From Actinomycetota bacterium (GTDB taxonomy: Bacteria; Actinomycetota; Acidimicrobiia; IMCC26256; BP-133): a DNA stretch of 34,874 nucleotides. Position 1 is the first letter of the stretch, and each line of letters starts with the position of its first letter. Position numbers and translations under genes: made by a program. The stretch covers positions 1-34,874 of the forward strand of contig JAUZEY010000207.1 of assembly GCA_030838785.1 (NCBI GenBank), given 5' to 3'. The notes beneath the pieces are model-generated. The model was not told the origin of the DNA. It did not search any database and was given only the letters and a program-made list of their open reading frames with translations. Shown here one piece after another: positions 1-34,874 of the stretch.

Positions 1-4
1 GTCT

Positions 5-406
5 CTAACTGCTCCAGGCCTGCACGAAGGCCTCGGACAGCCCCCACCAACCGAGGTTCGTGAGCCGGCCGTGGGCGTCGATCACGTCCAGCGCCTGCCA
101 GCGCTCCACCACGGGCGTGAGGATCTCGGTGAGCTCACCCCGGTCGCCACCCTCGGCCTCGGCCACGTAGTCGGCGAGGGAGGGAGCGTCGGCCATGGTG
201 CGCGGTCCCCACAGGGTCAGGGCGGCAACGACGCACAACCAACCCGACGCCTCGAGGCCTTCTACGTCGTCGGTGACGGCGGCCACGTGGCCGAGCCAGG
301 CCTGCTCGTCGTCGGGCATCTTCGGCTTCGGCCGGTCGCCGACTTCCCCCTGGATCCCTTTCAGGACCTCGGCGGCCTCGTCGAGCCCTTCCCGTTCCAG
401 CGCCAT
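5..406 (-). CDS. hypothetical protein, about 133 aa
   Basis: ORF 5..586 read from internal ATG (MALEREGLDEAAEVLKG...); TAG stop at 5-7; upstream part of ORF looks non-coding (Arg/Pro rich). Confidence 0.45.
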   Translation of the reverse strand: MALEREGLDEAAEVLKGIQGEVGDRPKPKMPDDEQAWLGHVAAVTDDVEGLEASGWLCVVAALTLWGPRTMADAPSLADYVAEAEGGDRGELTEILTPVVERWQALDVIDAHGRLTNLGWWGLSEAFVQAWSS

Positions 407-787
407 GAGCCCCTTCCCCCCCGACAGTCGGCGTCCCCAACAGTAGGGGGGCCGGGACGGGTCGGAACGGGTGTCACCACCCGGTTCCCCGGATCGGGGG
501 AGGGCTCTGGCCGCCGACTTCCGAATTTCGAAACCAAATCTCCGCCGAACTGCCCGTTCTGTCCCGGTTTGCGTGATTCGTCCCACTCGCCGAATCCGGC
601 CACATGGGGCAGAATCGTCAACCGTGGGAGAAACGACGCAAGCGAACCGTCGACCGCCGTCGGCCCGCCCGGTGCAGCCCGGGCGCCCGATGCAACCGTC
701 GCTCCGCTTCCTGGTCCGGCGAATGGCGCGTTCGCGCCGGACGCCGGGGGCCCGGTAGAGCTCAGGGGAAAACCCGGGTTCCGGGTG

Positions 788-973
788 CTACGCCCCGAGC
801 TCCTCGACCTGGGTCAGGAACCGGCGGATTTCCGCCGCCCGGAAGCGGCGGTGGCCACCGAGGGTGCGGACAGCCGAAATCTTGCCCGCACGCGCCCAGC
901 GCGTGACGGTCTTGGGGTTGACCTTGAACATCACGGCAACCTCGCTCGGCGTGAGGAGCTCGTTGTCGGCCAT
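788..973 (-). CDS. bldC: BldC-like MerR-type helix-turn-helix DNA-binding protein, 61 aa
   Basis: MADNELLTPSEVAVMFKVNPKTVTRWARAGKISAVRTLGGHRRFRAAEIRRFL is a close match to the BldC/excisionase HTH pattern. Confidence 0.85.
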   Translation of the reverse strand: MADNELLTPSEVAVMFKVNPKTVTRWARAGKISAVRTLGGHRRFRAAEIRRFLTQVEELGA

Positions 974-1056
974 TGCAGTTGTCCTCCCAGACGTGTGGAT
1001 AGCCTCGATCAGGGTGATCGGACCAAACCGCCCGGTACTTGAGGATCCGCCGGCAA

Positions 1057-1791
1057 CTATTTTTCGGCGCTGGGCAGGGACGCGACGCGGGTCCCGGCGG
1101 CGTGGCCGGTCCGGCGCCCGTCGGGCGCCACGATCCACACCTGCCGCCGGCCCTCGACCCGCCACGCCCCGTCGTCGCTGGTCAGGGCGGTGTCCTCGTC
1201 GATCCCGACCAGGGTCTGGCCGGGGGCGAGACCGGCGGCCCGGGCGGCCACGATCCCCGGCCGCCACTGCTCGATGCGGTCGAAGTGGGGGAGGACGACG
1301 AGGCCCGGCACCATCCCCAGCCCGGGCCGGGCGACGCCGGTGCGGGTGTCGTCGGCCACGGCGGTGAGGGCGCAGGCGCCGGCCGAGCACCCGGCCAGGG
1401 CGGCCCCGTCCCGCCAGGCGGCGAGGATGGCGTCCAGCACGGCGGTGCCCCGCAGGGTGTCGGCCAGGTAGCCCGGGTTCCCGCCCGACAGGTAGACGAG
1501 CCCGGCCCCGGCGACCTGAGCGGCGAGCCTCTCGTCGTCGGCGTCGCGCCGGTCCAGCACAACCAGGGGGACGGGCTCGGCGCCGAGCCGGCGGTAGTGG
1601 TCGGTCCCAAGCCGGAGCCAGTAGTCGACCCGATCGGGCCCCTCCTCCCCGGCGGCCGTCGGCAGGAACACGGCCCGGCCCGGGCGCCCGGCCAGCAGGG
1701 CGGCGTCGACCACCTCCATGGCGGGCAGGAACTCGCCGCTCCCGACCAGCGCGATCGGCCCGGCCCCGGCCGGCGAAGGCGCATCCGTCAT
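1057..1791 (-). CDS. Peptidase S51 / cyanophycinase-like protein
   Basis: IALVGSGEFLPAM..., YLSGGNPGYLADTL, nucleophile motif GCSAGACAL. Confidence 0.75.
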   Translation of the reverse strand: MTDAPSPAGAGPIALVGSGEFLPAMEVVDAALLAGRPGRAVFLPTAAGEEGPDRVDYWLRLGTDHYRRLGAEPVPLVVLDRRDADDERLAAQVAGAGLVYLSGGNPGYLADTLRGTAVLDAILAAWRDGAALAGCSAGACALTAVADDTRTGVARPGLGMVPGLVVLPHFDRIEQWRPGIVAARAAGLAPGQTLVGIDEDTALTSDDGAWRVEGRRQVWIVAPDGRRTGHAAGTRVASLPSAEK

Positions 1792-1802
1792 GGGCGGGCA
1801 GA

Positions 1803-2549
1803 CTACGGCGCCACCCGACGGGCCGCGGCCAGACCTCCCGCAGGAATTCCGGAGCGGCGGGCCAGGGCGGCGACCAGGGCCGGGAGCGGGGAGCCCTGCA
1901 GCGCCTCGATCCGGGGCCGGAGAGGGAGCCGGTAGGCGAAGACACCGCCGCCGTCGGGCCGGAGGGTGGCGCCGCCCCGGGCCAGCATCCGGCGGGATGA
2001 GATGTTCTCGCCGAGGACGAGGCCCTCGAAGCGGTCGAGGCCGTGGGCCATGCCGTCGAGGACGGCGACGTCGAGCAGCAGCCCGCCGAGACCGCGCCCC
2101 TGGTAGTCGTCGATCACCGTGATGGCCAGGTCCGCCACCACCGGATCGGCGTCGGTGCGGACCCAGCGCATGACGCCGGCCCCGATCGGTCCGGCCGGCT
2201 CGTCGACCAGCGCCCCGAACGCCCGGTGGTGGAGGCCGTCCACGGCGGTGAGGAAGGCCAGCATCGAGTCGGTCAGGCGGGGGACCGGGGAGAGGAAGCG
2301 CCGGTACCGGCTCTGTTTCGACAGCCGGGCGAAGGCGGCCACCAGCAGGTCGCCGTCGCCGGGGAGGAACGGCCGGAGGGTGATGTCGGTGCCGTCGGTG
2401 AGGCGCAGGTGGCCGGCGGGGTCGACGACCATCCAGCGGTGCCCGTCGCCGTCGGCCGGTTCTTCCCGGTCCGGCCGCCAGCCCCGGGGGAGGAGCGGCC
2501 CGTCGCCCCAGGGATCGGCCGGCCTGGCGGACCCGATCGGGGGGCTCAC
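1803..2549 (-). CDS. GNAT family N-acetyltransferase
   Basis: ITLRPFLPGDGDLL...SRYRRFLSP...VIDDYQGRGLGGLLLD; GTG start overlaps upstream stop (GTGA at 2546-2549). Confidence 0.75.
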   Translation of the reverse strand: MSPPIGSARPADPWGDGPLLPRGWRPDREEPADGDGHRWMVVDPAGHLRLTDGTDITLRPFLPGDGDLLVAAFARLSKQSRYRRFLSPVPRLTDSMLAFLTAVDGLHHRAFGALVDEPAGPIGAGVMRWVRTDADPVVADLAITVIDDYQGRGLGGLLLDVAVLDGMAHGLDRFEGLVLGENISSRRMLARGGATLRPDGGGVFAYRLPLRPRIEALQGSPLPALVAALARRSGIPAGGLAAARRVAP

Positions 2550-3004
2550 GGCGCCACCGGGGCCTTCGGGTAGAGCACCATCTGCGTGCAGCGGAAGAGG
2601 GCGAGGACCCGACCCGACCCGTCCGCGACCTCGGCGTCCCACACCTGGGTGCTCCGGCCGCCATGCACCAGCCAGGCCCGGCAGGCGATGACCTCGCCGG
2701 CCGGCGCCGTTCCCATGAAGTTCGACTTGAGCTCGAGGGTGGTGAAACCGGTCGCCCCGGCGGGGAGGGAGACCTGGCAGCCGTACCCGCACGACGTGTC
2801 GACGAGGGCGATCACCGAGGCGGCGTGGAGGAACCCGTTGGGGGCCATGTGCTTCGGCGCGATCGGGAGCCGGCTGCGGACGAGCGAAGGCTCGACCGAG
2901 TCGAACTGGAGGCCGAGCAGGCCCGGGAGGAGATCACGGCCGGCCTGCTCGAAGTCGGCGGCGGTGGCTCCTCCCGCCGAGCCGTTCCTTGCGAGTTGTG
3001 TCAT
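2546..3004 (-). CDS. PaaI-type hotdog-fold thioesterase
   Basis: HMAPNGFLHAASVIALVDTSCGYG...ELKSNFMGTAPAGEVIACRAWLVHGGRSTQVWDAEV. Confidence 0.8.
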   Translation of the reverse strand: MTQLARNGSAGGATAADFEQAGRDLLPGLLGLQFDSVEPSLVRSRLPIAPKHMAPNGFLHAASVIALVDTSCGYGCQVSLPAGATGFTTLELKSNFMGTAPAGEVIACRAWLVHGGRSTQVWDAEVADGSGRVLALFRCTQMVLYPKAPVAP

Positions 3005-3041
3005 GCAACGGAGTATACCGACTCCATTGCTTGATGCAACG
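3005..3041. promoter_or_regulatory. Candidate HxlR operator: GCAACGGAGT-ATACCG-ACTCCATTGC plus a third GCAA half-site
   Basis: 10-bp inverted repeat with one mismatch (3005-3014 / 3021-3030) between divergent genes; TTGC-TTGAT-GCAA follows at 3027-3039. Confidence 0.6.
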
Positions 3042-3056
3042 AACTACGATGAACAT

Positions 3057-3584
3057 ATGCGTCGTACGAGCTTCGCCGGGATGAACTGTTCGGTGGCCGG
3101 GGCCCTCGAGATCGTCGGGGAGTGGTGGACGTTTCTCGTGCTGCGCGACGCCTTCCTCGGCGTGCGGCGCTTCGAAGACTTCCAGCGCCGCCTCGGCATC
3201 GCCCGCAACGTCCTCACCTCACGTCTCCAGACCCTGGTCGGCCACGGCATCCTCGAGCGCCGGCGCTACCAGGAGCGGCCGGAGCGCTACGAGTACCGCC
3301 TGACCGACAAGGGCCTGGAGCTCCACCCGATCCTGGTGTCGCTGATGCAGTGGGGCGACAAGTGGGCCGGCGTGGCCGACGCGCCCCCGATGGTGCTCGT
3401 CCACAAGGGCTGCGGACACCCGAGCGCCCCCCGCATGGTGTGCGACCACTGCGGCGACCCCGTCCACGCCCGCGACCTGCAGCCCGTCACCGGCCCCGGC
3501 TGGAACGACGGCGAGGAGCTCGCTCCCCACCTCGTCCAGTGCCGCGCCGCCCCCACGCCCACCGCCCCCACGCCCACCGCCTAG
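3057..3584 (+). CDS. HxlR family winged-helix transcriptional regulator with C-terminal Cys-rich tail
   Basis: MNCSVAGALEIVGEWWTFLVLRDAFLGVRRFEDFQRRLGIARNVLTSRLQTLVGHGILERRRY; C-terminal CGH...VCDHCG. Confidence 0.85.
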   Translation: MRRTSFAGMNCSVAGALEIVGEWWTFLVLRDAFLGVRRFEDFQRRLGIARNVLTSRLQTLVGHGILERRRYQERPERYEYRLTDKGLELHPILVSLMQWGDKWAGVADAPPMVLVHKGCGHPSAPRMVCDHCGDPVHARDLQPVTGPGWNDGEELAPHLVQCRAAPTPTAPTPTA

Positions 3585-3600
3585 ACATCCCCATTAGCAG

Positions 3601-4710
3601 TCAGGGCCGACGCCGTCTCATGCCCCGAACCGGGGGGCGGTGCCGCAGGGCGGGGGAGCGGTCGGAGATCCAGGGGGCGTAGGGCGCCATCACGAATCCG
3701 GCCATGATCACCAGCACGGTGTCGTAGTTCACCCGCCAGCCCGAGAAGTCGCGCCAGGCCTGGTCCCGGTCGCCCCGGAGGGGGAGCCCGGCCGCGGCCA
3801 GGTGGTCGTAGACGGCGTCGTACTCTTCCCGGCTGATGGAGATCGGGTCGCCGGGGGAGGGTGAAGGGTCGTAGGGGATGTCGTAGAAGTCGGCGATCCG
3901 TCGCAGGGCCAGGTAGCCGCCCCGGACGCAGAGTTCCGCCGACGGGCTGCGGGCGACGTCGAGCGTGCTGGCATAGATCGACGCCGTGTCGAGCACCACT
4001 CCGGCGGCGATGATCCACGACCGTTCGGGCTGCGGGGAGCGGAAGAACGGCAGCCCGGCGAAGCTGGTGTGGGTCTCCTCGATGTCGACGAACCAGTCGA
4101 GCCACGGCCGCCAGACGTCCATCTCCATCTGGTCGAGCCCCTTGATGGCCTGGAAGCGGCTGAGCATCTCGGCCGGCGTGGGCGGTGAGCCGGCCAGGAT
4201 CGTCACCAGGGCCACCGAATGCTCCCGGCGGGAGAAGGCGCCGTACATCGACGGCAGGTAGGTGATGAGCAGGGCCAGCAGGATGAGGCCGAGCACCGCC
4301 TCGGCGAAGGCCAACACGGTCGTCGGCAGGTCGGGGGCCCGCAGGAAGCCGAGCGTGAGCAGCGACGAGCCGCTGGTCACGAAGGCGGTCCGGAGGGGCT
4401 GCACACCCAGGGCCCAGAACATGGCCGTGAACCCCACGAGCGTGAGGGCCAGCCACACCACCGGCAGCACGATGAGCGTGAGGGGGGCGTACAGGGCCAT
4501 GCCCCGGTCGCGCTCCTCGTAGGTGTCGGCGAACCGGCTCCGGAACTCGAAGAACCGCCGCATCGTGAGGAAGACGATCCGGGTCAGGCGGACGGGCACC
4601 CCCCGGGGCACGACCACCGTGCTGACGGCCGACAGGAAGACGGCCGTCGACCAGGCCAGTCCGGCGGCGAAGGCGGCGATGGCGGCCACGGTGCAACCCG
4701 GACAGTTCAC
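3601..4710 (-). CDS. Integral membrane protein with ion-channel-like (Ion_trans_2-like) pore region
   Basis: Multiple hydrophobic segments; TSGSSLLTLGFLRAPD resembles a degenerate K+ channel pore; competing frame 3581..4696 is Arg/Pro rich. Confidence 0.6.
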   Translation of the reverse strand: MNCPGCTVAAIAAFAAGLAWSTAVFLSAVSTVVVPRGVPVRLTRIVFLTMRRFFEFRSRFADTYEERDRGMALYAPLTLIVLPVVWLALTLVGFTAMFWALGVQPLRTAFVTSGSSLLTLGFLRAPDLPTTVLAFAEAVLGLILLALLITYLPSMYGAFSRREHSVALVTILAGSPPTPAEMLSRFQAIKGLDQMEMDVWRPWLDWFVDIEETHTSFAGLPFFRSPQPERSWIIAAGVVLDTASIYASTLDVARSPSAELCVRGGYLALRRIADFYDIPYDPSPSPGDPISISREEYDAVYDHLAAAGLPLRGDRDQAWRDFSGWRVNYDTVLVIMAGFVMAPYAPWISDRSPALRHRPPVRGMRRRRP

Positions 4711-4790
4711 CTGACGCGCCCCATACCTCGACCGCCCGGCAGGCCGCGACGGGACAAACCTCGGGCCGCGGCGCAGGAAATCGAGGAAAC

Positions 4791-4839
4791 TTGTCTAATT
4801 CTCAGGCGTTCCGATAAAGTCAATCGACTTGGTAGACAA
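4791..4839 (+). promoter_or_regulatory. Sigma70-type promoter TTGTCT-N18-TAAAGT with overlapping inverted repeats
   Basis: -35 at 4791-4796, -10 at 4815-4820; AAGTC-AATC-GACTT at 4817-4830; TTGTCTA (4791-4797) / TAGACAA (4833-4839). Confidence 0.55.
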
Positions 4840-4856
4840 CTCGGGAGGCTCCGAAG

Positions 4857-5924
4857 GTGAAGATGCATCGTCGCATGCGGACGGGCGTGGCGGTCGGCCT
4901 GCTGGCCGCGCTGGCCCTGGCCGGCTGTGGATCAGATTCCAAGAAGTCTGCCGAGGGCGGCGCCGTCAAGGGTGCCGAGAAGGTGACCCTCCGCCTCGGC
5001 TACTTCACGAACATCACCCATGCCTCGGCGCTGGTGGGTCTGGAGAAGGGCATCTTCGCCGACAAGCTCGGCCCGAACGTGACCCTGACCCCGAGCGTCT
5101 TCGCCGCCGGGCCGGCCGCCGTGGAGGCCATCTTCAGCGGCGCCATCGACGCCACCTACGTCGGGCCCAACCCGGCCATCAACGCCTTCGCCAAGAGCAA
5201 CGGTGAAGCGGTCCGGATCATCTCCGGGGCCACCTCCGGCGGAGCGTTCCTGGTGGTGAACCCGTCCATCGCCAAGCCGGCCGACCTCAAGGGCAAGAAG
5301 GTCGCCACCCCCCAGCTGGGCAACACGCAGGACGTGGCGCTGCGCAGCTGGCTCAAGGCCAACAAGCTCTCCAGCGACACCCAGGGCGGCGGTGACGTCT
5401 CGGTCGTGCCCCAGGACAACGCCCAGGCGCTGGAGGCCTTCAAGGCGGGGTCGATCGCCGGGGCCTGGGTGCCCGAGCCCTGGGCCACCCGCATGGTGCA
5501 GGAGGGCAAGGGGAAGGTCCTCGTCGACGAGAAGACCCTCTGGCCCGGCGGGCAGTTCGTGACCACCCAGCTCATGGTGCGGACCGCGTTCCTGAAGGAC
5601 CACCCGGACGTCGTCCAGCACCTCCTCGAGGGCCAGGTGGCGGCCACCGACTTCCTCAACGCCAACCCGGCCGAGGCCAAGACGCTGGCCAACCAGGCCA
5701 TCCAGAAGGTGGCCGGGAAGGCCCTGCCCCAGGCCGTCCTCGACGCCGCCTGGCCCAACATGACCTTCACCAACGACCCCATCGCCGCCAGCCTCCGCAA
5801 GGGCGCCGACAACGCCAAGGCCGTCGGTCTCCTCGACGCCGGCACCAAGCTCGACGGGATCTACGACCTGACGCTGCTGAACAAGGTCCTGAAGGCGGCC
5901 GGCAAGCCGGAGGTGAAGTCGTGA
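4857..5924 (+). CDS. ABC transporter substrate-binding lipoprotein (SsuA/TauA/NrtA-like)
   Basis: Lipobox LALAGC; LRLGYFTNITHASALVGLEKGIFADKLG, FSGAIDATYVGPNPAINAF. Confidence 0.85.
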   Translation: MKMHRRMRTGVAVGLLAALALAGCGSDSKKSAEGGAVKGAEKVTLRLGYFTNITHASALVGLEKGIFADKLGPNVTLTPSVFAAGPAAVEAIFSGAIDATYVGPNPAINAFAKSNGEAVRIISGATSGGAFLVVNPSIAKPADLKGKKVATPQLGNTQDVALRSWLKANKLSSDTQGGGDVSVVPQDNAQALEAFKAGSIAGAWVPEPWATRMVQEGKGKVLVDEKTLWPGGQFVTTQLMVRTAFLKDHPDVVQHLLEGQVAATDFLNANPAEAKTLANQAIQKVAGKALPQAVLDAAWPNMTFTNDPIAASLRKGADNAKAVGLLDAGTKLDGIYDLTLLNKVLKAAGKPEVKS

Positions 5925-6724
5925 GTGCGCTCCGTCTGAGCCCGGGGCGCGCCGCCGAGACCACCTCGGCTCCCGCCCCCGGCAGCCCGGCCATCTCGGT
6001 CGACGCCGTGACCAAGGTCTACGGGCCCCGGGGCAACCACACCTTCGCCCTCGACCGCATCTCCCTCGAGGTGGCCCCGGGCGAGTTCTGCTGCCTGGTC
6101 GGCGCCTCCGGCTGCGGCAAGAGCACGCTCCTCAACCTGCTGGCCGGGCTCGACTCGCCGGCCGCCGGCACGGTGGCGGTCCACGGCCGTACCTCGCTCA
6201 TGTTCCAGGAGTCGGCGCTGTTCCCCTGGCTGTCGGTGCGGGGCAACATCAACCTGGCCCTGCGGCTGGCCGGCGTCCCCAAGGGCGAGCGCTACGACCG
6301 GGCCAGTGAGCTGCTCCGCATGGTGCGGCTCAAGGGCTTCGGCGGCAAGCGGCCCCACGAGCTCTCCGGCGGCATGCGCCAGCGGGTGGCGCTGGCCCGG
6401 TCCCTGGCCCAGAACGCCTCCGTCCTCCTCATGGACGAGCCGTTCGGCGCCCTCGACGCCATCACCCGCGACCTGCTCCACGACGAGCTCGAGCGGGTGT
6501 GGCAGGAGACCGGCCTGTCGGTCGTGTTCGTGACCCACAACGTGCGGGAGGCCGTCCGCCTCGGCGACCGGGTGCTGGTGCTGTCGAGCCGCCCCGGCCG
6601 CGTCGTCGACGAGTTCCCCGTCGACATCCCCCGTCCCCGTCGCCTCGACGACGCCGAGGTGTCCTCCCTGTCCGGCACCATCACGGACCGTCTCCGCCAG
6701 GAGGTGCGCCGCCATGGCGCTTGA
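5921..6724 (+). CDS. ABC transporter ATP-binding protein (SsuB/TauB/NrtD-like)
   Basis: Walker A GASGCGKSTL, signature LSGGMRQRVALARSL, Walker B VLLMDEPFGALD; GTGA overlap with upstream gene. Confidence 0.9.
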   Translation: MSALRLSPGRAAETTSAPAPGSPAISVDAVTKVYGPRGNHTFALDRISLEVAPGEFCCLVGASGCGKSTLLNLLAGLDSPAAGTVAVHGRTSLMFQESALFPWLSVRGNINLALRLAGVPKGERYDRASELLRMVRLKGFGGKRPHELSGGMRQRVALARSLAQNASVLLMDEPFGALDAITRDLLHDELERVWQETGLSVVFVTHNVREAVRLGDRVLVLSSRPGRVVDEFPVDIPRPRRLDDAEVSSLSGTITDRLRQEVRRHGA

Positions 6725-7616
6725 GATCCAGGATCCCCCCGTCCTGAGTGACCGGGAGGCCGAGATCGCCGGCCTCGACGCCCTCGACGTCCCCCTCGCC
6801 TCGGCCCGGGGCAAGCTGGCCCGGGCCTGGGAGGGCCTGTGGCCCAAGCTGACCGCCCTGGGGCTGTTCCTGTTCGCCTGGCAGGCCATCGTCTGGTCCC
6901 ACTGGAAGCCGGACTACGTCCTGCCCGGCCCCATGACGGTGCTGAACAAGATGTGGCACGACCTCGTCGACACCGGCGGTGCCGCCGGGCCGCACGTCCT
7001 GCTCCACGCCGCCGGCACGACGATGCAGCGGGCCGTGGTCGGCTACGGCATGTCGGTCGTCATCGGCGTGGTCGTGGGCCTGGCCGTGTCCCGCAGCCGG
7101 ATCCTCCGGGCCGGCGTCGGGTCGATGATCACCGGCCTGCAGACCATGCCGACGATCGCCTGGCTGCCGCTGGCCGTGCTGCTGTTCAAGCTGTCCGAGA
7201 CCGCCATCACCTTCGTGGTCGTCATGGGGGCGGCGCCGGCCATCGCCAACGGCGTCATCTCCGGGGTGGACCACATCCCGCCGGTCCTGCTGCGGGCGGG
7301 CCGGGTGCTCGGGGCCAGGGGCCTCAGTGCCTACCGTTTCATCATCCTTCCCGCCGCCCTCCCGGGCCTCGTGGCCGGGCTGAAGCAGGGCTGGGCCTTC
7401 GCCTGGCGGTCCCTCATGGCCGGTGAGTTGATCGTCATCATCGCCCACAAGCCGTCGCTCGGGGTCCGGCTGCAGAACGCCCGGGACTTCTCCGACGCCC
7501 CCGGCCTCATGGCCGCCATGCTGGCCATCTTCGTCATCGGCGTCGTCATCGACTCGCTCTTCTTCGGCGTCCTCGAGCGGGGCATCCGCCGCCGCTGGGG
7601 CCTGGGCAGCCGGTAG
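6714..7616 (+). CDS. ABC transporter permease (SsuC/TauC-like)
   Basis: Hydrophobic helices and EAA-like loop GARGLSAYRFIILPAALPGLVAGLKQGWAFAWRSLMAGEL. Confidence 0.88.
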   Translation: MALEIQDPPVLSDREAEIAGLDALDVPLASARGKLARAWEGLWPKLTALGLFLFAWQAIVWSHWKPDYVLPGPMTVLNKMWHDLVDTGGAAGPHVLLHAAGTTMQRAVVGYGMSVVIGVVVGLAVSRSRILRAGVGSMITGLQTMPTIAWLPLAVLLFKLSETAITFVVVMGAAPAIANGVISGVDHIPPVLLRAGRVLGARGLSAYRFIILPAALPGLVAGLKQGWAFAWRSLMAGELIVIIAHKPSLGVRLQNARDFSDAPGLMAAMLAIFVIGVVIDSLFFGVLERGIRRRWGLGSR

Positions 7617-7624
7617 CTACGACG

Positions 7625-8080
7625 ATGCGCGAAGTCGGCATGCAAGTGACGGCCAAGGCCGAGTACGCCCTCCGGGCGGCGACGGTGCTGGCCTCGGCGG
7701 GGCCCGGGCCGGTCAAGAGCGAGACGATCGCCGACGCCGAGGACATCCCCCTGCGGTTCCTCCACAACATCCTGGCCGCCCTCACCCGGGGTGGGATCCT
7801 GACCAGCCTGCGGGGCGCCGACGGCGGCTACGAGCTCTGCCGGGACGCAGCCACGATCACCGTGGCCGACGTCATCCGGGCGGTCGAGGGGCCGTTCGCC
7901 GCCGGCGGCGGCCCCGAGATACCCACCGCAGTCTCCGGCGCCCGGCGGGAGACGCTCCGGGCCGTGTGGGCCGTCCTGCGGGCCAACGAGCGAGCCGTCC
8001 TCGAGTCGGTCACCCTGGCCGACCTGGCCGCCGGCCTCCTGCCCGAGATGACCTCGGTCGGACGGGCGCCGTCGGCCTAG
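7625..8080 (+). CDS. Rrf2 family transcriptional regulator without the Fe-S cysteine set
   Basis: VTAKAEYALRAATVLA...IPLRFLHNILAALTRGGILTSLRGADGGYEL...ITVADVIRAVEG; only one Cys in the protein. Confidence 0.85.
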   Translation: MREVGMQVTAKAEYALRAATVLASAGPGPVKSETIADAEDIPLRFLHNILAALTRGGILTSLRGADGGYELCRDAATITVADVIRAVEGPFAAGGGPEIPTAVSGARRETLRAVWAVLRANERAVLESVTLADLAAGLLPEMTSVGRAPSA

Positions 8081-8091
8081 TCTGGGCCTTC

Positions 8092-8892
8092 GTGGCAACC
8101 CTGGTCAGCTTTCACGCCCACCCCGACGACGAAGCGATCGCCTGCGGCGGCACCATGGCCAAGGCCGCCGCCGCCGGGCACCGGGTCGTCCTGGTCACGG
8201 CCACCTCGGGCGAGTGCGGCGAGGTGGCCGACGGCGTCCTCGACCCGGGCGAGACGCTGGGGGAGCGGCGCCAGAAGGAGCTGGCCGAGGCGGCCGAGAT
8301 CCTCGGCGTGGCCCGGGTGGAGATCCTGGGCTACCGCGACAGCGGCATGATCGGCACTCCGGAGAACGAGGACGCGGGGTGCTTCTGGCAGACGCCGGTC
8401 GACGAGGCGGCGGCCCGCCTGGCTCGCATCCTGGCCGAGGAGCGGCCGGACGCCCTCACGGTCTACGACGAGCACGGCAACTACGGCCATCCCGACCACA
8501 TCCAGGTCCACCGGGTCGGCGTGCGGGCGGCGGAGATGGCCCGGGTGGAGCGGGTCTACGAGGCGACGCTGAACCGCGACGAGTTCCGGCGGCTCATGGC
8601 CCGGGCCACCGAGCTCGGCCTTCCCGACGCCGCCGACCTGCCCGACATGGAAGACGTGGGCGACCAGATGGGGCTGCCCGAGGAGCTTCTGACGACGGCG
8701 GTCGACGTGTCGTCGCAGCTCGAGGTCAAGCGGCGGGCGATGGCCGCCCACGCCAGCCAGATCGACGAGAACTCTTTCTTCCTCACCATGCCGCCGGTCG
8801 CCTTCGCCGCGGCCTTCGGCACCGAGTGGTATCGGCGTCGCGGGGCGCCCCCCGGCCTGCGCGAACGGGAGATCCTCCCCAACGGGCTGTGA
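8092..8892 (+). CDS. PIG-L family deacetylase (MshB/Mca-like)
   Basis: HAHPDDEAIACGGTMAKAAAAGHRVVLVTAT...HGNYGHPDHIQVH; GTG start at 8092. Confidence 0.85.
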   Translation: MATLVSFHAHPDDEAIACGGTMAKAAAAGHRVVLVTATSGECGEVADGVLDPGETLGERRQKELAEAAEILGVARVEILGYRDSGMIGTPENEDAGCFWQTPVDEAAARLARILAEERPDALTVYDEHGNYGHPDHIQVHRVGVRAAEMARVERVYEATLNRDEFRRLMARATELGLPDAADLPDMEDVGDQMGLPEELLTTAVDVSSQLEVKRRAMAAHASQIDENSFFLTMPPVAFAAAFGTEWYRRRGAPPGLREREILPNGL

Positions 8893-8898
8893 GCGAAC

Positions 8899-8959
8899 GT
8901 TTCCACGCTGGAAACACAAGCGAAAACGGCCCAGCACAGACACTTCGTAGCGTTCTGCT
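8899..8959 (+). promoter_or_regulatory. Candidate operator GTTTCC-ACGCT-GGAAAC (8899-8915) and -10-like TAGCGTTCTGCT (8948-8959)
   Basis: Perfect 6-bp inverted repeat with 5-nt spacer; same arrangement as at 10035-10095. Confidence 0.6.
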
Positions 8960-9006
8960 CCAAAGGCCCGGCTGGCCTGTGGCCCGGGCACCGAAAGGAG
9001 CAGCCC

Positions 9007-9873
9007 ATGCCCATACCCATTGCCGAAGCCGTCTCGGAGCAGGCCGATCTGGCCCGGACGAAGGCGGTGGCGGCAAAGAACGTTCCGAAATTCCTGTTCT
9101 CCTCCGCGCTGGCCGGGGCCTACGTCGGCGTCGGGATCGTCCTCCTGGCCGCCACCACCGGGCCTTTGGCAGCGGCGAACTCTCCAGCCGTCAAGCTCGT
9201 CGCGGGGGCTGTCTTCGGAGTCGCTCTGACGCTGGTGATCATGGCCGGCGCGGACCTGTTCACCGGTCTGAACATGATCATGCTGCAGGGCTTGGCGGCG
9301 GGGACCGTGAATGCGCTCGAGCTCCTCTTCGTCTGGATCTCGTCGCTGGTGGGAAACCTGATCGGCGCTCTCGCCTTCTCCTGGCTGATAAACGCCGGCG
9401 GAACGCTGTCGGCGAAGACCCCGGCCGGGAAGCTCGGCCCGGGTGAGGCGTTCCTGGAGTCCCTGGTGAAGGCCAAGAACGCCGCGCCGGGCGCCCAGCT
9501 CTTCTGGCGGGCGCTGGCCTGCAACATGCTCGTCTGCCTGGCGGTGTGGATGGCCGCCCGGACGCGCAACGACGCCGCCAAGGTGATGGTCGTCTGGTGG
9601 TGCCTCATGGCGTTCATCGCCGTCGGCCTGGAGCACTCGATCGCCAACATGACGATCTACGGCGTGGCCATCTACCACCACGCCGCCGGGTATTCGGACC
9701 TCCTCCGCAACCTGACCTGGACCGTGCCGGGGAACATCGTGGGTGGGGGGCTCGTCATCGGCCTCGGCTACGCCTGGATCGCCGGGAAGAGTTCGGCGAT
9801 GCCGGCGGAAATGGTCGAGCCAACCCCGGTTGGCTCCAACGGGATGGCGGCGGAGGCGGCGGTCGCCCGCTGA
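9007..9873 (+). CDS. Formate/nitrite transporter (FNT) family channel
   Basis: AGADLFTGLNMIMLQG, FVWISSLVGNLIGA, AVGLEHSIANMTIYGVAIYHHA; RBS AAGGAG upstream. Confidence 0.9.
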   Translation: MPIPIAEAVSEQADLARTKAVAAKNVPKFLFSSALAGAYVGVGIVLLAATTGPLAAANSPAVKLVAGAVFGVALTLVIMAGADLFTGLNMIMLQGLAAGTVNALELLFVWISSLVGNLIGALAFSWLINAGGTLSAKTPAGKLGPGEAFLESLVKAKNAAPGAQLFWRALACNMLVCLAVWMAARTRNDAAKVMVVWWCLMAFIAVGLEHSIANMTIYGVAIYHHAAGYSDLLRNLTWTVPGNIVGGGLVIGLGYAWIAGKSSAMPAEMVEPTPVGSNGMAAEAAVAR

Positions 9874-9905
9874 TTCAGCCCTCGTCGAGCAACACCCGAC
9901 CGTAA

Positions 9906-9939
9906 GCGGGGCCCGACGCAAGTCGGGCCCCGCTCTTTT
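9906..9939 (+). terminator. Rho-independent terminator after FNT gene
   Basis: GCGGGGCCCGAC-GCAA-GTCGGGCCCCGC followed by TCTTTT; perfect 12-bp stem. Confidence 0.85.
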
Positions 9940-9951
9940 GCGTCAATACCG

Positions 9952-9979
9952 TTCGAATGTTTCTCAATAGCCATTCGAA
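9952..9979. promoter_or_regulatory. Inverted repeat TTCGAATG-N12-CATTCGAA
   Basis: Perfect 8-bp arms in an AT-rich intergenic island between FNT and copper operon. Confidence 0.45.
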
Positions 9980-10034
9980 TTTAAAGGGATAAGAACGTCG
10001 GTCGGCGGCTGCTAGAAGTTCCAAGCGAGATCCC

Positions 10035-10095
10035 GTTCTCTGGTTGGAAACATTCGGCAAACGGCTGCGACGCAAACGTTTCCTAGCGTCCTGCT
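10035..10095 (+). promoter_or_regulatory. Candidate operator GTTCTC-TGGTT-GGAAAC (10035-10051) and -10-like TAGCGTCCTGCT (10084-10095) of the copper operon
   Basis: Same layout and identical 32-nt spacing as the FNT upstream region. Confidence 0.6.
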
Positions 10096-10244
10096 TGCGG
10101 TGGTTTGTCCGTTGTGTCCGCTTGCGGCGCTGACGGGACCTCCCACCCGCTGGCGCCCCATCGGGGGCGAAAACCCCGCATGTCCTTGCCGCCTTACATC
10201 ACACCAGATCGGGGTTGCACACCCGAGAAAGGGGCTGCGCCGCA

Positions 10245-12254
10245 GTGAGAGAAACCACCAAACGACCGCGCGGAAGCATCAGGAGGAAGCTGCTCGGGCT
10301 TCCCGCTCTGCTCCTCCTTGCGACTGTCGTCGGCACGGCGAGCCTGGCCGGTTTGGCCGGGGCGTCCTCGTCACAGGGGGGAGCGAAGTTCGACGCTGCC
10401 ACCTGGAAGCCGACGCTCGACAGTCCGCTCCCGCCGATGGAAGCGCCGCTGTCGTTCCACCTGAGCGACCAGCCGGCGTACTGGTACGACAACGGTCGAG
10501 CCGACCTCGAAGGAATCCTGCACACCCGCTCGCTGTCGGCGGCGGTAGCCGGGGTTCCGACGAAGGTGAAGTTCGAGATCGGTGAGCCGTACACCAGCCA
10601 GACCCACACCGTTTCCAGCATCGTCTGGCCGGTGGGGGCCAAGGGAGTGCCCTTCATCCAGCAGGGGTCCTTCGCCGGGGAGACCGAGTTCGAGCTCTCC
10701 TCGCCGGGCCTCTACGTGTTCCAGTGCCGGGTCCACCCCTACATGCTCGGGGCCGTCGTCAACGACGACCCGACCACGCCGGGCGCCGACCTGGGCAAGT
10801 CGGTCCACTGGATCGACGGTACCGACATGCCGACCGCTTCCGACGAGATCCTCTTCATCGTCTCGAAGTTCTTCATCGTGACGGAGCCGGCCAACTGGCA
10901 GTACTACTCGCCCGACCACCCGGTCGTGTGGGACCCGCAGTTCCCGAGCGCCCCGGTGATGACCGGCAACGCCGACGGCTCTCCGAACCTGATTCCCAAC
11001 CTCAACGACTACTTCCACGCCAAGTACCACCTGCCCCAGACCCTCAACCCGCCGACCAAACCTGACGTCCAGGCCGTGGGCGACATGATGGTCGACACGC
11101 AGTTCGAGAAGTCGGCCGGCAAGGACAAGCCCGGCTCCATCACCACGTTCGACGGTTCGACGTGGGAGATGGACCGCAAGATGTTCCTGCCGTCGATCAA
11201 TATGAACAACCCGCACAACATGGGCCTGAGCCGTGACCAGAAGACCCTGTTCCAGAGCCAGTGGTTCTCGAACAAGGTCACGGCGATCGACCTGGCTACC
11301 GGCAAGGAGCTCCACACCACGGAAGTCGGACCGTCCCCGTCGCACGTCATGCGGCGTCCGGGCACCGACACGCTCATCGTTCCCAACAACGGTGGCAACC
11401 GGATCGTGGAGCTCGACCCCGCCGGGTCGAAGGTGATCAAGTCGTACTTCACCCAGGCCCCGGGTCAGGACCCTGCCTTCCCCCACGCCCACTGGGTGAG
11501 CTTCGACGGGAAGCACGTGGTCACCCCGAACTCGAACGAGTCCAACGCTTCGCTGTTCGACCTCAGCGTGCCGAACATGGTCAAGCCGTTCTCCGGCGGG
11601 TTCCCCGTCGCGACGTCGATGACCAACGACGGCAAGCGGGCGTACGTGGCCAACCTCCTCGACCACACCATCCGGTGTTTGTCGGTGGATGCGCCCGCCT
11701 GCCCGACGCCTGACGGTTCGATCAAGGATACGTACTCGATCGACCTGCGGGAGCACTACAACAAGATCAGCGGCGAGTCGAACGGCCCCTACGGCCTTTC
11801 GCCGATCCAGCTGCCGGTCAGCCCCGACGACCACTACATGCTGGTGGTCGGCACCTTCACCGGCAACGTGCTCGAGATCGACATGAAGACGAACAAGATC
11901 GTCAAGTCGTTCCCGTGCGGTCCCGGTTGCCACGGCATCAACTTCGGCGCCAAGAAGGGCGGGGGCTACCTCGGTTACGTGTCGGTCAAGTTCGCCAACG
12001 TCGCCTGGGTCATCGACGGTGACCCCAACAGCGACGGCGACCTGTCCGACGCCCGCCTGACCGGTGGCGTCATCACCAGTGGCGCAGCCACCAAGATCAA
12101 CGACGACACGCCCAGCTCGCAGTTCGGGCAGGGCGGCCAGGGCGTCTGGGCCTACCCCGAGGTCTACAACGGGTGGGTGCAGGAGCTGCCCGACGAGTGG
12201 AAGTCCCAGTTGACCTGCCAGCAGCAGAACCCGCTCCTGAAGGCGGTCTGCTAA
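10245..12254 (+). CDS. Exported cupredoxin-beta-propeller (YVTN-like) fusion protein
   Basis: Tat/Sec-like signal (SIRRKLLGLPALLLLA); T1 Cu ligands QTHTVSS...FQCRVHPYM; repeats such as PHNMGLSRDQKTLF, SHVMRRPGTDTLIV; GTG 10245 preferred because AAAGGGG lies 9 nt upstream. Confidence 0.8.
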   Translation: MRETTKRPRGSIRRKLLGLPALLLLATVVGTASLAGLAGASSSQGGAKFDAATWKPTLDSPLPPMEAPLSFHLSDQPAYWYDNGRADLEGILHTRSLSAAVAGVPTKVKFEIGEPYTSQTHTVSSIVWPVGAKGVPFIQQGSFAGETEFELSSPGLYVFQCRVHPYMLGAVVNDDPTTPGADLGKSVHWIDGTDMPTASDEILFIVSKFFIVTEPANWQYYSPDHPVVWDPQFPSAPVMTGNADGSPNLIPNLNDYFHAKYHLPQTLNPPTKPDVQAVGDMMVDTQFEKSAGKDKPGSITTFDGSTWEMDRKMFLPSINMNNPHNMGLSRDQKTLFQSQWFSNKVTAIDLATGKELHTTEVGPSPSHVMRRPGTDTLIVPNNGGNRIVELDPAGSKVIKSYFTQAPGQDPAFPHAHWVSFDGKHVVTPNSNESNASLFDLSVPNMVKPFSGGFPVATSMTNDGKRAYVANLLDHTIRCLSVDAPACPTPDGSIKDTYSIDLREHYNKISGESNGPYGLSPIQLPVSPDDHYMLVVGTFTGNVLEIDMKTNKIVKSFPCGPGCHGINFGAKKGGGYLGYVSVKFANVAWVIDGDPNSDGDLSDARLTGGVITSGAATKINDDTPSSQFGQGGQGVWAYPEVYNGWVQELPDEWKSQLTCQQQNPLLKAVC

Positions 12255-12261
12255 CCCAATC

Positions 12262-13737
12262 ATGCGCCGTTTCCTGATCGGCGCCCTTCTCGCCGCCGCC
12301 GGGGTGTTCGTCACCCCGGCGGCGGCTTGGGCCCATGCCGAGCTCCTGTCCTCCACCCCCGGCTACGGGGACCACCTGCCCACCGCGCCGGCCGAGATCC
12401 GGCTCGAGTTCTCGGGCGCCATGGACCTCACCGGCTCCCGCCTCACGTTGCAGCACAAGGGCGGAAAGACCGAGGCGCTGGGTCACCCGGCGCTGGCGTC
12501 CCCGGACCGCCGGGTGGTGGCGGTTCCCCTTCCGCCCAAGCTGGGCGACGGCGGATACTCCCTCGTCTGGTTCTTCCTCGGCAACGACGGCCACCTCATG
12601 GGCGGGGACATCGAATTCGCAGTCGGAAGGGCCGCACCGGAAGGCTCCGCCACCGTCGCCGCGTCGGCGGGCCGCGTCGAACCGACGGCCAAGGTCCGCT
12701 CGCTCGGGGACGGCATCGCCGGCCCCGCCATCGAACTGCAGGCCAGCACCGCTCCGGCACCGGCCCCGAAACGGGCCCGGTTCACCATTGCCGTCGCCAC
12801 TCCCCAGGCCGCCGTCCGCTTCCTCGACTACGCCAGCCTCGCCACCCTGATCGGCGGTGGGGCGTTCCTGGCCCTGGTGTGGACCGACGGCACCCGCGAG
12901 CGCCGGGCGCAGCAGCTGCTGTGGTGGGCGCTGCTCGGCTCGGCCGGCGCCACGCTGCTCAGCTTCGGCCTCACCGCCGCCGGCCTGCGGGGCGTCGGGG
13001 CCCTCGACGCCCTCCGCCCGTCCGTCATGAGTGCCGTGCTCGGCACCCGCTTCTCCCGGATCATCACGGCCCGGGCCGGGTTCCTGGCGTTGGGTTTCGT
13101 CGCTCTGGCCCTGCTGACGCTGGGCCGGGACCGGGCGGTCAGCTCCCGGTGGTGGCAGGGCCTGGCCGGAGTCGCCGCGGGCGGGGTGCTGGTCACCCAC
13201 GCCCTGCTCGGGCACGCCTCCAGCGAAGGTCTCCTGGCCCGCGTGGCCGTGCTGGTCCATATCGCCGGCGTGTCCGTCTGGCTCGGCGGTCTCATCTTTC
13301 TCGTCGTCGTCGTGCTGCCGCGACGGCGCCCCGACGAGGTCCGCGTCCTCCTGCCCCGCTTCTCCAGCCTGGCCTTCACGGCGGTGGCGGCCATGGTGGT
13401 GGCCGGGGCGGTGATGGTCACCCGGGTCGTGCCGAGGCTGAGCGCGCTGCCGCAGACCGGTTACGGCCGGATGCTGCTGCTCAAGCTGGCGTTCGTGGCG
13501 CTCCTGCTCGTGGCTGCCCAGCAGGCCCGCACCTTCACGGAGCGCCGCCTGGTGAAGGACTCCACCCGGCTGCGCCCGCTGCTCACCGCCGTGGGCGTGG
13601 AGCTGACCCTGGCCATCGTCATCCTCTCCTCGACCGCCGTGCTGGTGGGCCGGGTGCCGCCCACCACCCGCACCAACCGCACTGCTGCACCAATCGTCAC
13701 TGCACCGATCGTCACTGCACCGAAAGGACCGGGATGA
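12262..13737 (+). CDS. CopC-CopD fusion copper transport/resistance protein (YcnJ-like)
   Basis: AHAELLSSTPGYGDHLPTAPAEIRLEFSG (CopC), FFLGNDGHLMGG, followed by multi-TM CopD region. Confidence 0.85.
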   Translation: MRRFLIGALLAAAGVFVTPAAAWAHAELLSSTPGYGDHLPTAPAEIRLEFSGAMDLTGSRLTLQHKGGKTEALGHPALASPDRRVVAVPLPPKLGDGGYSLVWFFLGNDGHLMGGDIEFAVGRAAPEGSATVAASAGRVEPTAKVRSLGDGIAGPAIELQASTAPAPAPKRARFTIAVATPQAAVRFLDYASLATLIGGGAFLALVWTDGTRERRAQQLLWWALLGSAGATLLSFGLTAAGLRGVGALDALRPSVMSAVLGTRFSRIITARAGFLALGFVALALLTLGRDRAVSSRWWQGLAGVAAGGVLVTHALLGHASSEGLLARVAVLVHIAGVSVWLGGLIFLVVVVLPRRRPDEVRVLLPRFSSLAFTAVAAMVVAGAVMVTRVVPRLSALPQTGYGRMLLLKLAFVALLLVAAQQARTFTERRLVKDSTRLRPLLTAVGVELTLAIVILSSTAVLVGRVPPTTRTNRTAAPIVTAPIVTAPKGPG

Positions 13738-14213
13738 TCACACCACTACGCGCTGCCGCCCTCGCGGTCGCGACGGCGTTGCTCGTACCGATGGTGACGT
13801 CCGGCCCGGCCCGGGCCGAGGAGCACACCGACGAGATCAAGGGCCTCGCTTTCAACCCGGACCAGCTGTCGGTCCGGGCCGGTGACGCCGTCACCTGGGT
13901 CAACCACGACAGCGACAAGCATCACCTGCAGGGTGACGGGTTCGAGTCGAAGGATCTGCCCAACAACAGCACGTTCACGGTCCAGTTCCCGGAGCCGGGG
14001 GAGATCGCCTACCACTGCACGATCCACACCTATATGGAGGGCAAGGTCGTCGTGTTGAACCCCGACGGCAGCACGCCGCCTTCCACCGCCGGAGAGCCCG
14101 AGGCGCCGCCCGCCCCGTCGACCACGACGTCGAGCACCAACCCGCCCGGCCCGCTGGACGGCGTGCCGGCGGCGCCCGCACCGGCACCGCCCGTACCGGC
14201 GCCGAAGCGATGA
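13734..14213 (+). CDS. Exported amicyanin/plastocyanin-like blue copper protein with Pro-rich C-tail
   Basis: FNPDQLSVRAGDAVTWVNHDSDKHHLQG...GEIAYHCTIHTYMEGKVVV; ATGA overlap with copCD. Confidence 0.85.
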   Translation: MITPLRAAALAVATALLVPMVTSGPARAEEHTDEIKGLAFNPDQLSVRAGDAVTWVNHDSDKHHLQGDGFESKDLPNNSTFTVQFPEPGEIAYHCTIHTYMEGKVVVLNPDGSTPPSTAGEPEAPPAPSTTTSSTNPPGPLDGVPAAPAPAPPVPAPKR

Positions 14214-15433
14214 GCAGGAGGGACACCGAGATGCGACAGACACGCCTGAACCTCCTCCTGGCCACGATCCTCACGGTCAACCTGATCGGTGTCGGGGTGC
14301 TCGTGGCCCGGACGGCCGAGCGGCGCCCGGTCACGGTGCGGGCCGGGGCCTCACCGAAGTACGACCTCAGCGCTCCGGATCAGCTGCCGGGAGAGATCTC
14401 CGTCGCCCCCGAATCCGGTTCGGGCAGCGGCCGCCCCGACAGCTTCGTCGGGGGCGCCGCCCGGGGCGACGGCACCGTCTTCGCCAAGTACGACGTGGCC
14501 GACGACGGCGCCAAGGTGTTCAAGCTCGACGCCGCTCCCTACACCTGGATCGTGGCCCCGGGCGTGAAGAAGCAGGCCTTCGCCTACAACGGCACCGTTC
14601 CCGGGCCGACGATCCGGGTCATCGAGGGCGACAAGGTGCGGGTGGTGGTGAGCAACCACCTGCCGATGGGAACCGCCGTCCACTGGCACGGCATGGTGCT
14701 GCCCAACAAGATGGACGGCGTCCCCGGCATCACCCAGGACCCGATCGAGCCGGGCGCATCGATGACCTACGAGTTCGTCGCCGTGGCCACCGGGACGCAC
14801 TGGTACCACAGCCACTTTGACGGCGACCAGGTCGGCAAGGGCCTCTACGGCTCCCTGGAGGTCGTGCCCCACACCGGGGACCGGGCCGTCGACCGCGACT
14901 ACCGGTTGTTCGTCGGTGACACGAACCTCGGCTTCGTGATCAACGGCCGGACCTATCCGGGCACGGAACCGCTCAAGGCCAAGGTGGGGGAGAAGATCCG
15001 GATCCGGCTCACCCCGACCGGTGAGCTCTCGCACCCCTTCCACCTCCACGGCCAGCCGTTCCAGCTGGTGGCCCAGGACGGGTTCGACTTACCCCAGCCC
15101 ATCACGATGGACACGCTGCTGATATCGACGGCCCAGACGTTCGACATCATCACCGTGGCGCTGGCGCCGGGGAAGTGGATGTTCCACTGCCACATCTTCA
15201 GCCATATGCACGCCGCAGGGCCGCATGCCGGGCACCAGATGGCGGGCCTCGTCACGACGCTCGACGTCGAACCCGCCGCGGTGCCCGCCGCTCCGCCGCT
15301 CAACGGCGTCAACCCCGCCGTCGGCGTGCCGTCCGCTCCCGTCACCCCCGGCCCCGACAACCCGCCCGGCGGTGACCCGAAGGACAAGGACAAGAACGGA
15401 GGGGGCACCGCCCCGCCGGGCGACCATCACTGA
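14210..15433 (+). CDS. Two-domain multicopper oxidase
   Basis: AVHWHGMVLPN, HWYHSHFDGDQ, LSHPFHLHGQPF, MFHCHIFSHMHAAGPHAGHQM; ATGA overlap with upstream cupredoxin. Confidence 0.85.
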   Translation: MSRRDTEMRQTRLNLLLATILTVNLIGVGVLVARTAERRPVTVRAGASPKYDLSAPDQLPGEISVAPESGSGSGRPDSFVGGAARGDGTVFAKYDVADDGAKVFKLDAAPYTWIVAPGVKKQAFAYNGTVPGPTIRVIEGDKVRVVVSNHLPMGTAVHWHGMVLPNKMDGVPGITQDPIEPGASMTYEFVAVATGTHWYHSHFDGDQVGKGLYGSLEVVPHTGDRAVDRDYRLFVGDTNLGFVINGRTYPGTEPLKAKVGEKIRIRLTPTGELSHPFHLHGQPFQLVAQDGFDLPQPITMDTLLISTAQTFDIITVALAPGKWMFHCHIFSHMHAAGPHAGHQMAGLVTTLDVEPAAVPAAPPLNGVNPAVGVPSAPVTPGPDNPPGGDPKDKDKNGGGTAPPGDHH

Positions 15434-15447
15434 ACGCTGACGCCTTG

Positions 15448-15483
15448 ACCACCCGCTGGGCTGGGGCGAGCCCAGCGGGTGGT
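15448..15483 (+). terminator. Terminator-like hairpin after copper operon
   Basis: ACCACCCGCTGGGCT-GGGGCG-AGCCCAGCGGGTGGT, perfect 15-bp stem, no T-tract. Confidence 0.6.
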
Positions 15484-15712
15484 CGGCAGCGGACCGGATC
15501 GCTGGAGACGCCACTCCATCCTGGACCCCGTCACGATCGGGGTGGTTCTGCGTTGCGGGCCGCGCTCCCTCTACGGACAATTGCCGTGCCTCCGCCGGAA
15601 GCGGGGCAAGGTCGGACTCCCGTCGCGGCATCGGCATCGAGTCGTCATACGTTTGCAACTGTCCATGGCGCAACCGCTCCAGCGCAGGGCGAGGCCGGTA
15701 GCCTGAGCGCCG

Positions 15713-16201
15713 ATGAGCGACTACCCCCCGCCGCCCCCGCCGCCCCCCGGGCCGGCCGGGGCCAGAGAGCCGGTCGACGCCCTCGGGCGGCCGCTGGCGG
15801 CCTGGGGGCAGCGGCTGGGGGCGTTCGTCATCGACATGGTCTTCGTCTTCGTGGTCACGTTCTGCGCCTCGGTCCTCTTCGGCCTGCGCCACCGCTTCGC
15901 CGGAGCGCTCCTGTCGCTGGTGATGGCCGCCGCCTACTACGCCGTGCTCAACGGCAGCGAGATGGGCCAGACGTTCGGCAAGAGGGTGCTCGGAATCCAG
16001 GTCCGCGACGCTGCCTCCGGAGGCCCGATCGGCGTCGAGCGGGCCGCCCTCCGCTACGTCGTGGTCGGGCTGTTCCAGATCATCCCGTTCTTCAGCCTGT
16101 TCACCCTTCTCGACGGGCTGTGGCCTTTGTGGGACCGGGCCCGCCAGGCGCTGCACGACAAGATCGCCGGCAGCGTCGTCGTCCGGCTCACGCCGTCGTG
16201 A
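15713..16201 (+). CDS. RDD family membrane protein
   Basis: Pro-rich N-terminus then LAAWGQRLGAFVIDMVFVFVV...MGQTFGKRVLGIQVRDA. Confidence 0.8.
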   Translation: MSDYPPPPPPPPGPAGAREPVDALGRPLAAWGQRLGAFVIDMVFVFVVTFCASVLFGLRHRFAGALLSLVMAAAYYAVLNGSEMGQTFGKRVLGIQVRDAASGGPIGVERAALRYVVVGLFQIIPFFSLFTLLDGLWPLWDRARQALHDKIAGSVVVRLTPS

Positions 16202-16706
16202 CGGCCCGCTCCACGGGCACGGCCCGGGTGAAGAGATCCAGCACCGGGCAGTGCTCATCGACGGCGGCGGCCAGCTCCTCGTAGCGGGCGGCGGGCTCGG
16301 GGCCCTCCAGGGTGACCGAGCACCGCACCGCCGACGGTGCCGGTGTACCCGACCCGGGGAACCCGAAGAAGGCGCCGGTGTCGAAGTTGGCCTCCACCGT
16401 GACCGTGACGCCGTCGAGGCGGAGCCCGAGCTCCTCGGCCCAGTAGCGGTAGGTGATCGCCTGGCAGGAGCCGAGCGCGGCCAGAGCCATCTGGACGGGG
16501 TTGGGCGCGGTCCCGGTGCCGCCGACCGACACCGGCTCGTCGGCGGCGAACTCGAAGGCGCCGGCCCGGAGGTCGACCCGGGTCCCGTCCCCCATTCGGG
16601 CGTCGGTCCGCAGCCGCACCACCGCCCGGGCCGGGTCGTCGCCCACCTTCTGCCGGGTGGCGGCGACAGCGTCACGGATGGTCGGGGGGCTGGGCGCAGC
16701 GGACAT
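16188..16706 (-). CDS. OsmC family protein
   Basis: APNPVQMALAALGSCQAITYRYWAEELGLRLDGVTVTVEANFD...HCPVLDLFTRAVPVE. Confidence 0.85.
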   Translation of the reverse strand: MSAAPSPPTIRDAVAATRQKVGDDPARAVVRLRTDARMGDGTRVDLRAGAFEFAADEPVSVGGTGTAPNPVQMALAALGSCQAITYRYWAEELGLRLDGVTVTVEANFDTGAFFGFPGSGTPAPSAVRCSVTLEGPEPAARYEELAAAVDEHCPVLDLFTRAVPVERAVTTA

Positions 16707-16728
16707 GCGGCCATGGTAGGCAGACCGG

Positions 16729-17631
16729 GTGGAACCCGTCTCCCGTCCGCCTCGCGGTGATCTGGCGCTGATCGCCGTCGCCGTGGCCGCGGTGTCGACC
16801 TCGGCGCCGCTCATCCGGGAGGCGCAGGCGCCGGCGCTGGCCATCGCCTTCTGGAGAAACGCTCTGGCCGTCGCGGTCCTCGCCCCGGTCTGCGCCGTCC
16901 GCCGCCGGCCGGAGATCGCCCGCCTCGGTCGGGGACCGGCCGGCGGGGCGCTGCTGGCCGGCGCGTTCCTGGCGGCCCACTTCGCCACCTGGGTGCCCAG
17001 CCTGTCCTTCACCACCGTGGCCTCCTCGGTGGCGCTCGTGGCCACCCAGCCGGTCTGGGCGGCGCTGATGGCCCGGGCGCGGGGCTACGACGTCCCAGGC
17101 CGGGCGTGGGTCGGCATCGGGCTGGCCGTCGGCGGTGCCGTCCTCCTGACCGGGGTCGACGTCGCCCTTTCCGGCCGGGCGCTGACCGGCGACCTGCTGG
17201 CCCTGGCCGGGGGGATCCTGGCCGCGGCCTACGTCACGGTCGGCGGCGAGGTCCGCCAGACGGTGTCGACGACCGTCTACACCACCATCTGCTACTCGAC
17301 GGCGGCGGCGGTGCTCGTCCTCCTGTGCCTGGGCGGCGGGCAGGCCCTGGCCGGGTACGACGGCCGCACCTGGCTGTGCCTGGCGGCCCTGACCGCCGGA
17401 CCGCAGTTCCTCGGCCATTCCGTGGTGAACCGGGTGCTGCGCACCACCAGCGCCACGATCGTGTCGGTGGCCATCCTGTTCGAGATCGTGGGATCGACGG
17501 CGCTGGCCTGGATCGCCTTCGGAGAGACGCCCCCGGCCGGCGCCTACCCGGCCGCCGTCCTCATCGCCTTCGGGATCGTCCTCGTCGTGCTGTCCGGCCG
17601 ACCGCCGGAACCGGTGCCGGTCGTCGACTGA
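16729..17631 (+). CDS. EamA/DMT family transporter
   Basis: About ten hydrophobic helices; STSAPLIREAQAPALAIAFWRNALA..., FEIVGSTALAWIAFGETPPAGAY. Confidence 0.85.
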   Translation: MEPVSRPPRGDLALIAVAVAAVSTSAPLIREAQAPALAIAFWRNALAVAVLAPVCAVRRRPEIARLGRGPAGGALLAGAFLAAHFATWVPSLSFTTVASSVALVATQPVWAALMARARGYDVPGRAWVGIGLAVGGAVLLTGVDVALSGRALTGDLLALAGGILAAAYVTVGGEVRQTVSTTVYTTICYSTAAAVLVLLCLGGGQALAGYDGRTWLCLAALTAGPQFLGHSVVNRVLRTTSATIVSVAILFEIVGSTALAWIAFGETPPAGAYPAAVLIAFGIVLVVLSGRPPEPVPVVD

Positions 17632-17634
17632 CCG

Positions 17635-18585
17635 TTACGAACCTTCGGCCTGGACCCGGTAGCTGTTGCGGTTCTCCGAGCCGAGGATCATCGTGCAGTC
17701 GCCGAAGGCGGGGTCGAAGTCGCCGGACTCGACGTTGTCGCCCGGGGCGATGACCAGGGCGTGGAAGGGTTCCCGGTCGAGGAAGTCCTCCAGGCTGCCC
17801 GATCCCCGGTTGCGGTAGATGAACAGCGTGTCGTGGGTGGCCGTGACCAGCCAGTGGCGGTCGGGCGAAGGCTTGGCCACCGACACGCCCCGGGAGTCCG
17901 ACAGCTCGCCGAGCAGCGTGGGGACGTTGACGCCGCTGGTCGAGAGCGGCTTGTCGAAGCGGTAGACCTTGGCCGGAAAGGTCTTGGCCACCAGCACGAG
18001 CTTGTTGTCGTACGTGAACGCCGCCTCGGTGTTGGACTTGGCGTCGGGGTAGGAGTAGGCGTAGCGGGCGACGGCATGGGCGACGACGTCATGGTCGGGG
18101 TCGGGTTCGGGCACCTCGTAGACGTAGCGCTCGGTGCCCGTCTGGCCGCTCTCGACGATCCACAGGGCGCTGCTCCCGTCGGGGCGATCGAACCGGGTCA
18201 CGTCCTCCCAGTCCTTGTTGTTGGCGCCCTCCACCGGCATGACCCGGTTCGTGGCCACGCCGTCGGGGTTGAAGCGCAGGGCGTAGAGGTCGGGCGGATG
18301 ACCGGAGTCGCGGATCATCCACAGCGCCCCCGGATAGCGCTGGGAGGCGGCGAAGCCGGACGCCTCGCCTGATTCCTTGGGCAGGCCCTCGACGGTGCGC
18401 GCCGCGCCCCGGGGGGCGACCTGGCACCCCGTCCCGGCCCGCGCCGGGCCGGCGCCGCCGGCCGTGCCCGGTACGACCAATCCGACCAGGGCGGCCAGGG
18501 CCAGGAGGCGACCGGTACGAGGGCGCACGGGGGGCCGGGGCCTGCGCCCCTGACCCCCGGCGTGCACCGCTCCCGCTTCCATCAT
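17635..18585 (-). CDS. Exported hypothetical protein, possible beta-propeller
   Basis: Signal-like N-terminus; LWMIRDSGHPPDLYALRFNPDG...NNKDWEDVTRF...ALWIVESGQTGTERYVYEV. Confidence 0.65.
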   Translation of the reverse strand: MMEAGAVHAGGQGRRPRPPVRPRTGRLLALAALVGLVVPGTAGGAGPARAGTGCQVAPRGAARTVEGLPKESGEASGFAASQRYPGALWMIRDSGHPPDLYALRFNPDGVATNRVMPVEGANNKDWEDVTRFDRPDGSSALWIVESGQTGTERYVYEVPEPDPDHDVVAHAVARYAYSYPDAKSNTEAAFTYDNKLVLVAKTFPAKVYRFDKPLSTSGVNVPTLLGELSDSRGVSVAKPSPDRHWLVTATHDTLFIYRNRGSGSLEDFLDREPFHALVIAPGDNVESGDFDPAFGDCTMILGSENRNSYRVQAEGS

Positions 18586-18667
18586 CTGGTGCTTGTCCTG
18601 CGTTTCTCCGCCGCTCGGGCGGATGGGAGATCTTGGCTGAAACCAGGCTGACTTTGCAAGAAGAGAT

Positions 18668-19534
18668 CTACTTTGTTGCAGTTGAGGTTTCTGAGGTTCC
18701 TGAGGTTTTTGTTCCGGTGACAGCGTAGAAGGCGATGGCGGCCGCGCTGGCGACGTTGAGGGAGTCGGCTGCCGACCGCATGGGGATCGTCAGGCAGCGG
18801 TCGGCGGCGGCCAGGACGGCGGGGGAGAGGCCGGGCCCCTCGGCCCCGAGGAGGACGGCGACGCGCTCCCCGGGGCCGGGGGTCCATCCAGCCAGCGGTT
18901 CGGCCTCGGCGGCCGGCGTGAGGGCGGTCAGGGTGAACCCGGCGTCGCGCACGGTGGAGATCGCCTCCGGCCACGGCGCCAGGCGCGTCCAGGGCACGGC
19001 CAGCACGTGGCCCATGGAGACCCGCACCGACCGCCGGTACAGGGGATCGCAGCACCGGGGGGAGAGGAGCACGGCGTCGAGGCCGAGGCTGCCGGCGCTG
19101 CGGAAGATGACCCCCAGGTTCTCGTGGTCGTTGATGTCCTCCAGGACGGCGACCCGCCGGGCGGCGCCCAGGACGGCGGACGGGTCGGGGAGCGGCCACC
19201 GGTCGGCGGCGGCCAGAACGCCCCGGTGGACCGGGAACCCCGCCACGGCCTGCAGGGTCGGCTGGTCGGCCACCAGCACCGGCGCGTCGAGGCCGCCCAG
19301 CGCGGCGCCGAGGGCCTCGAGACGGATGCCGTCGACCAGGACCGACCGGATCCGCCGACCCGACGCCAGGAGTCGCCCGAGGGCGTGGGCGCCCTCGGCC
19401 ACGAAGAACCCGGGGTGGCCGGCGGCCGCGGTCTCCATCCGCCGCCGGGCCCGGGCGTCGTGCAGGTCCCGGTAGTCGTCGAACCGGGGGTCGCCGGGGT
19501 CGGACACGGCGACGGCAGCGACGGGCCGCTCCAC
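18668..19534 (-). CDS. TrmH/SpoU family RNA methyltransferase
   Basis: FFVAEGAHALGRLLASG..., LEDINDHENLGVIFRSAGSLGLDAVLLSPRCCDPLYRRSVRVSMGHVL, LLGAEGPGLSPAVL, IPMRSAADSLNVASAAAIAFY. Confidence 0.88.
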   Translation of the reverse strand: MERPVAAVAVSDPGDPRFDDYRDLHDARARRRMETAAAGHPGFFVAEGAHALGRLLASGRRIRSVLVDGIRLEALGAALGGLDAPVLVADQPTLQAVAGFPVHRGVLAAADRWPLPDPSAVLGAARRVAVLEDINDHENLGVIFRSAGSLGLDAVLLSPRCCDPLYRRSVRVSMGHVLAVPWTRLAPWPEAISTVRDAGFTLTALTPAAEAEPLAGWTPGPGERVAVLLGAEGPGLSPAVLAAADRCLTIPMRSAADSLNVASAAAIAFYAVTGTKTSGTSETSTATK

Positions 19535-19542
19535 CCCGAGCT

Positions 19543-20184
19543 CTACAACACCCGCAGCGCGGCGACGTCGTCGCGCTCGCGGCGGGTGAGCGCCCGGAGG
19601 ACGGCGGCGTCGCCGTGGCGGCGCCGGGCCGCCTCGACCAGGGTGGCGACGGCGACGCCGGTGGCGGCCGGCAGCGGCGGCGGGGCGACGCCGAGGCTCA
19701 CGGCCAGGTCGTCGGCGTGGACGACCACCTCGATGAGCCGGGTCACGAGGTACTCGTCGAGGGTCAGGACGAGATCGCCGTAGACCCGGACCAGACGGCC
19801 GGCGGGCTCGGCCGCCAGCCGGGCCCGGATCCGGGCTGCGGCACCGGCCCAGGCGGCAGGGAACTCCTCGGGGCGCCCGGAGGCGGCCTCGACCCCCCGC
19901 TGGCGGATGGCCCGGTTGAAGTCGTCGTCGACGTCGGTCGAGGCGGCGACGACGGCGCCGTAGTACTCCGCGGCCGAGAGGGGCTCGGGGCCGGTGTCGG
20001 GCTCGGGGTTGTCCAGGTAGCCCTCGGCCGACGTGACGGCCCGCAGCAGGTGCCCGGCCAGCCCCCGGACGCTGAATCCGGCCAGGGCGCTGGGCCCGTC
20101 GAACCGCTCGAGGAGCGTCGCATCCCCGACCAGGGCCGTGGTGGCATCGACGGTGTCGCAGAACAGGAGCCGGATCTCGGTCAC
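19543..20184 (-). CDS. Maleylpyruvate isomerase N-terminal/DinB-like (TIGR03083-type) protein
   Basis: LLERFDGPSALAGFSVRGLAGHLLRAV...LVTRLIEVVVHADDLAVSLG. Confidence 0.65.
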   Translation of the reverse strand: MTEIRLLFCDTVDATTALVGDATLLERFDGPSALAGFSVRGLAGHLLRAVTSAEGYLDNPEPDTGPEPLSAAEYYGAVVAASTDVDDDFNRAIRQRGVEAASGRPEEFPAAWAGAAARIRARLAAEPAGRLVRVYGDLVLTLDEYLVTRLIEVVVHADDLAVSLGVAPPPLPAATGVAVATLVEAARRRHGDAAVLRALTRRERDDVAALRVL

Positions 20185-20223
20185 CCCGGGGAACTTAACC
20201 GTCACCCGGGTACGGTCGTGGGG

Positions 20224-20610
20224 GTGGAGCGGTACCTCGTTGACGGGATGAACGTGATCGGCTCGCGCCCCGACGGCTGGTGGCGGGACCTCGACGCCGC
20301 CGTGGTCCGCCTGGCCCGGTGCCTGGCGGGGTGGGCGGCGGCGGAGGGACACGACGTCACGGTGGTCTTCGACGGCCGGCCCCCGCCGGAGCTCGACGAG
20401 GTCGACATCGGCGGGCTGCAGGTGGCCTTCGCCGGGAAGGGCCGCCCGGCCGACGACGAGATCGTGCGCCGGGTCGGCATCGACCCCGATCCGGGCTCCC
20501 TGCGGGTGGTCACCAGCGACCGGCCGTTGGCCGAGCGCGTCCGGGCCGCCGGGGCCGGTGAGGTGGTGGGGGCGGGCGGATTCCGGCGGATGCTGGATCG
20601 TTACTGCTGA
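20224..20610 (+). CDS. NYN/YacP-like (PIN-fold) putative ribonuclease
   Basis: VERYLVDGMNVIGSRPDGWWRDLDAAVVRLARCLAGWAAAEGHDVTVVFDG...VVTSDRPLAERVRAAGA. Confidence 0.75.
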   Translation: MERYLVDGMNVIGSRPDGWWRDLDAAVVRLARCLAGWAAAEGHDVTVVFDGRPPPELDEVDIGGLQVAFAGKGRPADDEIVRRVGIDPDPGSLRVVTSDRPLAERVRAAGAGEVVGAGGFRRMLDRYC

Positions 20611-20846
20611 TAGCCCTCCACGGTGGTGGCGTCGCGGACGTGGGCGTTCTCGGGGTCGCGGCCGGCGTGGCGGCTGGCCCGCCGCTGGCGCAGGAGGTCC
20701 CAACACTGATCGAGGGCGACCTCGACCGTCTTGAGCCGGGCCTCCTCGTGCGCGTCGAGGCCTTCACCCGCCCGGCTCGACTCGAGGAGGCGGTGCTCCT
20801 CGGCCACGAGGTCGTTGATCTGGCTGAGTACGGCGTCGTCGTCCAT
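20601..20846 (-). CDS. DUF2630-like small protein
   Basis: [24 protein letters not shown]...[37 protein letters not shown]. Confidence 0.8.
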
Positions 20847-20911
20847 GGCCCAGACGCTACCCACTGCGAGAACCGGGCAGGCCACTCCGAGAAGCGGGCA
20901 GGCTGTGGGGC

Positions 20912-21856
20912 ATGTCCGCCCGGGAGCTCGTCGTGCTGGGGACGGCCAGTCAGGCCCCCACCCGCCACCGCAACCACAACGGGTACCTCCTGCGCTGGGA
21001 CGCCGAGGGCCTGCTGTTCGACCCCGGCGAGGGTACCCAGCGGCAGATGCTCCTGGCCGGCGTGGCGTCGTCGACCATCACCCGGATCTGCGTCACCCAC
21101 TTCCACGGCGACCACTGCCTCGGCCTGCCCGGCGTCCTCCAGCGCCTCTCCCTCGATCAGGTCGCCCACCCGGTCGATGTCTGGTACCCGGCCGGCGGCC
21201 AGGAGTTCTTCGACCGGCTGCGGCGCTGCGCCCTCTACAACGACACGGTCGACGTCCGGCCCCACCCCGTTGATCTGCAGCAGGGGAGGCAGGTGAAGCC
21301 CCCGAGTGTCGTCGACCCCGGCCCCGAGCCGTTCACCCTGGTGGCGGCCCGGCTCGACCACCGCACGGAGACCCTGGGCTGGCGGCTCGAGGAGCCCGAC
21401 GGCCGCCGGATGCTGCCCGACCGGTTGGCGGCGGCCGGCGTCGCCGGGCCCGACGTCGGCCGGTTGCAACGGGAGGGGCGGCTGGTCACGGCGGACGGGC
21501 GGGAGGTGACGCTCGACGCCGTGAGCGAACCCCGCCGCGGCCAGGTGTTCGCCTTCGTGATGGACACCCGCCTCTGCGACGCCGCCTTCGCCCTCGCCGA
21601 GGGAGCCGACCTGGTCGTGTGCGAGTCGACGTTCCTCGAGCGCGACGCCGACCTCGCCGCAGCTTACGGCCATCTGACGGCCGCTCAGGCGGCCCGGGTG
21701 GCGGCCGACGCCGGGGCCCGGCGGCTCGTCCTCACCCATTTTTCCCAGCGTTATCCGGACGATTCCGATTTTTCTGCCGAAGCCGGGGAAATCTTTCCCG
21801 ACGTCGTGGTGGCCCGGGATCTCATCCGGGTTCCGGTGCCGCCCCGAACGGGGTAG
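20912..21856 (+). CDS. rnz: Ribonuclease Z-like metallo-beta-lactamase protein
   Basis: [64 protein letters not shown]. Confidence 0.85.
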
Positions 21857-21894
21857 AGCGCTGTGGGACGGCGAAAAGGAGACGACGAGACACC

Positions 21895-22419
21895 ATGAGC
21901 CCGGCCAACACGACGCTCGACCGTGACCAGACCTCGGTGGCGGGCGACGACTACGCCCCCGGCGAGGACCGGCCACTCAGGGGCTACGCCGCCCTCATGG
22001 GCGCCTACGGTGCGGCCGTGGCCGCCGGCGTGGTGGCCCTGCGGCGCCGGAACGGGCCGCTGCCCGACGTGCGGCCGGCCGACGTCGTCCTGGTCGGGGT
22101 GGCCACCCACAAGCTCGCCCGGCGGATGTCGAAGGACAGCGTCACGAGCCCGCTGCGGGCGCCGTTCACCCGCTACGAAGGGGTGGCGGGCCCGGCCGAG
22201 CTCCAGGAGGGCGCCCGGGGATCGGGCTTCCGGAAGGCCGTCGGGGAGCTTGTCAGCTGCCCCTTCTGCCTCAGCCAGTGGGTCGCCACGGGCTTCGCCT
22301 TCGGGCTCATCGCCGCGCCCCGGGCCACCCGCTGGGCGGCGTCGGTCTTCGCCTCGCTGGCCCTGGCCGACTTCCTCCAGTTCGCCTACGCCTGGGCGGA
22401 ACAACAGGCGGAGCGCTGA
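21895..22419 (+). CDS. DUF1360-like membrane protein
   Basis: RPADVVLVGVATHKLARRMSKDSVTSPLRAPFTRYEGVAGPAELQE...VGELVSCPFCLSQWVA. Confidence 0.8.
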   Translation: MSPANTTLDRDQTSVAGDDYAPGEDRPLRGYAALMGAYGAAVAAGVVALRRRNGPLPDVRPADVVLVGVATHKLARRMSKDSVTSPLRAPFTRYEGVAGPAELQEGARGSGFRKAVGELVSCPFCLSQWVATGFAFGLIAAPRATRWAASVFASLALADFLQFAYAWAEQQAER

Positions 22420-22618
22420 TGTTGGAACGGTCAGCGTCACATCCGCCCCGTTCGCCCGTTTCGTCCGTAGCGGGTCGCTTAAGAAACAGGGTAGGGCGTG
22501 CCGTTAGGGCCAGGAGAGGCCCCGTGATGGAGAATTAGGGCAGAACTTGCGGAACACGTCGGCCCGCCACGACGTTGTACCGGTGCCCACTGAGATTATT
22601 TACAAGGAGTGAGCGGCC

Positions 22619-23479
22619 ATCAGCACCAAGGCTACCCATCGAGACCTTAGCGGTCCCTCCCTCGATCTGGCTCGCCTGTACCTCGAGGAGATCGGCGCCC
22701 GAGCTGTACCCGGGCCGGCCGAGCAGCTCGACCTGGGCCGGCGCGTCGCCGAGGGCGACGAGACGGCCAAGTGGGAGATGGTCGAGGCGAACCTGCGCCT
22801 CGTCGTCTACTGGGCCAAGCGCTACCAGCGCTCCGGCATGGACTTCCTGGATCTCGTCCAGGAGGGCACGATCGGCCTGGTCCGGGCGGTCGAGAAGTTC
22901 GACTGGACCAAGGGCTACCAGTTCTCCACCTATGCCACCTGGTGGATCCGCCAGGCCCTCCAGCGAGGGATCCAGCGGACCCGCACCACCATCTATGTCC
23001 CGGCCGACGCCGCCGACCGGCGCCGGGCGCTCGAGAAGATCGTCGAAGACCTCGAAGAGCGCCTCGGCCGGCCCCCCACCGACGAAGAGGTCGTGGCCGA
23101 GTCGGGCCTCGCCCACGAGCAGGTCGAAGCCGCCTTCGACGTCGCCCAGGTCGTCGCCTCGCTCGACCAGCCCGCCCGGGCCGGCGGCGAAACGACCCTC
23201 GGCGAGCTGGCGGCCGCCGACCAGACGGCCGCCGTCGAGGAGACCGTCCTCGAAGACGTGGCCAGCGACGAGCTGCACCGGGCCGTCAAGCGCCTTCCGG
23301 CGCTGGAGCGGTCCGTGGTCGAAGTTCGCTTCGGCCTGGCCGGCGAGGCGCCGGCCGGTGTGACCGCCGCCGCAGCCAAGCTGCACATGTCCCGCCGCCG
23401 CCTCCGCGACGTGGAGGCCCGGGCCCTGGCCCTCCTGGCCGAGAGCCCGGAGCTGGCCGGCGGGGCGCAGGCCGCTTAG
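22619..23479 (+). CDS. RNA polymerase sigma-70 family factor with apparent ATC start
   Basis: Reading frame from 22619: [70 protein letters not shown]...[45 protein letters not shown] at 22604-22609; in-frame TGA at 22610-22612; first canonical ATG only at 22778. Confidence 0.8.
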
Positions 23480-23484
23480 AGAGC

Positions 23485-24201
23485 ATGACGGAGCCCGGGT
23501 CGGAGATGCTTCCGGCCCGGGCTCTGCCACTCCGTTCGTACATCGCCGCCCGCACCTCGGAGTTCACGCTGCGGGACGGGAGCAAGGTCCTGGTCCGCCC
23601 GGGAGGGCCCAGCGACCGGGCCCTCCTGGTGGAGGAATTCGAGCGGCTCTCGCCGGAGTCCCGTTACCGGCGCTTCTTCGCCCCGCTCCAGAAGCTTCCC
23701 GACCGCCTCCTCGACGCCCTCACCTCGATCGACTACGTCAACCATTTCGCCTGGGCGGCGCTGGCCCGGGAGGACGGGCGGTGCCACGGGGTCGGCGTCT
23801 CCCGCTACGTCCGGCTGCCGGACCCGACGGCGGCCGAAGCCGCCGTGACCGTCGTCGACGACTGGCAGGGGCGGGGCCTCGGCCGGATCCTCCTCGACGC
23901 CCTGGTCCTCGAGGCGCTCGAGAACGGGATCACCCGCTTCGAGGGCGACGTGCTGGTCGAGAACCGCCCGATGCAGGAGCTGCTCCGGCGGACGGGCGCC
24001 CGCTTCTCGCCCGAGGGGTCCGGGGTGCTCCGGTTCTCGATCGACCTCCCGGCCCGGGACGAGGCGCTGCGCGGCGCGCCGTTCGGCGACCTGCTGCGGG
24101 CCCTGGCCACGGGCGACGTGTCGCTCTACCAGGACGAGCCCTGTCCCTGGCTGTCCGGCCCGACCACGCCCGACGGGGACCCGTCAGGTCTGGAGGGGTA
24201 G
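23485..24201 (+). CDS. GNAT family N-acetyltransferase (paralog of 1803-2549)
   Basis: SPESRYRRFFAPLQKLPDRLLDALTSIDYVNHFAWAAL...VVDDWQGRGLGRILLDALV. Confidence 0.8.
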   Translation: MTEPGSEMLPARALPLRSYIAARTSEFTLRDGSKVLVRPGGPSDRALLVEEFERLSPESRYRRFFAPLQKLPDRLLDALTSIDYVNHFAWAALAREDGRCHGVGVSRYVRLPDPTAAEAAVTVVDDWQGRGLGRILLDALVLEALENGITRFEGDVLVENRPMQELLRRTGARFSPEGSGVLRFSIDLPARDEALRGAPFGDLLRALATGDVSLYQDEPCPWLSGPTTPDGDPSGLEG

Positions 24202-25125
24202 CAGCGCCTCGGCCATCGCCTCCAGCGTGGCCGTCGGCGACACTGTCCCTCCTGTCGATGGGGGCCGGCCGGCCGGGCGCACGACGAACTTGGAGAACCC
24301 GGCGGCGACGAACTCCTCGATCCGCCGGACGGCGGCGTCGAGGCCCTTCGGCACGAGGACGGCGGGGTCGAGTTCCGGCCGGCGCCGGGCGATCGAGGCC
24401 AGGAGCACCTCCGGGATGCTGTTTTTCCCATTGGAGAGGCTGTCTTTCCCACTGGAGAGGCTGGCGTCGAGGTAGGTGAGGCTCACGCCGAAGTGCTCGG
24501 GATCGATGCGCCGCCCGGCCGCCGCCGCCTCCCGCTCGATCACCGCCCGCCCCTCGGCCGCCTCCTCGGGTGTCACCAGGCTCGGGAGCCACCCGTCGGC
24601 CAGCCGCCCGGCCCGGACCAGGGCCGCCGGAGCGTTGCCCCCGACCCAGAGGTCGAAGGGCTGCTGGACGGGGTCCGGCCGGACCCGCACGCCGTCGACC
24701 ACCTCTCCGCCGAGGTAGCGGCGGACGAGGACCAGGGCGGCGTCGAACGCCTGGCCCCGGGTCTGGCCGGCGGGAATCGGGAACGCCGCCCGCTCGGCCG
24801 GGTCGGGGAGGCCGAGGCCGAAGGCCACGAGGAGCCGGCCCCCCGACAGCCGGTCCAGGGAGGCCAGCTGCTTGGCTACCACCGCCGGATTGCGGCCGGG
24901 GAGGACCAGCACGCCGGGGCCGATCTTGAGCCGGGACGTGCGGGCGGCGGCCCAAGTGAGGCCGACGATCGGGTCGGGCGTGGCCCGGGAGGTCAGCTCG
25001 GCCAGCCAGAGGGAGTCGAAGCCGAGGTCCTCCATGGCGGTGACGGCCTCGCCGAACGGGCCGGGATCGGAGTCGCCGTCGATGCCGAGGATGGTGCCGA
25101 TCCGGATCTTCATGAGGCCCGGCAT
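24184..25125 (-). CDS. LLM class (F420-dependent-type) oxidoreductase
   Basis: MKIRIGTILGIDGDSDPGPFGEAVTAMEDLGFDSLWLAELTSRATPDPIVGLTWAAARTSRLKIGPGVLVLPGRNPAVVAKQLASLDRLSGGRL. Confidence 0.88.
   Translation of the reverse strand: MPGLMKIRIGTILGIDGDSDPGPFGEAVTAMEDLGFDSLWLAELTSRATPDPIVGLTWAAARTSRLKIGPGVLVLPGRNPAVVAKQLASLDRLSGGRLLVAFGLGLPDPAERAAFPIPAGQTRGQAFDAALVLVRRYLGGEVVDGVRVRPDPVQQPFDLWVGGNAPAALVRAGRLADGWLPSLVTPEEAAEGRAVIEREAAAAGRRIDPEHFGVSLTYLDASLSSGKDSLSNGKNSIPEVLLASIARRRPELDPAVLVPKGLDAAVRRIEEFVAAGFSKFVVRPAGRPPSTGGTVSPTATLEAMAEALLPLQT
24418..24459. repeat. Two 21-bp tandem units inside the LLM gene
   Basis: GCTGTTTTTCCCATTGGAGAG / GCTGTCTTTCCCACTGGAGAG, 19 of 21 identical; in frame. Confidence 0.8.
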
Positions 25126-25282
25126 GCTAATCAGGCGAGGCGGACGACCATCTCCTCGATGAGACCGACCGGGACAGCCGGGAACGCTGACCCTCTACCA
25201 GAACGTCATCCGGCTCAGTCTCAACTCGAACTTCAGCCCCTGAGGGCTCGTAGCGAACCCTGGATGCCTCACGACTCGTAAC

Positions 25283-26491
25283 GTGACGATCGTTGCATTA
25301 CGCAACACCGTGGGTTACAACCCGGACGTGGACATCGAGACCGCCCCCACGATCTGCCGCTACGACGGATGCACGCTCGGCCCCGACGGCGGCCCTGCGC
25401 CACTGGTACAGCCGCTCCGGGGCGGCAACCTCCGGGAGTACTGCTCCGACCGCCACCGGATCGCCGCCCATCGGGCCCGGCAACGCCGGCCCATGACTCC
25501 GGGCCCCGAGGCGGGCTCCTGGCTGGAGGGCGGGCCGCCGGGAGCGGCGCGCCGGGGCGGCTTCACCGCGGCCGGGCCGCCGAGCGCCGTCGCCGCCGGC
25601 CTGCAGGCGCTGGCCCTGGACCTCGGGCGCCTAGCCGGCGAGGTCGACCGGGCCCTGGCCACAGCCGACGCCGACCGGGTCGCCCGGGAGCTGCACGACG
25701 CCGGCCTCCGGGTCGCCGAAGCCGAGGCCCGGGCCGCGGCCACGGCGGCCGAGCGGGACCGGGAGCAGGCCGCCGCGGCGGGCTTCCGCGACATGGCCGA
25801 GGCCCACCTCACGGCCGCCGAGCGGGCCACGACCCGGGCCGACGACGCCGAAGCCGCCCGCGACGCCGCCCTGGAGGCCCTCGCCGCCGCCGAAATCGCC
25901 CGCGACGACGCTGCCGCCGCTCTCGCCGCCGCCGAAACGGCCCGGGACGAGGCCTCTGCCGCCCGGGCGGCTGCCGATGGCCGCTGTCACGAGGTGGCGG
26001 CCGTCCTGGCGGCGGCCGAGTCCGCCCGTGATGCGGCCCGGGCCGGCCTGGGAACCGCCGAGGCCCGGGCCAGCCGGCTCGACGAGGACGTGCTGGCCGC
26101 CGGGCGCCGAGCCGTGGTCGCCGAAGCCCGGGCCGCGGCGGCCGAGGCAGCGATGGGGTCGGCCCAGGGCCGGGCGAACGACGAGGCGCGGGCCCGCCTG
26201 TCGGCGGAGGAACGGCTGCGGGCCGAGGCGACCGGGAGAGTGGAGGCCGACGGGCGGGTCAAGGACGCTGAGCGGCGGGCGAAGTCGGCCGAGGCCGCGG
26301 CGGGCAAAGCCGAGCGCCGGGCGGAGCGGGCCGAGGCCGGCCGGGCCGCCGCCGAACAGCGGGCCGAGTTGGCGGACGCGGCCCGGTCCGAGGCGCAACG
26401 GCAGTTGCGGGCGGCCGAGGCGGCCCGGACCGAAGAGGCCCTCGCCGCCCGCCGCGACCTGGCTCGGGCCCTGCAGGTCTCGGGGCGCTAG
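25283..26491 (+). CDS. Ala-rich long coiled-coil protein with N-terminal Cys/His zinc-finger-like motif
   Basis: CRYDGCTLG...LREYCSDRHRIAAHRARQRR, then about 300 residues of AAAE/ARDA-type coiled coil. Confidence 0.7.
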   Translation: MTIVALRNTVGYNPDVDIETAPTICRYDGCTLGPDGGPAPLVQPLRGGNLREYCSDRHRIAAHRARQRRPMTPGPEAGSWLEGGPPGAARRGGFTAAGPPSAVAAGLQALALDLGRLAGEVDRALATADADRVARELHDAGLRVAEAEARAAATAAERDREQAAAAGFRDMAEAHLTAAERATTRADDAEAARDAALEALAAAEIARDDAAAALAAAETARDEASAARAAADGRCHEVAAVLAAAESARDAARAGLGTAEARASRLDEDVLAAGRRAVVAEARAAAAEAAMGSAQGRANDEARARLSAEERLRAEATGRVEADGRVKDAERRAKSAEAAAGKAERRAERAEAGRAAAEQRAELADAARSEAQRQLRAAEAARTEEALAARRDLARALQVSGR

Positions 26492-28434
26492 CGCAGAACG
26501 GGGGACTGGGGGAGGCGCAGGGCGAAGCGGCTACCCACGCCGAGACGGCTGTCGCACCAGAGGCGGCCGCCCATCAACTCGGCCAGGCGCCGGCCGGTAT
26601 AGAGGCTCACCCCGGTCGGACGGGCGGGGGAGCCGTCGAGCGGGTGGAAGCGCTCGAACAGGGCCGGGATGTCGCCGGAGAAGATGCCCGGACCCCCGTC
26701 GAGAACGGCGATCTCGAAGGTGTCGCCCCGGTCGGCGATCTCCACGGTCACCGGCCCGTCGGAGTACCGCAGGGCGTTGTCGATCAGCGGGTCGACCACC
26801 CGCTCCAGCAGCCGCCGGTCGACCGAGGCGTCCAGGCGGACGGGGGCCGAGAGCGTGAGGTCGCGGCCGGGGTGAGCGGACCGTCGGGTGCTCACCATGA
26901 GTCCGACCGCGGCCACCACGTCTGTCCGCTCGGGCCGGACGGCGACGACGGCGGCGGCGGCGTCCCGCCCGTCGGCCGACAGGAGGGACAGCTGGTCGGC
27001 CATCGCCTCGAGGCGGGCGGCCTCGGCCATGATGGCCCTGCGGGCCACCTCCCAGTCGGAGGACGGCGCCACCCCGTCGCCGGCGAGGCGGGGGGCGGCG
27101 AGGGCGGCGATGGCGGCCAGCGGGTCGCGCAAAGCCCGCCCGAGGGCGGCGACGACGTCGAACCCCTCCTGGCTGGCGGGGGCGCTACCAGCGGCCCGGA
27201 GCACCAGTACGCGGTCGCCGCCAACGCCCAGGGAGCGGGCTGTGGCCTGATACCGGCGAGGGGTCGGCCGGCCGAGGACCACCTCCTCCATGGTGGTCGC
27301 CGCCGGTCCCGCCGGTCCGGTCCCGGACCGGTCGGCGTCGCCGGCCGAAGACGGAGCGCCCAGGAGCATGGCCTCCAGCCCGGGGTGGCCGAGCCGGCCC
27401 CGGGCGGGACGACCGATCTCGAACGAGTCGGACAGGGCGAACAGCTCGGCGGCGGCGGCATTGAGGGTCGTGAAGCACCCGCGGCCGTCGACCACCACCA
27501 CCGGGTCGGGCAGGAGATGGACGAGGGCCGACAGCCGCCCGTCGGCGACCTTGGCCGTCGCGGCCGAGCGGGCGGCCTCCAGGGCCGCGGCCACCGAGAG
27601 CCGCAGCGCCGCCAGCGCCCTCCGCCCGGCGACGTCGGGCTCCTCGGCGACGAGGAGGACGAGGGCTCCCGGCCCCCCGTCCACCAGGGGGAGGGAGACG
27701 GCGAACTCGGCGCCGGCGCTGAGCTGGCCGACCACGGGGTCGGTGGGAGGCACCACCGCCACCCCGTCCCCCGAGACCAGGCGGGCGAAGCCCGGATGGC
27801 GGCTGGCCGGCCCGAGCCGGTCCCGGTCGAGGCCCCGCCAGGCCGTGACTTCGAGGTCGCCCGGCCCGGTCGGCAGGCACACGAACCCCGCCCGGGCCCC
27901 GAAGGCCGTGGCGGCCAGGTCGAGGGCGCGAGCCAGTACCTCGTCGATGGTCCGGGCGGTGGCCAGCGCCGACAACCCCTCGGTAAGAAGGAGGCCGGCC
28001 GTCCCGGTATCCCGGGCGCCGGCCAGCAGGCCCGGTGCGGGGCGGGCCGCCAGGGCCAGCGCGGCACAGTCGGCCGCCAGAGCGAGGCCCTCGAGCTCCG
28101 CCGTCCCGGCCCGACCGCCGGCCACGGCCAGCGCCGCGATCACCGTTCCCCGGTGCCGGACCGGGACCGCCAGCACGGCGAGGCCAGCGCCCGGATCCGA
28201 CCGGCGGGCGGCCTGTCCGGAGGAGAACGCCTCCCCGGCCGCCTCCAACAGCACACCCTGCGCCGACCCGATTGCCACAAGAGGCGTCATCTGCCCCTCT
28301 AACATCGCAGTCAACAAGAGATGGGAGGTTGCAGTGCGAGCCAACGCCTCCTCGGCGACGACGCGCAGGACCCGCCCGGGGTCCACCCCTTCGGCGAGGG
28401 AGCGCACGATACTGGCGAAGCCGTGGTCGGTCAT
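26488..28434 (-). CDS. GAF/PAS-domain histidine kinase-like protein with degenerate H-box
   Basis: GAF-like N-terminal regions, PAS-like VHLLPDPVVVVDGRGCFTTLNAAAAELF, N-box DPLIDNALRYSDG, DGGPGIF; H-box position reads ALGRALRDPLAAI. Confidence 0.8.
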   Translation of the reverse strand: MTDHGFASIVRSLAEGVDPGRVLRVVAEEALARTATSHLLLTAMLEGQMTPLVAIGSAQGVLLEAAGEAFSSGQAARRSDPGAGLAVLAVPVRHRGTVIAALAVAGGRAGTAELEGLALAADCAALALAARPAPGLLAGARDTGTAGLLLTEGLSALATARTIDEVLARALDLAATAFGARAGFVCLPTGPGDLEVTAWRGLDRDRLGPASRHPGFARLVSGDGVAVVPPTDPVVGQLSAGAEFAVSLPLVDGGPGALVLLVAEEPDVAGRRALAALRLSVAAALEAARSAATAKVADGRLSALVHLLPDPVVVVDGRGCFTTLNAAAAELFALSDSFEIGRPARGRLGHPGLEAMLLGAPSSAGDADRSGTGPAGPAATTMEEVVLGRPTPRRYQATARSLGVGGDRVLVLRAAGSAPASQEGFDVVAALGRALRDPLAAIAALAAPRLAGDGVAPSSDWEVARRAIMAEAARLEAMADQLSLLSADGRDAAAAVVAVRPERTDVVAAVGLMVSTRRSAHPGRDLTLSAPVRLDASVDRRLLERVVDPLIDNALRYSDGPVTVEIADRGDTFEIAVLDGGPGIFSGDIPALFERFHPLDGSPARPTGVSLYTGRRLAELMGGRLWCDSRLGVGSRFALRLPQSPVLR

Positions 28435-28590
28435 TTGCGTCCAGAAGCCCGTCGTTCACTCGGAGGTATCGGCTGTGCAGGGGGGCGTCATGAGAGTGCT
28501 CGACCGACGTTCTTGGGATGAGCACTCAAGCCCCGAGCGGATTGCGCCGATGGGTTGGGCATGACTCAAAGGGGCCAAGGAGGACGAGGA

Positions 28591-28932
28591 ATGACCACCA
28601 TCCGAGCGACCTGCCCGTCCTGCGGGGATGTGCGCCTGAAGGCTTCTGACGTCGTGGTGCGGGTGTGCGCCAACGACAATAAGGGGTCCTACTGCTTCCG
28701 GTGCCCGAGCTGTGGGCTCCGGGTGACGAAGTCGGCCGACTCCCGCATCGTCGACCTCCTGGCCAGCTCCGGCGTCAAGATGGACGTCTGGCACCTCCCG
28801 GCCGAGCTGTGGGAAGCCCGCCCGACCGGCGCCCCCGTCTCGTACGACGACCTGCTCGACTTCCACCTCATGCTGCAGGACGACTCGTGGTTCGAGCAGC
28901 TCGCCGACCGGATCGCCGACGTCGAGAAGTAG
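28591..28932 (+). CDS. Small zinc-ribbon protein, 113 aa
   Basis: CPSCGDVRL...YCFRCPSCGLRVTKSADSRIVDLLASSGV; RBS AGGAGG upstream. Confidence 0.7.
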   Translation: MTTIRATCPSCGDVRLKASDVVVRVCANDNKGSYCFRCPSCGLRVTKSADSRIVDLLASSGVKMDVWHLPAELWEARPTGAPVSYDDLLDFHLMLQDDSWFEQLADRIADVEK

Positions 28933-28966
28933 TTTTTTCCTTGCTTGCGAACCTCCTGTAGGCCCG

Positions 28967-29014
28967 CCGCCTCTTCCCCCGACATCCCGCCCAGGATGCC
29001 GGGAGAGGAGGCGG
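28967..29014. other. 21-bp imperfect hairpin between zinc-ribbon gene and tatA
   Basis: CCGCCTCTTCCCCCGACATCC-CGCCCA-GGATGCCGGGAGAGGAGGCGG; 18 of 21 Watson-Crick matches, plus one G-U. Confidence 0.65.
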
Positions 29015-29047
29015 TAGCATTTACGGCGGTTAGTCTGGAAGGAAGCA

Positions 29048-29485
29048 ATGTTCAATCTCGGCCCGTTCGAACTCGTAGCGATCTTCGTGGTCGCCCTGCT
29101 GGTCTTCGGCCCCGACAAGCTGCCGGAGATGGGTAAGCAGGTCGGGCGCGCCTACCGGGAGTTCCGCAAGTTCCAGGAGTCGATGCAGACGCAGGTCCGC
29201 GACGTCATGGAACCGATCACCGGGCCGATCATCCAGAACGGCCCCGTCGGGCCCGCTCCGACCAACATCACCGGGGGCAACATCCCGCGGTCGGCCACGA
29301 TCCAGAACCCCCAGCCGGCCGAGGGGGAGGCCGCCGCCGCGCCCGGCACCTTCGGGCACTACGCCCCGGTCGAGCCGCCCGTGGCGGACCAGGCTCCCAC
29401 TGCCGGCGACACCACCCCGGGCAACGGCACGGCTCCCGGCACCACCGAGTCCGAGTCTCCCGCGCCCGACCCCGACGCCCGGTAG
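29048..29485 (+). CDS. tatA: Sec-independent translocase TatA/TatB-type subunit
   Basis: MFNLGPFELVAIFVVALLVFGPDKLPEMGKQVGRAYREFRKFQ. Confidence 0.88.
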   Translation: MFNLGPFELVAIFVVALLVFGPDKLPEMGKQVGRAYREFRKFQESMQTQVRDVMEPITGPIIQNGPVGPAPTNITGGNIPRSATIQNPQPAEGEAAAAPGTFGHYAPVEPPVADQAPTAGDTTPGNGTAPGTTESESPAPDPDAR

Positions 29486-29491
29486 GCCCTC

Positions 29492-30241
29492 GTGGCCCGG
29501 AAGGCAGCGGAGAAGGAGGAGAAGAAGAAGGCTGATTCCGGCGGCACGATGTCGGTGGTCGACCACCTGCGCGAGCTGCGGGACCGCATCATCTGGTCGA
29601 TGATGGCCATCGCCGTGGGGGCGGTCATCTGCTTCATCTTCTTCTCGCCCATCATCCACCTGATGGTCCAGCCCTACCGGGACGCCACCGGGAAGGGGCT
29701 CATCTTCACCCAGCCCCTCGAAGCGTTCATGACCCGGATCAAGGTGGCCGCCTACGGGGGCTTCGTCCTCGCCTCGCCGGTCGTCTTCTTCCACCTGTGG
29801 CGCTTCATCACCCCGGGCCTCAACCCGAAGGAGAAGAAGTACGCCATCCCCTTCGTGGTCTCGTCGGTGGTCCTCTTCGTCGGCGGCTCGATGGTGGCGG
29901 TCGTCACGTTCCCCAAGGCCCTCAACTTCCTCCTCGGGGTCGGCGGGAAGGACCTCGACCCGCTGCTCAGCGCCGGCAGCTACCTGACGCTGGTCTTCCT
30001 CATGATCCTGGCCTTCGGGATCAGCTTCGAGTTTCCGATCGTGATGATGTTCCTGCTGCTGGCCCGGATCATCACCACATCCCAGCTACGCAAGATCCGC
30101 AAGTACGCCTTCCTCGGCATCGTGATCTTCGCCGCCGTCATCACCCCCAGCCAGGACCCGATCTCCCTCTTCGCCATGGCGATCCCGATGTATCTCCTCT
30201 ACGAGGTCTCCATCGTCCTCGGGCGGTTGCTCAAGCGTTGA
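29492..30241 (+). CDS. tatC: Twin-arginine translocase subunit TatC
   Basis: SVVDHLRELRDRIIWSM, LIFTQPLEAFMTRIKVAAYGGFVLASPVVFFHLWRFITPGL. Confidence 0.92.
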   Translation: MARKAAEKEEKKKADSGGTMSVVDHLRELRDRIIWSMMAIAVGAVICFIFFSPIIHLMVQPYRDATGKGLIFTQPLEAFMTRIKVAAYGGFVLASPVVFFHLWRFITPGLNPKEKKYAIPFVVSSVVLFVGGSMVAVVTFPKALNFLLGVGGKDLDPLLSAGSYLTLVFLMILAFGISFEFPIVMMFLLLARIITTSQLRKIRKYAFLGIVIFAAVITPSQDPISLFAMAIPMYLLYEVSIVLGRLLKR

Positions 30242-32979
30242 CCTCGCCCCGGGCGGCCTTCGTCGAGTCACGGGGGTTTCCGCTCGACGACTTCCAGGTC
30301 CGGGCCCTCGATGCGCTCGACGCCGGCCGGTCCGTGCTGGTCGCCGCCCCGACCGGGTCGGGCAAGACGGTGGTGGCGGAGTACGCCGTGGAGAAGGCGC
30401 TGGCCGAGGGGCGCAAGGTCTTCTACACCACGCCGCTCAAGGCCCTCTCCAACCAGAAGTACAACGATCTCGTCCGGGCCCACGGCGCGGCGCGGGTCGG
30501 GCTCCTCACCGGCGACAACTCCCTCAACGGGGAGGCACCGGTGGTGGTGATGACGACCGAGGTCCTGCGCAACATGATCTACGCCGCCTCGCCGACCCTG
30601 GAGGGGCTGCGCTACGTCGTCCTCGACGAGGTGCACTACCTCCAGAACCCCTACCGGGGGGCGGTGTGGGAGGAGGTCATCATCCACCTCGCGCCCGAGG
30701 TCGACCTCGTCTGCCTGTCGGCCACGGTGTCCAACGCCGAGGAATTCGCCGACTGGATCCAGACCGTCCGGGGCGAGACGGAGGCGATCATCGAGGAGCG
30801 GCGGCCCGTCCGCCTGCGCCACCTGTACCTGGTCGGCGACAAGGAGGCGGAGGAGGTCCACATCCTCCCGACCTTCGTCGAGGCACCGGACACTCCGGTG
30901 GAGTTGCGGCCGAATCCGGAGGCGTCACGGCTCGACTCCCGATCGGGCAGAAAGGGCGGGCCGGCGGTACGGGGACGGCCCCGGGGGCGGCTGTTCACAC
31001 CCCGCCGGATCGAGACCGTCGCCCGCCTCGACGACGAGGACATGCTGCCCGCCATCTACTTCATCTTCAGCCGGGCGGGCTGCGACCAGGCCGTCGACGC
31101 CTGCCTGGCCGCCGGGCTGCGCCTCACCACGCCGGAGGACCGGGAGCAGATCCGGGCCATCGCCGAGCGCCACGTCGAGAGCCTCTCCGACAATGACCTC
31201 GACCTGCTCGGCTACGGGAGCTGGCTCGCCGGCCTGGAAGCGGGCTTCGCCGCCCACCATGCCGGCAAGGTGCCGCCGATGAAGGAAGCAGTGGAGGAGG
31301 CGTTCGCCACCGGGCTGGTCAAGGTCGTCTTCGCCACCGAGACGCTCTCGCTCGGGATCAACATGCCGGCCCGCACGGTGGTCATCGAGAAGCTGTCGAA
31401 GTTCACCGGCGAACGCCACGAGTTCCTCACGCCGGGGGAGTACACCCAGCTCACCGGCCGGGCGGGGCGGCGGGGGATCGACGACCTCGGCTACGCCGCC
31501 GTGCTGTGGAACCCCTACGTGCCGTTCGACCAGGTGGCCTCGCTGGCGTCGACCCGGTCCTACGCCCTCCGCTCGTCGTTCCGGCCGACGTACAACATGG
31601 CCGCCAACCTGGTGCGGCGCTACCCGTCCGACGTCGCCCACCACCTTCTGAACCTGTCGTTCGCCCAGTACGGCGCCGACAAGGAGATCGTCCGCCTGGA
31701 GCGCCAGCTCGAACGGAGCCGGGAGCTGCTGGCCAGCCACCGCCAGGCCATCGCCTGCGAGCGGGGCGACGTGGAGGAGTACCGCGCCCTCCTGCGCAAC
31801 CGGGCCGGGCGCCGCCAGGCGGCCCGGAGCGGCGGGCCGGGCGGAGCGCCGGGGTTCGAGGCCCTGAAACCGGGTGACGTCATCGCCCGCCGGGGCAACA
31901 AGGCGGTCGTCCTGCAGCGCACCCGGGGCCGGGGGGACGAGACCAAGCTGCTGGTGCTGACGGCGGACAAGGGGGTGGTCCGGCTCGGGCCGACCGACTT
32001 CGCCGGGCCCGTCCGGGCCATCGGGGCGATCGAGTTGCCCCGGCCCATCGCCCCCCGCAGCCCGGCCTTCCGCCGGGCCGTGGCCGAGGCGTTGCGGGGC
32101 GTCCGGGTCCGGGGCGGCAACGGCTCGGAGCGGAGCCGCGGCAGCGACGACGCCCCGGTGGAGGACGGCGAAACCGTTGCCGGGAGCGGCGATCCCCGTC
32201 GCCATCCGGTGGCCGGCTGCCCCGATCTGACCACCCACCTGCGCTACGCCGAACGGGCCGAGCGGCTCGCCCGCGACGTCGAGCGGCTCGAGCGGCGCAT
32301 CCGGGGCCGCACCGAAAGCCTGGCCCGCCAGTTCGACCGGGTGCTGCGGGTCCTCGAGTCGTGGGGGTACGTCGACGGGTGGCAGCTCACCGACGCCGGC
32401 GGGATGCTGACCCGCCTCTACAGCGAGACCGACCTGCTGCTGGCCGAGTGCCTGCGGGAAGGGCTCCTCGACGGGCTGGACGGGCCTTCGATCGCCGCCG
32501 TCTGCTCGGTGTTCTCCTACGAGTCGCGGGGGCCGGACCAGGGCTCGGCGCAGCGGGTGCGCTACCCCAACCGGATGGTGCGGGACCGGGTGACGGAGAT
32601 CGACCGGATCTGGCGGGACCTCAACGTCGTCGAGGACGAGGCGGGCCTGCCGGAGACCCGCCGGCCCGACCCCGGGTTCACACCGCTGGCCCACGCCTGG
32701 GCGCTGGGCAAGGACCTCGAGGACGTGCTCCTCGACGAGGACCTCACCGGCGGCGACTTCGTCCGCAACGTGAAACAGCTGATCGACCTGCTGCGCCAGG
32801 TCGGCGACGTGGCCCCCCGGGCGGCGACGGCCGCCGCCGCCCGGTCGGCTGCCGACGCGCTGTTCCGGGGCGTGGTGGCCGCCTCCAGCACCGTCGGCTC
32901 CGGCGCCGCACGCGCTCGGGGTGTCCCCGGAGATCCCGGGGCTCGGGGTGTCCCCGGAGACGCGGTCCGGGCCCGGTGA
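30238..32979 (+). CDS. helY: SKI2/MTR4-type DEVH-box helicase (HelY-like), TTG start overlapping tatC stop
   Basis: APTGSGKTVVAEYAVEKAL, VLDEVHYLQNPYRGAVWEEVIIHL, LSATVSNAEEFADW, QLTGRAGRRGID; matches known tatA-tatC-helY order in mycobacteria (Rv2094c-Rv2092c). Confidence 0.9.
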   Translation: MTSPRAAFVESRGFPLDDFQVRALDALDAGRSVLVAAPTGSGKTVVAEYAVEKALAEGRKVFYTTPLKALSNQKYNDLVRAHGAARVGLLTGDNSLNGEAPVVVMTTEVLRNMIYAASPTLEGLRYVVLDEVHYLQNPYRGAVWEEVIIHLAPEVDLVCLSATVSNAEEFADWIQTVRGETEAIIEERRPVRLRHLYLVGDKEAEEVHILPTFVEAPDTPVELRPNPEASRLDSRSGRKGGPAVRGRPRGRLFTPRRIETVARLDDEDMLPAIYFIFSRAGCDQAVDACLAAGLRLTTPEDREQIRAIAERHVESLSDNDLDLLGYGSWLAGLEAGFAAHHAGKVPPMKEAVEEAFATGLVKVVFATETLSLGINMPARTVVIEKLSKFTGERHEFLTPGEYTQLTGRAGRRGIDDLGYAAVLWNPYVPFDQVASLASTRSYALRSSFRPTYNMAANLVRRYPSDVAHHLLNLSFAQYGADKEIVRLERQLERSRELLASHRQAIACERGDVEEYRALLRNRAGRRQAARSGGPGGAPGFEALKPGDVIARRGNKAVVLQRTRGRGDETKLLVLTADKGVVRLGPTDFAGPVRAIGAIELPRPIAPRSPAFRRAVAEALRGVRVRGGNGSERSRGSDDAPVEDGETVAGSGDPRRHPVAGCPDLTTHLRYAERAERLARDVERLERRIRGRTESLARQFDRVLRVLESWGYVDGWQLTDAGGMLTRLYSETDLLLAECLREGLLDGLDGPSIAAVCSVFSYESRGPDQGSAQRVRYPNRMVRDRVTEIDRIWRDLNVVEDEAGLPETRRPDPGFTPLAHAWALGKDLEDVLLDEDLTGGDFVRNVKQLIDLLRQVGDVAPRAATAAAARSAADALFRGVVAASSTVGSGAARARGVPGDPGARGVPGDAVRAR
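32914..32960. repeat. Two 20-bp identical units GCTCGGGGTGTCCCCGGAGA at a 27-bp period at 3' end of helY
   Basis: 32914-32933 and 32941-32960; encodes ARGVPGDPG/ARGVPGDAV. Confidence 0.85.
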
Positions 32980-33728
32980 GCCAGAGCTTTCCGGGGGACC
33001 CCCCCGAACCGCCCGGCATCCGGCCCGGGCAGCCGTGGGGCACGGAGGAGTCCGGTCCCGCCGACCTCGAGGTGACCGGTGGCGACGGGATGCTGGCCTC
33101 GGTGCTGGTCCGGGGGGTGGCCGACCCGCTCGTCCGTTTCGCCGCCAACCGCGGCTCCGACCTGGCCCGGGCCGTCGGCCTGGTGGCCGGGGCGGCGTCG
33201 ACCGGCATGGCGCTCCCGCTCGACGTCCTCGACGTGGTGGCCAGCAATGGGTTCGAGCAGATCACGGCCGATGAGGTCCACGACAGCGGACCCCGGATGG
33301 CCACCGTGGTGGCCGTCAACAGCATCGTCGTGGGCCCGCCCCCTGACCGGCTCCGGGCCTGGCACCGGCCGGCGGGGCTGACGGTGGAGATCGACGGGAC
33401 GCCGGTCGATGCGGCCGCCGCCACCACGCTGGTGGTCATGAACGGGCAGTACCTGCGAGGCGTGGACGTGAGCCCCCGCGGCCACCCCGGCGACGGCGTC
33501 TGCGAGGCGCAGCTCTACGCCCTCCCGCCCGCCGCCCGCCGGGCCATGCGCGCCCGCCTGGCCACCGGCGCCCACCTGCCGCATCCGGCGATCACCATCC
33601 GCCGGGCCCGGCGGATCGTCGTGCGGGCGGCCCGGCCCGTCCCCCTCGAGGTCGACGGCGCCCCGGCCGGCCGGGTAACGGAGGTGCGGCTCGAGCTGCG
33701 CCCGTCCGCCTACCGCCTGCTGGTCTGA
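32976..33728 (+). CDS. Diacylglycerol-kinase-like (DAGK) protein, short/degenerate
   Basis: TGGDGMLASVLVRG...ANRGSDLARAVGL...GQYLRGVDVSPRGHPGDGVCEAQLYALP...PVPLEVDGAPAG; GTGA overlap with helY. Confidence 0.7.
   Translation: MSQSFPGDPPEPPGIRPGQPWGTEESGPADLEVTGGDGMLASVLVRGVADPLVRFAANRGSDLARAVGLVAGAASTGMALPLDVLDVVASNGFEQITADEVHDSGPRMATVVAVNSIVVGPPPDRLRAWHRPAGLTVEIDGTPVDAAAATTLVVMNGQYLRGVDVSPRGHPGDGVCEAQLYALPPAARRAMRARLATGAHLPHPAITIRRARRIVVRAARPVPLEVDGAPAGRVTEVRLELRPSAYRLLV
32986..33010. repeat. Copy 1 of GGGGGAC-type palindromic repeat
   Basis: GCTTTCCGGGGGACCCCCCCGAACC, similar to 34538-34563. Confidence 0.55.
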
Positions 33729-33765
33729 TCGCGGGACGTACGGCTCGCCCGCGCCCCTGCTGCCA

Positions 33766-34686
33766 TTACGGGGTGGGAGCGTCGAGGAACTCGTTGATCC
33801 GGGTGGCCATGGCCTCGGCGTGGGTCAGGAGGAACAGATGGCCGCCAGGCACCACCTCGAGCCGGGCGTCGGGGATGCGGGCAGCCAGGATGCGGCCGTT
33901 CACCACCGGGACGATGGGGTCCGAGTCGCCGGCGAGCACCAGCGTCGGCTGGCGGAGACGGTGGAGCCACAGGACGCTGGCGAAGCGGCGCAGGGCCAGC
34001 ATCTGCCACACGTAGCCCCGCGACGACGGCGCCCGGGTGAACCGGGCCCGGCGCTGGTGGGCCATCATCTCCGGGTCGTCGACCACGTCGGGGCCGTAGA
34101 GGCGGGGAGCGACCCGGTCGAGATAGGACGGCGACCAGTAGCGCAGCGGGGTGGCCAGGATGGCCAGCACCCGGGGGTCGCCGGGGATGGGCGCGCCGCC
34201 GGCCATGGTGGCGCAGAGCACCAGCCGGCGGACCCTGTCGCCGCCGCGGTGGGCCAGCTCCTGGGCCAGTGCGCCGCCCCACGACACCCCCAGCACGTCG
34301 ACGCGGGGTACGCCGATCTGGTCCAGCGCGGCGAGCACGGCCCGGGCCACGCCGCCCATGGTCGGCGGGATCAGCGGGACGGACGACTCGCCGACCCCGG
34401 GCGCGTCAAAGGCGATCGTCGGACGGCCGAGCGGGTCCCGGAACGGTTGCCACATCTCGATCGGGGCGCCGATCCCGTTGCACAGCAGGAGCGGCGGACG
34501 GGCCGCGGCCGACGCCTCCGTCGGCGGGAAGCCGCTGGCTTTTTGGGGGACACCCCCGAACCCCGCGGCGGGGCGGACCGACACCCGCAGCCGGAACCCG
34601 GCCGCCTGCACCATCAAGGTCCGCTCGTCGCGGGCGGCGGCCGCCGCGCCCGCGGCCGTGGCCGCCGGGTCGGCGGGGGGCGTCAT
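33766..34686 (-). CDS. Alpha/beta hydrolase, PHA depolymerase-like
   Basis: PPLLLCNGIGAPIEMWQPF, VDVLGVSWGGALAQELAHR, LAGDSDPIVPVVNGRILAARIPDARLEVVPGGHLFLLTHA. Confidence 0.82.
   Translation of the reverse strand: MTPPADPAATAAGAAAAARDERTLMVQAAGFRLRVSVRPAAGFGGVPQKASGFPPTEASAAARPPLLLCNGIGAPIEMWQPFRDPLGRPTIAFDAPGVGESSVPLIPPTMGGVARAVLAALDQIGVPRVDVLGVSWGGALAQELAHRGGDRVRRLVLCATMAGGAPIPGDPRVLAILATPLRYWSPSYLDRVAPRLYGPDVVDDPEMMAHQRRARFTRAPSSRGYVWQMLALRRFASVLWLHRLRQPTLVLAGDSDPIVPVVNGRILAARIPDARLEVVPGGHLFLLTHAEAMATRINEFLDAPTP
34538..34563. repeat. Copy 2 of GGGGGACACCCCC palindromic repeat, inside the hydrolase CDS
   Basis: GCTTTTTGGGGGACACCCCCGAACCC. Confidence 0.55.
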
Positions 34687-34697
34687 CGACGGGGAGG

Positions 34698-34874
34698 TCA
34701 ACTGGCGGCGTAGCGGCCGGGGGCGGTGTCGAGCACCGGATGGGTGCCGCTGCCGGGCGCCCGGGGGGCCCGGCGGGTCTCGCCGTCGCGGGCGGTCAGC
34801 CACTCCGACCACTCCTCCCACCACGACCCGGCGATCCGCTCCGCCTGAGCCGAGAAGGCCCCCGGGTCGGGGCC
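34698..34874 (-). CDS. phaC: C-terminal fragment of class I-type PHA synthase (PhaC-like), truncated by window edge
   Basis: Own translation of the minus strand: ...GSWWEEWSEWLTARDGETRRAPRAPGSGTHPVLDTAPGRYAAS*; typical PhaC C-terminal GSWW..W..WL..RSG...APG.Y pattern; not in ORF track. Confidence 0.7.
   Translation of the reverse strand, partial: GPDPGAFSAQAERIAGSWWEEWSEWLTARDGETRRAPRAPGSGTHPVLDTAPGRYAAS

Follow-up and report, generated by a model that had tools for sequence, protein, structure and literature searches.

The two look-alike promoter elements that precede a formate/nitrite-type (FNT) channel gene and a copper-protein operon in the 34,874-nucleotide stretch of Actinomycetota DNA analyzed here (the window) are very probably GlnR-type nitrogen-control promoters, and, judged by their sequence, they are real members of a wider nitrogen-starvation promoter family. 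What the sequence shows is the module, the phase that it keeps, its reappearance at nitrogen genes, and glnR-like and nnaR-like genes in the same genome; from these we infer binding, activation, and signal at these promoters. Both the channel gene and the copper operon are probably members of a nitrate/nitrite regulon of GlnR, perhaps of GlnR together with NnaR, with nitrogen limitation as the expected signal, whereas the first-pass annotation of this DNA had implied nitrite, copper, or low oxygen as the primary one.

The FNT promoter carries GTTTCCACGCTGGAAAC at 8899-8915, followed after 32 nt by TAGCGT at 8948-8953, and the copper promoter carries GTTCTCTGGTTGGAAAC at 10035-10051, with the identical 32-nt spacing to TAGCGT at 10084-10089. 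Both elements thus lie exactly where the first-pass annotation had put them, although each is longer than was described there, its half-sites spanning 8889-8937 and 10025-10073, respectively (Table 1). With up to two mismatches allowed, shuffles lead one to expect 5.4 matches to the bare palindrome and the window has 4, so that the palindrome by itself is not above chance; it is the composite with the -10 box that stands out. In the 4.5 Mb of the host genome, the only two matches to GGAAAC-N32-TAGCGTNCTGCT are the window sites at 8910 and 10046, and spacers of 31-33 nt likewise return only these two sites genome-wide and none in the reversed control. The CTGCT that follows the -10 box in the pair is probably incidental, being absent from the other members. 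The more general SNAACA-N31-TASSGT occurs exactly four times in the host, at the FNT, copper, and divergent nirA/met8 promoters, and 10 times in the 14.4 Mb of the genus, where 8 of the matches are promoters of the FNT/copper/nir/nar/met8/glnB type. Such genome-wide statements come from pattern scans of the host assembly (G000; 4.5 Mb, 604 contigs, 78% complete) and, for the genus, of the host plus two sister genomes (G197 and G218), which are themselves incomplete. A consensus scan found no sigma-70 -35/-10 pair at either promoter, in line with the earlier remark that a good -35 is missing, and a reading of GGAAAC as the -35 of an ECF sigma factor was rejected, as the alignment, inspected by eye, has no conserved ECF -10 at 16-17 nt.

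Table 1. Features of the FNT and copper promoters and of the genes that they precede (positions in the window)
Feature	Position	Strand	Evidence
GTGAG element, far-upstream 11-bp phase of FNT promoter	8889..8893	+	alignment; NnaR half-site-like (PMC6277429 motif)
Putative GlnR-type half-sites, FNT: a1 TTTCC 8900-8904, b1 GAAAC 8911-8915	8900..8937	+	alignment, matrix
Putative GlnR-type half-sites, FNT: a2 GAAAA 8922-8926, b2 AGCAC 8933-8937	8900..8937	+	alignment, matrix
-10 box TAGCGT, FNT gene	8948..8953	+	TAssGT-like box in the same phase at 14 other promoters
FNT-family (formate/nitrite) channel gene, 288 aa	9007..9873	+	PF01226 E=1.4e-56
Intrinsic terminator 3' of FNT gene	9905..9934	+	13-pair stem, T-rich tail
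GCGAG element, far-upstream phase of copper promoter	10025..10029	+	alignment
Putative GlnR-type half-sites, copper: a1 TTCTC 10036-10040, b1 GAAAC 10047-10051	10036..10073	+	alignment, matrix
Putative GlnR-type half-sites, copper: a2 CAAAC 10058-10062, b2 GACGC 10069-10073	10036..10073	+	alignment, matrix
-10 box TAGCGT, copper operon; GTG start ~155 nt on	10084..10089	+	sequence, alignment
Secreted protein: type-1 cupredoxin (H121, C161, H164, M167) + beta-propeller	10245..12254	+	domain, structure-model evidence
CopC-CopD fusion (copper uptake)	12262..13737	+	PF04234, PF05425
Plastocyanin-like cupredoxin	13734..14213	+	PF13473, PF00127
Two-domain multicopper oxidase	14210..15433	+	PF07732, PF07731; best solved relative 3g5w

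Alignment of 15 promoters shows that the conserved bases recur every 11 bp without mirror symmetry, as an array of a1 (k)TnAC, b1 GAAAC, a2 GnAAC, and b2 GAAAC/TTCAC, followed by 10 nt and TAssGT. The second-position T of a1 and both the G and the fourth-position A of b1 are present in 15/15, the fourth-position A of a2 in 14/15, and that of b2 in 12/15; in the window, the a1 of both promoters is weak, and the FNT a1 and the copper b2 are degenerate. The element, gTnAC-n6-GAAAC-n6-GnAAC-n6-GAAAC + 10 nt + TAssGT, can be identified with the actinobacterial GlnR box, whose half-site pattern (gTnAc-n6-GaAAc in 11-bp phasing, usually two pairs) is found across the 15 promoters. In S. coelicolor the GlnR box is gTnAc-n6-GaAAc, twice (PMC10704036), and in M. 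smegmatis it is Gn2AC-n6-GnAACA (PMC3662644); the A directly after GnAAC is invariant at ten genus sites, as in the M. smegmatis GnAACA.

The palindrome of the first-pass annotation accordingly looks like two of four half-sites spaced by 11 bp. That GTTYYC-N5-GGAAAC is instead a true dyad, bound by an unassigned dimeric activator such as the neighboring Rrf2 protein, would agree with the perfect dyad formed by the arms at 8899-8915 and with the Rrf2 gene upstream in both G000 and G218; however, the left arm varies in the other members (TTCAC/TTCTT/TTTTT) without any inverted-repeat conservation, and what is kept is the direct 11-bp phasing, so that this explanation is already largely refuted and hardly credible. 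The Rrf2 gene, moreover, follows an ssu-type sulfonate ABC operon, and its product, with a single cysteine in G000 and no cysteine in G218, was rejected as an NsrR-type sensor, since a protein of this kind is unlikely to carry the cluster of NsrR. The ssu-type operon that ends in this gene occupies 4857-8080 of the window, and the Rrf2 protein is probably a sulfur regulator.

The assignment to GlnR is also supported by where else the module is found. A genus-wide scan with GTTNNC-N5-GGAAAC-N32-TANNNT (at most two mismatches) returned additional intergenic sites that keep this exact spacing: between a gene for a reductase of the NirA family that carries a Rieske domain at its C-terminus and the divergent siroheme synthase gene met8 (G000:C31 and G197:C822), between met8 and the divergent nirB (G218:C619), and 5' of the P-II gene glnB (G218:C260) and of narK (G218:C297). 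The number of remaining matches was similar to that in the controls, and those inspected had no nitrogen-gene context. At 2154-4358 of locus L124, a nitrite/sulfite reductase of the NirA family was also noted in which a Rieske (NirD-like) domain forms the C-terminal part of the fusion. In a class-wide scan of 198 genomes with a phased pattern of three half-sites and the -10 box, 10 matches were obtained vs 7 for the reversed-pattern control, a count that alone proves little, as single weak matches can be chance. Four of these ten matches lie just 5' of ammonium transporter (amt) genes in other families, one of which is confirmed by Pfam PF00909 and three of which were recognized from sequence, and one lies 5' of an ABC ATPase gene; the fourth half-site, which the pattern left unspecified, reads GAAAC or GAAAA at all four amt promoters. 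In G224, the same phase is seen for GTCAC-n6-GACAT-n6-GAAAC 5' of an nrtA-like gene that diverges from an nnaR-like one. The classical targets of GlnR are ammonium transporters, P-II, nirA/nirB, narK, and glutamine synthetase (PMC10704036, PMC3662644), and this target set (amt, glnK/glnB, glnA, nirA/nirB, narK) is represented here. The earlier proposal of a shared, activator-dependent promoter module of fixed spacing with TAGCGT as its -10 box finds support, and so does its prediction that one regulator controls the channel and the copper operon together.

Conservation of the motif at orthologous loci, on which the first-pass annotation had staked its claim, was observed for the FNT locus in an altered form. 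A DNA search with the FNT-copper region led to contig C297 of the sister genome G218, which has the same order of ssu-type ABC transporter, Rrf2, and PIG-L-type deacetylase genes, followed by GTTTCCGCGGCGGAAAC-N32-TAGCGT, and the gene behind this syntenic promoter, starting 8 nt after the -10 box, encodes a NarK-family nitrate/nitrite transporter, not an FNT channel. The promoter has thus been kept, with a different nitrate/nitrite-type transporter gene behind it. The FNT gene was not found in the incomplete assemblies of G197 and G218, and FNT genes in other families (G196 and G228) are without the module. In another family of the class, the FNT gene of G114 (loci L093/L185, G114:C19 172160-174281) diverges from a HemD + winged-helix (NnaR-like) gene, with an a-b-like box present and the N32-TA phase absent.

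The possibility that the window promoters are alike simply through recent duplication, the copper copy being a functionless by-product, is very unlikely. The two lie only 1136 bp apart and both carry TAGCGTNCTGCT, which is absent from other members; outside the phased half-sites, however, they are dissimilar, agreeing at only about half of the 32 spacer positions. Because the other sites had been picked by their similarity to the window sites, the latter were tested with a held-out matrix trained solely on the nirA/nirB/met8/glnB promoters, from which the columns used in the search were left out. The copper site (18.5) scored above all of the ~251,000 background positions (rank 0), as did the narK site of G218 (rank 0 of ~251,000), and the FNT site (9.5) fell at a rank fraction of 4.8e-5. 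That the copper site fits better than the FNT site is unexpected for a decaying duplicate.

Where the first-pass annotation had left the regulator unassigned, all of the evidence points to GlnR, possibly acting with NnaR. Each of the three genus genomes has a glnR-like gene (G000:C41, G197:C774, G218:C261), with products that match S. coelicolor GlnR at 47-49% (47% for G000). The host gene (G000:C41 1532-2251, minus strand) encodes a protein that matches Pfam GlnR_1st with E=5.9e-5 and 23.4 bits, below the cut-off of 27, and it adjoins two divergent glutamine synthetase genes, between which lies a box, TTAAC-n6-TTCAT-n6-GAAAC-n6-GAAAT, that is present on the glnR contig of G197 too. By these marks, the host genome encodes an apparent GlnR orthologue. 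One phase further upstream of the box, the FNT, copper, narK, nirB, nirA, and met8 promoters have GnGAR (background frequency, 0.9%), which in the alignment is absent at the four amt promoters and glnB, and the co-activator NnaR may use this element as a half-site. The mycobacterial NnaR motif is a ctCAC-N16-GTGag palindrome (PMC6277429), of which only the GTGag-like half is seen at 8889, at 10025, and at the other nitrate/nitrite promoters, the second arm (ctCAC-N16) not standing at the proper distance. Because this other half was not found, co-control by NnaR is put forward as a suggestion.

The same GnGAR distribution, together with the HemD + winged-helix (nnaR-like) gene just 3' of nirA in G000 and the nnaR-like neighbor of the G114 channel gene, could be taken to mean that the module is mainly read not by GlnR but by a different member of the OmpR family that prefers the same half-sites, such as NnaR alone, MtrA, or PhoP. 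It has to be noted that the MtrA and PhoP motifs resemble that of GlnR and that those of MtrA and GlnR are reported to be nearly identical (PMC6277429). We regard this as unlikely, though deserving of some weight: phased half-sites of the same kind also stand before amt and P-II genes, which in studied actinomycetes are targets of GlnR and not of NnaR, and the missing arm of the palindrome speaks against NnaR as the main reader. Joint control by GlnR and NnaR would agree with GlnR as the main activator.

In the mechanism proposed for these GlnR-type promoters, GlnR, an OmpR-family winged-helix activator, would bind head to tail on a1-b1-a2-b2, 11 bp apart, and the last half-sites, 10 nt before the TAssGT -10 box, would stand in for a -35 box, with the consequence that polymerase would start efficiently only with GlnR bound. 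Under nitrogen limitation, the presumed nitrite channel and the copper operon would be induced as separate transcripts, together with NirA, siroheme synthase, and NnaR. A strong predicted terminator (9905-9934) separates the two transcripts. At most nir/nar promoters of the genus, the start codon comes 6-9 nt after the -10 box (leaderless), and the leaders measured from the -10 box are ~53 nt for the FNT gene and ~155 nt for the copper operon. A hairpin sequestering the ribosome-binding site in the FNT leader was looked for, and the folding was no better than that of shuffles (z 0.08). Separately, the copper leader (window 10095-10245, ~150 nt) folds better than shuffles (z about -2.3), and an inverted repeat, TTCGAATG-N12-CATTCGAA, at 9952-9979, within an AT-rich stretch that follows the FNT terminator and precedes the copper promoter, is a possible second operator. 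An Rfam scan of the region gave five matches, all below the gathering thresholds.

With respect to the genes themselves, the channel is clearly a member of the FNT superfamily, and its score of 183.6 bits against the NirC model PRK11562 is below the equivalog cut-off of 293; nitrite is its putative substrate, given the promoter context and the syntenic narK. The copper operon (10245 to 15433) encodes the cupredoxin-propeller protein, the CopC-CopD fusion, the plastocyanin-like protein, and the two-domain multicopper oxidase. The first of these has four invariant propeller histidines (H324, H367, H414, H563) and few close relatives, one of them, truncated, among the genome contigs, and its structure model has a low overall confidence (mean pLDDT 53.5) with a recognizable propeller. 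The cupredoxin-propeller family (window 10245-12254; L061 6669-8771, minus strand; L062 5182-7878) is without a whole-protein Pfam match, and its genes occur together with those for CopCD, to which the window and L062 add a gene for a two-domain multicopper oxidase. The gene order in G138 is propeller, cupredoxin-oxidase fusion, CopCD, and therefore the copper gene set is a unit there too. In G218 and G197, the close orthologues of the operon have their promoter side cut by contig ends; a match in G218:C107 considered as the missing promoter was spurious, and the distant homologous or paralogous copper loci G218:C6 and G138:C28 are without the module.

The propeller of the 10245-12254 protein resembles, weakly and partially, those of Clade III (lactonase-type) N2O reductase and of the hydrazine synthase beta subunit, but its score of 38 bits is far below the respective cut-offs, 700 and 560. 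A Clade III NosZ, for which the CuA and CuZ ligand sets would be expected, was rejected (38.3 bits vs the NF052460 cut-off of 700); unlike in that enzyme, the cupredoxin is N-terminal, with a single-Cys type-1 motif and not CuA, and the propeller has only four invariant histidines. A decidedly speculative and rather improbable proposal is that the operon serves extracytoplasmic nitrogen acquisition, in which a new cupredoxin-propeller copper enzyme, with copper supplied by CopCD and aided by the cupredoxin and the two-domain oxidase, would oxidize or release a nitrogen compound outside the membrane to yield nitrite or ammonium, the FNT channel would import nitrite, and the siroheme NirA would reduce it, all under one GlnR/NnaR switch.

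In comparison with the GlnR regulons of Streptomyces and Mycobacterium, the promoters described here share the half-site sequences, including a b-site GnAACA identical to that of M. smegmatis, the 11-bp phasing, the a-b-a-b order, the targets amt, P-II, nirA/nirB, narK, and glutamine synthetase, and the position of the activator upstream of a bare -10 box. They differ in the strictly fixed phase to the -10 box (b2 + 10 nt + TAssGT), in a TTCAC-like a1 in place of gTnAC at most sites, and in two putative targets, the FNT gene and the cupredoxin-propeller/CopCD/multicopper oxidase operon, that were not found as such in the literature searched; for the copper operon it is the target that is new there, the mechanism itself being known. 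The NnaR co-regulated promoters of mycobacteria and Streptomyces are similar in their narK, nirB, and nirA targets, in an nnaR gene adjoining the nitrite genes, in leaderless transcripts, and in a second element near the GlnR box, and differ in that only a possible half-site (GnGAR) is present here and the CAC-N16-GTG palindrome is not recognizable. A copper enzyme is known among the targets of GlnR, the M. smegmatis copper amine oxidase MSMEG_2526, which is GlnR-induced 782-fold under nitrogen limitation (PMC3662644), although its protein family is unrelated to the cupredoxin, propeller, CopCD, and two-domain multicopper oxidase of the window.

The promoter class of a poorly studied Actinomycetota lineage is thereby assigned, as a prediction, to a well-studied regulator, and the rule of a b2 half-site + 10 nt + TAssGT should allow genes of nitrogen starvation to be found in sequence without other data. 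What is unusual here is an operon for secreted copper proteins that is apparently switched on with nitrite uptake; an uncharacterized copper operon under putative nitrogen control beside a presumed nitrite channel gives a testable hint at the role of the copper protein. As a further observation on this protein family, at 9116-13192 of L061 (G218:C6) a paralogous cupredoxin-propeller/CopCD pair diverges from cupredoxin and cytochrome c oxidase genes.

Follow-up and report, generated by a model that had tools for sequence, protein, structure and literature searches.

The window, as we call the whole stretch of DNA analysed here (34,874 nucleotides), contains in this order genes for an FNT-family channel, a cupredoxin-propeller protein, a CopC-CopD fusion (CopCD), an amicyanin-like protein and a two-domain multicopper oxidase (MCO). 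What do these genes do together, and does the channel belong with the others? A sequence-only reading had proposed an exported copper electron-transfer chain that acts on a small inorganic substrate, possibly nitrite or NO. The conserved, undescribed and exported character of this module has stood, whereas nitrite or NO as its substrate is mostly not supported. The module is a rare gene set that encodes an exported copper protein of undescribed design, a laccase-type copper oxidase and partners that handle copper, and is found in distantly related bacteria.

Organisation of the locus

The features of the locus are the following.
8899-8915: palindrome GTTTCCACGCTGGAAAC, overlapping the FNT promoter element in part
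8909-8959, + strand: promoter-region element 5' of the FNT gene, TGGAAACA-N31-TAGCGTTCTGCT
9007-9873, + strand: FNT-family channel (PF01226, E 1.4e-56)
9905-9934, + strand: intrinsic terminator separating FNT from the four-gene unit (perfect stem of 13 bp around a 4-nt loop, followed by the tail CTTTTGCG)
10045-10095, + strand: promoter-region element of the four-gene unit, resembling that of FNT
10245-12254, + strand: exported protein with a type 1 copper (T1) cupredoxin and a seven-bladed-type propeller (alignments, homologs)
12262-13737, + strand: CopC-CopD fusion (PF04234, E 8.4e-16; PF05425, E 2.7e-14)
13734-14213, + strand: amicyanin-like exported blue copper protein (PF13473, E 6.1e-10; loop CTIHTYM)
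14210-15433, + strand: two-domain MCO of type B with an N-terminal membrane anchor (PF07732 and PF07731)
15447-15484, no strand assigned: hairpin 3' of the MCO gene (perfect inverted repeat of 16 bp around a 6-nt loop, not followed by a T run)

The earlier description of four tightly coupled copper genes bounded by hairpins was borne out: the propeller and CopCD genes are 7 nt apart, ATGA overlaps form the CopCD/amicyanin and amicyanin/MCO junctions, and hairpins are present at 9905-9934, with a T-rich tail, and at 15447-15484. The first of these lies inside the interval 9007-15433 that had been noted as one module, and FNT therefore falls outside the four-gene unit. The propeller gene starts with GTG at 10245, with TTG at 10215 as a possible alternative.

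With 192.1 bits for PF01226 (gathering score 34.6), the channel is a member of the formate/nitrite transporter family. Its closest solved relatives are NirC (4fc4, E 9.5e-48), 3tdo (E 2.4e-46) and other formate/nitrite channels; NirC remains the closest structure, although the protein stays below the NirC equivalog cut-off of NCBIfam (183.6 versus 293 bits). Its linkage in other genomes, on which the sequence-only reading had staked its proposal, breaks down in G162, a 97% complete genome from another family of the same class in which FNT was not found; the G001 and G002 contigs stop within the propeller gene. Ruled out as a core member by its absence in G162, FNT is no part of the conserved module.

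The regions upstream of FNT and the propeller gene are identical at 33 of 51 bases without gaps, a match reached by none of 1000 shuffles and none of 211 control pieces, and the element has only these two matches in four genomes when up to three mismatches are allowed. Because the promoters match beyond the 1000 shuffles, co-regulation of the two genes in the window genome is plausible; FNT would be transcribed separately and may be activated together with the four-gene unit in this organism. A regulon of the palindrome (GTTTCC-N-GGAAAC) was considered and rejected, its sites being confined to the region 5' of FNT in G000 and one place elsewhere in G002. The common promoter sequence is one argument for a nitrogen-oxide enzyme system, in which the propeller would resemble N2O reductase, or nitrite or NO passing through FNT would be turned over by the module; the missing channel of G162 counts against this reading, which we consider improbable.

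Distribution of the module

Homologs of the propeller protein were found in G001, G002, G162 and Methylocystis. Samples of the order, class and phylum held no carriers besides G000, G001, G002 and G162, viral contigs and phages yielded no further propeller homologs, and a scan of genome contigs for homologs returned one partial copy. In G162, the propeller protein has its own fused amicyanin-like domain, and the gene order is the propeller-amicyanin fusion, an amicyanin-MCO fusion and CopCD; its MCO part is 55% identical to the window MCO, and the window amicyanin-like protein shares 41% identity with the amicyanin-like domain of the G162 MCO fusion. Plasmids of Methylocystis rosea encode a two-domain MCO directly 5' of a propeller protein 35% identical to that of the window. 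The window, G002 and G162 have CopCD beside the propeller gene or the MCO, as judged only in actinobacterial loci with that side readable. The core set thus recurs in three lineages (the window genus, G162 and Methylocystis), and its reappearance in G002, G162 and Methylocystis goes beyond chance: propeller protein, MCO, amicyanin-like domain and CopCD form a real conserved module. Sulfonate-type ABC transporters are encoded near it in the window and in G162; as a conserved partner they were rejected, the identity of 24% in the best segment between these two neighbourhoods being treated as coincidence.

Copies outside this arrangement also occur. The 5.5 kb read downstream of a second propeller copy in G001 contain no CopCD and no MCO, and one G002 paralog adjoins CopCD and cytochrome oxidase genes of a respiratory oxidase operon, without an MCO. 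In Methylocystis, a NorB-type gene and NnrS lie ~1-5 kb from the MCO-propeller pair, as a nitrogen-oxide system would have it, but the NorB-type frame contains a TAG stop; as the cluster is also near a Cu-ATPase and two CusA-type (Cus) efflux systems, it favours copper homeostasis equally. Homeostasis is the main rival to a dedicated redox chain: the module would be a periplasmic homeostasis or detoxification system lacking a dedicated substrate, in which CopCD would manage copper, the MCO would act as a Cu(I) oxidase, and the cupredoxin-propeller and amicyanin-like proteins would serve to bind the metal or to shuttle it. This is quite possible, if well short of probable. The CopCD adjacency and the Methylocystis efflux genes speak for it, whereas the scanned neighbours in the window include no recognised copper P-type ATPase or copper regulator, and the G002 copy adjoins a respiratory oxidase operon.

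The multicopper oxidase and its partners

The MCO had been read as a possible relative of nitrite-reducing enzymes, an assignment that its ligands contradict. In NirK, the T1 site is in domain 1. The window MCO has its T1 ligands in domain 2 only and HxH pairs in both domains (HWH 158 and HSH 200, without Cys, in domain 1; HLH 278 and HCH 326 in domain 2). It reaches 53.9 bits against the NirK family TIGR02376, with a cut-off of 296, and a NirK-type MCO is ruled out by ligand positions and score together. This laccase-like arrangement is that of a type-B two-domain MCO as defined elsewhere (PMC13151041), and the T1 and type-B ligand set is complete in all three MCOs (window, G162 and Methylocystis). 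Two further observations weigh against a nitrogen-oxide system: the four actinobacterial carriers contain no NirK above the TIGR02376 cut-off, and the COX1-family matches in G000-G002 have scores typical of oxidases, one fragment excepted. The top NCBIfam family of all three MCOs is the CopA-type copper resistance oxidase, a match far under cut-off that nonetheless points towards homeostasis.

The amicyanin-like protein has a C-x2-H-x2-M ligand loop and TIGR02657 as its best NCBIfam family (46.8 bits, under the cut-off of 110). CopCD exceeds the Pfam gathering scores for CopC (59.2 versus 23.3 bits) and CopD (53.8 versus 32.1 bits), remains under the NCBIfam equivalog cut-offs and, like CopC, is predicted to begin with His in its mature form (AWA|HAELLS) and has a DGH motif.

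The cupredoxin-propeller protein

The propeller protein has an N-terminal T1 cupredoxin with the ligand loop CxxHPYM. Alignment of homologs at 35-51% identity shows a set of residues at the predicted propeller hub to be invariant, namely H324, H367, H414, Q522 and C558-x3-C562-H563 (numbered from the 10245 start); the set is never complete in generic YVTN propellers of the relatives, where His does occur at single positions. Because of this invariant His/Gln/CxxxCH set, the family may be a new copper enzyme. No paper in the literature library searched brought cupredoxin, YVTN and multicopper oxidase together. The geometry of the hub and its binding of metal remain predictions, since AlphaFold models reached a pLDDT of 34.5 for the whole protein and 32.0 for the propeller alone.

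Is it a known copper propeller enzyme? In the alignment, successive blades begin with His, one blade being left out, which recalls CuZ of N2O reductase (NosZ) (PMC11573801), and L-NosZ (NF052460) scores highest among the NCBIfam families for the propellers of the window and Methylocystis, both in line with a nitrogen-oxide function. NosZ, however, combines a C-terminal CuA cupredoxin with seven His ligands of CuZ in an N-terminal propeller (PMC11573801); here the cupredoxin is T1 rather than CuA and N-terminal, and four rather than seven propeller His at blade positions are invariant, which rules out NosZ membership. The L-NosZ scores (38.2 bits in the window, 62.7 in Methylocystis, 36.0 in G162 and 26.3 in G002) are far under the cut-off of 700 and rule out that family too. 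A thiol or sulfur-compound oxidase like methanethiol oxidase (SBP56/SELENBP1) shares the general idea, a copper site having been proposed in the hub of its seven-bladed propeller (PMC10362175), and the sulfonate-type transporters would fit such a role. Yet no similarity to Pfam SBP56 was seen with E-values allowed up to 0.01, the invariant residues do not include the HxxH and HH pairs reported for SELENBP1 (PMC10362175), and the transporter binding proteins, at 24% identity, probably match by coincidence, so that we regard this function as very improbable. The boldest reading, a new kind of copper oxidoreductase with a hub metal centre wired through T1 copper to the type-B MCO, is rather unlikely. 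Such an enzyme would have in its YVTN-type propeller a previously unknown centre of four His, Gln and a CxxxCH pair, and fused T1 domains; its carriers would be actinobacteria and a methanotroph plasmid.

A proposed copper redox chain

What can be read from the sequence are four copper proteins with T1 or MCO ligand sets and export or membrane signals. Our tentative answer, to which we give somewhat less than an even chance, is that the products of the four genes form an exported copper redox chain. CopCD would deliver the copper that loads the other three proteins; the propeller protein would bind a small reduced substrate (nitrite, NO, thiols or Cu(I) are candidates) at the predicted hub metal site of His, Gln and Cys; electrons would pass from there to the type 1 copper of the same protein and then, carried by the amicyanin-like protein, to the type-B MCO, which would reduce O2 to water.

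An electron-transfer role is credible because in G162 both the propeller protein and the MCO have an amicyanin-like domain fused to them, Rosetta-stone evidence for the chain, which is further supported by the recurrence of the set, the complete MCO ligands, the invariant hub set and the adjoining CopCD. The G002 paralog without MCO, the G001 copy without CopCD and MCO, and the copper-efflux genes near the Methylocystis copy weaken it. Copper homeostasis, for its part, leaves the invariant hub set unexplained, and two or three T1-type electron carriers exceed the needs of detoxification.

If the hub site of the proposed chain is catalytic, the few known copper propeller enzymes (N2O reductase, methanethiol oxidase) would be joined by a further class, and some methanotrophs as well as uncultured actinobacteria would have an unrecognised periplasmic oxidation; thanks to the gene fusions, the path of the electrons can be tested directly. 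If the module serves copper homeostasis only, this would still be an undescribed copper protein family, now 'hypothetical' in databases.

Comparison with known systems

Like NosZ and L-NosZ, the window propeller protein is a copper protein of seven-bladed propeller and cupredoxin with His at successive blade starts; it differs in its domain order, which is the reverse of that in NosZ, in T1 in place of CuA and in the set of four invariant His, Gln and CxxxCH. With SBP56/SELENBP1, it shares a propeller with a proposed hub copper, but has no match to that family and another motif set. CopCD resembles CopC and CopD proteins in both domains, here joined as one fusion protein, and has redox proteins rather than CopA/CopB as neighbours. 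The MCO is similar to SLAC-like and other type-B MCOs in having two cupredoxin domains, T1 in domain 2 and four HxH pairs for the trinuclear cluster, unlike its nearest PDB entries (3g5w and 2zwn), in which the T1 Cys is in domain 1; what sets it apart from other type-B MCOs are its partners, an amicyanin-like electron carrier to which it is linked or fused and the cupredoxin-propeller protein with which it is paired.

Gene organization

The genes considered here, with the two hairpins that flank the copper-related genes, are:

9007-9873, + strand, FNT (formate/nitrite-type channel)
9905-9934, strong terminator between FNT and the propeller gene
10245-12254, + strand, cupredoxin-propeller protein
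12262-13737, + strand, CopC-CopD fusion (CopCD)
13734-14213, + strand, amicyanin-like protein
14210-15433, + strand, two-domain multicopper oxidase (MCO)
15447-15484, 16-bp hairpin after the MCO gene

The positions proposed for these five genes in the sequence-only reading, all on the + strand, are borne out, as are the 7-nt gap and the two ATGA overlaps joining the last four. Because the terminator separates FNT from the propeller gene, the four-gene unit starts after FNT. An MshB/Mca-like PIG-L deacetylase gene (8095-8892) lies immediately 5' of FNT on the same strand, and an Rrf2-family regulator gene (7625-8080; 105 bits), whose best specific matches are CymR and IscR, with NsrR also matching weakly, lies 3' of ABC transporter genes. 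Sulfonate/nitrate-type ABC transporters are found near the module both in the window (4857-7616) and in G162, a genome from another family of the Acidimicrobiia (L044 14971-17640); their binding proteins share only 24% identity in the best segment.

Distribution and neighbourhoods

The distribution of the propeller protein is rare and patchy. It is present in two further genomes of the genus (G001 and G002) and in G162, and two Methylocystis rosea plasmids carry a homologue that aligns across 86% of the protein's length at 35% identity. The remaining members of the order (58 genomes in all), additional samples from the class (395) and phylum (397), and 397 genomes from the order of G162 yielded no further copy; these samples overlap one another. 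The window itself comes from a draft genome (G000) that is 78% complete.

Neighbourhood analysis, put forward earlier as a check on the module, finds the core set elsewhere in varying orders and fusions. The orthologous copies in G001 and G002 are followed by CopCD and MCO genes, and the contigs begin within the propeller gene, so that the FNT side is out of view there. In G162, the propeller protein has an additional N-terminal amicyanin-like domain, and its gene is followed, after ~25 nt, by an amicyanin-MCO fusion (55% identity to the window MCO across 275 residues) and then by a CopC-CopD fusion, while in Methylocystis a two-domain MCO gene lies 28 nt 5' of the propeller gene. A more distant G002 copy (51% identity) is followed by CopCD without an MCO, and a second G001 copy has neither within the 5.5 kb read downstream. 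That the set recurs while its gene order and fusions vary is difficult to attribute to chance and points to a functional interaction. The distant G002 copy faces a divergent cytochrome oxidase operon, the two together occupying L034 8772-14491 (contig C6); one of the operon's genes (13553-14491) encodes two cupredoxin-like domains in tandem.

FNT had also been counted as part of the module, a claim that did not hold: among the four actinobacterial carriers, G000 has two copies, G001 one and G002 and G162 none, and the lone G001 copy matches the second G000 gene, which is unlinked to the copper module. FNT is therefore placed outside the conserved module. That second gene, different from the one in the window and with a close counterpart in G001, lies at L038 11427-12119 (contig C359).

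The upstream regions of FNT and the propeller gene nevertheless have TGGAAACA and TAGCGTnCTGCT in common at equal spacing, with an unexpected 33 of 51 bases identical in all. No dinucleotide shuffle among 1000 (maximum 31) and no other window piece among 211 (maximum 29) attained this value, the 51-base length having been picked once the match had been seen; at 40 bases the observed value was reached by 19 of 1000 shuffles, and in gapped local alignment by 40 of 2000. Allowing up to three mismatches, the motif, itself derived from both sites, occurs only at these two in the four genomes. We infer either co-regulation of FNT and the propeller unit in this genome or a promoter duplication.

Proposed redox chain and alternatives

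In the window, G162 and Methylocystis MCOs, domain 1 contains HxH pairs without Cys and domain 2 contains HxH plus HCH. A type-B two-domain MCO is defined by type 1 copper (T1) in the C-terminal domain (PMC13151041) and, with predicted T1 ligands in that domain, all three are type-B enzymes by this definition. Among solved structures, two-domain laccase-like oxidases come closest, and reduction of O2 would be the default expectation from family membership. A NirK identity for the MCO is not supported by family score.

The best-supported model, which we hold tentatively, is a copper redox chain ending at O2: electrons would start at a hub site in the propeller or at a bound substrate, pass to T1 and then to the amicyanin-like carrier, and reach O2 through the type-B MCO; CopCD would supply the copper. 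Copper homeostasis, the main rival, is a somewhat weaker candidate, supported by the presence of CopCD and by copper-efflux genes close to the Methylocystis copy, where genes for a copper P-type ATPase and for CusA-type efflux occur on either side at distances of up to ~25 kb. The Methylocystis propeller gene is followed by folE, a NorB-type gene, SirB2 and NnrS; the NorB-type gene and NnrS, together with the promoter similarity to FNT, would suit a nitrogen-oxide system, an unlikely reading given that no NirK above cut-off was found in the four actinobacterial genomes (G000-G002 are 78-89% complete, so absence there is not proof) and that COX1-family matches in G000, G001 and G002 resemble ordinary oxidases by score, one fragment excepted. 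The NorB-type (nitric oxide reductase) reading frame is interrupted in each plasmid by an in-frame TAG, located identically in the two (L039 14973-17288; L040 near 11615), and PLSDB annotates no gene there. Thiol oxidation, a minor rival, seems very improbable.

The cupredoxin-propeller protein

Every single domain is already known, but over its length the cupredoxin-propeller architecture fits no family in Pfam or NCBIfam, and among the papers of the library searched none brings its terms together. A new enzyme class is possible but less likely than not. The N-terminal domain has the full amicyanin-type T1 set, a His followed by CxxHPYM. In the propeller, residues invariant among homologues of 35-51% identity include H324, H367, H414, H563 and Q522 (numbered from the start at 10245), and also the C558/C562 pair within a CxxxCH motif. 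Read by eye, H324, H414 and H563 follow the first motif position of a blade start, H367 and Q522 lie one residue further on, and one blade is without such a residue. In partial alignments, generic YVTN propellers of relatives lack the full set, although at two of the positions occupied by His they, too, frequently have this residue. We hypothesize that these residues form a candidate hub metal site; the CxxxCH motif could alternatively be a disulfide or haem c site. As six of the seven blades of N2O reductase provide His for CuZ (PMC11573801), the arrangement is reminiscent of that centre, but the number and order of the residues differ.
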